A stretch of DNA of 64,000 nt, from positions 1 through 64,000 of the forward strand of contig CAIYIS010000059.1 of assembly GCA_903926385.1 (NCBI GenBank), read 5' to 3'. The notes beneath the pieces are model-generated. The model searched no databases, was not told the DNA's origin, and saw only the letters and a list, made by a program, of their open reading frames with translations. Source of the stretch: an uncultured Bacteroidota bacterium (GTDB taxonomy: Bacteria; Bacteroidota; Bacteroidia; 2-12-FULL-35-15). The translations under genes and the position numbers were made by a program. Below, one piece after another: positions 1 to 64,000 of this stretch. Every line of letters begins with the position of its first letter. Positions within the stretch are counted from its first letter, which is position 1.

Positions 1-30
1 GTGAAATTAAAAGAAGAGAAAATAAATTAA
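1..30 (+). CDS. 3' end of an upstream gene (partial)
   Basis: The first nine codons are open in frame 1 and end in TAA at 28-30, 12 bases before the next ATG. VorBAC-type oxidoreductases often have a small ferredoxin subunit gene just upstream, so this may be the tail of such a gene, but the visible residues (VKLKEEKIN) carry no diagnostic motif. Confidence 0.35.
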   Translation: MKLKEEKIN

Positions 31-42
31 TACAAAATAAAC

Positions 43-1149
43 ATGAAGGATATCAGATTAATGAAAGGTAACGAAGCCATTGCCGAAGGCGTGATTCGTG
101 CCGGATGTGACGGTTATTTCGGTTATCCCATTACTCCGCAATCGGAAGTATTGGAATACTTAATGGCCACCAAAACAAAGGAACGAACAGGAATGATAAC
201 CATGCAAGCCGAAAGCGAAATTGCATCTATTCACATGGTGTATGGAGGTGCTGCTGCCGGCAAACGCGTGATGACATCGTCTTCGAGCCCGGGTATTAGT
301 TTAATGCAGGAAGGAATTTCGTTTATGGCGGGAACTGAATTACCATGTTTACTTTTAAATGTGGTTAGAGGAGGACCAGGACTAGGAACTATTCAACCTT
401 CGCAGTCGGATTATTTTCAGGCGGTGAAAGGGGGAGGACATGGGGACTACAAAATGATAGTGCTTGCTCCTGCATCAGTTCAGGAAATGTACGACTTTGC
501 AAAATTAGGTTTCGAACTTGCTTTCAAACACCGTATACAAGTGATGGTTTTATCTGACGGAGCAATTGGTCAGATGATGGAGAAAGTGGAATTGGATGAA
601 CAAGTTCCTCGCTGGACAGATGCTGAAATTGTAAAAATGCATCCTTGGGCTACTACCGGAAAGACACCAAACAGGGAGCGAAACATTATTACTTCGCTTG
701 ATTTGAATCCTGTGAAACAAGAAATCATTAACATCAATCTTCAAAAGAAATTTAAACACATTGAAGAAACCGAAGTGCGTTTTGAACGCATAATGTGTGA
801 TGATGCCGAATACTTATTTGTTGCATACGGTTCGAGTGCTCGTATTTGCCAAAAAGCAGTGATGCTGGGCAGAGAGCGCGGAATAAAAGTTGGTTTGCTT
901 CGTCCTATCACTTTGTTTCCTTACCCTACACATGAATTAGCAAAACTTGCTAAACAAGTAAAAGGAATGCTTTCGGTAGAAATGAGTGCAGGACAAATGG
1001 TGGAAGATGTAAGACTTTCGGTAAACGGTGCTGTTCCGGTGGAACATTACGGACGCTTAGGAGGAATTATGCCTGCACCGGATGAAGTATTAAATGTTCT
1101 TGAAAATAAATTTATAAAAAATAAAAATTATGAGCTACATACCCACTAG
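43..1149 (+). CDS. vorB: 2-oxoacid:ferredoxin oxidoreductase, alpha subunit (VorB type)
   Basis: This 368-aa protein is the alpha subunit of a 2-oxoacid:ferredoxin oxidoreductase, which decarboxylates a 2-oxoacid to acyl-CoA and reduces ferredoxin. It has the pyrimidine-binding domain opening MKGNEAIAEGVIRAG then GYPITPQSE (about residues 27-35), the GGPGLGTIQPSQSD stretch near 110-125, and a transketolase-C-like region after about 255. Its length and N-terminus match proteins usually named 3-methyl-2-oxobutanoate dehydrogenase VorB. Substrate preference (branched-chain versus 2-oxoglutarate) cannot be fixed by reading alone. The gene overlaps vorA by 20 bases, so the two are cotranscribed. 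The ATG at 43 follows an A-rich leader. Confidence 0.9.
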   Translation: MKDIRLMKGNEAIAEGVIRAGCDGYFGYPITPQSEVLEYLMATKTKERTGMITMQAESEIASIHMVYGGAAAGKRVMTSSSSPGISLMQEGISFMAGTELPCLLLNVVRGGPGLGTIQPSQSDYFQAVKGGGHGDYKMIVLAPASVQEMYDFAKLGFELAFKHRIQVMVLSDGAIGQMMEKVELDEQVPRWTDAEIVKMHPWATTGKTPNRERNIITSLDLNPVKQEIININLQKKFKHIEETEVRFERIMCDDAEYLFVAYGSSARICQKAVMLGRERGIKVGLLRPITLFPYPTHELAKLAKQVKGMLSVEMSAGQMVEDVRLSVNGAVPVEHYGRLGGIMPAPDEVLNVLENKFIKNKNYELHTH

Positions 1150-1909
1150 AGAAGAAATAATAGAAGACCACGACAATGTGGTTTATGAGAGAACCTGCTT
1201 ATTAACCGACAATGCGCTTTCGTATTGCCCGGGATGCGGACATGGCACTGCTCATCGTTTGATTATGGAAGTGATTGAGGAAATGAATTTGCAGGCCGAC
1301 ACCATTGGTGTAGCTCCTGTGGGTTGTTCGGTGCTGGCTTATGACTTTATGAATATTGACATGCAACAAGCCGCACACGGTAGAGCTCCTGCTGTAGCAA
1401 CTGGCATCAAAAGACTTTATCCAAATAAATTTGTCTTTACTTACCAAGGCGATGGAGACCTTGCTGCTATTGGCACAGGAGAAACTTTGCATGCTTGCAA
1501 CAGAGGAGAAAACATTACTGTGTTTTTTGTAAACAATGGAATATACGGTATGACAGGAGGACAAATGGCACCTACTACATTGCCGAATATGAAAACGGCT
1601 ACTTCTCCTTTTGGACGGGATACTGAAACAATGGGACACCCGCTGAAAATAACAGAACTAGTGTCTCACTTGCCGGGAACTTATTTTGTTTCGCGTCAAT
1701 CGGTGCACACACCGGCTAATGTGCGTAAAGCAAAAAAAGCAATTGAAAAAGCTATTCAATATCAGAAGCTGAATAAGGGTTTGTGCTTTGTAGAAATTGT
1801 TTCGAATTGCAACTCGGGATGGAAAATGACTCCATTGGAATCGAATAAATGGATGGAGGAAAACATGTTTCCGTTTTATCCTTTAGGGGATATTAAAGTT
1901 CCGAAGTAG
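1130..1909 (+). CDS. vorA: 2-oxoacid:ferredoxin oxidoreductase, beta (TPP-binding) subunit
   Basis: This 259-aa cytoplasmic protein is the thiamine-diphosphate-binding subunit partnering VorB. Visible are the CPGCGHGTAHR motif (33-43), which opens this family, and the TPP/Mg motif GDGDLAAIG (107-115) closing with NN at 135-136. No ferredoxin domain is fused to it, so the 4Fe-4S subunit must be separate, presumably upstream of the window. The start lies inside the end of vorB. About 155 bases of degenerate repeat DNA separate it from vorC, an odd break in what should be a tight operon. Confidence 0.9.
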   Translation: MSYIPTREEIIEDHDNVVYERTCLLTDNALSYCPGCGHGTAHRLIMEVIEEMNLQADTIGVAPVGCSVLAYDFMNIDMQQAAHGRAPAVATGIKRLYPNKFVFTYQGDGDLAAIGTGETLHACNRGENITVFFVNNGIYGMTGGQMAPTTLPNMKTATSPFGRDTETMGHPLKITELVSHLPGTYFVSRQSVHTPANVRKAKKAIEKAIQYQKLNKGLCFVEIVSNCNSGWKMTPLESNKWMEENMFPFYPLGDIKVPK

Positions 1910-2000
1910 ACCTCACCCCTGCGCACAGTCTGGCTCAAACAGCCACTGGCTGTTTGCCCTCCCCTCTCCACAAGATAGGGGGTAGCAAGTGAGAAACTTA
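1910..2000 (+). repeat. Degenerate CT-rich palindromic repeat (REP-like)
   Basis: The vorA-vorC gap starts with cctcacccctg and contains cctcccctctccacaagatag, a relative of the ccctctcc...gagaggg palindromes at 9829 and 12383. An inner hairpin forms from aaacagcca and tggctgttt. It looks like an inserted, decayed dispersed element inside the operon. Confidence 0.6.
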
Positions 2001-2064
2001 AAGGGATAGAGTGAAAAAGGATTGTTTTTAATAGAGAATTTTCAAATTTTAAAAATATAATAAA

Positions 2065-2619
2065 ATGACAGAAGAAATAATTATTGCCGGATTTGGAGGA
2101 CAAGGTGTTTTGTCGATGGGAAAAATCCTTGCGTATGCAGGCATGATGCAAAATAAGGAAGTGAGCTGGTTTCCTTCGTATGGACCGGAAATGCGCGGAG
2201 GTACAGCGAATGTAACGGTTATCATCAGCGATGAACGTATCAGTAGTCCGATATTAAATAAATTCGATACCGCTATTATTCTTAATCAGCAATCGATGGA
2301 TAAGTTTGAGAACTCTGTAAAAAAAGGAGGTGTATTGATTTACGACCCGAACGGAATTGTACGTCATCCTGAAAGAACAGATATCAACATTTACACGATT
2401 GATGCGGCTGATGAGGCAGCCAAGTTGGGTTTAAAAAAAGTGTTCAACATGATTGTGCTTGGAGCTTTCCTTAAACTGAAACCATTGATTGAACCTGAAT
2501 ACATGCGTAAAGGATTAGAAAAATCGTTGCCGCTGCGCCATCATGGTATGATTCCGGAAAATGAAAAAGCAATTGAACTGGGAAAAAGCAAGGTGCATGA
2601 GATGCTGGTGTTGAGCTAA
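2065..2619 (+). CDS. vorC: 2-oxoacid:acceptor oxidoreductase, gamma subunit
   Basis: This 184-aa protein is the gamma subunit (POR_N-type Rossmann-like domain) of the Vor complex. It begins MTEEIIIAGFGGQGVLSMGKIL, with the GFGGQG loop typical of this family, and has the YGPEMRGGTANV segment near 50-60. It completes the alpha-beta-gamma set with the two upstream genes. The 57-base gap to the next gene contains two direct copies of agcgaatag. The A-rich leader aaaaatataataaaatg supports the ATG at 2065. Confidence 0.9.
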   Translation: MTEEIIIAGFGGQGVLSMGKILAYAGMMQNKEVSWFPSYGPEMRGGTANVTVIISDERISSPILNKFDTAIILNQQSMDKFENSVKKGGVLIYDPNGIVRHPERTDINIYTIDAADEAAKLGLKKVFNMIVLGAFLKLKPLIEPEYMRKGLEKSLPLRHHGMIPENEKAIELGKSKVHEMLVLS

Positions 2620-2676
2620 GGCAGCGAATAGCGATTAGCCAATAGCGAATAGAATTAAGGAATAAATTTTAAAAAA

Positions 2677-3060
2677 ATGAAAGTACTATTAGCAAAACCA
2701 GGCCTTGACGGGCACGATGTAGGGGTTAAAGTGTTAGCTCACGGATTGATTGAAGCGGGATTTCAGGTGGTGTACACAGGTCTTCGGAAAACGATTGAGG
2801 AGATTGTGGATATGGCTGTAGCCAACAAGGCAGATATTATCGGAATGTCTATATTGTCGGGGACACACCTTGTGCTGGCTAATAAAATGAAGGAGGTACA
2901 GGAGGAAAGGAAACTGAACATTCCATGGTTTGTAGGTGGTAATATACCTGCGAAGGATATTGAAGAACTGAAACGAATTGGTGCTTCGCAGGCATTTGCT
3001 ACGGGAAGTAAAGTGGCAGATGTGGTGAAGTATTTTAATACGATGAAGGTGTCTGCTTAA
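2677..3060 (+). CDS. B12-binding small subunit of an acyl-CoA mutase
   Basis: This 127-aa protein is a stand-alone cobalamin-binding domain of the methylmalonyl-CoA mutase family. The DxHxxG motif that supplies the lower-axial histidine is seen as DGHDVG at residues 11-16, and the later SILSGTH stretch (about 64-70) and the GG near 87 match the cobalamin-tail pocket. Its size fits IcmB/HcmB-type or archaeal small subunits. It lies 18 bases upstream of the catalytic subunit, so the two form one heteromeric mutase. Confidence 0.9.
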   Translation: MKVLLAKPGLDGHDVGVKVLAHGLIEAGFQVVYTGLRKTIEEIVDMAVANKADIIGMSILSGTHLVLANKMKEVQEERKLNIPWFVGGNIPAKDIEELKRIGASQAFATGSKVADVVKYFNTMKVSA

Positions 3061-3078
3061 TTTTTTTAATAATAAAAC

Positions 3079-4713
3079 ATGGACGATACAAAAACAAAAA
3101 CCGCAAAAGGAAAAACGGCAAAAGAACTAAATGTGAAACCTGTTTATCTGGAATCGGGGTTGGAAGTGAACCCTGTTTACACGGCTGATGATACTAAAAA
3201 CTCGGGGATAGAAAAGGAGATGCCGGGGGAATATCCGTTTACGAGAGGGATACACCCAACGATGTACAGAAACAAACCTTTTACGATACGGCAATATGCG
3301 GGATTTGCTTCGCCTGAAGAAACGAATGAGCGATTTCAGTTTTTGATAGAAAACGGACAAACTGGCTTGAATGTGGCGTTTGACTTGCCGACTCAATGCG
3401 GGCTGGATTCGGACGATGCGAGGGCTTTTGGAGAAGTGGGCAGAGTGGGGATGTCGATAGATACGCTGGCTGATTTTGAAATCGCATTTAAGAATATTGA
3501 TTTGGATAAGATAACGGTATCGCTTACAATAAACGGTACTGCAATAATTCTGATAGCAATGTATATTGCGATGGCAGAGAAGGCGGGATATGATATTTCG
3601 AAGTTGAGAGGGACTGCGCAGAATGATATACTGAAAGAATTTATAGGAAGAGGGACATGGATTTTTCCAGTGGATAAATCGGTGAAGCTGGTTGTAGATA
3701 CTATAGAGTATTGCGCGCATCATGTACCGAAATATAGTCCGGTGAGTGTGTGCGGTTATCATATTCGCGAAAGCGGTGCTAACCCGATACAAGAAATGGC
3801 TTATGCTTTTTGTATTGCAAAAGCATATACTGACGGTGCTTTGGAAAGAGGAATAACGATAGATGATTTTGCATCGCGCTTATCATTCAACTTTGATATT
3901 TACGGTAACTTGTTTGAGCAAGTGGCTAAGTTTAGAGGAGGAAGAAGGTTGTGGGCAAAAATCATAAGAGAAGAATATCATGCGAAAAAAGATAGCTCGT
4001 GCTGGTTGCGCATGATTGCTGGCGGTGGCGGAGGAGGATTGACCAAAGAGCAACCTGAAAATAATATTGTGAGAAGTGCGTATTATGCTTTGATCAGTGC
4101 ATTGTCGGGAACACAAACGATGGCGCTGTGCAGCTATGATGAAGCGTATACCATACCCACGGAACATTCGGCAGAGATATCTTTGCGCACGATGCAGATT
4201 ATGATTCATGAAATGGGAATATGCGATACGGTTGACCCGTTGGGTGGTTCTTATTATGTGGAAGCTTTGACGGATAAATTTGAAGAGGAAATAAAAAGAG
4301 AAATGAAAACGGTGGAGAAATGGGATGGGATAGTGAATGCTGTGGCAACCGGAAAAATTCAGGAGTCGGTTTCGAAACAGGCATACGCAAGAGAAATGGG
4401 AATGCAAACCGGAAAAGTGCCGAAGGTGGGTGTAAATATTTTTACGAGAGAAGAAGAATCGAAAGATGTGGAGTTTCATCCGTACGACCCGAAAGGAGCG
4501 GATGTTCAGATAGAGAAACTGAAAAAGATAAAGGCAGGAAGAAATAACGAAAAAGTAAAATTGTGTTTGGCACAAGTTAAGCAAGATGCAATAGACAATA
4601 AAAATTTGATGCCTTCGATAATTGCAGCGGTGAAAGAATATTGCACAGTGGGTGAAATAGTGACTGCAATGAAAGAGGAGTACGGAGAGTTTAAGGAGCC
4701 AATCTTCTTTTAA
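3079..4713 (+). CDS. B12-dependent acyl-CoA mutase, large (catalytic) subunit
   Basis: This 544-aa TIM-barrel subunit belongs to the methylmalonyl-CoA mutase family and lacks its own B12 domain. It contains TIRQYAGF (69-76), AFDLPTQCGLDSD (100-112), KEFIGRGTWIFP (186-197) and CGYHIRESG (about 225-233). The two residues known to set specificity are Tyr73 and Arg191 here, the methylmalonyl-CoA mutase pair (Tyr89/Arg207 in Propionibacterium), not the Phe/Gln reported for isobutyryl-CoA mutase or the Ile of 2-hydroxyisobutyryl-CoA mutase. The split architecture and TQCG segment resemble archaeal-type mutases. No epimerase or MeaB-like chaperone gene is in the window. The exact substrate remains open. 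Confidence 0.88.
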   Translation: MDDTKTKTAKGKTAKELNVKPVYLESGLEVNPVYTADDTKNSGIEKEMPGEYPFTRGIHPTMYRNKPFTIRQYAGFASPEETNERFQFLIENGQTGLNVAFDLPTQCGLDSDDARAFGEVGRVGMSIDTLADFEIAFKNIDLDKITVSLTINGTAIILIAMYIAMAEKAGYDISKLRGTAQNDILKEFIGRGTWIFPVDKSVKLVVDTIEYCAHHVPKYSPVSVCGYHIRESGANPIQEMAYAFCIAKAYTDGALERGITIDDFASRLSFNFDIYGNLFEQVAKFRGGRRLWAKIIREEYHAKKDSSCWLRMIAGGGGGGLTKEQPENNIVRSAYYALISALSGTQTMALCSYDEAYTIPTEHSAEISLRTMQIMIHEMGICDTVDPLGGSYYVEALTDKFEEEIKREMKTVEKWDGIVNAVATGKIQESVSKQAYAREMGMQTGKVPKVGVNIFTREEESKDVEFHPYDPKGADVQIEKLKKIKAGRNNEKVKLCLAQVKQDAIDNKNLMPSIIAAVKEYCTVGEIVTAMKEEYGEFKEPIFF

Positions 4714-4714
4714 C

Positions 4715-5014
4715 TATTTACGAAATACGAATTTTACGAATATACGAATAGTGGGACTTTACGAAATACTTGACTTTACGAAATACGAATCTTACGAATA
4801 TACGAATAGTGGGACTTTACAAAATACTTGACTTTACGAAATACGAATGGTACGAATATACGAATAGAGGAGCTTTACAAAATACTGGACTTTACGAAAT
4901 ACGAATTGTACGAATATACGAATAGTTGGATTTTACGAAATACGAATATACGAATAGAGGAACTTTACCAAATACGGGACTTTACGAAATAGGAATTGTA
5001 AGAATTTACGAATA
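4715..5014 (+). repeat. 58-bp tandem repeats, left arm of the GxxExxY cassette
   Basis: Three 58-bp units and further shortened ones are built from tttacgaaatacgaat, tacgaatatacgaata and a short linker such as gtgggactttac. Units differ by a few bases and there are no unique spacers. The copy at 4774-4807 matches, inverted, the DNA at 5430-5464 on the far side of the nuclease gene with about one mismatch and one extra base. The same words recur within the gene at 15275-17722. Confidence 0.9.
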
Positions 5015-5023
5015 TTGAAAGTG

Positions 5024-5437
5024 ATGACAAACTCAAAATTAAGAAGAGAAGATTTAGTTTATCCTGAATTATGCTTTAAGATTGTTGGGGTTTTGTTTGA
5101 AGTGTATAATGAGCTTGGATATGGGCATAGTGAGAAGGTATATCAAAAAGCAGTTGCAATAGCTTTAAAAAATGCAGGATTAAAATTTACAGAACAGAAA
5201 TATTATCCTTTGATGTTTCAAGGAGAAAAAATTGGAAGTGGATACTTTGATTTTATTGTAGAAGAAATAATTGTTTTGGAATTGAAAAAAGGAGACCGAT
5301 TTGTGAAGGCACATATTGACCAAGTGAATGAGTATTTAGTTTCGAATAAGTTGAAACTTGGCATTCTTGTCTATTTTGCCCCGAGAAACCTGCATTACAA
5401 AAGAATAGTAAACATTGAAGGAGAAGCCAATTCGTAA
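5024..5437 (+). CDS. GxxExxY family protein (PD-(D/E)XK nuclease-like)
   Basis: Starting at the ATG at 5024 the protein has 137 aa; in-frame TTG (5015) and GTG (5021) codons precede it. The name-giving motif reads GHSEKVY (34-40 from this ATG), after LGYG. A nuclease-like core follows: FDF with an aspartate near residue 76, then VLELKK with Glu/Lys near 86-88, matching the D...ExK pattern of PD-(D/E)XK folds. The family has no established function. The gene is wedged between the mutase and the CoA-transferase and is bracketed by inverted-repeat arms, so it looks like an inserted cassette and not part of the catabolic pathway. Confidence 0.85.
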   Translation: MTNSKLRREDLVYPELCFKIVGVLFEVYNELGYGHSEKVYQKAVAIALKNAGLKFTEQKYYPLMFQGEKIGSGYFDFIVEEIIVLELKKGDRFVKAHIDQVNEYLVSNKLKLGILVYFAPRNLHYKRIVNIEGEANS

Positions 5438-5464
5438 ATTCGTAAGATTCGTATTTCGTAAAAG
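5430..5464 (-). repeat. Right inverted arm of the GxxExxY cassette
   Basis: The bases from the nuclease stop codon to the base before the CoA-transferase ATG are the reverse complement of one left-arm unit (cttttacgaaatacgaat when read on -). Arms in opposite orientation on both sides of the gene are what an inverted-repeat-bounded element would show. The CoA-transferase leader therefore lies inside the repeat. Confidence 0.85.
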
Positions 5465-6670
5465 ATGATTGACAAAAAGAGAATAACGGTTTTAAGTTTG
5501 GAACAAGCTTTGGCTTTGCCCTTTGCTACTGAACGGATGGTGCATCAGGGATGGCGGGTGATACGACTGGAGACTCCTGCGGAAGAAGGGGGAGGAAATG
5601 CCGGTGACCCGAATCGTTATATAGGTGCTGACTCGGGGTTTCATGATTTACATTCCTACTACATTGCTCCAAACATAGGCAAAGAAGGCATCACTATTAA
5701 CTTAAAAAAGAAAGAAGGACAGGAACTTTTATTGAAGATAATAAAAGAACTAAAGGTGGATGTGTTTATGTGTAACACATTGCCGAAACGATACAAACAA
5801 CTGGGAATTGATTTTGAGACATTGAAACAAGCCAACCCTGAACTTATCTGGTGCAGCATATCGGCTATGGGGCCTGATTATCCTAACAGTGCTGGGTACG
5901 ACCCGGCATTGCAGGCATTGATGGGTTATACCTATCTGACAGGAGAACCCAGCGGAAAACCTGTTCCGTGCGGCATTCCGATTATTGATTTGAAAGCAGG
6001 TGATGAAGCATTTATGCAAGTGTTACTGGCTATGCTTGAAAAGAAACCGGGAGGAAAAGAAATTTTTATTTCGATGGCGCAATGTGCGGCAAGTTGGTTG
6101 ATTACTGCTTTGCCTCAATTGGAATTTGTGGAACGGGACGCTGATTTATTTACAAGAAGCGGTAACGAACACCGAAGTTTTATTCCTTGCAATGTATATC
6201 CAACAAAAGATGGAATGGTGTATCTGGCTATTGGCAATGATTTGCAATGGGCTAAATTTTGTTCGTTGGCAGGATTTGAAAAATTGGGTAATGCAGAACG
6301 CAAAACCAATATGGGAAGGATGAAGGAAAAGGAAACAATCTATGCAGAGATTGGAAGCCTGACTGCGAATTATACTACAAAAGAATTTACCACATTATGT
6401 TTGAGTATTAACCTTTCGGTGTCGCCTGTAAACTCGATTAAAGATGTTGCCTCCTTAGATTTCATTTCGAAAGAAATGCTGAAAACAAAAATGCCGAATG
6501 GAAAAACAGTTTCGTTGTTTCCTTCGTCAATGGCAACTGATTATTTGAAATCGAAAGACAATATGCTGAGTTGCGCACCGAGGTTAGGAGAACAAAATAG
6601 CAAGGTGCTATCGGAAGCAGGATTTTCGGAAGAGGAGCAGGCAAAACTAGTAGAGACGCAAGTGATATAA
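5465..6670 (+). CDS. Class III CoA-transferase (CaiB/BaiF family)
   Basis: This 401-aa protein belongs to the formyl-CoA transferase/CaiB family, which moves CoA between carboxylic acids through an enzyme-bound anhydride on an aspartate. The catalytic segment GIPIIDLKAGDEAFM puts that aspartate at 175. The N-terminal VLSLEQALALPFAT and INLKKKEGQELL (about 78-90) segments are typical, and the length is normal. The next gene starts after one base, so they are tightly coupled. Its likely role is to activate an acid of this pathway or release an acid from an acyl-CoA. Substrates cannot be named. Confidence 0.85.
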   Translation: MIDKKRITVLSLEQALALPFATERMVHQGWRVIRLETPAEEGGGNAGDPNRYIGADSGFHDLHSYYIAPNIGKEGITINLKKKEGQELLLKIIKELKVDVFMCNTLPKRYKQLGIDFETLKQANPELIWCSISAMGPDYPNSAGYDPALQALMGYTYLTGEPSGKPVPCGIPIIDLKAGDEAFMQVLLAMLEKKPGGKEIFISMAQCAASWLITALPQLEFVERDADLFTRSGNEHRSFIPCNVYPTKDGMVYLAIGNDLQWAKFCSLAGFEKLGNAERKTNMGRMKEKETIYAEIGSLTANYTTKEFTTLCLSINLSVSPVNSIKDVASLDFISKEMLKTKMPNGKTVSLFPSSMATDYLKSKDNMLSCAPRLGEQNSKVLSEAGFSEEEQAKLVETQVI

Positions 6671-6671
6671 A

Positions 6672-9600
6672 ATGATAGAACGCACCATAAAAATACTGAC
6701 ACCGCATTTGTCGCCACACGAAACGTGTGTGATGGGAAATGAAGGAATAGCACGAGCTGCATTAGAAGCAGGTGTGAATGGTGTGTTCTCGTATCCGGGT
6801 ACACCTTCGACAGAAATTTCGGAAATATTTAATCATGTAACCACGTTTCAGAACGACCCTGTGAATCAGGAAAAATATCCTGACATTACTACCGACCCTG
6901 TTTATTTTGAATACAGCATCAACGAAAAAATAGCGTTGGAAAAAGCAATTGCGTATTCGATAGGAAACCGCAGTGCGATGTGTGTGATGAAAAATGTGGG
7001 AATGAATGTGGCGAGCGATGCGTTGATGTCGGTAACGTATCAGACGATAGGAGCTCCGCTGGTGGTGGTGGTGTGTGATGACCCGGGTTGTCATTCGAGT
7101 TCGAATGAACAGGATTCGCGGTATTGGGGACAAATGGCATCGGTGCCGATGTTTAATCCGGCTACACCTGCTGATGCGTTTGAGATGATAAAGCTGGCGT
7201 TTGAACTTTCGGGAAAAATAAAATTGCCGGTGATTGTAAGGACTACGACTAGGGTTTCGCACACGAGGGGAATAGTGACCTACGGAAACATTCATCATCA
7301 ACACCGAGTTGCGAATTTCGAACGATTGCCTGAGCATATTAATATTCCGGCACGAACAGCGGCTGCGCATACACGATTAATTGATAAACTAAAAAATGAA
7401 AATGTAGTAAAGCTGTTGTCGGAGACGAGCAGGTTAATACTGAATAACCCGAAAGCTAAACTTGGAATTATAACGAGTAGTGTTGCTACTTCGTATATCA
7501 TGGAATTGTTGTATCAAAACAATTGTTCGGAACAGGTATGTGTGCTTTCGCTTGGGATGATTCATCCTTTTCCGGAAAAGGAAGCGTTGGCATTTCTGAA
7601 AAATGATTTTGAGAAAATAGTAATACTGGAAGAACTTGACCCGATTGTAGAAAATGCAGTGAGGACGATAGCACAGAAAAATAATCTTTCGAAAACCATT
7701 TTAGGAAAAGGTTTTGCAGGATTGGTGACAACAGGCGAATTTTCGATTGATTTGCTAAAAGTGGTGCTGGAGGAATTTATGGGAACATCGTTTCGCCCGA
7801 CAGAAAATGTTCCTCTGGAGAATACAGAACTTTATTTAAAAAACCTTCCACCACGACCACCGGCATTGTGTGCGGGATGTCCTCACAGGGCTACATTCTA
7901 TTTATTAAAACTGGCGATACCTCGCGAACAAAGCGAACTGATATTGTGTGGTGATATTGGCTGTTTTGGTTTAGGGGCTTTGCCTCCGCTGAAAATGCTG
8001 GATACCATCAATCACATGGGAATGAGCATTAGCATGGCTCAAGGGTTGTTCGAATCGGCACATACTACGGAGAAGAATAAAAAGGTAGTTGCACTTGTTG
8101 GTGATGGAACTTTTTTTCATTCAGGACTTGCTTCTCTTGTAAATGCAGTTTACACACGGGCAAATATATTGGTGGTGATTTTTGATAACCGGACAACAGG
8201 TATGACGGGGCATCAGGCACACCCGGGAGCATCGCGGCAGCAGAAATATCATGAAATAGATATTCCGCCTTTGTTGAAAGGCTTGGGAGTGGAACTGGTG
8301 GAAACCATTAATCCGTTTAATATTAGGGAGAGTTTTGTGCAACTGAACAAAGCGATGGAGTTTACAGGAGTTTCGGTGGTGATAGCAAAAGCACCTTGTA
8401 TCTTCTTGCCTGATTTTAAAGATAAGATTGATAAAAAAATAAAAATAGAAGTTGACCCAACACGATGCAATCAGTGCGAAAACCATGAAGACATTACGCT
8501 TTCGTGTTCGCGGTGCTATGCTCCTAAAAATAATTTATCGAGAGCAAAGGCTAAACTGATGGCCGAAAATTCGGTGGCAGGTGATGAACAACTTTGCCCG
8601 GCAAACATTTGTAATCACGGATTTTTTAATTCGATATTGGAAGGAGATTATAAATCGGCAGTGGAGATAGTGAGAGATAAAATGCTGTTTGCACGCACCT
8701 GTGGTGCTATCTGTCATCGTCCTTGCGAATTGTTTTCGACACAAAACAATGTGGTGCCGATAAAGAAACTGAAGAAACTGGTGTCATCGATTGACGAAAA
8801 CTTCAGAGACTTTTCGATGCCTATAAAACGTGCGCTGAATGCTGTGAAGAAAAATAAATCGGTGGCTGTAATAGGTGCAGGGCCGGCAGGTTTGAGTGCT
8901 GCCTACGATTTGATACAAACCGGATATACGGTAACTGTTTTTGAAAAAGAAAACAAAGCAGGAGGTATGATTACGTTTGCCATTCCGAATTTCAGAATGG
9001 ATAAAACGGGGTTTGATTACGAAGCCATGCAACTGGAAGCAATGGGTGTGACGTTTAAGTTCAATACGGCATTGGGTAAAGATATTTCGATTGAACAATT
9101 GGCCGGAGGATACGATGCGGTGATAGTTTCGATGGGAATGAATAAATCGAAAACACTGGATGTAATAGAAAATGGAATTGTTGCGACTAAACGAACGGAT
9201 GCGCTTTCGTTTTTAAAACGATTTAATACCAATGAAGAAGTGCTGAAAGGTGCTGCCACCGTACTGGTGATTGGGGGAGGTAATAGTGCGATAGATGCTG
9301 CGCGTTCGGCTAAACGATTGAACGGGGAGAATACAGTTATCGTGTCGTGTATAGAGGATGAGGCTGCGATGCCGGCTTTTGCGGAAGAACTGAAACATGC
9401 AAGGGAAGAAGGAATAGCGTTTTTGTGTAATAGCTTTGTGGAAAGTTGCATGGACGCAGCGGGACGCTACGCCCAACAAAAGGGACAAAACGCCCAACTA
9501 AAGATTAAGCTTAGTTCGTTTGACAGTAAAAAACATTTGAAGGATATACATTGCGATTATGTAATTACGGCTATAGGTCAGGTGAGCGATTTGACTACAT

Positions 9601-10106
9601 TAAACATGCTGAAGGATGATGGCTCGGCACGACTTGGGAATACGAATAATTACAGCGGATATAAGAATGTATTTGTTGCCGGAGATATAAGTTCGGGAAC
9701 GAATATTAGTGTGATTGGTGCTATAGCTTCGGGCAAAAAGACGGCTGTGGAGGTTAGAAAAAGGCTGGAGGATTATCGTTTCGATTATGAGGGGGAGAAA
9801 GCACTGGAACGATTGAATACCAAAGCACCTCTCCCCTACCCCTCTCCACAAGAGAGGGAGAGTGACGTGACGGTTGCGGACATGGGAGAGGAAGATATTT
9901 TGGAAGAGATGGAGCATTTTAATCTTTTTCAATCGTGTGCTAAGTGTAATCATTGTATTGATAATTTTGGTTGCCCGGCTATGGTGAAGGTGGATGGAAA
10001 GGTGCAAATAGATATGAGCCGATGTAATTTGTGCGGGTTATGTATTGATGTTTGCCCGAATAATGCTATAAAATGGGTGACGGAAGGGGTTCTTGCTTCA
10101 TCTTAA
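6672..10106 (+). CDS. Fusion: indolepyruvate-type oxidoreductase alpha + GltD-like flavoprotein + ferredoxin
   Basis: This 1144-aa protein joins two enzymes. Residues 1 to about 590 are an IorA-type alpha subunit: FSYPGTPSTEI (about 39-49), a transketolase-C-like part (about 260-370), CAGCPHRATFY (about 399) and the TPP motif GDGTFF (about 476). Then come cysteines (CNQCENH, about 598; LCPANIC, about 641; CGAICHRPCE, about 677) like the N-terminal Fe-S part of glutamate synthase small subunits, an FAD loop GAGPAG (about 735), an NAD(P) loop VIGGGNSAID (about 863) and VFVAGDI (about 1005). Two 4Fe-4S motifs (CAKCNHC; CNLCGLCIDVCP) end the chain from about 1088. Thus a GltD/NfnB-like module sits between the TPP domain and the usual IorA ferredoxin, suggesting intramolecular transfer to NAD(P). 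Residues about 1052-1062 come from an inserted palindromic repeat. Confidence 0.85.
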   Translation: MIERTIKILTPHLSPHETCVMGNEGIARAALEAGVNGVFSYPGTPSTEISEIFNHVTTFQNDPVNQEKYPDITTDPVYFEYSINEKIALEKAIAYSIGNRSAMCVMKNVGMNVASDALMSVTYQTIGAPLVVVVCDDPGCHSSSNEQDSRYWGQMASVPMFNPATPADAFEMIKLAFELSGKIKLPVIVRTTTRVSHTRGIVTYGNIHHQHRVANFERLPEHINIPARTAAAHTRLIDKLKNENVVKLLSETSRLILNNPKAKLGIITSSVATSYIMELLYQNNCSEQVCVLSLGMIHPFPEKEALAFLKNDFEKIVILEELDPIVENAVRTIAQKNNLSKTILGKGFAGLVTTGEFSIDLLKVVLEEFMGTSFRPTENVPLENTELYLKNLPPRPPALCAGCPHRATFYLLKLAIPREQSELILCGDIGCFGLGALPPLKMLDTINHMGMSISMAQGLFESAHTTEKNKKVVALVGDGTFFHSGLASLVNAVYTRANILVVIFDNRTTGMTGHQAHPGASRQQKYHEIDIPPLLKGLGVELVETINPFNIRESFVQLNKAMEFTGVSVVIAKAPCIFLPDFKDKIDKKIKIEVDPTRCNQCENHEDITLSCSRCYAPKNNLSRAKAKLMAENSVAGDEQLCPANICNHGFFNSILEGDYKSAVEIVRDKMLFARTCGAICHRPCELFSTQNNVVPIKKLKKLVSSIDENFRDFSMPIKRALNAVKKNKSVAVIGAGPAGLSAAYDLIQTGYTVTVFEKENKAGGMITFAIPNFRMDKTGFDYEAMQLEAMGVTFKFNTALGKDISIEQLAGGYDAVIVSMGMNKSKTLDVIENGIVATKRTDALSFLKRFNTNEEVLKGAATVLVIGGGNSAIDAARSAKRLNGENTVIVSCIEDEAAMPAFAEELKHAREEGIAFLCNSFVESCMDAAGRYAQQKGQNAQLKIKLSSFDSKKHLKDIHCDYVITAIGQVSDLTTLNMLKDDGSARLGNTNNYSGYKNVFVAGDISSGTNISVIGAIASGKKTAVEVRKRLEDYRFDYEGEKALERLNTKAPLPYPSPQERESDVTVADMGEEDILEEMEHFNLFQSCAKCNHCIDNFGCPAMVKVDGKVQIDMSRCNLCGLCIDVCPNNAIKWVTEGVLASS
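9829..9868 (+). repeat. Palindromic CT/GA repeat inserted in frame in the fusion gene
   Basis: The palindrome ccctctccacaagagaggg with flanking ctcccctac and gagtgac encodes PLPYPSPQERE in a linker between the flavoprotein and ferredoxin modules. The same kind of sequence lies in noncoding DNA at 1910 and 12383, so it is a dispersed element that here keeps the frame open. Confidence 0.75.
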
Positions 10107-10330
10107 ATCTAACATCTCAATACTCAAATCTAATACTTAATTATTTTTTGGGCGATTACCTTTACCTCTTCGTTCGAACCTGTCCACCCGCTTTCCCTTC
10201 CAATCTTTTTCTTTGCCCGAAAAGGTCAAAGAAAAAGGATTTCCAGTACAATCGGGCGCAGTTAGTCAGCGCATTTCTTCGAATGAAGTTGAAGTTAAAA
10301 CGTGGACTAATTGTTATATCAAAATTAGAT
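10107..10330 (+). repeat. Intergenic DNA with a REP-like dispersed element
   Basis: Between about 10140 and 10262 lies an element starting gggcgattacc and ending caatcgggcg. Its core aatctttttctttg pairs with caaagaaaaaggatt (10202-10241) around cccgaaaaggt. I recall similar sequences as widely dispersed in Bacteroidota genomes. An 86-codon frame across it shows no protein features. The element marks the left edge of the AAA ATPase island. Confidence 0.6.
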
Positions 10331-10337
10331 TAATGTA

Positions 10338-10365
10338 GTTGCTATCGAAAAATATCTTAAGTTTG
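10338..10365 (+). promoter_or_regulatory. Probable promoter of the AAA ATPase/nuclease pair
   Basis: TAAGTTTG at 10358-10365 fits the Bacteroidota -7 box TAnnTTTG, with gTTG at 10338-10341 as a -33 box 16 bases upstream. The ATG follows 20 bases later, so the pair has its own promoter. Confidence 0.5.
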
Positions 10366-10385
10366 CATCCATTAATTTAAGAAAT

Positions 10386-11738
10386 ATGAAAATCTCGATT
10401 CAAAATCTTGGAGCAATCGAAAAAGCGGACATTGATTTATGTAAAAAATTAATTGTTTTCTGTGGGCCTAATGGAACAGGAAAAACCTATATTTCTTATG
10501 TAATATATGGATATGCGAAACTTGTAATGGGCCCATTATCAAATCTATTTAAATTGCAAGATTTAATCGAAAAGAAAGAAGTCGTTTTTGAACTAGATTA
10601 TAAATCTCTTTTCGATTTGCAAAACAATTCATTCAAATTTCTTAAAGACAATATTAGTTCAGAATTTGCTTCAAATAAATTTTTATTCACAAACTTTGAT
10701 ATAAAGCTAATTATTCCGCTTGAAGAATTTAGAAACAACTTGTTTCAAAGTGCTTTATCTTATGATTATGAATTTGGAGGAATTTCATTGCACCTAGCCA
10801 AAGAAAGTCGATCTAATTCAGTAAAAATTAATCTCATAAAACCTCTAGATCTTAGTATCAAAAGGGATGATTTTACAGGTGTAGTAATAAACGCTTACTT
10901 ATCAAAATATCTTTTCAACAGTACAATTTTATACTCATATATTTTACCAGTAGAACGTAATTCAGTTTACACTTTTAGCAAAGAACTTTCCTTAAAACGT
11001 TTGAGAAAATCTAATGATAATATTGAAGAGTCTGCAGAAGTCCAAGAGAGAATGACTCGTTATCCTAGAGCTATTATTGATGCATTGACTGTAGCCGAAG
11101 ATTTAGCAAATATTAAAAAGAAAAAAAGTGAATTTCATATTTTAGCGGATGTAATTGAAAACGAAATATTACATGGGAAAATTTCAATTTCAGATCAAGG
11201 AGAAGTACAGTTTTCTCCAGATAATGCTTCAGATGTGGTATTGCCTGTTCATTTATCTGCGTCATTAATTAAAACTCTTTCTGGACTAATTATATATTTA
11301 AGACACCAAGCAAACTTAAATGATTTGATAATAATTGATGAACCTGAGCTAAATCTTCATCCAGATAATCAAATTCGACTTGCCCGAATTATAGCAAGAT
11401 TAATAAATGCTGGGTTTCGCATCATAATTAGTACTCATAGTGATTATATAATACGAGAATTAAACAATCTAATAATGCTCTCAAGTGATAAAACGGAGAT
11501 TAAAGAGATTGCAAAGAGAAATAAATACAAGAACGATGAAATGATTCTGCCAGAAAAGGTAGGTGCATATTTGTTTAATTTTAATTCCAATGATAATACC
11601 AAAGTCATAGTTGAAAATCTAACAGTAGATGAAAATGGTTTTGAAGTAAAAACTATTGACGATGCAATTAATAAATTAAATGATATTTCAGATGATTTAT
11701 TTGATGCCTTAAAATATTCTGAAAATGCCGATTCTTAA
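10386..11738 (+). CDS. AAA family ATPase (AAA15/OLD-like), candidate defence ATPase
   Basis: This 450-aa protein is an SMC/ABC-like ATPase. Walker A is GPNGTGKT (27-34), Walker B LIIIDEPELNLHP (about 314-326) and the switch segment ISTHSDYIIREL (about 347-358). A degenerate signature-like SASLIKTLSGL precedes Walker B. No DNA-binding or nuclease domain is obvious in it. ATPases of this type form the motor or sensor of several two-gene phage-defence systems. The coding DNA is visibly more AT-rich than the flanking catabolic genes, and the last codons overlap the next gene by 14 bases. The role in defence is inferred from architecture and context. Confidence 0.8.
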   Translation: MKISIQNLGAIEKADIDLCKKLIVFCGPNGTGKTYISYVIYGYAKLVMGPLSNLFKLQDLIEKKEVVFELDYKSLFDLQNNSFKFLKDNISSEFASNKFLFTNFDIKLIIPLEEFRNNLFQSALSYDYEFGGISLHLAKESRSNSVKINLIKPLDLSIKRDDFTGVVINAYLSKYLFNSTILYSYILPVERNSVYTFSKELSLKRLRKSNDNIEESAEVQERMTRYPRAIIDALTVAEDLANIKKKKSEFHILADVIENEILHGKISISDQGEVQFSPDNASDVVLPVHLSASLIKTLSGLIIYLRHQANLNDLIIIDEPELNLHPDNQIRLARIIARLINAGFRIIISTHSDYIIRELNNLIMLSSDKTEIKEIAKRNKYKNDEMILPEKVGAYLFNFNSNDNTKVIVENLTVDENGFEVKTIDDAINKLNDISDDLFDALKYSENADS

Positions 11739-12240
11739 CGACATTCAATTTATTTTGCACAGAGATTTCGAGGCTCCAAATCAAAATAGATTTATTGAAA
11801 CTCATCCTGATTTTGTTCAAGAAATAACTATAACTAGTAATAGTTGCTCATTCAAGTCATATAAATATGATAAAACACTTCCTAAACATCCTGGTGGTTT
11901 ATTCCCGTTTTTCGCTCAAAACCCTGGTGTACAAAAAGTGTCAGATTATATTCTATTTGTTGAAAGAGGTCCGCAGTTTTATGTTTTAATTGTTGAACTG
12001 AAAAGGGGAAAATCTTCAACAATTGCACAATTACAAGCATCAAAGTGTTTTGTAAATTATGTTATTAAAACGGTTAATCGTGTTCAGAATACTCATTTGG
12101 AGCCTCAGATTAGATTAATTAGTATTTCTGCAAGAAAAAGAGAAAAAAGACCTACAAAGGAAAAACCAGTACAATATGATGTAAATGATCACACTGAATT
12201 CAATAAAGGAATATTTAGTCTTAGGTCATTTCTTCTTTAA
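11725..12240 (+). CDS. Small PD-(D/E)XK-like protein paired with the AAA ATPase
   Basis: This 171-aa protein matches no family I can name. Its middle reads VSDYILFVERG, then YVLIVELKRGKS and AQLQASK, giving Asp74, Glu91, Lys93 and Gln102/Gln104. This D...ExK...Q layout, with beta-strand-like hydrophobics before the ELK, is that of PD-(D/E)XK nucleases. The C-terminal part is basic (ISARKREKRPTKEK). It overlaps the ATPase gene by 14 bases, so the two are translationally coupled and probably act together, with the ATPase controlling a nuclease. The assignment rests on motif reading only. Confidence 0.6.
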   Translation: MPILNDIQFILHRDFEAPNQNRFIETHPDFVQEITITSNSCSFKSYKYDKTLPKHPGGLFPFFAQNPGVQKVSDYILFVERGPQFYVLIVELKRGKSSTIAQLQASKCFVNYVIKTVNRVQNTHLEPQIRLISISARKREKRPTKEKPVQYDVNDHTEFNKGIFSLRSFLL

Positions 12241-12261
12241 TATCACCAAATTTCTATTATT

Positions 12262-12427
12262 TCTCCTTTGCAGGTGTTTTCCCACCTGCAAACAAAACCC
12301 GTTTATTTCCCCACAAATCTATCATTTTATCCAACATTAAAAACATAAAAAAATCCCACCCTTTTCAGAGCAGGATTTTTAAACTCCCACCCCCTCTCCT
12401 TTGGAGAGGGGATTAAGGGGTGAGGTC
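12262..12427 (+). repeat. Hairpin and palindromic repeats closing the island
   Basis: Three inverted structures follow the nuclease gene: tttgcaggtg/cacctgcaaa (about 12267-12293), aaaaatccca.../...caggattttta (about 12350-12381), and ccccctctcctttggagag with gggg (12389-12409) followed by attaaggggtgagg. The second could act as a terminator. The third belongs to the dispersed CT/GA palindrome family also seen at 1910 and 9829. Confidence 0.6.
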
Positions 12428-12428
12428 A

Positions 12429-13325
12429 TTATATCGAATCTATCACCACATCATAATGGTTCAACGTACCCCTTTTTATTTTCACATGCGCAGTGTACAC
12501 AGTGTTCCCATTCATCTTTCCCGTCAACACATCCTCACCACTCTTCACATGTTCTATTTCAGCATTACCTTTATAGTCTGTAATGTCACTTTTATTAGCC
12601 CTTGTCAAACTAAACTCTATTCCCTCCACAGGTTTTCCGGTACTTTTAGCAGTAGCATGTACCTCCACATTTGTATGATGTACGTTAATTACCGGTATCA
12701 CCGTACTAGCCATCAACCTCGCATAAAACTTAGGATTGCTCGATTCATAATCTCTCGTTAATAATTTTAAATGGTCAACATTCGTCATCACAGGTTTAAA
12801 ACTATCCTTAAATTTCCTCGTCATCTCAGGCGACACCTCATGCACCGTGTCGCTGCTTCCTTGTTTCTGTGTAAACGTATCTATCTTCCCTTGCAAATCA
12901 GTCAACATCCCGGCCGTAATCGTGTTTGGCGTCAAATCAGCAATATTATCACTCATTAGTTTATGCGCTTCCTGTGCCAGTTTTGCACATTGGCTGTCCG
13001 ATGCAGTGCTGTAGTCCGTTGGTTCCACATGCAGTTGGCTGGCCAAACTTATTTTGTTTAAGTTAGTAAACTTCACGTATGCCTTACCCGACATGTTACT
13101 AGCCATCTTGGTAAGTTCCTTCTTAGCTGCCAATTTATCAGCACTAAATCCACTGTTATCAGCATGTGCAGCCGTTGCCGCATCGCTGTTTTTTCCATTG
13201 TTTGTGTTAAATAAAGTAACCTCGTCAATGTAATCTTGGTTACCTGCAAATGCAGCAGCACTTGCCACCAGTTCAGCTTTCAAAGCTGCAAACATGGTCA
13301 TCTGGGCTTGTTCTCTGTTTGTCAT
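12429..13325 (-). CDS. Unknown protein with C-terminal beta-sandwich-like domain
   Basis: I take the start at 13325 (MTNREQAQ, 298 aa), because the 34 codons before it are low-complexity and basic. No signal peptide is seen. Residues 1 to about 190 are probably helical, rich in Ala, Lys, Asp and Thr. The last roughly 85 residues (VEVHATAKSTGKPVEGIEF onward) resemble a carboxypeptidase-regulatory/Ig-like beta-sandwich: VxVxAT...GKPVxGxxxSLT...G.A. Function is unknown. Like the gene at 48352-49059 it lies on - downstream of a 21-bp tandem array, between iorA and iorB where it interrupts an operon. Confidence 0.65.
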   Translation of the reverse strand: MTNREQAQMTMFAALKAELVASAAAFAGNQDYIDEVTLFNTNNGKNSDAATAAHADNSGFSADKLAAKKELTKMASNMSGKAYVKFTNLNKISLASQLHVEPTDYSTASDSQCAKLAQEAHKLMSDNIADLTPNTITAGMLTDLQGKIDTFTQKQGSSDTVHEVSPEMTRKFKDSFKPVMTNVDHLKLLTRDYESSNPKFYARLMASTVIPVINVHHTNVEVHATAKSTGKPVEGIEFSLTRANKSDITDYKGNAEIEHVKSGEDVLTGKMNGNTVYTAHVKIKRGTLNHYDVVIDSI

Positions 13326-13580
13326 TTTAATTTTGTTTTTTTTATTGATTATTTTTTGTTGTATCTCATTGCGTATCTCATTAATTCTGATTCGCCCCAC
13401 AAATATCGGACTCCGCAAAAATCCCAAAAATGATAATTATCAGTTTTTGTAAAATAATTCAAAAATTAATATTCACCCCCCTTAATCCCCTAACCAACAA
13501 CCCAACCCCTCTTTTTCTCCCCGTTTCTTTTCCCATCCTTTCATCCATCCCACTGCTAACATCCGTTTTTCCCCTCCTCG

Positions 13581-13805
13581 CATCCATTAAATACCTCATA
13601 ACATTCGTTAAATGCCTCACTACATTCATTAAATGCCTCATAACATTCATTAAATGCCTCACGACATCCGTTAAATGCCTCATGACATTCATTAAATACT
13701 TCATGACATCCGTTAAATGCCTCACGACATGCATTAAATACCTCCCGACATTCATTAAACGCCTCATGACATGCCCTAAATGCCTCACGACATTCATTAA
13801 ATAAC
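13581..13805 (-). repeat. 21-bp tandem array, ten units plus a partial
   Basis: Ten imperfect units of the type cattcattaaatgcctcacga run from 13581 to 13790, with a partial unit to 13805. Because 21 is divisible by 3, several frames stay open. The - frame from 13807 reads EAFNECR-like heptapeptides from an ATG, but other frames are open too, so coding is unproved. There are no unique spacers, so it is not a CRISPR array. It lies about 255 bases upstream of the gene starting at 13325. Confidence 0.9.
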
Positions 13806-14094
13806 AATCAACTCTTCTTTTTTACTCCAAAACACCCACAAATCTAAACACTTACCCCATTCCTCAGCCTAAAATCCCCAAATCCTAAATCTCCAAATCC
13901 TAAAATCCCCTAATCCTAAATCCTACTTCCTAAATCACAATTTGAGATGGGAGTATCGAGATTGAGATTTGAGATAGATGTTAAATGGCTGATTAATATC
14001 ATAGTTTTTGGAATTGGGTATAAATAGTTTTGTTCGATTAAATATTGATGAGGAAGTTGCCAAAATAAACCCTTGCACTCCGCAGGGGGAAGAA
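13806..14094. other. Low-complexity intergenic DNA before iorB
   Basis: The stretch 13864-13975 is made of degenerate short repeats such as aaatcctaaatc and gagattgagatttgagat. I see no gene, no clear promoter box and no terminator. It forms the right edge of the DNA separating the two oxidoreductase genes. Confidence 0.5.
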
Positions 14095-14697
14095 ATGAAA
14101 ATGACGAACAGAGGTATGATAAAAAACTATAAAATACTAATAGCTGGTGTAGGCGGACAAGGGATAGTGTACTTGAGTAACATTATAGTGGAAGCTGCGA
14201 TGATAGCCAAGATACCTGTGAGTGTGAGTGAGATTCATGGATTGTCGCAACGGGGAGGGGTGGTGACTTCGGGGATAGGATTGGGAGAACATTGTACGGG
14301 ATTTTACGGGACTGCGGGGGTGGATTTTTTGATAGGGCTGGAACCGTTGGAAACACAGCGGTGCATAAGTTATCTGCATAAAAACAGTTGTGTGATATTT
14401 GGGAATAACAGAATACAGCCATACTCGGTGAATGCGCAGATGGCGAGTTATCCGGATGTGAATGAGTTTGCAGGGTATTTGAAAAAGGAATGCCGTGAGG
14501 TGACGTATATAGGCGGGTTTCCGAAAGAAATAGATGCGGTGCTGTACAATATATTTATGCTGGGAAGGGCTACAAGGATGGAAACATTTCCGCTAACGGC
14601 AGGGCAACTGGAGGAGGCGATAAACGCAAATGTGACGGGATATTTTAAAGAAAAGACATTAACTGCATTTAAACTGGGCCTGAATTATACGGAGTAA
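14095..14697 (+). CDS. iorB: Indolepyruvate-type oxidoreductase, beta subunit
   Basis: This is the 2-oxoacid:acceptor oxidoreductase gamma-type domain that partners the IorA part of the fusion at 6672-10106. It shows ILIAGVGGQGIVYLSNII near the N-terminus, then SEIHGLSQRGG, the Ser/Gly-rich loop typical of IorB. The ATG at 14095 gives 200 aa, the usual IorB length; the frame is open upstream only from a TTG at 14008 and that extension has no family resemblance. ATGs at 14101 and 14116 are alternatives. Normally iorB directly follows iorA; here 4 kb of unrelated DNA lies between them. Confidence 0.85.
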   Translation: MKMTNRGMIKNYKILIAGVGGQGIVYLSNIIVEAAMIAKIPVSVSEIHGLSQRGGVVTSGIGLGEHCTGFYGTAGVDFLIGLEPLETQRCISYLHKNSCVIFGNNRIQPYSVNAQMASYPDVNEFAGYLKKECREVTYIGGFPKEIDAVLYNIFMLGRATRMETFPLTAGQLEEAINANVTGYFKEKTLTAFKLGLNYTE

Positions 14698-14763
14698 AAG
14701 GAAACCGGGTGTGAAACGTTAAAAAACGGATGTAAAGTGAAAAAGGAAAAAACAAAAAAAGAA

Positions 14764-15270
14764 ATGATGCACGAGATTACTTTTTTTCTGAATGAAAAGG
14801 AAGTGACGTGTAAGGTGAAACCGGCAACGGTGTTACTCGACCTGATACGTGACGGGTTTGAACTGAAAGGAACGAAGCCGGGTTGCCACGAAGGGGAATG
14901 CGGGGCCTGCACGGTGCTGGTGAATGATGCTCCGGTGAATTCGTGTTTGTTTTTGGCGGTGAATGCAAATGGAAAAAGAATAACAACGATAGAAGGGCTT
15001 ACGAACAAAGATGGTTCGCTGCACGCTGTGCAGGAAGTGCTGGTGGAAAGCGGTGCGGTGCAATGCGGGTTTTGTACTTCGGGAATGGCGATGTCGATAA
15101 AAGCGATGTTGCATCAATATGAAAGCGGACATCATGTGCCGGGAGAGAGTTTGAAAAACTTACCTGACCGTGAGGAAATAAAAAAGTATCTGGAAGGGAA
15201 TTTGTGCAGATGCACGGGTTATGTGAAGATAATTGATGCTGCCGAAAAACTATTTGCAAAAGAAGTTTGA
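14764..15270 (+). CDS. Molybdenum hydroxylase, 2Fe-2S subunit (XdhC/CoxS type)
   Basis: This protein (168 aa from ATG 14764; an in-frame GTG lies at 14737) carries the two [2Fe-2S] clusters of a xanthine dehydrogenase-family enzyme. The plant-type cluster motif reads GCHEGECGACT with a later Cys (about 39-61), and the second cluster motif is CGFCTSGM (about 100) plus LCRCTGY (about 146). It passes electrons from the Mo centre to the FAD subunit. It sits four bases before the large-subunit gene. Length and motif spacing are standard for a three-subunit enzyme. Confidence 0.9.
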   Translation: MMHEITFFLNEKEVTCKVKPATVLLDLIRDGFELKGTKPGCHEGECGACTVLVNDAPVNSCLFLAVNANGKRITTIEGLTNKDGSLHAVQEVLVESGAVQCGFCTSGMAMSIKAMLHQYESGHHVPGESLKNLPDREEIKKYLEGNLCRCTGYVKIIDAAEKLFAKEV

Positions 15271-15274
15271 GAAA

Positions 15275-17722
15275 ATGAAACCAAAACTTAAAGTGATAGG
15301 AACTTCGGTTCCAAAGCAGGATGCGGGCACGAGAGTGACCGGGAAAGCAATTTATGGTCATGATATAAAACTGCCGGGCATGTTGCACGGTGCGATATTA
15401 AGAACAGAACATCCTTCGGCAATAATAGAGTCGATAGATACGAGTGCTGCCAGAAAACTTGAGGGAGTGTATTGTGTGATTACGGCAGATGATGTGGATG
15501 TAAATAACATTGGGTACAAGAGGGATCATCCGATATTGAAAAAGGGAGAAGCAAATTGTACACGTGATGAAATAGCTGCTGTGGCAGCCCAAACAAAGGA
15601 GATAGCAAAACAAGCTTTAAAACTGATTAAGGTAAAATATAAAGTAAGAAAAGGAATTTATGATGTGCAGGAGGCGTTGAAAGAACAAGCTCCGCAAATT
15701 AATAAATTCATTAGTGGGAAATTTTCGAATAAGAATATTGCTGAAACTTTTCATTACGAACACGGAAACCTGGAGGAAGAAAAAAAGAAAAGTGCTCATA
15801 TAGTTACGCGGCTCTTTACACTTCCGCGTATGACTCACGCCTGCATGGCTACCAGCAATGTTACGGCTTCGTACAATACACTCGACAAAAAACTTCTACT
15901 TTATAGTTCTACACAAGTGCCATTTCTTTATCAGAGGGATATGGCACATGCGTTAAAGATGAATCCATCGGATATACGGGTGATACAACCTATTATTGGT
16001 GGTGGCTTCGGGAGTAAATTGGATATTCATCCGTTTGAACCGATTTGTGCCTTGCTCTCCATAAAAACAGGAAAACCTGTACAAATACTTTATTCGAGAG
16101 AAGAAGAATTTATTGCTTCGCCTATTCGTCAACCGATGGAAATAGAACTAACGGCTGGAGTAGATAAAGATGGGAATTTTACATTCAGAGAAATAAATAT
16201 TGTAAAAGATAATGGTGCGTATACTTCGTGGGGAGCCACTACTCCATTTGTGATTATGCAGTCGTTTTCTTCGTTATATAAATTGAAAGCCTGCAGATTT
16301 AATGCAACTGCAGTTTATACCAATAACGTGTTTGCAGGTTCATTCAGAGGGTATGGAAACCCGCAAGCAACATTTGCTTTGGAACGTGTTATTGATTTGC
16401 TGGCTGACAAACTGGGAATGGATAAAGCAGAAATTCGTTTGAAAAATGCAAATGAAAAAGGTGAAGTAACCGGACAAGGATTGCACTACGATACCTGCGG
16501 ACATAAAGATTGTTTGGAAACGGTTATCAAAAAAAGCAAATATCATTCTTTTCGAAATACGAATAATGGTGCTTTACGAAATACGAATAAAAACGAATCT
16601 ACGAATAATGGAAGCCGTTTCAAAAAAGGAATCGGACTGGCTTCGATGCTGCATGTGGGTGGCGGTGCGAAAATATATCGCTCGGATGGTTGCGGAACGA
16701 CTATTAAAATTGACCCTTATGGATATTGTACCATCATTACCGGTTCGAATGAAATAGGACAAGGTTCGGAAACGGTGCTGGCTATGATGGCATCGGAAGA
16801 ATTGGGTATTGATTTAAAAAAGATAAAAGTAATAAATACGGATACCGATGTAAAGCCTTGGGATGTGGGCGTACACGCTTCGCGTACAAGTTTCGTTGCG
16901 GGAAATTCGTTGCTGGGTGCAATTAAAATACTAAAAGAAAAACTGAACAAAAAGGCGGGAGAATTACTTAAATCAGACAATACAGCGTATGAGTATGAAA
17001 ATGGAAATATATATCCTTTACGAAATACGAATAAAAACGAATCTACGAATACAGAAAATAAAGCATCAAAATTGACGAAAGAAATTGCGAATACAGATTC
17101 GTATATTCGTAATGATTCGGATTTCGTAAAGTTAGATAAGGTGGTTCGCGAAATGCATTTTACCGAACCGAATGAACTTGCTGTTGCTAATTTCTTTTAC
17201 GAACCTTCGAGCAAATTTCAGGATAAAGATTTTAAAGGAAATGTTTCGGGGTCGTACGCTTTTGCGGCACAGGCCATAGAAGTGGAAGTGGATACCTATA
17301 CCGGCAATGTAAAAGTAACCGATATTTATGTAGCGCAGGATGTAGGAAAGGTGTTGAATCCATTATTGCTCGGAGGGCAGATAGAAGGAGGAATATTGCA
17401 AGGGGTGGGTTATGCGCTCACAGAGGAGTTGCTGATGCATGAAGGAAAAATTCTGAATCCGAATTTCCATAATTATAAAATGCTTACTGCGGCTGATATT
17501 CCAAACATTCATTTCTTCCCCATTGAAACAAACGATAAAGAAGGCCCTTATGGAGCAAAGGGGGTTGGCGAAGCACCATTGATACCTACAGCTGCTGCCA
17601 TTGCAAATGCGGTGTGTAATGCACTGGGGCTTGAGGTGATTGATTTACCAATAACACCTGAAAAAGTAATGAAAGCACTCGCATCAAAAAATACAGAAAC
17701 AATACAAACAAAAAATAAATAA
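15275..17722 (+). CDS. Molybdenum hydroxylase, Mo-cofactor (large) subunit
   Basis: This 815-aa subunit binds molybdopterin and hydroxylates a carbon or aldehyde group of an unknown substrate. Motifs are VPKQDAGTRVTGKA at the N-terminus, GGGFGSK (about 244), SFRGYGNPQ (about 356), NEIGQGSET (about 492) and GAKGVGEAP (about 760), where the Glu is the family's catalytic base. It lacks the CO-dehydrogenase AYRCSFR loop, so it is nearer to xanthine/aldehyde-type enzymes. Two stretches, about 426-445 and about 581-619, contain RNTNKNESTN and look foreign; they are encoded by the dispersed repeat found around the GxxExxY gene. The start at 15275 is chosen over one at 15233, which overlaps the previous gene and adds a basic tail. 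Confidence 0.88.
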   Translation: MKPKLKVIGTSVPKQDAGTRVTGKAIYGHDIKLPGMLHGAILRTEHPSAIIESIDTSAARKLEGVYCVITADDVDVNNIGYKRDHPILKKGEANCTRDEIAAVAAQTKEIAKQALKLIKVKYKVRKGIYDVQEALKEQAPQINKFISGKFSNKNIAETFHYEHGNLEEEKKKSAHIVTRLFTLPRMTHACMATSNVTASYNTLDKKLLLYSSTQVPFLYQRDMAHALKMNPSDIRVIQPIIGGGFGSKLDIHPFEPICALLSIKTGKPVQILYSREEEFIASPIRQPMEIELTAGVDKDGNFTFREINIVKDNGAYTSWGATTPFVIMQSFSSLYKLKACRFNATAVYTNNVFAGSFRGYGNPQATFALERVIDLLADKLGMDKAEIRLKNANEKGEVTGQGLHYDTCGHKDCLETVIKKSKYHSFRNTNNGALRNTNKNESTNNGSRFKKGIGLASMLHVGGGAKIYRSDGCGTTIKIDPYGYCTIITGSNEIGQGSETVLAMMASEELGIDLKKIKVINTDTDVKPWDVGVHASRTSFVAGNSLLGAIKILKEKLNKKAGELLKSDNTAYEYENGNIYPLRNTNKNESTNTENKASKLTKEIANTDSYIRNDSDFVKLDKVVREMHFTEPNELAVANFFYEPSSKFQDKDFKGNVSGSYAFAAQAIEVEVDTYTGNVKVTDIYVAQDVGKVLNPLLLGGQIEGGILQGVGYALTEELLMHEGKILNPNFHNYKMLTAADIPNIHFFPIETNDKEGPYGAKGVGEAPLIPTAAAIANAVCNALGLEVIDLPITPEKVMKALASKNTETIQTKNK
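16550..16610 (+). repeat. Arm-type repeat inserted in frame (copy 1)
   Basis: Two direct tcgaaatacgaata / tacgaaatacgaata words are followed by aaaacgaatctacgaata. Bases 16572-16607 are identical to 17016-17051. It encodes RNTNNGALRNTNKNESTN in the large subunit, where relatives normally run straight into (K/R)xGIG. Confidence 0.85.
17016..17131 (+). repeat. 116-bp inverted-repeat element inserted in frame (copy 2)
   Basis: The first 36 bases (ctttacgaaatacgaat...) match the reverse complement of the last 36 bases (17096-17131) at 30 of 36 positions. The element is read through without a stop, adding roughly 39 residues before KVVREMHF. It has the form of a miniature non-autonomous element related to the arms at 4715-5464. 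Confidence 0.85.
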
Positions 17723-17726
17723 ATAT

Positions 17727-18599
17727 ATGAGACCTACGGATACTGTTGGCAATACCCCTTTACTTAAAATCAGCGATAAGCTGTATGCAAAATTTGAAAC
17801 GTTTAACCCGAGCGGGAGTATTAAAGACCGTATCGCGACTTATATAATTAACAATGCTGAGAAAAACGGGTTGATTAAAAAAGGCGGAACCATAGTAGAA
17901 GCCACGAGCGGTAACACAGGAATTGCGTTTTCTATGATTGGCGCAGAGAGAGGTTATAATGTAAAAATTGTAATGCCAAAAAATATGAGTGAGGAACGTA
18001 AACAAATGATGCGTTTGTTTGGTGCCGAAATTATTGATGTTGGAGATGGAGATTTTGATGGAGCAATCGCCTTGAGAAATGAGCTTGCAGAAAAAAACGG
18101 ATGGTTTAACACCAACCAATTTCTGAATCCATTAAATATAGAGTGTCACGAAAAAACAACTGGAGTTGAAATATTAAATCAAACGAAAGACAAAGGAAAG
18201 ATTTCTGCAATTGTTTTAGGTACTGGGACAGGTGGAACGATGATGGGTATCCGCAGAACGTTGATAAAAGCATATCCTGACATGAAAGTGGTGGCTTGCG
18301 AACCGGCAGAATCGCCTGTGATGAGTGGAGGAGAAAAAGGAACACACGGAATACAAGGGATTGGAGATGGTGGGAAATTTCTGGTTGACCTAAAGGTGTT
18401 GGATGGAATTATGCTTATCACTACCGAAGAAGCACAGGCAAGAGCCAAGAAACTAATGAAAGAAAATGGAATTTTTGTTGGGGTAAGCTCTGGTGCTAAT
18501 GTGCTTGCCGCGGAACGATGGATTGAGAAAAACAATCCGGAAGGCATTGTGGTTACTATCTTATCCGACAGAGCCGAACGTTATTTAAGTTTATTATAA
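17727..18599 (+). CDS. Cysteine synthase-like PLP enzyme
   Basis: This 290-aa protein has the fold II PLP family of O-acetylserine sulfhydrylase: the PLP-lysine motif NPSGSIKDR (Lys33), the substrate loop EATSGNTG (57-64), the phosphate loop GTGTGG (about 167-172) and VGVSSGANVLAA near 250. It is slightly short for CysK. It lies four bases after the molybdenum large subunit and nine before the FAD subunit, so it is locked in the same operon. That makes a catabolic role, such as beta-elimination or replacement on an amino acid, as likely as cysteine synthesis; the sequence does not decide. Confidence 0.8.
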   Translation: MRPTDTVGNTPLLKISDKLYAKFETFNPSGSIKDRIATYIINNAEKNGLIKKGGTIVEATSGNTGIAFSMIGAERGYNVKIVMPKNMSEERKQMMRLFGAEIIDVGDGDFDGAIALRNELAEKNGWFNTNQFLNPLNIECHEKTTGVEILNQTKDKGKISAIVLGTGTGGTMMGIRRTLIKAYPDMKVVACEPAESPVMSGGEKGTHGIQGIGDGGKFLVDLKVLDGIMLITTEEAQARAKKLMKENGIFVGVSSGANVLAAERWIEKNNPEGIVVTILSDRAERYLSLL

Positions 18600-18608
18600 T
18601 ACTTAATC

Positions 18609-19472
18609 ATGGAATTTAATATCATCAATCCTGTATCGGTAAAAGAACTGCTGGGCGCTGTAAAAAAGGAAAAACATTTTCGCTTTGGAGCAGGCTGTAC
18701 CGACTTGCTGATGGAGCTCCGCAAGAAACCCGATGAGGGTCTTACGGTGATTAATCTGGCACAGGTTAAAGACAATTCGTTTACAGGAATAAAAAAATCT
18801 GCTAAAGGCATTCGCATGGGAGCCATGTTCACAGCACATCAAATTGTGATGAACGAAGAATTAAAAAAAACATTTCCGGTGCTTCATGATTCGGCTCATA
18901 ACCTTGCTTCCACACAAATCAGACAGGTGGCTACTGTAGGTGGTAATTTGTGTACCGCATCGCCATCAGGAGATATTGCCTGTGCTTTGGTTGCATTACG
19001 TGCCGATTGCGAACTGCTCAATACCACTCAAAAAACAAGAATGGTAAACATCAGTACCTTTTTTACAGGTGTAAGACAAACGGCTTTGAAGCCGAATGAA
19101 GTGCTTTATGGAATTACCATTCCGGCTAATCATAAAAACACAAAAAATAATTATTCGGGTTTTATAAAAGTAGGTACCAGACGATCGATGGAATGTTCGG
19201 TGGTTTCGCTGGCTTATCACATTCAAGTGAACGTTGAAGGTAAGATCCTGAAAGCAGGTGTGGCAATTGGCGCTTCTGCTCCCACTGTGCGACTTGCTGA
19301 ATCGGCTTGTAAATTTTTGATTGGGAAAACATTTAAGAACATTACTCAAAAAGAAAAAGAAGAGTTTGCGGATAAAGTTTTATCATATGCCTCTCCTATT
19401 ACCGATATCAGAGCTACGGCATGGTATCGCAAAGAAGTTTTGTATAACATCAGCAAAAGTATTTTCGAATGA
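18609..19472 (+). CDS. Molybdenum hydroxylase, FAD subunit (CoxM/XdhB type)
   Basis: This 287-aa protein is the FAD-binding medium subunit completing the enzyme encoded at 14764-17722. It contains FRFGAGCTDLLMELRK (about 25-40) and ATVGGNLCTASPSGD (about 107-121), the flavin-binding signature, and a C-terminal CODH_C-like region with ITDIRATAWYRKEV near the end. No extra 4Fe-4S loop like that of 4-hydroxybenzoyl-CoA reductase is seen. It ends by overlapping the next gene by four bases (ATGA). Confidence 0.9.
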   Translation: MEFNIINPVSVKELLGAVKKEKHFRFGAGCTDLLMELRKKPDEGLTVINLAQVKDNSFTGIKKSAKGIRMGAMFTAHQIVMNEELKKTFPVLHDSAHNLASTQIRQVATVGGNLCTASPSGDIACALVALRADCELLNTTQKTRMVNISTFFTGVRQTALKPNEVLYGITIPANHKNTKNNYSGFIKVGTRRSMECSVVSLAYHIQVNVEGKILKAGVAIGASAPTVRLAESACKFLIGKTFKNITQKEKEEFADKVLSYASPITDIRATAWYRKEVLYNISKSIFE

Positions 19473-20470
19473 CACAACCTTCAGTAAAATTATCGGCCAA
19501 CGAAAACTGCTATGGCTGCTCCCCCCTGGCTCTGGAAGCTATACTTAACAATTACAAACAAGCACATGTTTATCCCGAAGTGTTTGCAGCCTCGCTAAAA
19601 GACAGATTGGCTAAGGAGTATAATGTTTCGGACAAAAACATAGTAGTAGGAGCAGGTTCGGTAAATATTATTGATGCGTTGATTCGAACCTTTGTGAAGG
19701 AAAAAGAAGAAGTACTAACGTTTGAAAAAAGTTTTGTTGCTTATGCTCAGCTTGCCGGATTTCATAACCGCAAATGTGTGTTTGCTCCACTAAGCGATTT
19801 CCGTTGTGTTCCGAATAATTTATTGCCTTTCGTTACTGATAAAACAAAACTGATATTTATTGCTAACCCTAATAACCCAACAGGAACCATCATTACCCAT
19901 GATGAACTTGAAGGTTTATTAAAAAATATTCCATCTACCATTACTGTGGTTATTGACGAAGCTTATTCGGAATATGTTACCGACAAAGCGTTTCCGAATT
20001 CGTTGTTGCTGCAGCAAACTTATCCCAATTTAATTATTCTACATTCGTTTTCGAAAATACATGGATTAGCCGGATTGCGCATTGGATATGCCATTGCCGA
20101 ACTAAGCAGGGCACAAGTACTAAACAATACTCAAATTCCTTTTTCTCTGAATTACCTCTCGTGCGCTTCGGCTATAGCTGCTCTTAACGACAAAACTTTT
20201 GTTGCCCAATCGGCTAAAGCCAATACTGAACAAGGCCACTACCTTCACACCGAGCTGCGAAAGCTAGGTTTGAAGAGCATTGCCACACAAGCTAATTTTA
20301 TTTACATCTGGTTTAGTACTGATGATGAAAAACTAAAAATCTACAACCTCCTTCAGGAAAACGGTATTCTTATTTGCGATATGAAAGTGTTTGGTCAGGA
20401 AAAAGCGTTAAGAATTACTATTGGAGATAAGACAACCAATGAGAGGATTGTTGGGGTGTTGAATGGTTAG
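19469..20470 (+). CDS. HisC-like aminotransferase
   Basis: This 333-aa class I/II PLP aminotransferase resembles histidinol-phosphate aminotransferases: KLSANENCYGCSPLALEAI (7-25), NPNNPTGTII (about 132-141), VIDEAYSEY (about 153-161) and the PLP-lysine motif SFSKIHGLAGLRIGYA (about 194-209). No other histidine-pathway gene is near. Its start overlaps the FAD-subunit stop, which links it to the catabolic locus, where it could supply the 2-oxoacid used by the Ior or Vor enzymes. HisC-type enzymes are known to accept aromatic amino acids, which would suit Ior. That link is inference. Confidence 0.82.
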   Translation: MTQPSVKLSANENCYGCSPLALEAILNNYKQAHVYPEVFAASLKDRLAKEYNVSDKNIVVGAGSVNIIDALIRTFVKEKEEVLTFEKSFVAYAQLAGFHNRKCVFAPLSDFRCVPNNLLPFVTDKTKLIFIANPNNPTGTIITHDELEGLLKNIPSTITVVIDEAYSEYVTDKAFPNSLLLQQTYPNLIILHSFSKIHGLAGLRIGYAIAELSRAQVLNNTQIPFSLNYLSCASAIAALNDKTFVAQSAKANTEQGHYLHTELRKLGLKSIATQANFIYIWFSTDDEKLKIYNLLQENGILICDMKVFGQEKALRITIGDKTTNERIVGVLNG

Positions 20471-20827
20471 TTTAAAGTTCAAAGCTCCGAGTTTAAAGTT
20501 AGGAGTTTAACGTTGATATGTTTCAGATTTCAAGTTGTCATTAAAGACGAAGCAATTTCTCTACATTCAATATTCGTAAAATCATCACGAATACCCAAAA
20601 CCAACATTCAAATATAGGACATACATCTTGCCTTCTTCCCTTCTTAATTTTATTTCCCGCTATCACACTAAAGTAACACCAAAGGCCAAAAACGCTTCCG
20701 AAAAAAGTCGGGGAGGACGCAAAACCGGGTAAAGCGAACGGTAAACTGGGTAGGGAAGACGGAAAACCAGGTAAGGCGAACGGTAAACCCGGTTTCACAT
20801 CCTCCCCGAAAAGTAACAAAAACACCA
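20471..20827. repeat. Gene-free stretch with a short 21-bp array inside inverted repeats
   Basis: Degenerate gtttaaagtt words follow the aminotransferase gene. From 20722 to 20793 there are three 21-bp units plus nine bases (for example aaaccaggtaaggcgaacgg), bracketed by cggggagga (20709-20717) and tcctccccg (20800-20808). Open frames cross it on both strands, but the + frame has no start codon and the - frames have no recognisable features, so I call no gene. Confidence 0.6.
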
Positions 20828-20865
20828 CCCCTCTGTTTGAGCACATCCAAACAGAGGGGTTTTTT
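20828..20865 (+). terminator. Strong intrinsic terminator
   Basis: A perfect 12-bp stem cccctctgtttg/caaacagagggg with an 8-base loop is followed by six T. It reads on + and would end the catabolic operon before the convergent genes. Confidence 0.9.
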
Positions 20866-20940
20866 ATGCCCAAAACCTATACCTATATTATTAACATAGT
20901 GTAAAAATCTCGCACATCTAAAATACTAAAAATCCTTTTG

Positions 20941-21777
20941 CTATCTCGGCTTTACAAGCTGTATGCCTTGTCCGGTAAAGGTAATGATGCGGTCGCGGTA
21001 AAGAGCACCAATTGCTTTTTTAAATGCTTTTTTGCTAATCTGTAGTGTAGCTTTTATTTCTTCCGGGCTGGATTCATCATTGAGCGGAAGTGTGCCCCCG
21101 TTTTCTTTCAATATTTTTTCTATTCTCCATTTCACTTCATCCACCAGTTCAAAACCTTTTTTCTGCAAACTGAGGTCAATCTTGTTATCCTCGCGCACAT
21201 GTTTCACAAATCCTTTTAATTTATCGCCAATGCGTATGGCTTCAAAAATTTCGTTTTTGTAAATCAGTCCACTGTATGTATTATTAATAATGGCATTGTA
21301 GCCAAGAGGAGTTTCGGAATACACCAGTAAATCTACCATATCGCCATCCATCACCGATACATCATCTTTCTGAATAAACCGATTTAGTTTTACCGAAGCC
21401 GCCAAACGATTAGTGGTTTTATCCACATACACATACACCACATAACTCTTGCCCTGCTCCAGTTTCATAGGTTGTTCTCTGAAAGGCACCAGCAAATCTT
21501 TATCCATTCCCCAGTCGAGAAAAGCACCAAAATTATTCGATTGTTTTACTTCCAGAAATGCAAAAGTATTAGCAGTGGCGAAAGGAGTAACAGTAGTAGC
21601 AATAAGCCTGTCGTCCGAATCGCGAAACACAAATACCGAAAGCTTATCGCCTATTTGAGTTCCTGCGGGCACCCATTTAGTGGGCATCAATATTTCTACA
21701 TCTCCTGCGCGGAGGTAAACACCAAAGTCGAGTTGTTTTACTACTTCCAGTTCGTTGTATTCACCTAAATTTATCAT
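20941..21777 (-). CDS. S1-domain RNA-binding protein (CvfB family)
   Basis: This 278-aa protein starts MINLGEYNELEVVKQLDFGVYL and contains repeated OB-fold segments (FGVYLRAGDVEILMP; FGAFLDWGMDKDLLVPFREQ; YNAIINNTYSGLIYKNEIF), then a winged-helix-like C-terminus (ISKKAFKKAIGALYRDRII). This is the CvfB arrangement of S1 domains plus winged helix, a family linked to RNA binding and gene control in other bacteria. It is cytoplasmic with normal length, and is the last gene of the long - block. Confidence 0.85.
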   Translation of the reverse strand: MINLGEYNELEVVKQLDFGVYLRAGDVEILMPTKWVPAGTQIGDKLSVFVFRDSDDRLIATTVTPFATANTFAFLEVKQSNNFGAFLDWGMDKDLLVPFREQPMKLEQGKSYVVYVYVDKTTNRLAASVKLNRFIQKDDVSVMDGDMVDLLVYSETPLGYNAIINNTYSGLIYKNEIFEAIRIGDKLKGFVKHVREDNKIDLSLQKKGFELVDEVKWRIEKILKENGGTLPLNDESSPEEIKATLQISKKAFKKAIGALYRDRIITFTGQGIQLVKPR

Positions 21778-21821
21778 GCTTTTTTATTTATTAAAAATTA
21801 TCTCCCCCGTGCCATCAACCA

Positions 21822-22193
21822 TTAAAAATTTCTATTCGGCCCTTGTTCGTCTTTTTTCTTTACGCCCTGCAATACCGAAGTAACCAGAGACAAAATAAAA
21901 CTAAAGAGCATAGCCCACCAAAAACCATCGACTGTAAATCCATCCACAATACGAGCAGCAAGCAATATAATAAGTGCATTGATTACTACCAGAAACAAAC
22001 CAAAGGAAACAATGGTAACCGGAATGGTAAGTACTATCATGATGGGTTTTAAAACTGTGTTCAGAAACGAAAGTACAGCAGCCACCACCAGTGCCGTAAG
22101 AAAACTGTTATCGCGAATGTGAACACCCGGTAATAAGTATGCCGATATTAATACAGCTAAAGTGGAAATAATAAGCTGGACAATAAATTTCAT
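21822..22193 (-). CDS. Small membrane protein of the phage-holin IV superfamily
   Basis: This 123-aa protein has four predicted membrane segments (about 5-21, 30-53, 56-81, 92-110) and the pattern of the COG1950-type family, with NTVLKPIMIVLTIPVT in the middle. Despite the family name there is no prophage around it, and these proteins are common in bacterial chromosomes with no known role. The C-terminal tail is polar (KKKDEQGPNRNF). Confidence 0.75.
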   Translation of the reverse strand: MKFIVQLIISTLAVLISAYLLPGVHIRDNSFLTALVVAAVLSFLNTVLKPIMIVLTIPVTIVSFGLFLVVINALIILLAARIVDGFTVDGFWWAMLFSFILSLVTSVLQGVKKKDEQGPNRNF

Positions 22194-22224
22194 AAACAGA
22201 TTTTAAAATTTGTGTAAAGGTAAA

Positions 22225-23814
22225 TTAATTATTTAAGATGGCAGAGATGGCATTGGCGCACTTCTGTCCGTCAATGGCAGCCGACACAATACCGCCTGCA
22301 TAACCTGCACCTTCGCCCGATGGATACAATCCTTTAATCTGAGGATGCTGCAAAGTGTCGGCATCGCGCGGTATACGCACAGGCGAAGAAGTACGCGACT
22401 CCACTCCTACTATCACTGCTTCATTGGTAAGATATCCTCGCATTTTTTTTCCGAACTCTCTAAAGCCGGCTTGCAGTCGTGTGCCGATGGCAGGAGGCAA
22501 TAAGCTATGAAGCGGAGCCGATACCACTCCCGGCTGATAAGAAGTAAGAGGCAAATCGGCAGAGAGTTTATTATTTACAAAATCAAACAATCGTTGTGCA
22601 GGTGCACTTTGTGTTTTGCCACCGGCATTCCAGGCCATTTGCTCCAAAGCCTGCTGATAGTGCAAGCCTGCCAGAGGCCCGTAATGCTGATACGGAATTA
22701 AATCTTCGGGCTCGACCGTTACCACTATTCCTGAATTTGCAAACGGATTGTTTCGTTTGGAAGGAGACCAACCATTGGTAACTATTTCGTGAGGTGCAGT
22801 GGCACAAGGAGCAATGATGCCTCCCGGACACATACAAAAAGAATACACCCCTCGCCCCGAAACCTGCTGTACCATGGAATAAGAAGATGCCGGCAGGAAT
22901 TCTCTTTTTCGTGCCACATCCGACATGCTACAGTGGTATTGCAACGAATCGATAAGCGCTTGCTGATGTTCGGCCCTCACTCCCATAGCGAATGTTTTAC
23001 TTTCAATTAAAATATTTTTGGCATGCAGCATTTCGAAAATATCTCTTGCACTATGGCCGGTGGCGAGAATCACAGCATCGGCTGTAAACTCGCAGGTGGT
23101 AGCATTTGCCAAATCATCACACACGACACCTTTAACTGCATTGTCTTTTATAATCAAATCAGTCATGTGCATATTAAAATACACCTCCCCCCCGTTATTG
23201 AGTATAGTGGCACGCATGGCTTCAATTATTTTCGGAAGTTTGTTAGTACCAATGTGTGGATGAGCATCGATCAGTATACTCTCGTCTGCACCATGAGCCA
23301 CAAATGTTTCTAATATCTTGGTAATATCGCCTCGTTTGGTAGAACGGGTATAGAGCTTGCCGTCAGAATAGGTGCCTGCCCCTCCTTCACCAAAACAATA
23401 ATTAGAATGAGGATTCACCACATGTGCTTTATTGATGGCGGCTAAATCTTTTCTGCGATTCCTCACCTCTTTTCCTCTTTCGATTACAATAGGCTTCATA
23501 CCATTTTCCATTGCTTGCAAAGCAGCAAACAAACCAGCCGGCCCTGAACCTATAATAATAACAGGGCGTTTATGCGTTACATCGGGATAATTAATTTTGT
23601 AAGAAGGAGAAGGCGGAGGTAATTCCTGTATGTAAACTTCCACTTTCAGATTCACCTTAATATTCCGCGAACGAGCGTCAATAGAACGTTTCAGAATTTT
23701 TAAAGAAGTAATTTTATCGGGAGAAGAAAACAACTGCTGAGCAGCTATACGTTTTATCAGTTCGGGAGTGGCAGCCTCTTCGGGCGAAACCACTAGATTT
23801 AATTCATTTTTCAT
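22225..23814 (-). CDS. FAD-dependent dehydrogenase-like protein (COG2509 type)
   Basis: This 529-aa protein has a Rossmann FAD-binding loop IIIGSGPAGLFAALQ (86-100), then NPHSNYCFGEGGAGTYSDGKL (about 136-156) and YPSGEGAGYAGGIVSAAIDG near the C-terminus, features of a conserved uncharacterised FAD-dependent dehydrogenase family. The first roughly 65 residues form a small alpha/beta domain. It is probably cytoplasmic. The reaction is unknown. Confidence 0.8.
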   Translation of the reverse strand: MKNELNLVVSPEEAATPELIKRIAAQQLFSSPDKITSLKILKRSIDARSRNIKVNLKVEVYIQELPPPSPSYKINYPDVTHKRPVIIIGSGPAGLFAALQAMENGMKPIVIERGKEVRNRRKDLAAINKAHVVNPHSNYCFGEGGAGTYSDGKLYTRSTKRGDITKILETFVAHGADESILIDAHPHIGTNKLPKIIEAMRATILNNGGEVYFNMHMTDLIIKDNAVKGVVCDDLANATTCEFTADAVILATGHSARDIFEMLHAKNILIESKTFAMGVRAEHQQALIDSLQYHCSMSDVARKREFLPASSYSMVQQVSGRGVYSFCMCPGGIIAPCATAPHEIVTNGWSPSKRNNPFANSGIVVTVEPEDLIPYQHYGPLAGLHYQQALEQMAWNAGGKTQSAPAQRLFDFVNNKLSADLPLTSYQPGVVSAPLHSLLPPAIGTRLQAGFREFGKKMRGYLTNEAVIVGVESRTSSPVRIPRDADTLQHPQIKGLYPSGEGAGYAGGIVSAAIDGQKCANAISAILNN

Positions 23815-23847
23815 TGTATCAAGGCACGTAATTATCGTGCAATTTTT

Positions 23848-24594
23848 TTATCCTTCGAATGTAAGAGAAATCAAAAATATTTTTGAATTCAATTTATCTA
23901 TTGCATCCGAATAAATGGTATTGTCTTTTATAATTAGATTTTTTGTTCCAAGTGTCATCTTACCTTCGATGGCAAATTTAAAGTATTGCAGAAAAAACTC
24001 TGCCCCCGCTCCCACTTCATAAGAGTAATCATCTCGCTGAAGTTTTACAATTTGTTCGTTGGGGTCGTTGCTGTTTTTTGTTTTTCGTTTCGATGCCAAA
24101 TCGAGACTATAACCTGCTCCAACCAAAACATAAGCAGCAAAATTTTTTACCCTTGTTGAACGTAACTTTAAATCAATCGGAAAATTCAAAAATGTGGATT
24201 CAATACTTTTTACTCTTGTATAACTTACCCATTCGGCATTCGCAGAATCGTATCTGTTAGGCACGTAATCATATTGCAAATTCCGTTCAGCAAAAGAAAG
24301 ATTAGGAACAAAGCGCAGGGTAAGATATTTATGCAACCGTAATTCTGAAACAATTCCAAGATTGAATCCATATTTAGGATAAGACACCACTCCTTTCAAA
24401 GAATCAAAGCGTTCGAAATGATCAACAGGATGGATAATAAAGTTGGTACGGTTTATTCCGAGGGTAAAACCAAAGTGCAATTTCTCGTTGTAATAATTAG
24501 GCAAATTACCCTTTTCGTTAGGGTCTTGAGCCTTTACTACTGCAACTCGTGTTACTAATAAAAGAGTAAGTAATATGCCGATTAAATTCTTCAA
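23848..24594 (-). CDS. porT: PorT-family outer-membrane protein of type IX secretion
   Basis: This is an outer-membrane beta-barrel of the PorT/SprT family, needed for type IX secretion and gliding in Bacteroidota. I place the start at a TTG (24592-24594), giving 248 aa with a clean signal peptide (MKNLIGILLTLLLVTRVAVVKA, cut before QDPN). The ATG frame at 24675 adds 27 residues that overlap ubiE and spoil the signal peptide. Barrel strands such as LHFGFTLGINRTNF and YEVGAGAEFFLQYFKFAIEGKM follow. The neighbouring ubiE gene is the known synteny for porT. It fits the T9SS sorting-domain proteins found elsewhere in the window. Confidence 0.82.
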   Translation of the reverse strand: MKNLIGILLTLLLVTRVAVVKAQDPNEKGNLPNYYNEKLHFGFTLGINRTNFIIHPVDHFERFDSLKGVVSYPKYGFNLGIVSELRLHKYLTLRFVPNLSFAERNLQYDYVPNRYDSANAEWVSYTRVKSIESTFLNFPIDLKLRSTRVKNFAAYVLVGAGYSLDLASKRKTKNSNDPNEQIVKLQRDDYSYEVGAGAEFFLQYFKFAIEGKMTLGTKNLIIKDNTIYSDAIDKLNSKIFLISLTFEG

Positions 24595-24634
24595 ATTAGA
24601 TTTATTGTAGATAATAAACGAAAAAACAATACAA

Positions 24635-25360
24635 TTATTGCTCCTTTTTGCAAAAATAAATGGATGCGATGCCAAAGGTAAGCGAAATTGCCTTTGTTTT
24701 TTTAAATCCTGCTTTGTTTAATATTTTAATAAAATCTTCTCCATCGGGAAATGCCTTTACCGATTCAGGCAAATAAGCATAAGCCGAATTGTCTTTCGAA
24801 AATATTTTTCCGATAGTCGGTGTAATGTATTTAAAGTAGAAATTGTAAATGCCTTTTATGGGGAACTTTTTTGGTTTTGAAAACTCAAGAATCACCAATG
24901 TTCCATTAGCATTAAGTACACGGTAAATATCTTGAATTCCTTTTTCCAGATTTTCGAAATTACGCACTCCGAAACCTACTGTGATGGCATCAAAACTATT
25001 GTCAGGGAAAGGTAAGTTTTCCGAGTCGCCCGACTTTAATTCTATAGTATTTTGAAGTCCTAGTTTTTTAATTTTCTCCACACCCAGTTTCATCATTCCT
25101 TCCGAAATATCCACTCCCACCACCTTTTCGGGCTTTAGTTTCATTGCCTCTATGGCAAAATCGCCTGTACCTGTAGCGATATCCAGTATTGTTTTCGGAT
25201 GAAATTCCTCCAGCAGCTGAATGGATTTTCGTCTCCAGCTTTTGTGAATTCCGAGCGACAATAATTGATTCAGAAAATCATATTTATGAGCAATGTTGTC
25301 GAACATGGTTGCTACCTGTTCTTTCTTGCTTTTTGTTGTATCGTTATAAGGTGTGACCAT
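24635..25360 (-). CDS. ubiE: Demethylmenaquinone methyltransferase
   Basis: This 241-aa SAM-dependent methyltransferase of the UbiE/MenG family methylates demethylmenaquinone in the last step of menaquinone synthesis. It shows YDFLNQLLSLGIHKSWRRK (28-46), motif I ILDIATGTGDFAIEAMKL (about 60-77), GDSENLPFPDNSFDAITVGFGVRNF (about 112-136) and LEFSKPK (about 160). Length is standard. It implies menaquinone-based respiration. porT lies 40 bases downstream. Confidence 0.93.
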   Translation of the reverse strand: MVTPYNDTTKSKKEQVATMFDNIAHKYDFLNQLLSLGIHKSWRRKSIQLLEEFHPKTILDIATGTGDFAIEAMKLKPEKVVGVDISEGMMKLGVEKIKKLGLQNTIELKSGDSENLPFPDNSFDAITVGFGVRNFENLEKGIQDIYRVLNANGTLVILEFSKPKKFPIKGIYNFYFKYITPTIGKIFSKDNSAYAYLPESVKAFPDGEDFIKILNKAGFKKTKAISLTFGIASIYFCKKEQ

Positions 25361-25407
25361 AATTGAATTGGGCTCTGCTTAAAAAAAACAGAGTAGTTCG
25401 GGTTGAT

Positions 25408-26400
25408 TTATTTTGTAAGTTTTAGAGCAATGGCCTCGTTGAGCAATTGCTGTTTATCGATAGGAACCACACCCACTTTTTCGCAAACCAAACCTCCAGC
25501 CAGATTAGCCAAAGTGGCGGTAAGCACAGGTGACAAATGCAAAGCCAAACACAAGGCAGCTACACTCACCACTGTGTCGCCTGCTCCCGAAACATCAGAA
25601 ATATTGCGGATGTGAGCCGGTATTAATGTTTTCGACTTTTTGCTGTGTGTGTATATTCCCTTTTCGGAAAGTGTAATTAATGCAGTTTCTATGTTTTGTT
25701 TTTTTATAAAACCGTCCACAGCTTTTCCTAATTCCTTAGAATTGTTGTGGTCGAAGTCGCTTTTCAGTCCTTCTTTCAGTTCCTTCAAATTTGGCTTAAA
25801 TAAAGTAACTCCCGAGTAAAACATGAAGTTTTTCTTCTTAGGGTCTACCACAGTAGGAATGTTTTTTTGACGAGCAAATGCAACAATCGATTTTATCAAA
25901 ACCGGACTGATAACGCCTTTATCATAATCCTCGAAAATGATGACATTTACCTTTTTCGTATTGATTAGTTTTTTAATAACAAAAACCAGCGATTCGGTTT
26001 CCTTTGTATTGATGGGAGTTTCTATTTCTTCATCCACACGCAGCATTTGATGATTGTTTCCAATCACTCGCGTTTTTACTGTTGTGTTTCGTTTATCGCT
26101 TTTTAAAATTCCTTCTGTCGAAAGTTTTTGTTTCTTTAACAAGTCGATAAAAATTTTACTTCCATCATCATCTCCTATCACTGAACAAAGAAGCGGGTTA
26201 CCACCCATGGCCTGAACATTGAGTGCAACATTAGCAGCGCCTCCCATGCGATTTTCTTTTTTGTTTACAGCTACTATGGGCACAGGTGCTTCGGGCGATA
26301 TGCGCGACACATTGCCCCACATGTAAGCATCAATCATTACATCACCGATGATGAGTACATTTAGTTTATTAAATGAATCGAATGTTTCCTGAATAGACAT
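25408..26400 (-). CDS. rfaE1: D-glycero-beta-D-manno-heptose-7-phosphate kinase
   Basis: This 330-aa PfkB-family kinase corresponds to the kinase half of HldE, which makes the heptose 1,7-bisphosphate precursor of LPS core heptose. It has the N-terminal VLIIGDVMIDAYMWGNVSRISPEAPVP (15-41), MGGAANVALNV (about 52-62) and the ATP/anion-hole signature DVSGAGDTVVS (about 277-287). The adenylyltransferase half is missing, so a separate rfaE2 must lie elsewhere. Its start abuts the stop of the aminotransferase gene, so the two are cotranscribed. Confidence 0.88.
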   Translation of the reverse strand: MSIQETFDSFNKLNVLIIGDVMIDAYMWGNVSRISPEAPVPIVAVNKKENRMGGAANVALNVQAMGGNPLLCSVIGDDDGSKIFIDLLKKQKLSTEGILKSDKRNTTVKTRVIGNNHQMLRVDEEIETPINTKETESLVFVIKKLINTKKVNVIIFEDYDKGVISPVLIKSIVAFARQKNIPTVVDPKKKNFMFYSGVTLFKPNLKELKEGLKSDFDHNNSKELGKAVDGFIKKQNIETALITLSEKGIYTHSKKSKTLIPAHIRNISDVSGAGDTVVSVAALCLALHLSPVLTATLANLAGGLVCEKVGVVPIDKQQLLNEAIALKLTK

Positions 26401-27594
26401 TTACTTTAGCTTTACCATTGCTTCTTTCACTCGTTTTACGGCCTCTATCAGTTTATCTTCTGATGTGGCATACGAAAAACGAATACAATTATCATCTCCG
26501 AATGCATCTCCCGAAACAAGCGCCACATTGCCCGATTCGAGCAAGTACATACTTAAGTCAGACGAATTTTTGATTGTATAATTTTCAAATGATTTTCCAA
26601 AGTAAGATGAAATGTCAAAGAAAATATAAAATGCACCTTCCGGTACATTTGTTTTGATTCCGGGTATTTCATTCAGCAAGCCTAGAACTAAATCTCTTCT
26701 TTTTCTAAACGCATCACGCATACCGAAAGTCACCTCCGGATTTGCTTTTACTGCTTCCAGAGCGGCCATCTGTGCAATAGACGAAGCACCTGATGTAAAT
26801 TGCCCCTGCATTTTATCGCAGGCATCGCTAATCCATTTTGGAGCCCCTAGGTATCCGATACGCCAACCAGTCATGGCAAAGCCTTTCGACATACCATTAA
26901 CAGTGATGACACGGTCATAAATAAAATCAAATTGAGCAATACTTTCATGCTTACCAACAAAATTAATGTATTCATATATTTCGTCAGAAAGAATATACAC
27001 ATCCGGAAACTGAATGACAACTTCGGCAAGTGCTTTCAGTTCTGCTTTGCTATACACCGAACCACTCGGATTGCAAGGAGTACTGAAGATTATCATTTTT
27101 GTTTTCGGAGTAATTGCTTTCTTTAATTGCTCCGGAGTAATTTTAAAATTCGAATCAATAGTGGTAGACAAAGTTACCGGTACCCCTTCGGCAAGTTTTA
27201 TAGTTTCAATATAACTCACCCAATATGGAATAGGAACAATCACTTCTTCGCCCGGATTGATTAAACTCAATACCGCATTGGCAATAGATTGCTTGGCACC
27301 TGTAGAAACAATGATTTGTTCAGGTGTATAATTTAAGTTGTTGTCGCGCTTAAATTTTGTGGAGATAGCTTTGCGTAAATCGAGATAACCCGCCACAGGT
27401 GTGTAGTGCGTATAATTATTATCGATAGCCAGCTTGGCTGCTTCTTTCACGAAAAGAGGTGTATCAAAATCGGGCTCACCTATACTTAAGTTGATAATAT
27501 CCCTCCCCTGAGCTTGCAATTCGCGACTTTTCTTAGTCATCGCAAGCGTTTGCGATTCTGATAGATTTGTTATTCTGCTTGATAATTTACTCAT
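26401..27594 (-). CDS. aspC: Aspartate aminotransferase-type PLP enzyme
   Basis: This class I PLP aminotransferase is 397 aa from the ATG at 27594 (MSKLSSRI); seven extra upstream codons are less likely. Motifs are NLSIGEPDFDTP (about 32-43), TGAKQSIANAV (about 97-107), STPCNPSGSVYS (about 172-183), and the PLP-lysine motif VNGMSKGFAMTGWRIGY (about 230-246). This matches prokaryotic type Ib aspartate/prephenate aminotransferases. It shares a transcript with rfaE1. Confidence 0.88.
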   Translation of the reverse strand: MSKLSSRITNLSESQTLAMTKKSRELQAQGRDIINLSIGEPDFDTPLFVKEAAKLAIDNNYTHYTPVAGYLDLRKAISTKFKRDNNLNYTPEQIIVSTGAKQSIANAVLSLINPGEEVIVPIPYWVSYIETIKLAEGVPVTLSTTIDSNFKITPEQLKKAITPKTKMIIFSTPCNPSGSVYSKAELKALAEVVIQFPDVYILSDEIYEYINFVGKHESIAQFDFIYDRVITVNGMSKGFAMTGWRIGYLGAPKWISDACDKMQGQFTSGASSIAQMAALEAVKANPEVTFGMRDAFRKRRDLVLGLLNEIPGIKTNVPEGAFYIFFDISSYFGKSFENYTIKNSSDLSMYLLESGNVALVSGDAFGDDNCIRFSYATSEDKLIEAVKRVKEAMVKLK

Positions 27595-27680
27595 ACAAAT
27601 AGATTTGAAAGGCACAAAACTAATAAAATTGTATTATGGAATGATGATAAAAAGCATAGTTTGGTTGTTTTCACCGCCTC

Positions 27681-28181
27681 TTACTCCATTGCAGGCATGT
27701 TCATTTGTGCCCATTCTTCTTTAGAAGGTCCATAAATGCCGGGTACTTTTAATCCGGCCAATCGCATGAGGATGGTTAATTGGCCACGGTGATGGGCTTG
27801 ATGTTTTACTAGTGTCGACAAGGTTGCACCGTTTTTCCATTGTTCACCGTACATATTCACCTCCACTTTAAGGGAGGCGTCTGTCCATTTGGAGTCGATT
27901 TGCTGAACCAGGGAGTCTGATGCTGTGCGGTAAGCTGAAATAATTTCACCAATTGAAGCAGGAGGCTTACTGTGTTCGTCAGGCCCCTCCACCATCAATC
28001 CTGTCTTGCTCATCATTTCAGGAATAGTTAATGTAATGTGCCATGCCAGAATTGCAATAGTTCTAACATCTTCATGGTCTTTTTTATTCAATGACGTATC
28101 ATTGATATTCGAAAACACTTTAAGTGTTGATTCGCTTTCATATTTCCACTCTGAAATAAAATCGTTGATGGTGTTGTACAT
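27681..28181 (-). CDS. DinB family protein
   Basis: This 166-aa four-helix-bundle protein of the DinB/YfiT superfamily has candidate metal-binding histidines in the expected places: the LAWHIT segment (about 46-51) and the KHQAHHRGQL segment (about 126-135). DinB proteins are often thiol-dependent metalloenzymes, but no substrate can be assigned. It stands alone on -, with no operon partner closer than about 90 bases. Confidence 0.8.
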   Translation of the reverse strand: MYNTINDFISEWKYESESTLKVFSNINDTSLNKKDHEDVRTIAILAWHITLTIPEMMSKTGLMVEGPDEHSKPPASIGEIISAYRTASDSLVQQIDSKWTDASLKVEVNMYGEQWKNGATLSTLVKHQAHHRGQLTILMRLAGLKVPGIYGPSKEEWAQMNMPAME

Positions 28182-28266
28182 GTCTGTTAAAATTAATTGA
28201 TTTACAAAAATAAATAATTTACTAAAAAAGCGGAATGCCCATTGAAATCATAAGCCGCAGGTAATA

Positions 28267-28318
28267 CAAAAAAATAATCTCTATGAAGCACTGAAATAAG
28301 TTACTTCATAGAGATTAT
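28267..28318 (-). terminator. Intrinsic terminator after the DUF4476 gene
   Basis: Bases 28274-28288 (ataatctctatgaag) pair perfectly with 28304-28318. On - the hairpin is followed by a run of T from the A-tract at 28268-28274, and it lies 18 bases past the stop at 28336. Confidence 0.85.
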
Positions 28319-28335
28319 GAATTGCAGAAAAACTC

Positions 28336-29358
28336 TTAGTGACTTTGTGTGTATTTATTCAACTCATCAATTGATGATTCGAAGGTAAATGCATCGTTAA
28401 GTTTGTAGTAATTTCCTCTGTCCAAATTGTGTTTCCATGCAAATTTTGCAAGTTCCAATCGTGAAGCCTCAAAACTCATAATCAACATGAGTTCTTTTAT
28501 CTGAGAGCAAAGTAAGCAGTTGTTACCTATTATTTGTTTAGCGATGGTAAGTCTGGTGTCGTCAAAACCTTTAGAAGCGATAGATTGTTTAGCACCTTCA
28601 AAGTCTTGTTCTCCCATTGGCACCGGACAACCGTAAACTCCTGTATACCCTGGCAACACATAAGCATTATCATGATGCCCATGGCCTTCTCCCCTATCAT
28701 CTCTGTCGTGTCTGTCACCATGATCATCTCTGTCATAATGCCCACCTCTGTCATCTCTGTCGCTCATTCCCCCAGAGGTTGTAGTGGTTGTGGTGGTGGT
28801 ACTATAAGTGGTTGTGGTGTTAGCTCCTGTCTGCATGGTAGTTTCTCCGGGCATTGTAAATGTAATACCTACGCTTGCTCCCGGAACTGCTGTTGTACTC
28901 TGAATGGTGTTGGTAGTAGTTGTCGTTTCCACATTCACTGCAGGAGGAGGCACTGTGGTGTAAATAATAGTAGTTTGTTGAGGATCCGGGGCGCTGTTAA
29001 CCTGAATTGGAGTAGGCTCAGTACTTTTCAATTTAAGTTTTAGCTTTCCTTTCACATTCACTATCGAATAAGAATATTCAGTGTTGATAGTAGCATCGCC
29101 ACCCCACATCAGATAAACATTCCCATCTAAGTCGGGCATTTTGTTTTCGAAAATAATTTTTGCCTGATAATTGGTGGCATTCAGTTGGGTCACCTTTACA
29201 TTGGTAGAAGGTGTAGGGTTTTGAAGTATTCCGTTCAGAACAAGAGAAAATCTATATCCATCCTGAGAATAGACAACCAAATTATTGTTTTGAGAAAAAC
29301 CGGCACCGATTGTCATTATTAAAATTAGTGCTAAAGAGTAAAAAGATTTCATTTTCAT
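28336..29358 (-). CDS. Secreted DUF4476 protein
   Basis: This 340-aa exported protein has a signal peptide (MKMKSFYSLALILIMTIGAGFSQ). An N-terminal beta-rich domain (about 25-110) precedes a Thr/Val-rich low-complexity linker (about 140-195), a Asp/His/Arg-rich charged stretch (SDRDDRGGHYDRDDHGDRHD, about 198-230), and the helical C-terminal DUF4476 domain from about 245 (FEGAKQSIASKGFDDTRL...). The His-rich stretch could bind metal, but that is a guess. Function unknown. The ATG at 29352 is an alternative start. Confidence 0.82.
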   Translation of the reverse strand: MKMKSFYSLALILIMTIGAGFSQNNNLVVYSQDGYRFSLVLNGILQNPTPSTNVKVTQLNATNYQAKIIFENKMPDLDGNVYLMWGGDATINTEYSYSIVNVKGKLKLKLKSTEPTPIQVNSAPDPQQTTIIYTTVPPPAVNVETTTTTNTIQSTTAVPGASVGITFTMPGETTMQTGANTTTTYSTTTTTTTTSGGMSDRDDRGGHYDRDDHGDRHDRDDRGEGHGHHDNAYVLPGYTGVYGCPVPMGEQDFEGAKQSIASKGFDDTRLTIAKQIIGNNCLLCSQIKELMLIMSFEASRLELAKFAWKHNLDRGNYYKLNDAFTFESSIDELNKYTQSH

Positions 29359-29444
29359 TTTTTTGTTAGTTTTTAATGCGCAAATATAAATTATTTATCA
29401 AACCTTCTGTTGATTTTTTTCGAGGTTGCCTGCAAAAGATATTC

Positions 29445-29488
29445 CAAAAAAATAACCACAATAGAATCAGATGTTCTATCGCGGTTAT
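29445..29488 (-). terminator. Probable terminator after the FMN reductase gene
   Basis: ataaccacaatagaa (from 29452) pairs with ttctatcgcggttat with two mismatches. On - it is followed by a T-tract (complement of 29446-29452), 50 bases past the stop at 29539. Confidence 0.7.
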
Positions 29489-29538
29489 AAGCATTTTTCG
29501 TTCGAATATTTATCCCAATTAATGTGGCTCTATTTTGA

Positions 29539-30108
29539 TTATTTATTTTCCTTTACCACTTTTAGTCCTTTGGTCCATCTGATTATTTCGCGAAGCATGG
29601 ATTCTGCTGCTTTATGAGAAGTTTCATTCGGCACAAATTCGTTTTTATCATTGATGAGTTGTGCGTAAAACGGAAAGTTCACTCCCTGTGTTAGCGGAAC
29701 AATAGCCATAGTAATTAAATCTGCTTTCAAGCTATTCGCTGCTCGTGTACCTGCCGAAACACCACCATAGCTAACTATTCCAGCAGCTTTATAAGCCCAT
29801 TCATGAACCAAATATTCTAATGCATTGCGCAAAGGAGCTGGATAATTATAATCGTATTCAGCAGTAACAAAAATAAAAGCATCTGCCTCCTCAATTGTTG
29901 CACTCCATTTTTTGGTATGGTCCAATTCGTATTTACGCATAATGGGGTGATTGGCCTCATTCATCATCGGCAGATTTAATTCGCCTAAGTCAATTACTTC
30001 AACATTAAAATTTCCGTTTTGTTTTGCTTTCTCAGCAATCCAGGCGGCAATAACAGGCCCTTTTCTACCCGGACGAACAGTAGATGAAATGATTTTAAGA
30101 TTATACAT
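29539..30108 (-). CDS. NADPH-dependent FMN reductase family protein
   Basis: This 189-aa flavodoxin-like oxidoreductase reads MYNLKIISSTVRPGRKGPVIAAW, the FMN phosphate-binding loop, and then AEYDYNYPAPLRNALEYL (about 83-100) and SYGGVSAGTRA (about 113-123), the flavin and NAD(P)H contacts of this family. It is a cytoplasmic, single-gene unit with its own terminator. Physiological substrate (quinone, azo dye, chromate and so on) cannot be assigned. Confidence 0.88.
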   Translation of the reverse strand: MYNLKIISSTVRPGRKGPVIAAWIAEKAKQNGNFNVEVIDLGELNLPMMNEANHPIMRKYELDHTKKWSATIEEADAFIFVTAEYDYNYPAPLRNALEYLVHEWAYKAAGIVSYGGVSAGTRAANSLKADLITMAIVPLTQGVNFPFYAQLINDKNEFVPNETSHKAAESMLREIIRWTKGLKVVKENK

Positions 30109-30224
30109 GTTTTATTTATTAGTTTATTTATAAAGACAAAAATAGACTATTTTATCGCATCCAATTTATAGATGCAACATAGTATAGTTGCTTACCCAAA
30201 ATTCTATATTAATAAAATACCAAT

Positions 30225-30713
30225 TTAAACCTCCGGCTTAAACGGCTCTACTGGAAGATGTTTGTTTAGCTCTTCCTTTCGAGTTAAAAAAGACGCAAAA
30301 TTCGCCAACTTATCTTCAATAACGGTTAACATCAGAGTTAGTGTTGTATGAAGTTTAATAGCTCCTTCGCTTCTATCTTCGGGTGACAGCCTTTCTTCTT
30401 CAGGAATTCCCACCTCAACATAAAACCAATCCATAAAGTTCTCACTTAAGCTATAAGCTGCGGCAATATGAAGACATGAGTACAAACAAAGTTCATCTTC
30501 CAACGATAATATCAAGGGTTTCTGAATTTCGGCATCTACAAGTATTTTGTCAAGATTATCGTATTTCCCTTTTATCTCAAAGTCAAATTTCTCAATAAGT
30601 TTGGTGTACTCATTATCTAATTTCAAAAGGCTATCGGTAACCTGAATAGAGGTCACAAATAACACTTTACTCATCATATTTAGTTCGTAATAGTATGGTT
30701 CTGCTACATTCAT
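30225..30713 (-). CDS. Unknown helical protein
   Basis: The start is taken at 30713 (MNVAEPYYYELN, 162 aa), since 13 more upstream codons from 30752 are hydrophobic and irregular. The protein appears all-helical, acidic and cytoplasmic, with no signal peptide or membrane segment. It ends LPVEPFKPEV. I recognise no family. It lies apart from its neighbours, with 91 bases to the acyltransferase upstream. Confidence 0.6.
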   Translation of the reverse strand: MNVAEPYYYELNMMSKVLFVTSIQVTDSLLKLDNEYTKLIEKFDFEIKGKYDNLDKILVDAEIQKPLILSLEDELCLYSCLHIAAAYSLSENFMDWFYVEVGIPEEERLSPEDRSEGAIKLHTTLTLMLTVIEDKLANFASFLTRKEELNKHLPVEPFKPEV

Positions 30714-30804
30714 ATATTTATATTTTGCCTCAAAAATACATATTATATCCAATCAAATCGAATAATAAAAGTAGGATAGTTTCTTAAGATTGTATAGGAT
30801 TTAT

Positions 30805-31938
30805 TCAAAGCTGGTAATTCGCCACCGGCCCTGCATACATTTTTAAAAATAGATTGTAAATCGAGTCTTGATCTCCCTCAATAGATTTTGATTGTGTGGT
30901 GATGTAATGAATAAAATTCTGCTTCTCTTCACTTGTATAATTAGAAGAGTAATTTGTAGATGATGTTAAAATGTCGAAAGCGATGTAATTTATCGGCCAT
31001 AGTTTGAAGTCGCTAAAAATTTGCTTATCCAGCATGGCAGTAATAAGTTTTATTTTTTCATTTTCATTCAATGTGTTGTCAATGTTTTTCAGCACATCAT
31101 TTATCGGAGTCCCCACCTGCAGGTGTATTCGCCCTTTTGGTTGAACTATTCCTGTAATGATACTGTTCAAATCTTCGCCTTCCGCTTTTACATATTTGGT
31201 ATGTAAGCTTGACAAATAAGTTTCCTGAATTTTTAGTACATCGCAAGGTTCGTACTCGTAAGAAATAGTAAGCGGAACAATATTTAGTTCCGCAAAGTTT
31301 TCTGCAAAACTTCCCTTTCCGCTAATGTTAATCATTTTGAGCAAGCCGGTTTGAGTTTGATCGTTTCCATCCTTGGTTCTTCCGTTACGTTGAGCGATCC
31401 ATACGGAGACTTTTTTATCTACAATGGTGTGTCGAATATAAGCAGACAGTTTACGCGAAATGTCATATAGTTCTCGCCCGGTGCCCTCGCGCAAAACAGT
31501 AAACATTCTGTTCAATCGTCCAAAGTCGGTAATAAAACCTTTATCCATCAAATTATTTCCGAATGTTATCTCTGAAGTCGAAAAGCCGTGTTCCACCAAT
31601 AAAATTTGAAGAATAGCAGAGTCTAATAATATGTCGCGATGATTAGCAATATATAAGTATGCCTTGTTTTTATCCAGGTTCTCGAAACCCGAGCAGGTAA
31701 GTCCAGTTGACGAACGCTCAACAATAGTACGAATGGCAGGATGCATAAATTCCACCTGAAAACCCATAGCTGTATTTACCTTCTCTGCTTTTTGCAAGAC
31801 CTCTTCGAGTGTCATAGCTGGCCATAAATAATTCACCAGCTTCATATATATTGGGTCTTTAATGATACGTTGCAATACCTCATACGACTCATTGTCGTAA
31901 TATGGACGCATATCATCAAAATTAAATGTTTCTCTCAT
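30805..31938 (-). CDS. Glycerophosphate acyltransferase-like protein (PlsC superfamily)
   Basis: This 377-aa protein belongs to the PlsC-type acyltransferases of phospholipid synthesis. The block I motif reads YIANHRDILLDSAIL (about 92-106). The usual HX4D spacing is seen here as His followed by Asp at +2 and +6, so it is not the canonical pattern. Further blocks are FGRLNRMFTVLREG (about 134-147), VWIAQRNGRTKDGNDQTQTG (about 180-199) and IVPLTISYEYEP (about 221-232). No membrane span is evident, so it is probably peripheral. It has no operon partner. Confidence 0.75.
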   Translation of the reverse strand: MRETFNFDDMRPYYDNESYEVLQRIIKDPIYMKLVNYLWPAMTLEEVLQKAEKVNTAMGFQVEFMHPAIRTIVERSSTGLTCSGFENLDKNKAYLYIANHRDILLDSAILQILLVEHGFSTSEITFGNNLMDKGFITDFGRLNRMFTVLREGTGRELYDISRKLSAYIRHTIVDKKVSVWIAQRNGRTKDGNDQTQTGLLKMINISGKGSFAENFAELNIVPLTISYEYEPCDVLKIQETYLSSLHTKYVKAEGEDLNSIITGIVQPKGRIHLQVGTPINDVLKNIDNTLNENEKIKLITAMLDKQIFSDFKLWPINYIAFDILTSSTNYSSNYTSEEKQNFIHYITTQSKSIEGDQDSIYNLFLKMYAGPVANYQL

Positions 31939-32119
31939 GGTTAATGCTTGAATTAGAACCTTAGGATTTGGTTGGGTGGATAAATCTTGTGGTTCTGATA
32001 ATCGGGATAAAAGTAAGGATTTTTGGTTATCGGTGAACGAAGTTTGATAAAAGTAGAACTCCTGGTCTGGAAGACCGATATCAATTATAATAGAATGCTA
32101 TTAGAGGAAAAAGTACTAT

Positions 32120-32464
32120 TTATTGTGTCTCAAGTATAGCTGCCGGAACTACACTGCGGACTTTGTTCTCGTTTTTGAGCACTGCTTTTCCCGTTTTTTC
32201 TACTCGTTTTACCACATCAAATATTTCGTATTCGATTTTGGCAGTAAAAAAATAACTTTTTGCTTTTACATCTACAATATTGATTTCAATACTGGTTAGG
32301 TAGCAACTGCTTTTGTTCTGATTAGGTTCTTTCACGAAATCTTTCCAGATATCTTTGTTTATCAGATGAAATTCGATGGCTTCGGCTTTTTCTTCCATTT
32401 CAATCGGGTTTAATTTGTTTTTAACTTCCTTATTATTTGTTCTTTTATGTTTGTTTTCAGACAT
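32120..32464 (-). CDS. Unknown 114-aa protein
   Basis: A charged, basic N-terminus (MSENKHKRTNNKEVKNK) is followed by a region with alternating hydrophobics, probably beta strands (CYLTSIEINIVDVKAKSYFFTAKIEYEIFDVV). No signal peptide or known motif is seen. It stands alone between longer gaps. The frame and composition look like a real gene, but no function can be offered. Confidence 0.55.
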   Translation of the reverse strand: MSENKHKRTNNKEVKNKLNPIEMEEKAEAIEFHLINKDIWKDFVKEPNQNKSSCYLTSIEINIVDVKAKSYFFTAKIEYEIFDVVKRVEKTGKAVLKNENKVRSVVPAAILETQ

Positions 32465-32683
32465 TTTGAAAGCAATAAAAAAATATTTTCATTTTAGAGG
32501 CAACCTTTTAATACTCCCTACGTCCTTATAGATGCTTTAAAATAATAAATGGTTGCATGGGAAAACGAAAAAAAATTAAAATTTCTTTAAAATTAGTCTA
32601 ATTGCCAATGCAGATGCAGGTTTTAAGAAATAAAAAATATTTAAGTTTAGTGGAAGAGAACTCGGGAATTAAAAACAGACTCC

Positions 32684-33394
32684 TTAAGCCAGACTTTCTT
32701 CAAAATCTTCAATGCTAAGGGCGTTTTTTAACTCAAAATCACCGATGCGGGTGCGACAAAGTGCGGTAAGATGGGCTCCGCTTTGCAATACATCGCCAAA
32801 ATCGCGAGCCAGAGAGCGAATATATGTTCCTTTGCTGCACACCACCTTAAAATCTAAATAAGGCATAGCAATGCGTGTAATGGTAAACTCGGTAATGGTA
32901 ATAGTTTTTGCCTTTATTTCGGCTGTTTGTCCTGCCCGGGCTATATCGTAAGCTCTTTTGCCGTTAATCTTGATAGCCGAAAACAGGGGAGGGGTTTGTT
33001 CTATGCTTCCTGTAAACTGTTCGGTGGCGGCATAAATCATTGCCTCAGTAATGTGCTCGGTTGGATAATGCACATCTATGGCTTTTTCCAAATCGTAACA
33101 AGGGGTGGTGGCTCCCAAACACAAAGTGCCGGTATATTCCTTTTCCTTGCCCTGATAAAGTTCTATGTTTTTAGTTTGTTTACCGGTGCATACTATCAGC
33201 AATCCGGTTGCAAGGGGGTCAAGTGTGCCGGCATGGCCTATTTTTAATTTAGGAGTGGCATCGGTTACGTTAATTTTAGAAGGTTGAAATCGTGAGTTCC
33301 GAATCAGGTATTTCATTTTATTCACCAACTGAAACGAAGTCCAGGTAAGTGGTTTGTTGATGAGAATAACTTCTCCTTTGCCAAAATCGAACAT
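32684..33394 (-). CDS. truB: tRNA pseudouridine(55) synthase
   Basis: This 236-aa enzyme makes pseudouridine 55 in the T-loop of tRNAs. The catalytic motif KIGHAGTLDPLATGLL places the nucleophilic aspartate at 59. Further marks are the N-terminal INKPLTWTSFQLVNK (12-26), the PPLFSAIKINGKRAYDIAR segment (about 131-149), and CSKGTYIRSLARDFG (about 187-201). It lacks a C-terminal PUA domain, as in many short TruB proteins. Its ATG overlaps the uppP stop by one base. Confidence 0.95.
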   Translation of the reverse strand: MFDFGKGEVILINKPLTWTSFQLVNKMKYLIRNSRFQPSKINVTDATPKLKIGHAGTLDPLATGLLIVCTGKQTKNIELYQGKEKEYTGTLCLGATTPCYDLEKAIDVHYPTEHITEAMIYAATEQFTGSIEQTPPLFSAIKINGKRAYDIARAGQTAEIKAKTITITEFTITRIAMPYLDFKVVCSKGTYIRSLARDFGDVLQSGAHLTALCRTRIGDFELKNALSIEDFEESLA

Positions 33395-34188
33395 TATTTA
33401 GGAAGGGAGTACAAATAAATAAGGAAAGAAATTCCGAGAATTATTCGGTACCAACCGAACAAGCGGAAACCATATTTGCTTACATAATTTATAAAAAACT
33501 TTATGGCCAGCAAAGCCACTACAAACGATATAATGCCCCCCAAAGCAAGAGTAGCCATATTGTCTTTGGCTATCACCTCCGGGTTTTCTTTGTAGACATC
33601 CCAGAAACTTTTTACCGAAGCGGCAAACATGGTAGGAACTGCCAAAAAGAAGGAGAATTCGGCTGCCAGTTTACGAGTTAGTTTCTGACTCATTCCTCCA
33701 ATTATTGTAGCAGCACTGCGACTCAATCCCGGAAATATAATCGAAAGCGATTGAAATAAACCGATTACAAATGCCTTTGGATATGATATGTTTTTTTCTT
33801 CTTCCAAATTGTTTTTTGTAAAAAGTTTGTCAATAAACAACAGTACAATACCTCCGCCTATCATTACACAGGAAATAAAAGTAAGATTGCTCAATGCTGT
33901 GTCAATATGTTTTTTTAGCAAAGCCCCAATAATTAATGCCGGAATCATGGCAATAACCAACTTTACATAAAAAGTAAGATTTTTAAAATCGATAAATTTT
34001 TTCCAGTAAATAACCACCACTGATAGAATTGCTGCCAGCTGAATAACCACTTCAAATAAATTGCTAAAAGCTGTTTCCGGGATATGAAGCAGGGGGTTGG
34101 CTAGCTTCATGTGGGCTGTACTCGATATGGGCAAAAACTCTGTAATGCCCTCAATAATGGCTATAATTAAGGCTTGTATAAACGACAT
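33394..34188 (-). CDS. uppP: Undecaprenyl-diphosphatase
   Basis: This 264-aa integral membrane phosphatase (BacA family) recycles undecaprenyl diphosphate for peptidoglycan and other envelope polymers. It has the two signature motifs, IEGITEFLPISSTAHM (12-27) and IFPGLSRSAATIIGG (about 152-166), and about seven to eight membrane segments. It lies in the common Bacteroidota order DUF3098-uppP-truB, translationally coupled to truB. Confidence 0.94.
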   Translation of the reverse strand: MSFIQALIIAIIEGITEFLPISSTAHMKLANPLLHIPETAFSNLFEVVIQLAAILSVVVIYWKKFIDFKNLTFYVKLVIAMIPALIIGALLKKHIDTALSNLTFISCVMIGGGIVLLFIDKLFTKNNLEEEKNISYPKAFVIGLFQSLSIIFPGLSRSAATIIGGMSQKLTRKLAAEFSFFLAVPTMFAASVKSFWDVYKENPEVIAKDNMATLALGGIISFVVALLAIKFFINYVSKYGFRLFGWYRIILGISFLIYLYSLPK

Positions 34189-34240
34189 AAGTAGTGAGAT
34201 GAAAGGCTAATTAAACCATTAGCCAATGAATGTATTGAAC

Positions 34241-34483
34241 TTACTCTTTCGATTTTTTCATGATGCCAAACAGCACCACACAAAAACCGGCTAAAATTAC
34301 AATCGGAGCAAGAGTAATACGTCTGGTGCTAAATATTTCGTTTGCATCAAATTTGGTAGGATCGTCAGAACCTCCGCCAACCATCAGCATATAACCGATA
34401 ACCACTATTACCACTCCTACTATCAGAATCCGGTAATTTTCTTTACCAAACGCAAAACTTGTTTTTTTAACTTCTTTAGCCAT
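34241..34483 (-). CDS. DUF3098 membrane protein
   Basis: This 80-aa protein has two membrane segments (about 18-37 and 56-74) around a polar loop GGGSDDPTKFDANEIFSTRRIT, matching DUF3098. It precedes uppP in Bacteroidota, usually after ftsX. No ftsX gene is present here; the 0.8 kb upstream is gene-free. Function unknown. Confidence 0.82.
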   Translation of the reverse strand: MAKEVKKTSFAFGKENYRILIVGVVIVVIGYMLMVGGGSDDPTKFDANEIFSTRRITLAPIVILAGFCVVLFGIMKKSKE

Positions 34484-35274
34484 AGCTCAATTTTTTTTCA
34501 AAGCAAATGTAATAAAATTGTTCAACACAGTAATGTTAAAAAAAATAAATTTAAAAACAGGATTTTAAGTTTCAGATTTAGTGTTTCAGGTTTCTAGTTT
34601 ATGGAAACCCTTTCGAAAACAGTGAAGAAATCTCAGAAAAAATGGAGTTTTATACTTCTTTATTTTTTCTCTTATATATAATGGATCCCAGAAACTTGGC
34701 CTAGTTAAATTAACTTTTCTGCTAGTTTAATTGTATTTTAATTTCGCCCAATTAATTTTTTTAAGTTATAAATCATCTGTAAATGCAGCCCCATAACTGA
34801 AGCGAAGACTATGCCGGCTGCATTGTATCTTGTAATTTTCTTAACGATTATTTCATCTTTTGTAAATGGATAAATAAAATTTGCCCTCGATTTCGAATCT
34901 TGTAATCAAAAGTTGTTTTATTTTAAAACAAGAAAACCATTTCGTTAAAATGCTTTATCATTTGTACAAGACTTCGCACAATTTAAACAAGAAATTGTAC
35001 GATTTGAAAAAATGACCATTTTGAATGTTACCCATTTTGTTTTTCTCGTTAAAACGATTCAATCTTTATAATAAATGCTGCTTTTTCACTGTACCCCGCC
35101 TTTTCTCGATTAAAGACTTTTAAAGAACGTTAACCCTTGCTTTTTCTGATTAGGATAATGAATGGTAATTGTGGTATAAAAGCACAACGGATAATTTTGC
35201 TCTTGAAATGATAGACGAACATGCAAATACATATCGAAACCCAAAATCTGAAACTCGAAACTTGAAATCTTTAT
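34484..35274. other. Gene-free gap of about 0.8 kb
   Basis: No convincing gene is visible on either strand. It contains degenerate short words (aagtttcagattt), an AT-rich centre, and one hairpin: aatgcagcc at 34782-34790 with ggctgcatt at 34816-34824. This could belong to a small RNA or an old repeat, but there is no T-tract. The divergent promoters of its two flanking genes must lie here. Confidence 0.5.
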
Positions 35275-35282
35275 TACCTTTG
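35275..35282 (+). promoter_or_regulatory. TACCTTTG -7 box just before the aminotransferase start
   Basis: The TAnnTTTG box ends four bases before the ATG at 35287. No clear -33 box is seen at the right distance. If used, transcription would begin at or next to the start codon. Confidence 0.45.
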
Positions 35283-35286
35283 CCGT

Positions 35287-36465
35287 ATGTTAACACAGCG
35301 AGAATTATTTTTGAGGCATGTGGCTCAAACGAGCGATATGCCATTGAGTTTGGAGATAGTAAAAGCAGAAGGTTTGTACCTAACGGATGCGACCGGCAAA
35401 CGCTATATGGATTTGATATCGGGTATAGCAGTTAGTAATGTGGGGCATCGTCATCCGCGAGTGGTGGTTGCAATAAAAGAACAAGTGGATAAATATATGC
35501 ACCTGATGGTTTATGGGGAGTATATTCAGAGTCCGCAGGTGTTGCTGGCTTCGTTGTTAACGTCTGTCTTGCCAGTTCAATTAAGTTCGGTCTATTTTGT
35601 TAACTCAGGCAGCGAGGCTATAGAAGGGGCTATGAAACTAGCGAAACGGTTTACAGGGCGCACAGAAATGATATCGTTTGCAAATGCCTACCACGGAAGC
35701 ACACAAGGCAGCTTGAGCATGATGGGTAAAGAAGAATTTAAGAATGCTTTTCGCCCTTTACTACCCGATACGCGACAGATTAGATTTAACAGCACGGATG
35801 ATTTAAGCCAAATTACTGAACGCACAGCATGCGTAATTGCAGAAACTATACAGGGTGAGGCAGGAGCCATAGTTCCGAATGATGATTTTATGAAACAACT
35901 TCGAGAGCGATGCACCACAACCGGTACTTTATTAATAGCTGATGAAATACAGTGTGGATTTGGCCGAACAGGTAAGCTATTTGCATTTGAGCATTATGGT
36001 TTTGTGCCGGATATATTATGTATGGCAAAGGGTATGGGCGGAGGAATGCCGATTGGAGCATTTGTTTCGTCAGTAGAAGTAATGAGTAGTTTAACAAACA
36101 ATCCGATGCTTGGGCATATTACCACTTTTGGGGGACATCCGGTATGTTGTGCGGCTAGTTTGGCCACTTTGCGTGTGATACTTCAGGAAAACTTAGTCGA
36201 GCATGTAAACGAAAAAGAAAAGTTATTTCGTAGTTTGCTGGTTCATCCCCTCATAAAATCGATACAAGGAAAAGGTCTTTTGCTTTCGCTGGAGTTTGAA
36301 AGCTACGAACAAAACAAGGCAATAATTGATAGATGTATTAAAAAAGGGGTGATCACAGACTGGTTTTTATTTAATGCTAACAGCATGCGAATAGCCCCTC
36401 CCCTAAACATAACAACTGAAGAAATAAAGCAGGCTTGTGCGGTTATACTGAGTTGTATTTCCTAA
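35287..36465 (+). CDS. Class III (acetylornithine-type) aminotransferase
   Basis: This 392-aa PLP enzyme of the class III family contains YMDLISGIAVSNVGHRHP (about 40-57), VNSGSEAIEGAMKLAKRFTGR (about 99-119), ETIQGEAGAI (about 188-197), the Asp-containing IADEIQCGFGRTG (about 217-229) and the PLP-lysine motif MAKGMGGGMPIG (about 247-258). It aligns from residue 1 with related Bacteroidota proteins, which supports the ATG at 35287. Donor and acceptor (acetylornithine, ornithine or 4-aminobutyrate) cannot be told from these motifs. It is a single-gene unit with no arginine-pathway neighbours. Confidence 0.85.
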   Translation: MLTQRELFLRHVAQTSDMPLSLEIVKAEGLYLTDATGKRYMDLISGIAVSNVGHRHPRVVVAIKEQVDKYMHLMVYGEYIQSPQVLLASLLTSVLPVQLSSVYFVNSGSEAIEGAMKLAKRFTGRTEMISFANAYHGSTQGSLSMMGKEEFKNAFRPLLPDTRQIRFNSTDDLSQITERTACVIAETIQGEAGAIVPNDDFMKQLRERCTTTGTLLIADEIQCGFGRTGKLFAFEHYGFVPDILCMAKGMGGGMPIGAFVSSVEVMSSLTNNPMLGHITTFGGHPVCCAASLATLRVILQENLVEHVNEKEKLFRSLLVHPLIKSIQGKGLLLSLEFESYEQNKAIIDRCIKKGVITDWFLFNANSMRIAPPLNITTEEIKQACAVILSCIS

Positions 36466-36610
36466 TTCCCTCATTGAAATTATGCAATCGACTTAACATG
36501 AAGTAGCGCTTGTTCAAAGCATTTTAGTCATTTCCCCTAAATTAATCTAACAAAAGTTGGTTTTTGGCACAGGCATTGCTGAGGTGAATACAATTATTAA
36601 CAACAAAAAA

Positions 36611-36967
36611 ATGAAAAAATATAGTTTATTGATTGCCTTTACTGCAATTGTTTCGGCAGCCTCGTTTGGCACTAGTTCTCATTTAGTGTCCGACCCTCAG
36701 GAAGGTGCAGGAAAGCAGAAATCAACAGAAACAACCAAACAGCAAGCTACACCAGCAAGCAGCACATCAAAACCAGTTCAACATGAAACTGCCAGCCCAG
36801 AAACAAAAGCACGTCCAGAAGTAACAAATGATGCAAAAGCATCAAAAGTAAGAGCGAATCAGTCACCGGAGAAACGACATTCGAATATAAAATCTCATCC
36901 GGTGAAAAGAAGTAGTTCAAATTTAGTTGCAAAGCCTGTAAAGGCAAAAGAAGAGAAGAAAAAGTAG
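36611..36967 (+). CDS. Small secreted basic protein, unknown
   Basis: From the ATG at 36611 it is 118 aa with a signal peptide (MKKYSLLIAFTAIVSAASFG), followed by a low-complexity tail rich in Lys, Ser, Thr, Pro and Gln (TETTKQQATPASSTSKPVQ) ending KAKEEKKK. The mature part is probably disordered and periplasmic or surface-associated. Function unknown. An upstream TTG at 36557 is unlikely because it would bury the signal peptide. A strong terminator follows. Confidence 0.65.
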   Translation: MKKYSLLIAFTAIVSAASFGTSSHLVSDPQEGAGKQKSTETTKQQATPASSTSKPVQHETASPETKARPEVTNDAKASKVRANQSPEKRHSNIKSHPVKRSSSNLVAKPVKAKEEKKK

Positions 36968-37005
36968 TAGTTTAGTTTGTGTAGTTAATTAAGATTTTTA
37001 GAATG

Positions 37006-37035
37006 CCCGTTTCATTATCTTGAAACGGGTTTTTT
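37006..37035 (+). terminator. Intrinsic terminator
   Basis: A perfect 9-bp stem cccgtttca/tgaaacggg with a six-base loop is followed by six T, 38 bases after the secreted-protein stop. It separates two convergent genes. Confidence 0.9.
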
Positions 37036-37043
37036 AATTCCTT

Positions 37044-37406
37044 TTAGTATGCTCCGATGGAGAGTAACACTAATGTGCAAGCCTCCGTGGCCTCAATATT
37101 TTTTGATCTTAAGAGGGTTTCAAATTCCATATTTTCTGTACCAGGGTTAAATATCACACGTTTTGGATTCAAATCAAGAATATAAGTATACCAGTCTTTT
37201 TGAATTTCGGGATTGATGTATAAGGTAACAGTTTCAATTTCGGTGATGGATGGTCGTTGATTGATGATTTCAGTTCCGTTAACATTTCCGCTACGTCTAC
37301 CTAAAAGAACCACGGGATGTTGATGACTCATTAATGCATTTGCTGCTTTGCAGGCATACCTTTCGGGATTATCGGAAGCTCCAATAATCATAGTTTTTTT
37401 ACTCAT
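37044..37406 (-). CDS. CoA-binding domain protein (YccU type)
   Basis: This 120-aa Rossmann-fold protein reads TMIIGASDNPERYACKAANALM, the nucleotide-binding loop of stand-alone CoA-binding proteins, with VTLYINPEIQKDWY (about 60-73) and RVIFNPGTEN (about 83-92). Length is typical. The role is unknown. It follows the MFS transporter gene by six bases on -, so the two are probably cotranscribed. Confidence 0.85.
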   Translation of the reverse strand: MSKKTMIIGASDNPERYACKAANALMSHQHPVVLLGRRSGNVNGTEIINQRPSITEIETVTLYINPEIQKDWYTYILDLNPKRVIFNPGTENMEFETLLRSKNIEATEACTLVLLSIGAY

Positions 37407-37412
37407 ATTCGT

Positions 37413-38642
37413 TTAGTCAGTTTCTAGGTAATCTAGATCTTTGCCATAACTCTCCTCGAGGAAGAACACTGCAATAACAGCAAGTACAATAAACACCGCA
37501 CCGACAACCATAGATGCCTGAATAATGCCCATGCCGGTAGTAAGATATTTCCACCACATCAGCATAGGTACAGTAGCCCCCCGAACAAAGTTAGGCACGG
37601 TGGTGGTAACGGTTGAACGAATATTGGTACCGAATTGTTCGGAAGCAACAGTGATGAAAACCGCCCAATACCCCTGAGCAAGACCGAGCAGAAAGAGAAT
37701 AAAATAAAACAGGGTGGCGGAATAACCACTGGCAGAAAAATACCAGACGCATAAAAAAGAAAGAGCGGTGATGGCAATCCAAAGTGCTTTTTTTCGCGAC
37801 TTAAGAACTTGACTAATTACACCGGTAACAATACTACCGAGGGCTGCTCCGAAATAATGAAACATAATAGACCTGCCCGGGTCTATAGGAGAAGTGATTC
37901 CTAAAGCTTCGCCAAATTCTTTCGAGAAAGTAACCAAAATGCCGATGGTAAACCAGACTGGAATTCCGATAAAAATAGAACTTAAATACTTTAAAAACTT
38001 TTTCCAGCTTCGGAACAAACTAAAAAAATCACCTCGTTTGGCTTCAGACTTTTTGAGATTATCAAACATCCCTGACTCATGAATATAAAGACGTAAGCCA
38101 AGTAACATCAAACCTAAAACTCCTCCAACCCAATACGCTTCTCTCCATCCCCACTGAGCAACAAGAAAAGCTAAGGCCGCACCAACTATACCAATCCCTG
38201 AAACAATACTCGTGCCCCAAGCACGAGTTTCTTTAGTCATTACTTCGGAGACAAGAGTTATTCCAATACCCAACTCGCCTGCCAGGCCGAATCCGGCAAT
38301 GATGCGCAAAACAGCATACTGATTCAGGGTATGAACAAATCCATTCGCGATATTCGCCAAAGAGTACAATAAAATAGTCAAAAATAAAGTAGAGAGCCTT
38401 CCTTTCTTGTCGCCAAGCACACCCCAAACAATGCCTCCAAGGAGCATTCCTATCATTTGCATGTTAAGTAAAAACACACCGGAATCTTTAAGCTGATCAA
38501 CAGAAACACCAATGGCCTTTAAACTGGGAACACGAACGATACTGAAAAGAATTAAATCATAAATATCAACAAAGTAGCCTAATGCAGCTACTATTACAAC
38601 AATATTGAATGGATGAGTATGTCCTTCTTTGCGCATAAACAT
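37413..38642 (-). CDS. MFS transporter
   Basis: This 409-aa inner-membrane permease has about 12 hydrophobic segments and the MFS loop motif GVLGDKKGRLSTL (about 75-87) between segments 2 and 3. It belongs to the metabolite/H+ symporter-like (sugar/organic acid) MFS group by general pattern. The substrate is unknown. ATG at 38642 or 38636 (MRKEGHTHP) are both possible. The CoA-binding gene follows it. Confidence 0.85.
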   Translation of the reverse strand: MFMRKEGHTHPFNIVVIVAALGYFVDIYDLILFSIVRVPSLKAIGVSVDQLKDSGVFLLNMQMIGMLLGGIVWGVLGDKKGRLSTLFLTILLYSLANIANGFVHTLNQYAVLRIIAGFGLAGELGIGITLVSEVMTKETRAWGTSIVSGIGIVGAALAFLVAQWGWREAYWVGGVLGLMLLGLRLYIHESGMFDNLKKSEAKRGDFFSLFRSWKKFLKYLSSIFIGIPVWFTIGILVTFSKEFGEALGITSPIDPGRSIMFHYFGAALGSIVTGVISQVLKSRKKALWIAITALSFLCVWYFSASGYSATLFYFILFLLGLAQGYWAVFITVASEQFGTNIRSTVTTTVPNFVRGATVPMLMWWKYLTTGMGIIQASMVVGAVFIVLAVIAVFFLEESYGKDLDYLETD

Positions 38643-38754
38643 TTTTTTTGTGTGGCTAAAAGTAGCAATTAATATGAAATATTAAGAAACTATAAACTCA
38701 AAACTTTTACAGAGTTGGGCGAAGGACATAAAAGTGGGGACTGATAAAATTTTT

Positions 38755-38762
38755 ATACATTT
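38755..38762 (+). promoter_or_regulatory. TACATTTG -7 box before the darA-like gene
   Basis: A TAnnTTTG match lies 26 bases before the ATG at 38789. No good -33 box is seen, so this is a weak call. Confidence 0.4.
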
Positions 38763-38788
38763 GTTTTTTAAGAGAGAACCAATCGAGT

Positions 38789-39715
38789 ATGAAGAAGAGA
38801 GTATTAGTAGTTTATTTCACACAGTCAGGACAATTAAACAATGCGGTTAGAGCAACACTTTCACCATTCGAGAAGGATGAAAATGTTGAACTTGTGTATG
38901 AAGAAATTAAACCGGTAACTCCCTTTCCTTTTCCATGGACTTTTATGCAGTTCTTTGACAAGTTTCCTGAGTGTGTTCAGGGAATTCCGTGCGAACTGCA
39001 ATCATTAAAAGTTAATCCGAATGAGAACTTCGATTTGATAATTATTGCCTATCAGGCTTGGTTTTTATCTGTTTCGATACCCATTAATTCTTTCCTTCAA
39101 ACAGAAGCAGCAAAAACATTATTAAAAAACAAAAAAGTAGTTACAGTTATTTCTTGCCGCAATATGTGGCTGAACGCTCAAGAAAAAATGAAAGCATCAT
39201 TACTTTCGTTAAAAGCCGATTTGGTAGGAAACATTACTTATGTGGACAGAGCCAGCAACCTGACAAGTTTGATAACCGTTATGGCTTTTGTTTTCAAAGG
39301 GGTTCAGGATAAATATTTAGGTTTCATGCCGGTTTACGGAGTGTCGAAAGAGGAACTTGCTAAGGATGCTCCGGTATTTGGAGGAATTGTGTTGAAACAC
39401 TTTGCGCGTAATGAATATTCGGGTCTGCAAAAAGAATTAATCGAATCAGGAGCGATTAAAATTAAGGCAAATTTGATGATACTAGAAGGAAGAGGAAAAA
39501 TTTTCTTTCCAATTTATGCTAACTTTATTTCCAAAAAGGGAACTTCAGGTACAAAAGAACGCAGAGCCAGAGTAAGGTCATTTGGAATAATACTACCTAT
39601 CGTTGTTTTTACATTATCACCGATCATTACTGTTATATCGCGAGTTGTTCCGCTATTATTTCCGAAAAAGAACAAACGCGAAATGGATTATCACTCCAAC
39701 AATTTCCTTCGCTGA
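38789..39715 (+). CDS. darA: DarA-like dialkylresorcinol synthesis flavoprotein
   Basis: This 308-aa protein starts KKRVLVVYFTQSGQLNNAV, a flavodoxin-like FMN loop, and resembles proteins called dialkylresorcinol condensing enzyme DarA in Bacteroidota. In DAR/flexirubin biosynthesis DarA is the oxidoreductase that aromatises the cyclohexanedione made by DarB. A hydrophobic segment near 268-290 (GIILPIVVFTLSPIITVIS) suggests membrane attachment. The darB-like gene follows after 132 bases. The family call is from pattern recognition and the neighbouring gene. Confidence 0.75.
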   Translation: MKKRVLVVYFTQSGQLNNAVRATLSPFEKDENVELVYEEIKPVTPFPFPWTFMQFFDKFPECVQGIPCELQSLKVNPNENFDLIIIAYQAWFLSVSIPINSFLQTEAAKTLLKNKKVVTVISCRNMWLNAQEKMKASLLSLKADLVGNITYVDRASNLTSLITVMAFVFKGVQDKYLGFMPVYGVSKEELAKDAPVFGGIVLKHFARNEYSGLQKELIESGAIKIKANLMILEGRGKIFFPIYANFISKKGTSGTKERRARVRSFGIILPIVVFTLSPIITVISRVVPLLFPKKNKREMDYHSNNFLR

Positions 39716-39795
39716 TAAAGAGGTATAATGCATTGCTTATGACATGATAATTGAAAATAAAACAAATTCATGTCCCTAAGATTAATTAATTCTTC

Positions 39796-39803
39796 TATTT
39801 TTG
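39796..39803 (+). promoter_or_regulatory. TATTTTTG -7 box before the darB-like gene
   Basis: A TAnnTTTG match 45 bases before the ATG at 39848, without a clear -33 box. It may give darB and the export genes their own transcript. Confidence 0.4.
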
Positions 39804-39847
39804 CAACGCACAAGAAAGATTTTAACAAAATACACTAACAAATTATT

Positions 39848-40987
39848 ATGGAGAGAACCGTATACATTAATCGTATTGCCAAATTTTTGCCGGGCAAGCC
39901 GATTGGTAACGATGAGATCGAGGAGTATCTGGGGTATGTGGATGGAAGAGCTTCGCGAACTAAATCCCTTATATTGAGAAATAACAAAATTACGACACGT
40001 TATTATTCACACGATAAAGCAGGAAATTTAACTCACACCAATACACAGCTTACTGTGGAGGCAATAAAAGGCCTTTGTGTAAACGGATTTAAGCTGGAGG
40101 ATATTGAACTGCTTACTTGTGGAACCACTTCTCCAGACCAAATATTGCCTGCGCATGCTGTGATGGTTCATGGAATGCTGAACACAAAACCAATTGAAGC
40201 CATTTCGTTTTCGGGAGCATGTTGTTCGGGAATGAATGCCCTTAAATACGCTTACATGTCAATACTTTCAGGAAACAGCAACAATGCGGTATCAACCGGT
40301 TCTGAAAAAATATCATCATGGATGCGTGCTGAAAATTTTGAAGAAGAATCGAGGAAACTAAAAGAAGTAGAAGAAGAACCTGTTCTTGCGTTCGAAAAAG
40401 ATTTTTTAAGATGGATGCTTTCGGATGGAGCTTCGGCTACTTTGCTTTCGAACAAACCTAATCCGGATGGAATTTCTCTGAAAATAGAATGGCTGGAAAT
40501 TGTTTCGTTTGCAAACGAAGTGGAAACTTGTATGTATATGGGCGGACAAAAAGACGAACAAGGAAACATACACGGATGGAGCGAATACAAACCAAAGGAA
40601 TGGCTTGAGAAATCTATTTTCTCGTTAAAGCAAGACGCTCGTATGTTGGATATTTATATTGCCCAATTGGGTACTAAAAAATATGTAGAGTTATTCAAAA
40701 AACATAACGATGACCCGTTGAAAGTAGATTGGTTTTTACCTCACATTTCATCTGAATACTTCCGTTCGAAAGTGGATGATGAAATGAAAAAATACGGTGT
40801 GCAATTACCACAAGAAAAATGGTTCGGTAATTTGACCAAAGTAGGAAACATTGGAGCTGCTGCTATTTTTGTTGCTCTTGAAGAATTATTGGCTTCCGGC
40901 AAATTAAAGAAAGGACATAAAATAGCTCTTACAGTTCCAGAGAGCGCACGTTTTTCGTACGCAAACGCTCTACTAACCGTAGTATAA
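39848..40987 (+). CDS. darB: DarB-like beta-ketoacyl-ACP synthase III
   Basis: This 379-aa thiolase-fold enzyme has the KAS III triad pattern: SGACCSGMNAL with the active-site Cys at 126, FLPHISSEY with His near 299, and KVGNIGAAAIFVALEEL with Asn near 335. In DAR/flexirubin clusters DarB joins two acyl chains into the dialkylcyclohexanedione. The next gene begins three bases after its stop, so the cluster is an operon. The alternative is a generic FabH-like enzyme, but the darA-like neighbour favours DarB. Confidence 0.78.
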   Translation: MERTVYINRIAKFLPGKPIGNDEIEEYLGYVDGRASRTKSLILRNNKITTRYYSHDKAGNLTHTNTQLTVEAIKGLCVNGFKLEDIELLTCGTTSPDQILPAHAVMVHGMLNTKPIEAISFSGACCSGMNALKYAYMSILSGNSNNAVSTGSEKISSWMRAENFEEESRKLKEVEEEPVLAFEKDFLRWMLSDGASATLLSNKPNPDGISLKIEWLEIVSFANEVETCMYMGGQKDEQGNIHGWSEYKPKEWLEKSIFSLKQDARMLDIYIAQLGTKKYVELFKKHNDDPLKVDWFLPHISSEYFRSKVDDEMKKYGVQLPQEKWFGNLTKVGNIGAAAIFVALEELLASGKLKKGHKIALTVPESARFSYANALLTVV

Positions 40988-40990
40988 TTT

Positions 40991-41446
40991 ATGACAGGAA
41001 ACAATTTACCTTTACTTCAGGGTGCAGCTGTTTCGGCTCTTATACCTCAAAAGCCTCCCATCGAGATGGTGGATACATTGTGGTATAATGACGACACTTC
41101 AACCATCTCCGGGCTTACGATTACATCCGAAAACATATTTTGCAATAACGGACTTTTTACAGAACCCGGAATAGTTGAAAACATAGCACAAACAGCGGCT
41201 CTGGGAGTTGGATACGCTGTATCGCAAAAACAACAAAATGGTGAGAAAATAAATCCTCCGGTTGGTTATATTGGAGCTATTAAACGACTACTTATTCATA
41301 AACTTCCTCCTGTAGGATGTGAGCTAAAAACAGAAGTAATGATTCAGCAAATCATTTTTGATGTAACTTTAATTACCGGCAAAACCACTGTTAACGGAGA
41401 GACTATAGCTGAATGCGAAATGAAAATATTTTTGAAAAAAGATTAA
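40991..41446 (+). CDS. Hotdog-fold 3-hydroxyacyl-ACP dehydratase-like protein
   Basis: This 151-aa protein has the FabA/FabZ-like hotdog layout: LIPQKPPIEMVDTL (about 16-29), then FTEPGIVENIAQTAALGVGYAV (about 57-78), where the PG and ENIAQ stretch forms the central helix, and GYIGAIKRLLIHKLP (about 96-110). Such a dehydratase or thioesterase-like gene is common in flexirubin/DAR clusters. The catalytic His of FabZ is not obvious, so its activity is uncertain. Confidence 0.7.
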   Translation: MTGNNLPLLQGAAVSALIPQKPPIEMVDTLWYNDDTSTISGLTITSENIFCNNGLFTEPGIVENIAQTAALGVGYAVSQKQQNGEKINPPVGYIGAIKRLLIHKLPPVGCELKTEVMIQQIIFDVTLITGKTTVNGETIAECEMKIFLKKD

Positions 41447-41449
41447 TAC

Positions 41450-42202
41450 GTGACCACTCCAAGCGTTGCCGTTGAAGTAAAACACCTGTTTAAAACCTAC
41501 AAAGGAGCAACCTCCCCTGCCGTTAACAACATTTCTTTCTCAATAGAAAGCAAAAGCATTTTCGGACTCTTAGGCCCTAACGGTGCAGGCAAAACTACTA
41601 CCATTTCAATTTTATGCGGACTCATTCAACCTTCAAAAGGTGACGTTGCATTATTAGGATTATCCCTTAAAAACAATTTAGAGGAAATAAAACAGAGAAT
41701 AGGTATAGTACCTCAGGAAATAGCATTGTATCCGGCACTTACAGCCTACGAAAACCTTCGCTACATTGGCAACATGTATGGTCTTAAGGGAAGCGCACTA
41801 AAAAAAACGATTAGCGAACACTTGGAAATAGTAGGATTACAAGCTCATGCCAATTCCAGAGTTGAAACTTTTTCGGGTGGAATGAAACGCAGAATTAACC
41901 TTATTGCGGGAATACTTCATCAACCCGAAATATTGTTTTTGGACGAACCAACAGTGGGTGTGGATGTGCAGTCGAGGAATTTAATAACGGAACATTTACG
42001 GTTATTGAACAAACAAGGTTGCACTATTATTTATACTTCTCACTTAATGGAAGAAGCCGAAAACCTTTGTTCAGATATTACAATAGTGGACAACGGTGAA
42101 ATTATTATCAGCGGGAAACCAAAGCAACTGATTACTGAAAACCATACAGAGAATCTGGAACAATTGTTTTTAAAACTAACCGGAAAAAAAATTAGAGATT
42201 AA
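41450..42202 (+). CDS. ABC transporter ATP-binding protein
   Basis: This 250-aa ATPase starts at a GTG three bases after the previous stop, with no closer ATG. It shows Walker A GPNGAGKTTT (about 43-52), Q-loop VPQE, signature FSGGMKRRI (about 142-150), Walker B ILFLDEPTVGVD (about 162-173) and the H-loop TSHLMEEAE. It resembles DrrA/CcmA-type exporter ATPases and pairs with the permease 31 bases downstream. It probably drives export of the cluster's lipid or pigment product. Confidence 0.9.
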   Translation: MTTPSVAVEVKHLFKTYKGATSPAVNNISFSIESKSIFGLLGPNGAGKTTTISILCGLIQPSKGDVALLGLSLKNNLEEIKQRIGIVPQEIALYPALTAYENLRYIGNMYGLKGSALKKTISEHLEIVGLQAHANSRVETFSGGMKRRINLIAGILHQPEILFLDEPTVGVDVQSRNLITEHLRLLNKQGCTIIYTSHLMEEAENLCSDITIVDNGEIIISGKPKQLITENHTENLEQLFLKLTGKKIRD

Positions 42203-42233
42203 TTATTTCTGAAAAGAAGAAGAAGAGAAACAT

Positions 42234-43511
42234 ATGCTGCGCCTGTTTTCGACCATACAAAAAGAACTTATCCTTCTGTTTCGCGACAGAGGTGGGCTTG
42301 CCATTATGTTTTTGATGCCAGTGGCCATGATTACTATTATGGCACTTATTCAAGATGCTCCTTTCAGAGATTATCAGGAACTGAAAATACCACTACTGCT
42401 CGTTAATAACGACAAAGGCAATCTGGGGACAACGATAGAAGCCGGTTTAAAAGAATCGAAGATATTCGAAATTACAAAACAAAACAGCGATGAAGCTGCG
42501 GTAAAGAAAATTATTAAAGGTGGTAATTACGAAATTGGAATTATTATTCCTCCAAACGCCACTCAACTACTGAATGAAAAAGTAAATCAATTTGTTTCCA
42601 AAAAGCTTTCGGATGTGGGGCTTTCGGACAGCACACCAACACGAGTGAACAACACACCTGAAGAGTTAAAGCTACTCATCTTCTTTTCACCTGAAACAAA
42701 GAAATCATTTAAGGCTTCTATTTTAAGTTCGCTCAAGCAATCGACTTCTAAACTGGAAACACAAACCCTGCTTACTTATTTTTCGAAAGAACTAAATAAA
42801 GAAAATACGGAAATAAAAACAGAGCAACGTATGGACGACTTTATAAACTTTGACGAAGTGAATACGGTAGAAACTCCTAAAGAAGCCTTGTTACTTAATT
42901 CGGTTCAACATAATGTGCCGGCATGGACTATCTTCGGGATGTTTTTTATTGTTATATCTATGTCGGGTAGCATCATCAAAGAAAGAGATGACGGCAGTTA
43001 CACCAGACTGCTCACCATGCCGGGTTCGTACATTACGGTGTTGGCCGGAAAAATAACCGCATATCTTTTTATTTGTCTTACTCAATGTTTCCTTATGCTG
43101 ATGGTTGGTATTTATTTATTACCTCACCTCGGATTACCTCAGTTGGTAATCGGCAACAGCATACCGGCTATTATACTTACAGCACTCTTTACGGGTCTTG
43201 CTGCCACTGGTTATGGAGTGATGGTAGGAACTTTGTTTCGTACACATCAGCAGTCGTCCACTTTCGGGGCAGTATCGGTGGTTATATTGGCGGCCTTGGG
43301 AGGAATATGGGTGCCGGTGTATGTTATGCCCGATGCCATTCGAATGTTTTCGGAATTCTCTCCGCTTTACTGGGCGCTGAGTGCGTTTCACAAAATATTC
43401 CTGAACGAAGGAAATGTAGTATCAGTCCTCCCCTATCTTGTTAAATTGATTGCATTCTTTGGTTGCACCATACTCACCGCATTTGCTATTAATAAAATTA
43501 GAAAAGCATAA
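42234..43511 (+). CDS. ABC-2 type transporter permease
   Basis: This 425-aa permease has an N-terminal membrane segment (about 20-37), a large extracytoplasmic domain (about 40-215), and five C-terminal segments (about 235-420) with IKERDDGSYTRLLTMPGS, the ABC-2 family hallmark. It forms the exporter with the ATPase upstream. It is the last gene of the dar-like cluster; a TAnnTTTG box in the next gap starts a new unit. Confidence 0.88.
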   Translation: MLRLFSTIQKELILLFRDRGGLAIMFLMPVAMITIMALIQDAPFRDYQELKIPLLLVNNDKGNLGTTIEAGLKESKIFEITKQNSDEAAVKKIIKGGNYEIGIIIPPNATQLLNEKVNQFVSKKLSDVGLSDSTPTRVNNTPEELKLLIFFSPETKKSFKASILSSLKQSTSKLETQTLLTYFSKELNKENTEIKTEQRMDDFINFDEVNTVETPKEALLLNSVQHNVPAWTIFGMFFIVISMSGSIIKERDDGSYTRLLTMPGSYITVLAGKITAYLFICLTQCFLMLMVGIYLLPHLGLPQLVIGNSIPAIILTALFTGLAATGYGVMVGTLFRTHQQSSTFGAVSVVILAALGGIWVPVYVMPDAIRMFSEFSPLYWALSAFHKIFLNEGNVVSVLPYLVKLIAFFGCTILTAFAINKIRKA

Positions 43512-43599
43512 CGATGGTTAGCCAGCTAAGAAACCTTAATAAAATATAAAGTATATGCATTTCCAAAAGTTCAATAGTTAAAGGGCTAATCTATTTTCT

Positions 43600-43607
43600 T
43601 ACATTTG
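43600..43607 (+). promoter_or_regulatory. TACATTTG -7 box before the M49 peptidase
   Basis: A TAnnTTTG match lies 38 bases before the ATG at 43646. The -33 region shows only a weak match (gtta). Confidence 0.45.
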
Positions 43608-43645
43608 CCAGTCTTTAAAAACAGAAAAACAAAAAACAAATTAAT

Positions 43646-45718
43646 ATGAAAAAAATAAGTTACACCGCATTGCTTTTATCAGCTGTACTGATGGCATGCT
43701 CGCATAGCGAAACAAAAAAAGAAAGCACTGAAACGAAAAAAGATTCGGTTACCACTAAAGCTACTGAAATAATGGCCGACCGCTTTGCCGACATTCAGGT
43801 ATTGCGTTATGATGTTCCGGGATTTTCCGATTTGTCGTTGCAACAAAAACAACTTGCTTACTATCTTTACGAAGCAGGTTTGTGCGGACGAGATATGGCT
43901 TGGGATCAGAAATACAAATACAACCTTACCATTCGTAAAACGTTGGAAACAATTCTGACCACGTACACCGGTGATAAAACCAGTGCTGATTACAAAAAGT
44001 TTGAAGACTATTGTATGCGTGTGTTTTTTGCTAACGGCATTCATCATCACTATAGCAATGCAAAAATGCTTCCGGAGTTCAGTTTTGATTACTTTAAAGA
44101 ACTCGTTAGTAAAAGCGATAACACCAAGCTTCCGTTGGAAGGTATGAAAGCCGAAGAGTTTTTAGCCATGCTTAACCCTATCATGTTCGACCCTAAAGTA
44201 GCTCCTAAAACAGTTGATTTAAGTGCTAATGTGGATATAGTGAAAGCTTCGGCAGGTAACTTTTACGAAGGAGTTACACAAAAACAAGTGGAAGATTTTT
44301 ATGCAAAAATGATTCAGAAGGATGTGAAAGAGCAACCATCGTGGGGTTTGAACTCTAAGGTGTGTATGGACAACGGAAAGATAATAGAGAAAGTGTGGAA
44401 GAGCGGAGGAATGTACGGAGCGGCTATCGATAAAATTATTTTCTGGTTAGAAAAAGCAAGCACAGTGGCCGAAAACGATATTCAGAAAAACACGTTGCTG
44501 GAATTGATTAAGTATTATAAAACAGGTGACCTGAAAGATTTCGATGCGTATTCAGTTTCGTGGGTAGGCGATACAGCTTCGCGTGTGGATGTGGTAAATG
44601 GTTTCATCGAAGTGTATCATGATGCGATGCAGAAAAAGGGAGGATACGAATCGGTGGTGTCGATGCGCGATATGGAAGCTACCAAACGCATTGCTGCTAT
44701 AGCTAAGGAAGCACAATGGTTCGAAGACCACTCTTCTATTGCTGATAATCACAAAAAGAAAAAAGTAAAAGGTATATCTGCTAAAGTAATTACTGTTATT
44801 GGCGAAAGCGGAGACAATGCCCCTGCAACTCCTATCGGAATTAACCTTCCGAACTCGGAATGGATTAGAGAAAGTCATGGTTCCAAATCGGTTTCGTTAA
44901 GCAACATTGTTTATTCATATAATTTTGCTCGTGCCAAAAGCCCTACCATTGGAGAGTTTGGAACAAGTGATGAAGTAAAAGACCGTGTTTCTAAATATGG
45001 CCCTTTGAGTGGCGACCTCGAAACCGACATGCACGAAGTGATTGGACACGCTTCCGGAAAAATTAACGATGGGGTAAGCACTCCCGATGTTACTCTTAAA
45101 AACTATGCAGGAACGCTGGAAGAAGCACGTGCCGACCTGGTAGGATTGTATTTTATTATGGATCAAAAACTGGTGGATATGGGCGTGAGTCCTTCTATAG
45201 AAGTGGGCAAGGCACAATACGATTACTATATTATGAACGGGTTGATGACTCAGTTGGTAAGAATAAAAGAAGGCGATAATTTGGAAGAAGCCCACATGCG
45301 CAACCGCCAGATGAATGCTGCATGGGTGTTCGAAAAAGGGAAGAAAGACAACGTAATAGAGCGCATCAGCAAAGACGGAAAAACTTATTTCAAAATTAAC
45401 GATTACACTAAACTTCGCGAACTGTTTGGGCAATTGCTTAAAGAAATTCAACGCATAAAATCGGAAGGCGATTTTAAAGCCGGAAAAGCTTTGGTAGAAA
45501 ATTATGGTGTAAAAGTAGACCAGGCATTGCTTAAAGAAGTTCATACCCGTATGGAAAAGCTAAACATTGCTCCTTACATGGGCTTTATTCAGCCTAAACT
45601 GGTGCCGGTGATGGATGGCGATAAAATTACCGATGTGAAAATAGAAAACAACGAAACATTTATGGAACAAATGCTTCGTTATGGTAAAGATTACGGGTAT
45701 TTGCCTGTAAAAAATTAA
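43646..45718 (+). CDS. Lipoprotein dipeptidyl-peptidase III-like metallopeptidase (M49)
   Basis: This 690-aa protein has a lipoprotein signal (MKKISYTALLLSAVLMAC, lipobox Cys18). The zinc site is HEVIGH at about 463-468, here HExxGH as in nucleotide-hydrolase-like M49 relatives; the second ligand set is EEARAD near 492. Classical DPP III has HELLGH with the same spacing. It should remove dipeptides from peptide N-termini at the periplasmic face. The gene is monocistronic, with a strong terminator 35 bases downstream. Confidence 0.88.
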   Translation: MKKISYTALLLSAVLMACSHSETKKESTETKKDSVTTKATEIMADRFADIQVLRYDVPGFSDLSLQQKQLAYYLYEAGLCGRDMAWDQKYKYNLTIRKTLETILTTYTGDKTSADYKKFEDYCMRVFFANGIHHHYSNAKMLPEFSFDYFKELVSKSDNTKLPLEGMKAEEFLAMLNPIMFDPKVAPKTVDLSANVDIVKASAGNFYEGVTQKQVEDFYAKMIQKDVKEQPSWGLNSKVCMDNGKIIEKVWKSGGMYGAAIDKIIFWLEKASTVAENDIQKNTLLELIKYYKTGDLKDFDAYSVSWVGDTASRVDVVNGFIEVYHDAMQKKGGYESVVSMRDMEATKRIAAIAKEAQWFEDHSSIADNHKKKKVKGISAKVITVIGESGDNAPATPIGINLPNSEWIRESHGSKSVSLSNIVYSYNFARAKSPTIGEFGTSDEVKDRVSKYGPLSGDLETDMHEVIGHASGKINDGVSTPDVTLKNYAGTLEEARADLVGLYFIMDQKLVDMGVSPSIEVGKAQYDYYIMNGLMTQLVRIKEGDNLEEAHMRNRQMNAAWVFEKGKKDNVIERISKDGKTYFKINDYTKLRELFGQLLKEIQRIKSEGDFKAGKALVENYGVKVDQALLKEVHTRMEKLNIAPYMGFIQPKLVPVMDGDKITDVKIENNETFMEQMLRYGKDYGYLPVKN

Positions 45719-45752
45719 GACCACTCACCACATACCTTAAGTTAATACACAT

Positions 45753-45790
45753 AAAAAATCCTGCTTCGTATTCCGAAGCAGGATTTTTTA
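45753..45790 (+). terminator. Intrinsic terminator after the M49 peptidase
   Basis: A perfect 16-bp stem aaaaaatcctgcttcg with cgaagcaggatttttt, five-base loop. The A and T ends make it work on both strands. Confidence 0.92.
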
Positions 45791-45940
45791 TTTCAACTCT
45801 TTATTTTGTTTGCCACCCAGAGCTATTAGAAGGGCTATTTCGTAAAGACCTTCATTCGTAAATTCAGGGCAAAAGTCCAGTGGACTTATGAGCCAGGTTG
45901 TGCGTGGTCGTATTTCGTAAAGCACCATAATTCATAATTA
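45791..45940 (+). repeat. Dispersed repeat DNA with inverted GxxExxY-type arms
   Basis: The first roughly 45 bases (tttcaactctttattttgtttgccaccc) recur almost unchanged after the terminator at 48255. Then come atttcgtaaagacc...ttcgtaaattc (about 45837-45866) and gtatttcgtaaagcac (about 45909-45924), which match the right-arm orientation of the repeat around the GxxExxY gene. It appears to be a relic of that element. Confidence 0.65.
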
Positions 45941-45988
45941 CCTCTTAAAATTATTTTCTCCCATAAGGAGTTTACTCCGACAAATTGC

Positions 45989-45996
45989 TATATTTG
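45989..45996 (+). promoter_or_regulatory. TATATTTG -7 box
   Basis: A TAnnTTTG match 32 bases before the small frame at 46028 and 189 bases before the gene at 46185. No -33 match is clear. Confidence 0.4.
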
Positions 45997-46027
45997 CACC
46001 ACGAAACATTAATACCTTTCTAGTACA

Positions 46028-46168
46028 ATGACAGATAAAGCTACATACATTGCTTCTGTTGCATCCACTGCAAAGGTATCTCTTATTGAACCTACCGACC
46101 CATCACCTGCATTAATTAATCATGTCGGTGTTTTATTTTTAATCCATCCAATTAGTAACATCAATTAA
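46028..46168 (+). CDS. Possible 46-aa protein or 5' gene remnant
   Basis: An ATG frame reads MTDKATYIASVASTAKVSLI and ends ISNIN before TAA at 46166. The promoter-like box upstream and the protein-like first 30 residues suggest it could be a real small gene or the start of a truncated one; the last residues look random. I recognise no family. Confidence 0.3.
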   Translation: MTDKATYIASVASTAKVSLIEPTDPSPALINHVGVLFLIHPISNIN

Positions 46169-46184
46169 GGAAAAATAAATACAA

Positions 46185-46568
46185 ATGGAATTTGAAAGTT
46201 TAATTGCGGCTTTTAATGGGTCAAAAAGAAATAAAAAATTATTCGGTTTAGTTGTATATGAAATTGCAGGCAATGGATGTCTAAATGGAATGTGGACCAA
46301 TAATTTTAATTCAACAACATTTATGCAAGAAATTGCAAGGAAAACTGAACTAACAACAGGAGACAACCTAATAGGAGAATATAGCGTTACATATATTGAA
46401 TCAAATGGTGAGTGTTGTAACGGAATTCTTAATATTACTATTCCTAATTCAGGTCGGATATATAATTTGACATGGAATATTGATGGAAATATTATTTTTG
46501 AAGGAATAGGCATGAATACAGGAGAGAGACAATTAACAGTATTTTATTGGGGAATTGAAAATGAATAG
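46185..46568 (+). CDS. Unknown 127-aa protein
   Basis: A protein of mixed alpha/beta appearance, without signal peptide, containing two Cys pairs' worth of residues (NGCLNG; GECCNG). The C-terminal half has strands such as GILNITIPNSGRIYNLTWNIDG. It overlaps the next gene by eight bases, so it is translationally coupled to the secreted Kelch-like protein. Function unknown; coding DNA is AT-rich like the following gene body. Confidence 0.55.
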   Translation: MEFESLIAAFNGSKRNKKLFGLVVYEIAGNGCLNGMWTNNFNSTTFMQEIARKTELTTGDNLIGEYSVTYIESNGECCNGILNITIPNSGRIYNLTWNIDGNIIFEGIGMNTGERQLTVFYWGIENE

Positions 46569-48153
46569 ACTTTTACAAAAAATATTGATTCTGACTTTAT
46601 TTGTCCAAATATTTACTGTCAAAGTTAATGCGCAGGTAACTTGGACTCAAATGGCAGATTGTCCAACCGTGCCAGCGGATTTTACCTTTTCTATTGGAAA
46701 TATTGGATATATGGGGTATTCACATGCTAGTCCATTATCTGCTTGTGCAAGTATGAATGTAATTTCACTGTGGGAATATAATACAGTTACAGGAGCTTGG
46801 ACACAAGGTCCAGATGAACCTTGTGTGTATAGTTCAAATCAATTAATCTTAGGAGGCTTAGGGTTTGCATTAGATACAGTTGGCTATATTTGCATTCCTA
46901 ATAACACATCCTTTGGTTCCTATTGTTGTAAATTCCATCCATCAACTAATTCATGGTCAGCAATGGCATTATGCCCATTTACGACATTATTGTTTGATTC
47001 AAAGATTAGCATGGCAATAAATGGAAAAGGTTATATTTTTGCTTCTAAAAACCAAATAGGAGGAGGTAGTATTACAGAAGTTTGGGAATATAACTCTATT
47101 ACAAACTTGTGGACTCAAAAAAATTCGTTTTCAGATTATGCATATCCAGTTTTTGGAATCCCATTAAATTCTAAAGCTTATATTATGAGTACTAATAATT
47201 CCACTAATGGTAATCAATTTTGGATGTATTCTCCTAGTTCAGATTCGTGGACTATTAATTATAGTACTCTTCCTTTTGGAACAGGTTATGCCACATTTGG
47301 GTTTTCTATAGAAAATCTTGGATATATTGGTACTCAGGACAGCATTAGTAATGGGACTTCTCCAGGGAATGTTGTGTTTTTCGAGTTTAACCCTATAACA
47401 AATATTATCAATAATATTAATGGTACAAATACATTTACATATCCGTTATCCGCCTCTCATGAAGCATTTTCTATATGTTCGGCAGGGTATGCTAAATTTA
47501 ATGAAAGTGGACATAATTTTTGGAAATTAAATTCAAATTTAAATACAGTAACTCAAAATAAATTTATTTGTTCTGGTTATTCACTAGTTGTAGGAAGTCA
47601 TTCTTATTCCACAAGTGGAACTTATACAGATATATTTAGTTCCTTTAATGGCTGTGATAGTACGGTTATTACTAATTTATCAGTAAATGATACTTCCGTT
47701 TCAGTATTGAATAATGTACTTACCGCGAATCAAACATCTGCTACATATCAGTGGGTAGATTGTAATAACGGAAACTCTGCAATTGCAGGTGGAACCAATC
47801 AAAATTATACTGTAACTTCAAACGGTAGTTATGCTGTTATTGTTAGCGTAGGTAATTGTTCTGATATGTCTTCTTGTTATAATTTCAATAATTTAGGAAT
47901 ATCTGAATATGCCATTTCTTCAGTTTTTAGTATAACCCCCAACCCCTTTACCTCCCAAACCACCATCACCTTTAGTACCGAGCAACACAACTCCATTATT
48001 AAAGTAACAGACATTCTCGGCAAACAAATAAAAACCATCCGCTTTAGCGGTAAACAATATATTTTAGAAAAAGGAGAAATGGATGCAGGTATTTATTTTA
48101 TATCAGTAAACAGCGAACAGGGAATAGTGAATAAGAAGATAATTATTCAATAA
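46561..48153 (+). CDS. Secreted Kelch-like protein with T9SS sorting domain
   Basis: Start at ATG 46561 (530 aa), with signal peptide ending VNAQ. Residues about 25-330 hold repeated Kelch/galactose-oxidase-like motifs (WEYNTVTGAWTQGPDEP; WEYNSITNLWTQKNSF; WMYSPSSDSWTINY), forming a probable beta-propeller. An Ig-like spacer follows, and the last roughly 75 residues (FSITPNPFTSQTTITF... GIYFISVNSEQGIVNKKIIIQ) are the T9SS type A sorting domain. It would be secreted and attached to the surface. The sorting-domain DNA is clearly GC-richer than the AT-rich body, suggesting a joined cassette. Confidence 0.85.
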   Translation: MNRLLQKILILTLFVQIFTVKVNAQVTWTQMADCPTVPADFTFSIGNIGYMGYSHASPLSACASMNVISLWEYNTVTGAWTQGPDEPCVYSSNQLILGGLGFALDTVGYICIPNNTSFGSYCCKFHPSTNSWSAMALCPFTTLLFDSKISMAINGKGYIFASKNQIGGGSITEVWEYNSITNLWTQKNSFSDYAYPVFGIPLNSKAYIMSTNNSTNGNQFWMYSPSSDSWTINYSTLPFGTGYATFGFSIENLGYIGTQDSISNGTSPGNVVFFEFNPITNIINNINGTNTFTYPLSASHEAFSICSAGYAKFNESGHNFWKLNSNLNTVTQNKFICSGYSLVVGSHSYSTSGTYTDIFSSFNGCDSTVITNLSVNDTSVSVLNNVLTANQTSATYQWVDCNNGNSAIAGGTNQNYTVTSNGSYAVIVSVGNCSDMSSCYNFNNLGISEYAISSVFSITPNPFTSQTTITFSTEQHNSIIKVTDILGKQIKTIRFSGKQYILEKGEMDAGIYFISVNSEQGIVNKKIIIQ

Positions 48154-48254
48154 TAACTTACTTGATGCCTTTGCTGGCGTTATTTCACCTGCAAACTTGC
48201 CACTGTTTATGTACCGAGGTTTTTCAATCAAGCAAATATAAACTATTATTATCC

Positions 48255-48340
48255 ACAAAAAATCCTGCACCTAAAGGGACAGGATTTTTTATTTCAATTC
48301 TTTATTTTGTTTGCCACCCTGAGTTATTAGAAGGGAGCTT
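48255..48340 (+). terminator. Terminator followed by a dispersed repeat
   Basis: aaaaaatcctg (48258-48268) pairs with caggatttttt (48281-48291) across cacctaaaggga. The following tttgccaccctgagttattagaaggg is nearly the same as after the 45753 terminator and belongs to a CCACCCTGAG-type palindromic repeat. Confidence 0.8.
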
Positions 48341-48351
48341 TTCGCAAAGCG

Positions 48352-49059
48352 TTATACTATCATAATAGAAAATACAGTACTCCAGTCGCCTGCTATTTCG
48401 GGATGTTTAGTATTTATCCACCTTACATGGACATAAATTTTTTTACCGCTATTAGCCAAACCTGCCGCAATGGTAAATTTAGCTTTCGAAAACTGACGAA
48501 AATACTGAGAAGCCTCAGCTGTTGGGGGCTCGGCACCGATAGACCAGCCTATTTCTACACCATCAGCATCTTTTGGCAAACTTGGTAGTTTGGCATCGTG
48601 GTCGGTGCGGCAGGCTACATTAATATTTCCACCCCCTTTGGCCGATAGTAAAGCAAAAATAGCATCTTTTATTTGCGACTGAGGTGTGCGATGACCCGGA
48701 TTAGGCTCTGCAATGTGTAAAATTAGGCGAGCATCCGAAGTAATGTTGGCACTCCCGCTCATGCGCACCAACAATGGATTAAAAAATACAGTAAAGTTTA
48801 ACATGATGTTTTCTACCGCCAGTCGGGTAGCTTTCGACTTGGTTAAAGGGTTGGTGTGTTTTTCGTAGGCACCCGGATTGGCAGGGTCGCCTGTGTACCA
48901 CGAAGTAACATAACCTGCTGCCGATGTCATTTCGGTGGTAGAAAGGCCAAGCCGTGCTCCATTGGTAGTTGTACCTACTGTAATTTGTAAATAACCGACA
49001 CTGGATTTAATATAAGTGTCAAATTCTGATAATTTTTTTGGGACTCTTGCGTTCGACAT
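48352..49059 (-). CDS. Unknown 235-aa protein downstream of a 21-bp array
   Basis: No signal peptide. The N-terminus MSNARVPKKLSEFDTYI is followed by mixed helical and beta segments, and the C-terminus (FSKAKFTIAAGLANSGKKIYVHVRWINTKHP) looks like a fibronectin III-type strand pattern. I recognise no named family. It is the last of three closely spaced - frames after an HTH gene and a GC-rich 21-bp array. Its position relative to an array recalls the unknown gene at 12429-13325, though their sequences do not look alike. Confidence 0.6.
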   Translation of the reverse strand: MSNARVPKKLSEFDTYIKSSVGYLQITVGTTTNGARLGLSTTEMTSAAGYVTSWYTGDPANPGAYEKHTNPLTKSKATRLAVENIMLNFTVFFNPLLVRMSGSANITSDARLILHIAEPNPGHRTPQSQIKDAIFALLSAKGGGNINVACRTDHDAKLPSLPKDADGVEIGWSIGAEPPTAEASQYFRQFSKAKFTIAAGLANSGKKIYVHVRWINTKHPEIAGDWSTVFSIMIV

Positions 49060-49128
49060 ATTATTTTGTTTTTAAGTTATTATTTATTTGTAATCTATTG
49101 ATAATGTAATTGTAAACTCTTCTGTTCA

Positions 49129-49359
49129 ACTTCCGGCCGTGGGGCTACTACTTCCGGCCGTGCGGCTACTACTTCCGGCCGTGCGGCCACTACTTCCGTC
49201 CGTGCGGCCACAACTTCCGGCCGTGCGGCCACTACTTCTGGCCGTGTGGCTACAACTTCCGGCCGTGCGGCCACAACTTCCGGCCGTGCGGCTACAACTT
49301 CCGTCCGTGCGGCCACAACTTCCGGCCGTGTGGCCAAAACTTCCGGCCGTATGGCCTCA
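49129..49359 (-). repeat. GC-rich 21-bp tandem array, eleven units
   Basis: Eleven units like acttccggccgtgcggccac differ by few bases, and each can fold through ggcc...ggcc. The array is strikingly GC-rich within AT-rich surroundings. On - a frame from 49391 to 49095 reads VVAARPE heptapeptides (98 aa with unique ends MLSINSYRIQVEA and EQKSLQLHYQ), starting three bases after the HTH gene stop. A + frame is open too, so coding is possible but not proved. Confidence 0.9.
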
Positions 49360-49394
49360 ACTTGTATTCGGTAAGAGTTAATGGATAACATTGG

Positions 49395-49679
49395 TTATTT
49401 ATTTTCTTTCTTTTCTTGTTCTCTTTTTAATTTTCCTAGTATTAAATCGTCTACCATAGTTCCGTATTGTCCCGGACTTACTTTATGATAGTCTAAAATG
49501 GAGTCTAACTTATTTATTGTTATGTTTCCTCCGTTTTCGTATTTAGTGTATTGCGACTGGTCTATTCCTAATACTTTTGCAAACTCATATATTTTTTCGA
49601 AACCGGCTTTCTTTCTCAATAGCCTAAGCACTTCTCCTCTCAAAATTCTTCTATGATATTTACCCCTTTCTGAAAACAT
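49395..49679 (-). CDS. HTH (XRE-type) transcriptional regulator
   Basis: This 94-aa protein has a helix-turn-helix: LRLLRKKAGFEKIYEFAKVLGIDQSQYTKYENG, in which Q-S-x-Y-x-K-Y-E-N fits the Cro/CI recognition helix and following turn. The C-terminus is charged (KLKREQEKKENK). It lies directly upstream of the 21-bp array on the same strand, so it may regulate this unit. Confidence 0.75.
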   Translation of the reverse strand: MFSERGKYHRRILRGEVLRLLRKKAGFEKIYEFAKVLGIDQSQYTKYENGGNITINKLDSILDYHKVSPGQYGTMVDDLILGKLKREQEKKENK

Positions 49680-49863
49680 GCCGCTAAGTAAAAAGAAATA
49701 TTTTTCCCGATTACTGGTTTATAACTCCTAAATTTATTTTTGTTCAACTTTTTTTACCATGGTGGTTTTTAATCTTACATATATATTATGTAACCCATGC
49801 AACCTTATGGGGCATTTTAGCATCTCTAAAAGTAGAAACGTGAGTATTATCACATTTTATATT

Positions 49864-49905
49864 CATCCTCGCACACACGAGTAGCTTATTTCAATTGCCC
49901 GGTAT
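49864..49905 (+). repeat. 42-bp leader repeat, copy 1
   Basis: catcctcgcacacacgagta and the following bases up to the ATG are identical to 51337-51378 and 52819-52860. The ctcg/cgag ends of the first part can pair weakly. Confidence 0.95.
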
Positions 49906-51336
49906 ATGAAACAAATTAAAATTCTTGCTTTTTTCTTTTTGTGTACTGTTAAGGTTTATGGTCAACAATGGTTTCCAATGGGCAATATTGATACAACTGG
50001 TAATATGAATGGTAATAAATTTGTTTGGACAATTACCAATTATAATAATAAAATCACTATAGGTGGTGCATTCAAATATACTGTTACCACAATTTTAAAT
50101 AGTGTTGCACAATGGAATGGAATACAATGGACACCAATGAGTACTGGACTTTGGGAACCCGCCTCACTTGAAGGAGAGGGCAGTTGTCAAGCTTTAAACA
50201 AATATCATAATAAGTTATACTGTGGTGGCGGATTTACTGGAGCTGGTGGTGTTATTTTTAATGCTAATCATTATGCTTATAATATCGCTAAATGGGATGC
50301 TACAGACTGGTATCCGATGACACAACCAACTGATGGATTTAATAGTGGTTGCGTAGCTTTTGGTGTTTATCATAATAATCTGTATGCTGGGCATGCTGGG
50401 GGTAATGCTTTCGATTCATCAGGTTCTATTGCTGCTCAAGGGATAGCCCGATGGAACGACACCGTATTTTCAGCAGTTGGACAGTTCAGTGGAGATTTTC
50501 CGATTTGGGGTAATTTTCATGCTGCGGCTTTTACCAATTATACTAATAAATTAATAGTTGGTGGGTATTTTACTTCCATTAATGGAAGTGCTTACGGCAC
50601 TTATAGCGGCATTGCTACTTGGGATGATACCGCATGGGGTACAATGGGGAATGGATTTAATAATGCTGTTCTTGCATTAACTGTTTTTAATGGTGAATTG
50701 TATGCAGGCGGGTGTTTCAGTTCTTCAAGAGATGGCTCAACTGCTCTTAACCATATAGCCAAATGGACAGGCACAACCTGGGTGCAAGTTGGAGAAGGAT
50801 TAAATGATACAGTATTTGCATTAACCGTAGATAGTTTGCAAAATAAGCTATATGCAGGGGGAGGATTTACCCACACAGGTTTGGGAGTACCGGCTAAACA
50901 CATTGCAGAATGGACAGGCACTAACTGGCAGGAAGTAGGAGGAGGTACAAACCGCTCCGTTCACGCGTTATATGCCACAGATAGTAATTTATATGTTGGT
51001 GGTTATTTTACTAGAGCGGGAAATGTGCAGGCAAGTTTGATAGCTGTGTGGGGGAGAAATCCGAATGGGGTAAATGAAATAGGAAGTAAAGATGCCGAAA
51101 TAAATATATACCCCAACCCCAGCAATGGCCTTTTTACCATAAACGCACAAGGCAATAAAATAACAGAACTAAAAGTAACCAACACCTTAGGCCAGGTAAT
51201 AAAAACTGTAAGCAGTGCTTCTACTATAGATTTAAGTGATGTAGCCAAAGGGATTTATTTTGTGGAGGTGAGGTTGGATGCCTTGGCAGGCTCCATGCAA
51301 GGAAGAATAGTAACTAAAAAAATAATTAAAGAATAA
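49906..51336 (+). CDS. Secreted T9SS-sorted repeat protein, cassette 1
   Basis: This 476-aa protein has a signal peptide (MKQIKILAFFFLCTVKVYGQ), then a core of repeats such as IAKWDATDWYPM, LYAGGCFSSS and IAEWTGTNWQEVGGG, a beta-propeller-like series. A T9SS type A sorting domain closes it from about 395 (INIYPNPSNGLFTINAQ... GIYFVEV). Only 42 bases separate it from its paralogue downstream, and the leader, signal peptide and sorting domain are nearly identical in all three copies. It is probably surface-exposed; binding partner unknown. Confidence 0.88.
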   Translation: MKQIKILAFFFLCTVKVYGQQWFPMGNIDTTGNMNGNKFVWTITNYNNKITIGGAFKYTVTTILNSVAQWNGIQWTPMSTGLWEPASLEGEGSCQALNKYHNKLYCGGGFTGAGGVIFNANHYAYNIAKWDATDWYPMTQPTDGFNSGCVAFGVYHNNLYAGHAGGNAFDSSGSIAAQGIARWNDTVFSAVGQFSGDFPIWGNFHAAAFTNYTNKLIVGGYFTSINGSAYGTYSGIATWDDTAWGTMGNGFNNAVLALTVFNGELYAGGCFSSSRDGSTALNHIAKWTGTTWVQVGEGLNDTVFALTVDSLQNKLYAGGGFTHTGLGVPAKHIAEWTGTNWQEVGGGTNRSVHALYATDSNLYVGGYFTRAGNVQASLIAVWGRNPNGVNEIGSKDAEINIYPNPSNGLFTINAQGNKITELKVTNTLGQVIKTVSSASTIDLSDVAKGIYFVEVRLDALAGSMQGRIVTKKIIKE

Positions 51337-51378
51337 CATCCTCGCACACACGAGTAGCTTATTTCAATTGCCCGGTAT
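51337..51378 (+). repeat. 42-bp leader repeat, copy 2
   Basis: Identical to the 42 bases before the first cassette; it fills the entire space between cassettes 1 and 2. Confidence 0.95.
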
Positions 51379-52818
51379 ATGAAACAACTTAAAATTCTTG
51401 CTTTTTTCTTTTTGTGTACTGTTAAGGTTTATGGTCAACAATGGTTTCCAATGGGAAATATCAATGATTTACCTACAATTAATGGGATTAGATTAATTCA
51501 CAGTATTTCTAATTATAATAATAAAATAGTCACAGGAGGTTTTTTTAAAAGAGACAGTTCAACTGTATTAAATGGCATTGCTCAATGGAATAATAATGGC
51601 TGGGAACCAATGGGACTTGGTGCATGGGCTCCTATTTCTATTGATAGCGGTGCTAATGGGGGCAATGCTTTAACAATGTATCATAATAAATTTTATTGTG
51701 CTGGAATTTTTTCAGGTGCAGGAGGTAGTTATATTGACGAACCATCGCACCACGCAAATAATATAGCAAAATGGACAGGTAGTGATTGGTATCCTTTAAG
51801 CCAACCTATGTCTGGCTTTGATAATGGAGTATGGGCAATGCAGGTTTATAAAAACAATTTATACATAGGAGGTGGCTTTGGAGGTTGTAATGATTTAACT
51901 GGAGGCCATAATACCCTTGGAATTGCCAGATGGAATGACACGGTGTTTTCCGCCTGTGGGCAGTTTAGCGGCCCTGTAGAAAATCTCGCTGGCCCTTTTA
52001 CAATTTTTAATGATAAATTAATAGCGGGAGGTTGGTTCGAAAACATAGATGGCGTTCCGGGTTATAATAATATAGCTTCGTATAACGATACTACATGGAG
52101 CCCAATGGGGAATGGTTTTAACTGGGGGGTAAATGCACTTGTGGTTTATAACGGAGAGTTATACGCAGGAGGCACTTTTATTTCATCGCACGATGGTGCT
52201 ACTCCCATTAATAATATAGCCAAATGGACAGGTACCACTTGGGTGCAAGTAGGCGAAGGGTTAGGCTTAAGTACCGATTATAACGATACTGTTTTGTGCC
52301 TCTGTGTGGATAGTGTAAATAATAAACTCTATGCCGGAGGCACGTTTACCCAAACGGGGCTGGGTGTTCCGGCCCGCCACCTAGCCGAATGGAATGGCAC
52401 CAACTGGGTGGAAGTGGGAGGTGGTACCGATGATTTTGTATGGGCATTGTTTGCTAAAAATGGCAACTTATATGTAGGTGGGGAGTTTAAACATGTTGGC
52501 TCGGGCATACCTGCCAACTTAATTGCTTGCTGGGGTAGCAACCCTAATGGGATAAATGAAATAGGAAGTAAAGATGCCGAAATAAATATATACCCCAACC
52601 CCAGCAATGGCCTTTTTACCATTAACGCACAAGGCAATAAAATAACAGAACTAACAGTAACCAACTCCTTAGGCCAGGTAATAAAAACTGTAAGCAATAC
52701 TTCTACTATAGATTTAAGTGATGCAGCCAAAGGGATTTATTTTTTGGAGGTGAGGTTGGATGCCTTGGCAGGCTCCATGCAAGGAAGAATAGTAAATAAA
52801 AAAATAATTAAAGAATAA
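51379..52818 (+). CDS. Secreted T9SS-sorted repeat protein, cassette 2
   Basis: This 479-aa paralogue of the preceding protein starts MKQLKILAFFFLCTVKVYGQ and has the same propeller-like core with diverged residues (IAQWNNNGWEPMGLG; LAEWNGTNWVEVGGG) and almost the same C-terminal sorting domain. Cores differ more than the ends, consistent with diversification after duplication or with conversion of the ends. Shares a short tail DALAGSMQGRIV with cassette 1. Confidence 0.88.
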   Translation: MKQLKILAFFFLCTVKVYGQQWFPMGNINDLPTINGIRLIHSISNYNNKIVTGGFFKRDSSTVLNGIAQWNNNGWEPMGLGAWAPISIDSGANGGNALTMYHNKFYCAGIFSGAGGSYIDEPSHHANNIAKWTGSDWYPLSQPMSGFDNGVWAMQVYKNNLYIGGGFGGCNDLTGGHNTLGIARWNDTVFSACGQFSGPVENLAGPFTIFNDKLIAGGWFENIDGVPGYNNIASYNDTTWSPMGNGFNWGVNALVVYNGELYAGGTFISSHDGATPINNIAKWTGTTWVQVGEGLGLSTDYNDTVLCLCVDSVNNKLYAGGTFTQTGLGVPARHLAEWNGTNWVEVGGGTDDFVWALFAKNGNLYVGGEFKHVGSGIPANLIACWGSNPNGINEIGSKDAEINIYPNPSNGLFTINAQGNKITELTVTNSLGQVIKTVSNTSTIDLSDAAKGIYFLEVRLDALAGSMQGRIVNKKIIKE

Positions 52819-52860
52819 CATCCTCGCACACACGAGTAGCTTATTTCAATTGCCCGGTAT
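52819..52860 (+). repeat. 42-bp leader repeat, copy 3
   Basis: Identical to copies 1 and 2; it fills the entire space between cassettes 2 and 3. Confidence 0.95.
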
Positions 52861-53817
52861 ATGAAACAAATTAAAATTCTTGCTTTTTTCTTTTTGATTA
52901 TTGGTGATATAAAATCTCAAAATCTTGTTCCTAATTCAAGTTTTGAAAATACAATTCAATGTCCACCCGACCAAGGCTTTATTTATAAAGCTCCTCCTTG
53001 GTTTCAACCTTGTATTCGATATGGTAATACTAGTACGAGTTCCAGTACAGATTTATATGATACTTGTTCCAATGGAAGTACAGTAGGCATTCCATTAAAT
53101 GCTGTTGGATACCAACCTGCACGGTCAGGTCATGGATATTCAGGTATTTTTTGTAATGCTTATTCTACGAATTATAGAGAGTATATCGAAGTACCTTTAC
53201 TTGCCACTATGATTACAAATAATAATTATTGTGTTCAATTTTATATTTCGTTGGCTGATACTTCTGAATTTGCAGTAAGTAATATGGGGGCTTATTTTTC
53301 AGTAGATAGCTTGTTGGACTCAACACCTGGTAGTAATGCGATAGAATATGTTACTCCACAAGTAGAAAATTCAATAACAAATGTATTGAATGATAAAAAT
53401 AACTGGATGCTTGTTTCAGGTTCTTTTATAGCGAATGGAGGTGAAAAATTTATTACGATTGGAAATTTTCATACAGATGCGAATTCAAATTTGCAAAATG
53501 TTTCGGGAGGAAGTCAGACTTTCTCTTATTATTACATTGATGATATTAGTGTTGTGGATTGTACTGGGGATGGGGTAAATGAAGTAGCAGATGGAAACGG
53601 AATAAATATATACCCCAACCCTAGCAATGGCCTTTTTACCATAAACGCACAAGGAAATAAAATAACAGAACTAAAAGTAACCAACACCTTAGGCCAGGTA
53701 TTAAAAACTGTAAGTAATACTTCTACTATAGATTTGAGTGATGTAGCCAAAGGGATTTATTTTGTGGAGGTGAGGTTGGAGGAGGGAGTGAGGAATAGAA
53801 AAATAATAAAGGAATAA
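52861..53817 (+). CDS. Secreted T9SS-sorted protein with unrelated core, cassette 3
   Basis: This 318-aa protein starts with the same MKQIKILAFFFL as the other cassettes and ends with the same sorting domain (INIYPNPSNGLFTINAQ... VEVRLEE), but the core is different: NLVPNSSFENTIQCPPDQGF, a jelly-roll-like domain found in Bacteroidota surface proteins, to about residue 235. The tail lacks the DALAGSMQGRI segment of the other two. The switch at a conserved signal peptide and sorting domain marks a mosaic gene. Confidence 0.85.
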   Translation: MKQIKILAFFFLIIGDIKSQNLVPNSSFENTIQCPPDQGFIYKAPPWFQPCIRYGNTSTSSSTDLYDTCSNGSTVGIPLNAVGYQPARSGHGYSGIFCNAYSTNYREYIEVPLLATMITNNNYCVQFYISLADTSEFAVSNMGAYFSVDSLLDSTPGSNAIEYVTPQVENSITNVLNDKNNWMLVSGSFIANGGEKFITIGNFHTDANSNLQNVSGGSQTFSYYYIDDISVVDCTGDGVNEVADGNGINIYPNPSNGLFTINAQGNKITELKVTNTLGQVLKTVSNTSTIDLSDVAKGIYFVEVRLEEGVRNRKIIKE

Positions 53818-53914
53818 ATAACCCTAAGGCCGGCTATGAAATTATACCTATGACTGAATAAAGCAAGTTATTCTTATCTATGTAAACCAAATAATAAAGT
53901 TTACTACATATATA

Positions 53915-54157
53915 ATGTCGAAGAAAAAAGAAGAAAAGACAAAAACCCCCCAAGCCAATGAGCCAATAGTGGCTTATGGAAGTAATAGAATGCATTTTTT
54001 TAACTCGCTCGAGGATCAGGAAAGTGATAATTACAAATGGCTTACTTCGCTAACACCTGAACAACATTTACAAAACGCTACCCAATTAATAAAAAGAGTA
54101 TTTGCAGAAGATTTAAAAAAACATCCTACCATAGGCAATAGAATAACTTCTGATTAA
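53915..54157 (+). CDS. Small protein preceding a truncated nucleotidyltransferase
   Basis: This 80-aa charged cytoplasmic protein reads MHFFNSLEDQESDNYKWLTSLTPEQHLQNA then LIKRVFAEDLKKHPTIGNRI. I recall proteins of this pattern just upstream of small nucleotidyltransferase genes in Bacteroidota, which resembles a toxin-antitoxin-like pair. Here the second gene is cut short two bases downstream. The role is unknown. Confidence 0.6.
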   Translation: MSKKKEEKTKTPQANEPIVAYGSNRMHFFNSLEDQESDNYKWLTSLTPEQHLQNATQLIKRVFAEDLKKHPTIGNRITSD

Positions 54158-54159
54158 TA

Positions 54160-54243
54160 ATGGATATACTATTAGAAGAACATAAAAACCTATTGCTACT
54201 ACTATTAAAGCATAATGTAGAATTTATGCTTATAGGAGGATAG
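54160..54243 (+). pseudogene. 5' remnant of a nucleotidyltransferase gene
   Basis: The ATG at 54160 opens a 27-codon frame whose end, LLKHNVEFMLIGG, is the typical start of MNT-type nucleotidyltransferases, where the text normally continues with YAVxxHG and the DxD active site. Here a TAG follows immediately and no continuation is seen in the next 60 bases in any frame. It looks like a deletion that left only the first segment. Confidence 0.6.
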
Positions 54244-54300
54244 TGAGCTGGAACAAGCTAACAAGTAACAGATAATATCAACCATACCTATTAATAAGAA

Positions 54301-54333
54301 ACCTCAACTCCATACAAGAGTTGAGGTTTTTTT
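54301..54333 (+). terminator. Intrinsic terminator
   Basis: A perfect 10-bp stem acctcaactc/gagttgaggt with a seven-base loop, followed by T residues, ends the accessory zone on +. Confidence 0.9.
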
Positions 54334-54377
54334 CTGCCCGGCCTGATGAATACCTTATTTTAATCTCTATTAATATG

Positions 54378-54385
54378 TAATTTTG
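54378..54385 (+). promoter_or_regulatory. TAATTTTG -7 box before the LOG-family gene
   Basis: A TAnnTTTG match eight bases before the ATG at 54394, with a T-rich stretch (atttt) near the -33 position. The 5' leader would be very short. Confidence 0.45.
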
Positions 54386-54393
54386 CCAAGATT

Positions 54394-55155
54394 ATGGAAG
54401 CAGAAAAAGTAAAAGAAGTGAGCAAACCAAGCAATCCGAGGCACGAAGAAAAACTGTTTTTGGAAGGGCCTCAATCGCGTATGCGCGATCTTTTATTTTT
54501 GATAAAAATAATGTTTGAGTTTATTAAGGGCTTCAGAAAGCTTCATTTTATTGGTTCATGTGTCACCGTGTTTGGTTCCGCACGGTTTAAAGAAGGACAT
54601 AAAAGTTACGAATTGGCTCGTCAAATGGGTGCAGGCATAGCCAATATGGGCTTTACGGTGATAACTGGCGGAGGGCCGGGAATAATGGAAGCAGCCAACA
54701 GAGGAGCCCGAGAGGCAGGAGGGCGCTCGGTGGGATGCAACATTGTGTTGCCCCAGGAACAACAGCCCAATGCCTATTTGGACAAGTGGGTTAATATTCG
54801 TTACTTCTTTGTGCGTAAGGTTTTGTTGTCTAAATATTCTTATGCCTTTGTGGTAATGCCCGGAGGATTTGGGACAATGGATGAGTTTTTTGAAGCGTTA
54901 ACTTTAATTCAAACTAATTTTATAAAACGCTTTCCGGTGGTGGTTATGGACATTGAATTTCACAAACAACTCTACGGACATTTTGAAGTAATGATAGCTG
55001 CAGGCACTATTCATGCTGACGATTTAAAACTTCTGTTGTTTACCGATTCGGTAGAAGAGGCCGTAAAGCACATCGAAAAAAATGCTATCGAACAATTTCA
55101 TTTACGCAAGAAAAAACACATGAAACGTTTCCCTTGGTTGGGCGAAAGGAGATAA
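54394..55155 (+). CDS. LOG-family (TIGR00730-like) Rossmann-fold protein
   Basis: This 253-aa protein has CVTVFGSARFKEGHKSYELARQMG (about 52-75), VITGGGPGIMEAANRGAREAGG (about 88-109) and the diagnostic MPGGFGTMDEFFEAL (about 153-167). LOG-family enzymes release cytokinin bases from their ribotides or act as nucleotide 5'-monophosphate phosphoribohydrolases. The first 40 residues are a charged extension. It is a single gene, convergent with the M23 peptidase. Confidence 0.88.
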   Translation: MEAEKVKEVSKPSNPRHEEKLFLEGPQSRMRDLLFLIKIMFEFIKGFRKLHFIGSCVTVFGSARFKEGHKSYELARQMGAGIANMGFTVITGGGPGIMEAANRGAREAGGRSVGCNIVLPQEQQPNAYLDKWVNIRYFFVRKVLLSKYSYAFVVMPGGFGTMDEFFEALTLIQTNFIKRFPVVVMDIEFHKQLYGHFEVMIAAGTIHADDLKLLLFTDSVEEAVKHIEKNAIEQFHLRKKKHMKRFPWLGERR

Positions 55156-55161
55156 ACTAAG

Positions 55162-56889
55162 TTATCTTTTAAATTTAAAACTTAGCGTAGTGGTATTGTT
55201 CTTATCATCACTTACCACTATTTTAAAGGTGTGTACGCCTGTTTTTATATTTTCATCAAAATTATAAGTAAGTAAATCTCTTTTTAAATCATACTCGCAC
55301 AACACCCACTTATCGTCAATGGTGGCGCAGTATTTCTTTACCCCCGACAGGTCATCGGTTGCTACAAAAGTAACGCTCCTGGCCTTGGTAAGATCCATAT
55401 TTCTGTAGTCGGGCACCGTAAAAGCGTACGCTACTCTGGGCGGGGTATTGTCTATGCCAATGGTAAAATTGCCAAACGACTTGGCTTGGGTCGTCACCCA
55501 GCCGTCTTTGTAAATACCGCCTTCATAATATTCTCTCCGTTTCGAATTAATCGAAACAATACAGGCTTTTTTCTGCAACGAATCAGCAATTTTCACCGCT
55601 TTTATGCTAAGCATATAAGGCGCTTGTAAAGTTATTTCGTCTGTCATTATTTTAAATAAAGGCGAGTACGGGGCTTTCACATCCAGTGTTCGGATGTAAG
55701 AAAAATCGATATCATCGTAAAGTGAAGAAGCCGGTATGTTTAGTTTTATTTCATAATCGTCCACTTTATTTTCCTTCAAACAATCAAAATAGATGGAGGC
55801 AGGAGCTTTGGCGGCTAAAGGAGCCTTAACCTTCGAATTGCTTTTTACTTTTAATTGCACCTCCGTAGTATTTCCTGCAAAATCTTTCACAATATATTTT
55901 ACCACACGAAAACTATCGTCCTTAAAATTGACCACACCACCATTTATTAAGTCCTTATATATTTCCAGTTTATTATTTTTGGATAAAAAACACTTCTGAA
56001 TGGAAAAGTTGTTTCTCACCTTTTCGGGATAACATATATGAGTGTTTACATATCTGGAATTAGCAAACGAAAAAGAAGCCAGCTCGTGATAATATACCCG
56101 CTTACCTCCCACCTGCAACTCTACCGAATACACTCCGTTGCAATTACTCGACCCACTTTCGGTATCATAACATTCTATACCAAACCCCACATTACCACAA
56201 ACCGTAACCGTATCCGAAGGTGATACCGTACATTTATCATTAATAAAACCAGGCCTAATCTTCTTTACATCATGTTTACCATTTATAATAGCATCGGCAT
56301 CTGCCGGAATGATGGCAAGTTGAGTAATGCGGGGTTTTACATTATCTTTTACTTTATAACCGAATAAATAAGGATTAACCGGCATTTCTGTCTTAGTATT
56401 TCTTATTTCGAAATGCAGATGTGGCCCCGATGAGCTGCCGGAGTTACCCGAAAAGGCAACCTGCTGACCCTTTTTAACCGGAAGCAATTCGGGAGCAAGA
56501 ACAGTATCTATTTCGAACGATTCTTTGGCATATTGTATCTTTTTTACCAGAGCAGCTATCTCTTTTGAATACCGTTGCAGGTGAGCATACACACTGGTAT
56601 ACCCGTTAGGATGGTTTATATACAGTGCATTTCCATAACCGGTACAACTAATCTTAATGCGCGACACATAACCATCAGCTACTGAACTAACATTCATTCC
56701 TTCCTGCCCACCAGTACGAATATCGAACCCCGCATGAAAGTGATTGGGACGAATTTCTCCAAAATTGCCCACTAAAGAAATATCAGCGTTAAGTGGAGAT
56801 TGAAAATAATCGGTGGGATAAACAGTTTGGGAGTTCAAAACGATTTGAACCAATAATAAAGGTATAAATAAACGAAATCTCAAAAACAT
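55162..56889 (-). CDS. Exported M23 metallopeptidase
   Basis: This 575-aa protein has a signal peptide (first 20 residues) and an M23 LytM domain at the N-terminal side: NHFHAGFDIRTGG with zinc ligands His52 and Asp56, and GPHLHFEIRN with the HxH pair at 157-159. The long C-terminal part (about 185-575) is beta-rich, including two Ig-like segments. It probably cuts peptidoglycan cross-links or is a degenerate cell-wall factor, but the visible ligands are intact. Confidence 0.88.
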   Translation of the reverse strand: MFLRFRLFIPLLLVQIVLNSQTVYPTDYFQSPLNADISLVGNFGEIRPNHFHAGFDIRTGGQEGMNVSSVADGYVSRIKISCTGYGNALYINHPNGYTSVYAHLQRYSKEIAALVKKIQYAKESFEIDTVLAPELLPVKKGQQVAFSGNSGSSSGPHLHFEIRNTKTEMPVNPYLFGYKVKDNVKPRITQLAIIPADADAIINGKHDVKKIRPGFINDKCTVSPSDTVTVCGNVGFGIECYDTESGSSNCNGVYSVELQVGGKRVYYHELASFSFANSRYVNTHICYPEKVRNNFSIQKCFLSKNNKLEIYKDLINGGVVNFKDDSFRVVKYIVKDFAGNTTEVQLKVKSNSKVKAPLAAKAPASIYFDCLKENKVDDYEIKLNIPASSLYDDIDFSYIRTLDVKAPYSPLFKIMTDEITLQAPYMLSIKAVKIADSLQKKACIVSINSKRREYYEGGIYKDGWVTTQAKSFGNFTIGIDNTPPRVAYAFTVPDYRNMDLTKARSVTFVATDDLSGVKKYCATIDDKWVLCEYDLKRDLLTYNFDENIKTGVHTFKIVVSDDKNNTTTLSFKFKR

Positions 56890-57102
56890 TTGGCAAAGAT
56901 ATATAATAAGAAAGCAAGTGTAATTAAAGAGTTATCATAACAGATTAACAACCCCGATACAAGTCCGCTTCTAACAAAATCTATTCTTTTTGGAAATAAA
57001 AACAAGCGCAGTTACTTAACAGTTAGACTAGATGGGATCGTAATGAAAAACTCATATTTTTCTGGTTTTATCGAAAAAAGAGACAAAAAAACAATAAAAA
57101 GT

Positions 57103-57131
57103 TTTGGATATCTATAAAAATAGTATATTTG
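57103..57131 (+). promoter_or_regulatory. Bacteroidota-type promoter of the HU gene
   Basis: TTTG at 57103-57106, a 17-base spacer, and TATATTTG at 57124-57131 match both boxes of the Bacteroidota consensus. The leader to the ATG at 57188 is AT-rich with no Shine-Dalgarno site. Confidence 0.75.
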
Positions 57132-57187
57132 CAACCCAAATAAAATATAGTTAAACAAATATTTGACATTAAACAGATTAAAAGATC

Positions 57188-57487
57188 ATGACAAAAGCAC
57201 AAATCGTAAACAACATTGCAAAGAAAACAGGAATGGAAAAAGTAGAAATTGCTGCCACTGTTGAAGCCTTTATGAAGGAAGTAAAACTAGCAATGACTAG
57301 TGGTGAAAACATTTACCTTAGAGGTTTTGGTACCTATATCGTAAAAAAACGTGCCGAAAAAATTGGAAGAAATATTTCCAAAGGTACTCCGGTAGTTATT
57401 CCGGCTCACTATTTTCCAACATTCAAACCAGCGAAAGAATTTGCTCACGCTGTAAAAAAATCAGTAGCTAAATCTAAGAAAAAATAA
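57188..57487 (+). CDS. HU-family DNA-binding protein
   Basis: This 99-aa histone-like protein has the HU/IHF fold: MTKAQIVNNIAKKTGMEKVEIAATVEAFM, then NIYLRGFGTYIVKKRAEKIGRNISKGTPVVIP, with the DNA-contacting beta arm, and a lysine-rich tail SVAKSKKK. It compacts and bends chromosomal DNA as a dimer. It has its own promoter and terminator, so expression is probably high and independent. Confidence 0.95.
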   Translation: MTKAQIVNNIAKKTGMEKVEIAATVEAFMKEVKLAMTSGENIYLRGFGTYIVKKRAEKIGRNISKGTPVVIPAHYFPTFKPAKEFAHAVKKSVAKSKKK

Positions 57488-57504
57488 TACGTACTGATTT
57501 TCTG

Positions 57505-57550
57505 AAAATGATTTCGGAGGGTTAAATCAAATCACTCCGAAATCATTTTT
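57505..57550 (+). terminator. Intrinsic terminator after the HU gene
   Basis: aaaatgatttcggag (57505-57519) pairs perfectly with ctccgaaatcatttt (57535-57549). Confidence 0.92.
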
Positions 57551-57568
57551 CATTTATCACAAATTAAA

Positions 57569-58402
57569 ATGTCTGTAACCAGAACACAATATATTCTTTT
57601 TGCAGGCGCAATTACATTAATCGTTCTTTTATTATTTGCAAACACCACGCTTCCGCCAAACAAAGAGGAAGCCAAATCGTCTGAACATTCGAATCCGAAT
57701 AGTGCAGGACTGATGACGCTGGTAGAAAATGCAAAAGCAGGCTTATCTGTTTCTGATAAAAAAGAAATGGAAGCAATGGAAGAAGCTACAAAATCTTCGA
57801 CCGACAAAAAGGCTGCTTTTGAAAAAATCATCATGCGTTGGGATAGTTTAAAGCAACCTGCTGTGGCAGCCTATTATATAGAACAGGCAGCAACAGCTAA
57901 TCCAAACGAAAAAAACTGGATCGAGGCGGGTAACAGATATTATGGTGCTACCCGGTTTGCCAAGGATGCCGAAAAACCTTTGTTATACAGCAAAGCGATG
58001 GAATGTTTAGAAAAAACACTGGAGCTTAATCCTAAAAACGTAGAGGCCAAAGTAAATTTGGGGGCCTGTTATGTTGAGGCAGGAGTTGAGCCCATGAAAG
58101 GTATTAATTTGCTGCGCGAAGTTGAAAAGACCGATTCCAATAATGTGAATCTGCAGTTAAACTTCGCCTTTTTCTCCGAAAAGTCGGGACAATGGGATAA
58201 AGCCATCAGAAGGTTTCAAAAAGTGTTGACATTGGAGCCTGATTTTACAGAAGCTTATTTACATCTGGCAGACGCGTATCAGCAAAAAGGAGAAAATGCA
58301 AAAGCTGTTGAATATTTAGAAAAGTATTTGCCGTTAACCAACGATGAAGCAGAAAAAAAAGACATTCAACAGTACATTAAAAAATTAAAAACGGGAAGTT
58401 AA
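57569..58402 (+). CDS. Membrane-anchored TPR protein
   Basis: This 277-aa protein has one N-terminal membrane segment (YILFAGAITLIVLLLFA, about 8-24) and a periplasmic part with tetratricopeptide repeats: about 130-163 (LYSKAMECLEKTLELNPKNVEAKVNLGA), 200-233 (WDKAIRRFQKVLTLEPDFTEAYLHLAD) and a following YQQKGENAKAVEYLEKYLP. TPR arrays mediate protein binding. It lies between HU and the ribosomal-type small gene; partner unknown. Confidence 0.85.
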   Translation: MSVTRTQYILFAGAITLIVLLLFANTTLPPNKEEAKSSEHSNPNSAGLMTLVENAKAGLSVSDKKEMEAMEEATKSSTDKKAAFEKIIMRWDSLKQPAVAAYYIEQAATANPNEKNWIEAGNRYYGATRFAKDAEKPLLYSKAMECLEKTLELNPKNVEAKVNLGACYVEAGVEPMKGINLLREVEKTDSNNVNLQLNFAFFSEKSGQWDKAIRRFQKVLTLEPDFTEAYLHLADAYQQKGENAKAVEYLEKYLPLTNDEAEKKDIQQYIKKLKTGS

Positions 58403-58459
58403 ACAGCCCGAAACAAAAAAGAATTCATAATTAGTATTCATTCATAATTTCAAAAAAAA

Positions 58460-58549
58460 ATGCCAAGCGGTAAAAAAAGAAAACGTCATAAAATGGCTAC
58501 TCACAAACGTAAAAAACGTTTGAGAAAAAACAGACATAAGAAAAAATAA
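58460..58549 (+). CDS. 29-aa basic protein, AURKAIP1/COX24-like (bS22-type) small ribosomal protein
   Basis: The ATG at 58460 opens a 29-codon frame, MPSGKKRKRHKMATHKRKK and onward, of which about 60% are Lys, Arg or His. The order KKRKRHKM...HKRKKRLRKNRHKKK matches the COX24/AURKAIP1 domain family, relatives of the small ribosomal proteins bS22 and mS38. It is too short for standard gene callers but the A-rich leader and clean stop are convincing, and the RNase G gene follows. A terminator-like hairpin overlaps its stop codon. Confidence 0.75.
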   Translation: MPSGKKRKRHKMATHKRKKRLRKNRHKKK

Positions 58550-58620
58550 TCCTTTTTAAGGATTATTTTGTGCTGCGTAGTATTATCATTTCAACAGAAT
58601 GGAGCGTATTCCATTCTGTT
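58545..58620 (+). terminator. Two hairpins after the 29-aa gene
   Basis: aataatcc/ggattatt (58545-58567) overlaps the stop codon and is followed by TTTT. A second perfect stem, aacagaatgga/tccattctgtt (58593-58620), follows. They may limit read-through into the RNase G gene. Confidence 0.6.
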
Positions 58621-58750
58621 TATCTATGCACTAATGTTTGTTCTGTTTCCGGAAGTTTCCGGTAAATTGTCCTATACAAAAAATTGTTATTATTCATATC
58701 CTCATCAGAGGTGAGGTGGAATAATCGTACTTATTTAAAAAACTTTTAGA

Positions 58751-60304
58751 GTGAACAACGAATTAATCATTGATTCCACTCCCTCCGAAGTTGTTATTGC
58801 GTTATTAAATGACAAGCGATTAGTTGAACTAAATCGTGAAAAAAGCAACAACAACTACACGGTTGGCGACATATATCTTGGCAGGGTAAAGAAAGTAATG
58901 CCCGGATTGAACGCAGCCTTTGTGGACGTGGGTTACGAAAAAGATGCATTTCTGCATTATCTGGACTTAGGTCCTCAGGCCAATTCTCTGTGCAAGTACA
59001 CCAAGCTTGTTCAAACCGAGAAACAAACCACCTCCAATTTAATGTACTTTAAGTTGGAAAACGACATCCCAAAGGATGGAAAGATTGGAACCATTCTGAA
59101 TGCCAATCAGCAAATTCTTATCCAAATTGCCAAAGAACCTATCTCCACCAAAGGCCCTCGTATTACTACCGAAATTTCTTTAGCCGGAAGATACATTGTT
59201 CTTATTCCTTTTTCTGACAAAATTTCTGTTTCTCAGAAGATAAAAACTACGGAAGAAAAAACCAGATTAAAAAGGTTGCTTTCGAGTATTAAACCCAAGA
59301 ATTTTGGTGTTATTATCCGTACTGTTGCCGAAGGGAAATCTGTTGCCGACTTGGATGCTGACTTGAATGATTTGGTATCGAAATGGGAAAAATGTTACCA
59401 GGCATTAAAAACTGCTCAACCTCCGCAAAAAGTATTAGGCGAAATAGACAGAACTTCTGCAATTCTCAGGGATTTGTTGAATGCCAGTTTCAATAGCATT
59501 CACATCAACGACCCGGTATTGTTTGAAGAGACGAAAACCTATCTGCAGGCTATTGCTCCCGACAGAGAAAAAATTCTTAAGCTATATAAAGGTACTGTTC
59601 CTATTTTCGACAACTTTGGTGTTGACCGACAAATAAAAGCTCTGTTTGGTAAAACCGTTACCATGAAAAGTGGTGGTTACCTTATTGTAGAACATACCGA
59701 AGCTATGCACGTTATTGACGTGAACAGTGGCAATCGTGCTAAATCGGACAATAATCAGGAAACAAATGCCTTCGAAATTAACCTCGAAGCGGCTATTGAA
59801 GTAGCTCGTCAGCTAAGGTTGCGAGATATGGGTGGAATTATTGTTGTCGATTTTATCGACCTGCATAATGCCGAAAACCGAAAACTGCTTTTCGAGAAAA
59901 TGCGTGACGAAATGGCTAAGGATCGTGCAAAACATAATATTTTGCCTCCTTCCAAATTCGGCCTTATCCAAATTACCCGTCAGCGTGTTCGCCCCGAAAT
60001 GAATATCGTTACCGTTGAAAAATGCCCTACATGTGGCGGCAGCGGTGAGATTCAGGCTAGCATTCTTCTAATGGATGAAATCGAAAATAATGTTCGTTAT
60101 ATATTAAAAGAACAAAACGAATCAGGTGTTACTCTCTGTGTACATCCTTATCTCGAGGCTTATATCACTCGAGGACTCTTTACTTCTCTTCGCAGAAAAT
60201 GGAGTAAGAAATACGGAAAACCACTTAAAGTTAAAGCCGTTTCGTCTTATAACTTCCTTGAATATCATTTTCTGAACAAAAATGAAGATGAAATTAAAAT
60301 TTAA
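58751..60304 (+). CDS. rng: Ribonuclease G/E
   Basis: This 517-aa endoribonuclease for rRNA maturation and mRNA decay starts at a GTG (58751), with no nearer ATG matching the family N-terminus (NNELIIDSTPSEVVIALL). The S1 domain spans about 35-130 (VGDIYLGRVKKVMPGLNAAFVDVG). The catalytic region has MHVIDVNSGNR (about 317-327) and GGIIVVDFIDL (about 360-370), with the metal-binding Asp residues, and the zinc-link CPTCGGSG near 424. The RNase E scaffold tail is missing, so it is RNase G-like. Confidence 0.93.
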   Translation: MNNELIIDSTPSEVVIALLNDKRLVELNREKSNNNYTVGDIYLGRVKKVMPGLNAAFVDVGYEKDAFLHYLDLGPQANSLCKYTKLVQTEKQTTSNLMYFKLENDIPKDGKIGTILNANQQILIQIAKEPISTKGPRITTEISLAGRYIVLIPFSDKISVSQKIKTTEEKTRLKRLLSSIKPKNFGVIIRTVAEGKSVADLDADLNDLVSKWEKCYQALKTAQPPQKVLGEIDRTSAILRDLLNASFNSIHINDPVLFEETKTYLQAIAPDREKILKLYKGTVPIFDNFGVDRQIKALFGKTVTMKSGGYLIVEHTEAMHVIDVNSGNRAKSDNNQETNAFEINLEAAIEVARQLRLRDMGGIIVVDFIDLHNAENRKLLFEKMRDEMAKDRAKHNILPPSKFGLIQITRQRVRPEMNIVTVEKCPTCGGSGEIQASILLMDEIENNVRYILKEQNESGVTLCVHPYLEAYITRGLFTSLRRKWSKKYGKPLKVKAVSSYNFLEYHFLNKNEDEIKI

Positions 60305-60333
60305 TGATTTTAATAATTGTTGATTGATAATAG

Positions 60334-60361
60334 AGGAACAACTTCGGTTGTTCCTTTTTTT
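60334..60361 (+). terminator. Intrinsic terminator after rng
   Basis: A 9-bp perfect stem aggaacaac/gttgttcct closes a TTCG tetraloop and is followed by seven T. Confidence 0.95.
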
Positions 60362-60435
60362 ATGTGCACTATTTCATAAAACTGAAGATTGAACAACTCT
60401 AAAACTTTTGCGAATCAACTAAATTAAATAAGTGC

Positions 60436-62100
60436 TTAAAACGAATAACTCAGGCCCAGCATGGCATTGAAACGCTGAGTGGGGTAGTTGCTGTAACGGT
60501 AATAGCGCACATTGGCTATGTTGTTTACATTAATAAAGAATCCGAGTTTTTTGTTGTAACGGTATTCCCCTCCTATGTTAGCATCAAACATACCTTTGAG
60601 TTGTGTGGCCTCCACTTTTTCTTGATGAGTGCCGGCATTCTCGATGGTTTTAGCATATTGATTGTCGAGGTAAAAGAAATCGGCTCTTACAATGATTTTA
60701 TCTGAAATGTTATAATTGCCACCTAGAGCAAATTTGAGTTGAGGCAGATACCATGCACGCATTTCGGTTTTCATTTTATAATTAAAATAATCACCGCTGA
60801 GGTGAATGCGTATTTTTTCGCGCAACTGATAAGCCATTTCACCATGCACATGCAGTTCTTCACCGTCATCATAAATAACATCAAATCGGTTGGCAAGTAA
60901 ATTTTTTGTGTCGTTAACATACATGGCCATATTGTACATGCTGGTGTAAGATGCGCTGGCATCGTAATCGATGTTGGAAGTAACCGTTCCTTTAATCCCG
61001 CCAAAAAGCTGATATCTGTTGTTGGTGCTTTTCAGTTGGAGTTCGGAAAGCACAAACGGATTTTGGTCGGTAATTTCTTTCAAACTATTTTTATGCAGCC
61101 CGCCCGAAGCTCCTATATAAGGTACAATAATATTTTCGACCACATTATAACTTAAATCAATTTTAGGATAAAAATAGAATTTAGTACCGTCTTCATTGTC
61201 CATGGTAGCGGTTAGTCCCACAGCGGCTGTGTATTTTTCGCCTTTGGCATACACATTCGGGTTAATGGTAATGTTGGTATTGTTAACAGTATCTTTCATC
61301 GTTTTGTTGTTGAAATATTCTACTGCCGCATTTACTTTTATTACTTCTTTTTGAATAGTGGTTTTTACAAAACCTTCGGCTTTTATATTGTTTTCAGAAG
61401 CTTTGTACAAATCGGCAATGTTATAATAGCTCAGTTTTACTTCGTGGTTATAGCGTTCTTCTTTGGAGTAATGGCTCATGAGTTCGGCATTGGCCCCAAA
61501 ATAATTGAAACGCTGTGCTGTTGCATCTTTATTAAGCGAATTATTAACTACATCATAACCGTAAAAATGAACCACATTGCGGGCATAATCAAAATTACCG
61601 GAGAGGGTATGTTCTTTCAGAAACTTTTTTCCGTTCAGATTTATTTCGTTGTCGCTTAACCCTGCAAATCCATAATCCTTGGCGGTGTAAGTAGAAGAAA
61701 GGTGTTTCATGTGAACACCATAAGCATATTCTTTAGAGCGCAAACTATTGTACCATACTTCACCGTAAGGAGTAGTGTAATTGCCGAATCCTATTTTCAC
61801 CAAAGCATTGTATAGCTTAGTTAACGGCTCTCCTACCATCTGGGCTGCTGCAATGGGTGCCACATCAAAGTTGGTGTTGATACGTTGGGAATTGATGGAA
61901 TACGATTTTACCTGAAGTTTCTGGGTGCTGTCGTTAACCACTGGGTTTTCGTTTATCTTATTAGCATCGGCCACAGTGGGGCGAAACGCTCCGGTACCAA
62001 TAATGGTTAACGTGCCGAGTGTGTCCTGAGCGTAGAACACCTGAGTTTGAAAACAAACAAAAGTGATGAATAAAAATACTTTTAAAATATGTTTTTGCAT
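60436..62100 (-). CDS. Outer-membrane beta-barrel protein (TonB-receptor-like, no plug)
   Basis: This 554-aa protein has a signal peptide ending VFYAQ and then mostly amphipathic strands up to the terminal aromatic YSF (RFNAMLGLSYSF), the outer-membrane insertion signal. Strand pairs include YAYGVHMKHLSS and KIRIHLSGDYFNYKMK. No plug domain or TonB box is evident. It follows the TPR gene on the same strand after 58 bases, so the two probably act together at the envelope. Substrate unknown. Confidence 0.78.
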   Translation of the reverse strand: MQKHILKVFLFITFVCFQTQVFYAQDTLGTLTIIGTGAFRPTVADANKINENPVVNDSTQKLQVKSYSINSQRINTNFDVAPIAAAQMVGEPLTKLYNALVKIGFGNYTTPYGEVWYNSLRSKEYAYGVHMKHLSSTYTAKDYGFAGLSDNEINLNGKKFLKEHTLSGNFDYARNVVHFYGYDVVNNSLNKDATAQRFNYFGANAELMSHYSKEERYNHEVKLSYYNIADLYKASENNIKAEGFVKTTIQKEVIKVNAAVEYFNNKTMKDTVNNTNITINPNVYAKGEKYTAAVGLTATMDNEDGTKFYFYPKIDLSYNVVENIIVPYIGASGGLHKNSLKEITDQNPFVLSELQLKSTNNRYQLFGGIKGTVTSNIDYDASASYTSMYNMAMYVNDTKNLLANRFDVIYDDGEELHVHGEMAYQLREKIRIHLSGDYFNYKMKTEMRAWYLPQLKFALGGNYNISDKIIVRADFFYLDNQYAKTIENAGTHQEKVEATQLKGMFDANIGGEYRYNKKLGFFINVNNIANVRYYRYSNYPTQRFNAMLGLSYSF

Positions 62101-62158
62101 AACGTTTTAATTTTTTGATTCTATTCTCGTATGTGTTGCGAGTTTCAATGTTATTATC

Positions 62159-64000
62159 TTAATCTGGTTTCTTATTTTCTACACTATCCTTCGGCATAAC
62201 CGGCTCAGTAAATAAATTATTCTGCTGAGGCGAACTGCCTTCGAATTGAAGGTTGATAGGCTGTTCTTTTACTTCTTTTGCTTTTTTGGCGGCCTCTTCG
62301 TCTGCTTTTATTTTGTCGAGTTTTTCCTGAGCTGTTTTTATTAACTCTTTATCGTCCGACTCGCTGATAATGCCTTTGAGGGTTTCTTTGGCCTGAAAAA
62401 CATCTTTTAATGCCAAATAATTATCTGCCAAAAGAATCATCGCTTTGTCGGTCCAGTAAGGGAAATCCCACTCTCCGTTTATTAAATCGAATATCGTTTT
62501 CTGCGACTTCTTAATGTCTTTTTTTAATGAATAAATGTAGGCTACATGGTATTTCGATTCGGCCCCCAATTCGTTTTTAGAATTCTCGGCCACCCATTGA
62601 TATTCCTGCAGGGCTTCATCATATTTCTCTCCGTTGTCTGTTTTAGTGGTATCTATGATATGCGTTTTGTCGGCTATCTGGAAAGCAGAACTTGCATCAA
62701 TATAATGAGCCTCGGTAATTAATTCTTTGCCCGGTTTCTCTAACGAAAGCACATTTTTAGCATTTGTTTTTGCATCGGCATAGTTTTTTAATTGGAAATT
62801 ACAACGCATTAAACCAATCTTGGCAACGCTGGCGTTTTTCTGATTCTCGGCCACTTCTCCCAATTGTTTATAGTATTCCAGTGCGGTTTTGTAATCCTGT
62901 TTTTTGAAAACAATGTCGGATGCCCGGTAAAGCGACTGTTCGGTAAATTCGCTTTTCGGCTTACTGATTACGTAGATAAATTCGTTTAAAGCATTATCGG
63001 TGTTGCCTGCTGCAAGGTCGCATTCGGCTTTATAGAAGTTAGCTTGGAGAATAAATATTCCGTTCGGGAAACGAGTGATGTATTTTTCGAAATCAGGAAT
63101 CACTTTTTTGTATTCCTGTTTCAGGTAATCTGTTTTTCCAATATCATAAGCTATCGAATCGAGCGAAGCTTCTGGAATGGCAGCACCAATGGATTTAAGA
63201 TAAAGGTCCAATTCTTCCACATTGCCTTTGGCGGTATAAATCTTCTTCACAATATCAATTGCCACACTCGCATCAGTCGATTTACGGTCGCGTTTAATCA
63301 ACTGGTCAAAGTAAACAAGAGCTTCCTCGTCATTCATTTTAAAATAATAAATCAATCCTATCTTACTTAAACACGTGTTCTGATAAAGGCTGTTTGGAAA
63401 GTCTTCGAGGAATTTTTTGTAAGCGTCAAGCGCCAAATCAGTTTGGTTATCGATATAATAAGTTTGGGCAAGTTCGAAACGTGCTTTCTGAATATAAGTG
63501 GAAGTGGAAGCAGAGTAAGTTTGAACAAACAATTTCAAATCATTAATCTTTTCAGAATATTTTTTCAGAACACCTTTTGCTAAAGCTTCCTGAAACAATG
63601 CGTAGTCAGCATTGATTAATTTCATCTTAAACGACTGGTCGTAATAATCGGCAGCATTAGAAAAATCGCGGCTCATAAAATAGCCATCACCTATCCGATT
63701 AAGCGCATCGTTAATTTTACGAGCATTGGCTTGAGGTTTAAACGTAACAAATTTGCGAAACCAGAGTACGCTGTTTTGCCAGTCGTTCAGTTTGTAATAT
63801 GAATAACCTATGTTGTAATTGGCCTCGCTTATCTCCGATTGTCCTATGGCTCCCGGTTCGGCTATGTACTCTGTGTAGTTATCAATAGCATTCTGATATT
63901 GTTTCAATCTGTAATTCGACTCGGCTTTCCAGTAAATAGCTTCTGCCGTTATTTCTTTATCGAAGGTATATGTTTTTGATTTGTCAAATAGTTTAATGGC
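62159..64000 (-). CDS. Tetratricopeptide-repeat protein (partial, runs off the window)
   Basis: The frame is open from the stop at 62159 through the window end, so at least 613 residues are visible and the start is outside. A TTG at 63907 is not needed as a start since the reading continues upstream (AIKLFDKSKTYTFDKE). TPR units include YNIGYSYYKLNDWQNSVLWFRKFV, ALDAYKKFLEDFPNSLYQ and VIPDFEKYITRFPNGIFILQ. The C-terminal tail is disordered and charged. It probably acts in the periplasm with the downstream barrel protein. Confidence 0.85.
   Translation of the reverse strand, partial: AIKLFDKSKTYTFDKEITAEAIYWKAESNYRLKQYQNAIDNYTEYIAEPGAIGQSEISEANYNIGYSYYKLNDWQNSVLWFRKFVTFKPQANARKINDALNRIGDGYFMSRDFSNAADYYDQSFKMKLINADYALFQEALAKGVLKKYSEKINDLKLFVQTYSASTSTYIQKARFELAQTYYIDNQTDLALDAYKKFLEDFPNSLYQNTCLSKIGLIYYFKMNDEEALVYFDQLIKRDRKSTDASVAIDIVKKIYTAKGNVEELDLYLKSIGAAIPEASLDSIAYDIGKTDYLKQEYKKVIPDFEKYITRFPNGIFILQANFYKAECDLAAGNTDNALNEFIYVISKPKSEFTEQSLYRASDIVFKKQDYKTALEYYKQLGEVAENQKNASVAKIGLMRCNFQLKNYADAKTNAKNVLSLEKPGKELITEAHYIDASSAFQIADKTHIIDTTKTDNGEKYDEALQEYQWVAENSKNELGAESKYHVAYIYSLKKDIKKSQKTIFDLINGEWDFPYWTDKAMILLADNYLALKDVFQAKETLKGIISESDDKELIKTAQEKLDKIKADEEAAKKAKEVKEQPINLQFEGSSPQQNNLFTEPVMPKDSVENKKPD

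Follow-up and report, generated by a model that had tools for sequence, protein, structure and literature searches.

Inverted repeat arms flank GxxExxY nuclease genes in a likely mobile repeat element of Bacteroidetes

The window, by which we mean the whole 64,000-nt stretch of DNA analyzed from an uncultured Bacteroidota bacterium, carries a cassette in which a small gene for a GxxExxY protein lies between inverted arms of short tandem units. We propose that this cassette is likely to represent a nuclease-encoding mobile repeat element, resembling REP-RAYT systems in plan but unrelated to them. What is shown below is how the cassette is laid out, how arm sequence goes with protein clade, how the dispersed copies match the arm type, and how genomes differ in the presence or absence of forms with and without the gene; that the nuclease itself performs the movement of the arms is the most likely reading of these observations but remains an inference, for which there are no activity data.

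Layout of the window cassette

The cassette is placed between two protein genes, and not in rRNA. These genes, both taken from the list of open reading frames (ORFs), are a methylmalonyl-CoA-mutase-like gene upstream (positions 3079 to 4713, forward strand) and a CoA-transferase gene downstream (5465 to 6670, forward strand), the latter serving as the anchor for junction comparisons. The nuclease gene (5024 to 5437, forward strand) encodes a 137-aa protein of the PD-(D/E)XK fold, as identified by profiles and a structural model. To its left lies a tandem arm (4717 to 5013, forward strand) with five full or near-full copies of a repeat (4717 to 4749, 4775 to 4807, 4833 to 4865, 4891 to 4923, and 4981 to 5013) and a partial copy near 4932; Tandem Repeats Finder reports the region from 4717 to 4943 as a repeat with a period of 58, 3.9 copies, and 91% matches and a second tandem run that reaches 5014. 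To its right, the inverted-pair search and the sequence delineate a single inverted copy on the reverse strand (5430 to 5462), which covers the final 8 nt of the gene, including its stop codon. The top inverted pair joins 4775 to 4807 with 5430 to 5462 (33 nt, 97% complementary), and the four further left copies pair with the right arm at 88 to 94%. The 33-nt arm, TTTACGAAATACGAATCTTACGAATATACGAAT, consists of four TACGAA units separated by short, variable spacers. The preliminary description, made from the sequence alone, had claimed a 58-bp tandem array to the left of the gene and one inverted unit to its right, both of which held; its claim that the right arm ends exactly at the ATG of the next gene failed slightly, the end lying 2 nt before this ATG at 5465.

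Inverted matches within 4500 to 5700 were confined to the left arm versus the right arm, and the same search found no palindrome inside a single arm. A known RNA family was considered for the cassette and rejected, there being no Rfam match in 4600 to 5600 up to an E value of 1.

A small nuclease with a predicted Cas4-like core

The window protein matches PF13366 (PDDEXK_3; E = 1.7e-28), its sole Pfam match, and the GxxExxY profile TIGR04256; its scores (100.2 bits against a curated cutoff of 35 for TIGR04256 and 99.8 against 22 for PF13366) meet the requirement for membership in the GxxExxY family. Profile searches detected no known transposase, Y1 (HUH) transposase, or IVP (PF05635) domain in it. 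An AlphaFold2 model with a mean pLDDT of 92 had PD-(D/E)XK nucleases as its top structural neighbors, and its closest solved fold was the Cas4 protein SSO0001 (PDB code 4ic1; Foldseek, 5.5e-5; Z = 11.0 over 100 residues). K88 is invariant across 71 family members, whose identity to the window protein is only 21 to 58%, and E37, D76, E86, Q100, and Y104 are nearly so. A PD-(D/E)XK core followed by QxxxY is the pattern of RecB/Cas4-type nucleases, and the window protein shares both this pattern and the catalytic core with SSO0001. It differs from Cas4, which has four cysteines for an iron-sulfur site, in having only one cysteine and therefore cannot hold such a site. On our reading, the GxxExxY protein is predicted to be a small nuclease that depends on metal and has a Cas4-like core, a prediction not backed by activity data. 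Two other assignments were rejected: a known defense protein (the PADLOC matches were weak, the best being PDC-M36A at E = 8e-4, followed by Cas4 at 0.003) and a phage family (a single weak PHROG match of unknown function).

Inverted arms across GxxExxY genes

For 106 GxxExxY genes from the genus, we compared 300 nt on each flank with the flanks of 190 neighboring ORFs and with 316 swapped flanks. The median inverted-repeat score was 20 for the GxxExxY genes versus 9 for either control. Scores of ≥16 were reached by 71% of the genes versus 2.1% of the neighboring ORFs and 1.3% of the swapped flanks, and scores of ≥14 were reached by 75.5% versus 2.1% and 2.8%, respectively; direct repeats scoring ≥14 occurred in just 13% of the flanks of the same genes. 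The arms are thus not random relative to GxxExxY genes; random placement was the outcome that, according to the preliminary description, would have refuted it. A wider set of 76 loci of the canonical GxxExxY subfamily, mostly from Bacteroidetes with some from other phyla, was compared with 240 neighbors. Here, inverted scores of ≥14 were found at 43% of the loci versus 1.2% of the neighbors, and scores of ≥18 were found at 20% versus 0%. Because direct repeats scoring ≥14 are fairly common in this set (21%), the claim for the layout is weaker beyond the genus.

Of the 106 gene-bearing cassettes, 92 are in sense to both neighbors and 1 is antisense to both; single arms show no such bias (5 to 2, and 3 to 14). 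A special insertion mechanism was rejected as the cause of this bias: 69% of ordinary genes are already in sense to both neighbors, and the bias therefore shows operon-like placement only. We infer from the placement that the GxxExxY gene may depend on read-through transcription.

Arm sequence, protein clade, and dispersed copies

The arms vary between elements (ACGAAT, CACAGATT, CGCAGAG, CACATAG, and others) and agree within an element, and the spacing of their units is common to the elements, with self-matches peaking at lags of 8 to 10, 17, and 19. Protein identity correlates with the number of shared arm 5-mers (Mantel rho = 0.51, a value reached in 0 of 999 permutations). Arm class requires 10 changes on the protein tree versus 43.4 after shuffling, and none of 200 shuffles was as low. 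Among the 79 proteins with scored arms, ACNAAT-type arms accompany every one of the 16 that share at least 43% identity with the window protein and recur in only one (L101) of the remaining 63. The arm classes are our own bins, drawn from motif counts; the 5-mer test is independent of them. Arm sequence thus follows protein phylogeny to identities as low as about 30%, with the caveat for our main reading that a correlation of gene and arm is also expected from codescent alone.

The arm units are also dispersed without the gene. The 16-nt unit TTTACGAAATACGAAT occurs in the 4.27-Mb genome of the window in 49 exact copies and in 61 with one mismatch or fewer, compared with 0 for the reversed control. 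These copies form 34 clusters, 24 of which hold a single copy and 2 of which hold both orientations. Across the genus, ACGAAWWACGAAT has a median density of 10.0 per Mb in the 15 genomes with the clade of the window protein versus 2.5 in the 21 without it (P = 2e-4); 2 of the 15 were assigned to the clade through profile-match coordinates rather than protein sequence. Several single arms of the window's own genome (L004, L007, L009, L012, L015, and L019) adjoin long arrays of other short repeats, and the window itself contains two other tandem arrays (13573 to 13802 and 49127 to 49363), each with 11 copies of a 21-nt unit.

A changed arm type is accompanied by an expansion of that type within the same genome. 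The arms of elements L147 and L139 read AC[CT]AAT (ACYAAT), and the L147 genome contains 163 copies of ACYAAATACYAAT versus 1 in the control; a looser pattern gives 180 copies versus 4 there and remains near the control level in most other genomes. The L139 genome, whose assembly is 64% complete, has just 11 copies versus 3 in the control. High ACYAAT counts in two other genomes (G006 and G011) were set aside, as the reversed control was high too; the places listed in G006 are mostly 7-bp tandem arrays. The copies in the L147 genome align to ATCTACTAAATACYAATnnnTACTAATATACTAATCTGTGT, with the units almost fixed. Among 27 full dispersed single arms (L272 to L301 and L147; genome G013), the three central bases are almost random and the units on either side almost fixed, and in two copies of this genome a small G+C-rich hairpin replaces these three bases.

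Presence, absence, and gene-less arms

The window cassette is absent from the mutase/CoA-transferase junction in all eight aligned relatives, three of which have merely 5 to 9 nt between the two genes; the empty junctions whose absence would have counted against the preliminary description were thus found. Two others of the eight have arms without a gene at the junction (L074 and L075, the latter with another arm type), and two have only the right arm. Since gene-less arms of one type occupy the junction in one species and those of another type in another (L074 and L075), it looks like a repeated target. The sister genome, also among the eight, retains a repeat relic of 37 nt at this junction, and loss there is therefore as possible as gain. 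Two more differences separate the sister genome from that of the window: it lacks the latter's second GxxExxY element, the flanks being 97% identical, and a single arm found between rpsI and rpsB.

Within the window, the preliminary description had claimed related units in a hydroxylase gene and degenerate right-arm sequence near 45.8 kb, and both claims held. The molybdenum hydroxylase gene (15233 to 17722) carries, in frame and within 16549 to 17131, one and a half gene-less arms (16549 to 16607, forward strand) and a gene-less inverted arm pair (17017 to 17131, without assigned strand; arms at 17017 to 17051 and about 17096 to 17131). Degenerate gene-less copies lie at 45833 to 45919 on the reverse strand (near 45.84 kb). 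Both arm stretches of the hydroxylase gene are absent from the syntenic orthologs whose alignments were fully inspected (83% and 79% identical). That gene-less arms, single and paired, have moved is well supported; the direction of change, gain or loss, is only inferred at each site. At the cleanest empty site (L267 versus L001), the boundary falls in A/T-rich sequence and no target-site duplication can be defined.

IVP genes with the same plan

Genes of the IVP family (PF05635) are present in 35 of the 36 genomes of the genus, and inverted arms (score of ≥14) flank 85% of the 26 that were scored, with other units such as TGAGATG and GTATCAGG. The arms of the five IVP genes of the window's own genome were aligned individually, and one of these genes has arms of AATTACGA units, which resemble the ACGAAT type. 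IVP genes of the genus (L063 to L067 and L238 to L266) lie between inverted arms of 7- to 8-nt tandem units, and those inspected sit among protein genes. An intervening sequence of Coxiella rRNA has GACAGAT heptamers ahead of an IVP-type ORF (PMC4990558). Because this architecture is shared by the IVP proteins, four-helix proteins that are not known to be nucleases, a nuclease is not required for such elements generally.

Comparison with known systems

In REP-RAYT systems, repeat type and protein type are paired, and several types may coexist in a genome (PMC3116915). The elements described here are like them in having a single gene among repeats that are also dispersed without the gene and in the pairing of repeat and protein types. 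They differ in the protein, a PD-(D/E)XK nuclease rather than a Y1 transposase as in RAYTs; in the arms, which are arrays of direct units rather than palindromes as in REPs; and in that the dispersed copies of the window genome, where scored, are mostly single arms and not hairpin doublets. With miniature elements (MITEs) and insertion sequences they share terminal inverted arms and the existence of gene-bearing and gene-less forms, but the cassette is without a known transposase or a defined target duplication, and its arms have internal direct units. With the intervening sequences of 23S rRNA, the cassette shares a small ORF enclosed by inverted arms containing short tandem units; however, the GxxExxY nuclease has another fold, and the cassette lies between protein genes rather than in rRNA. 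Rickettsia palindromic elements are short repeats placed in frame in protein genes, a likeness to the in-frame arms of the hydroxylase gene, but they are not known to have a gene of their own, as the cassette does. The parallel with RAYT/REP and IS/MITE pairs that the preliminary description had drawn is supported, in that the repeat spreads without the gene, with the resemblance to RAYTs being one of plan only. Its interpretation is supported overall; the nuclease as the driver of the spread is still inference, as had been said there.

Proposed mechanism and rival explanations

We propose that the cassette represents a mobile repeat element in its gene-bearing form. Its arms are arrays of short units (TACGAA here), mostly four per arm and about 8 to 10 bp apart. 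The gene would most likely be expressed by read-through from the surrounding operon. The nuclease may then assemble as an oligomer on its own arm units and cut or nick the DNA there, leading to copies of the arms at new sites, whether or not the gene travels with them; solitary arms and pairs lacking the gene would be nonautonomous derivatives. The binding, cutting, oligomer, and copying steps are all inferred.

Three other explanations have to be weighed against this reading. The arms might be mobile by themselves or be moved by another factor, with the GxxExxY and IVP genes as captured passengers. Arms lacking a gene, both single and paired, are found and have inserted, two unrelated protein families have one layout, and an IVP gene of the window's own genome has AATTACGA arms similar to the ACGAAT type, all of which favor such a view. 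We nevertheless consider it unlikely: arm sequence tracks the protein tree to about 30% identity, where the arm type has changed, the new type has expanded in that genome, and matches to candidate movers are missing from 19 of the 36 genomes, including that of the window, for reverse transcriptase and from 7 of the 36 for Y1 transposase. A mobilizer acting in trans (IS200/RAYT or reverse transcriptase) was accordingly rejected as absent from several element-rich genomes, within the limits set by incomplete assemblies.

The cassette might alternatively act at the RNA level, like the intervening sequences of 23S rRNA, with the arms pairing and RNase III cutting the stem so that the host message is spared. 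The sense placement of gene-bearing cassettes within codirectional gene pairs, the same layout in IVP, the family of rRNA intervening sequences, and the GACAGAT heptamers before the Coxiella ORF (PMC4990558) speak for this. Against it, G-U-compatible changes are not in excess among the arm mismatches (63 versus 82), so that the direction of the mismatches lends no support to RNA pairing of the arms; partnerless single arms are common, as seen in the 24 single-copy clusters among 34 in the window's genome and the 2 with both orientations; and changed units spread as DNA copies. We regard this explanation as very improbable. No more credible is the view that the arms are operators through which the nuclease controls its own or nearby genes, with the dispersed copies forming a regulon. 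Such a view would account for units that are strongly conserved between spacers that are not, as in binding sites, and for arms that adjoin the gene; however, insertion accounts better for the inverted arm downstream of the gene, the copies placed in frame in coding sequence, and the presence/absence differences among close relatives.

Beyond the reading of the cassette as a nuclease-encoding mobile element, a bolder one can be formulated, which could as readily prove wrong as right. Under it, a single widespread class of mobile DNA, found in several bacterial phyla, would include both GxxExxY and IVP elements as separate lineages. A small protein would recognize arrays of units of about 8 to 10 bp and move the DNA lying between or beside them to new sites; with a unit sequence specific to every protein lineage, proteins and arms would jointly amount to a natural recognition code.

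Implications

Our results suggest that the GxxExxY nuclease likely belongs to a kind of mobile DNA that has not been described so far. We did not find a description of such an element in the open-access literature searched; subscription journals and preprints lay outside its scope, and priority is not proven. In the same literature, mentions of GxxExxY were not about repeats or were in a virus genome paper, and nothing relevant was found for PDDEXK_3 or for IVP with intergenic repeats. The proposal provides a first working hypothesis for the GxxExxY proteins, previously without an established function, and, by the layout they have in common, links them to the orphan IVP proteins. If it is true, the origin of many short intergenic repeats in these Bacteroidetes would be explained, and, if the nuclease reads the arm units, the tens of arm-protein pairs would constitute a set from which the recognition code of a tiny Cas4-like nuclease may be read.
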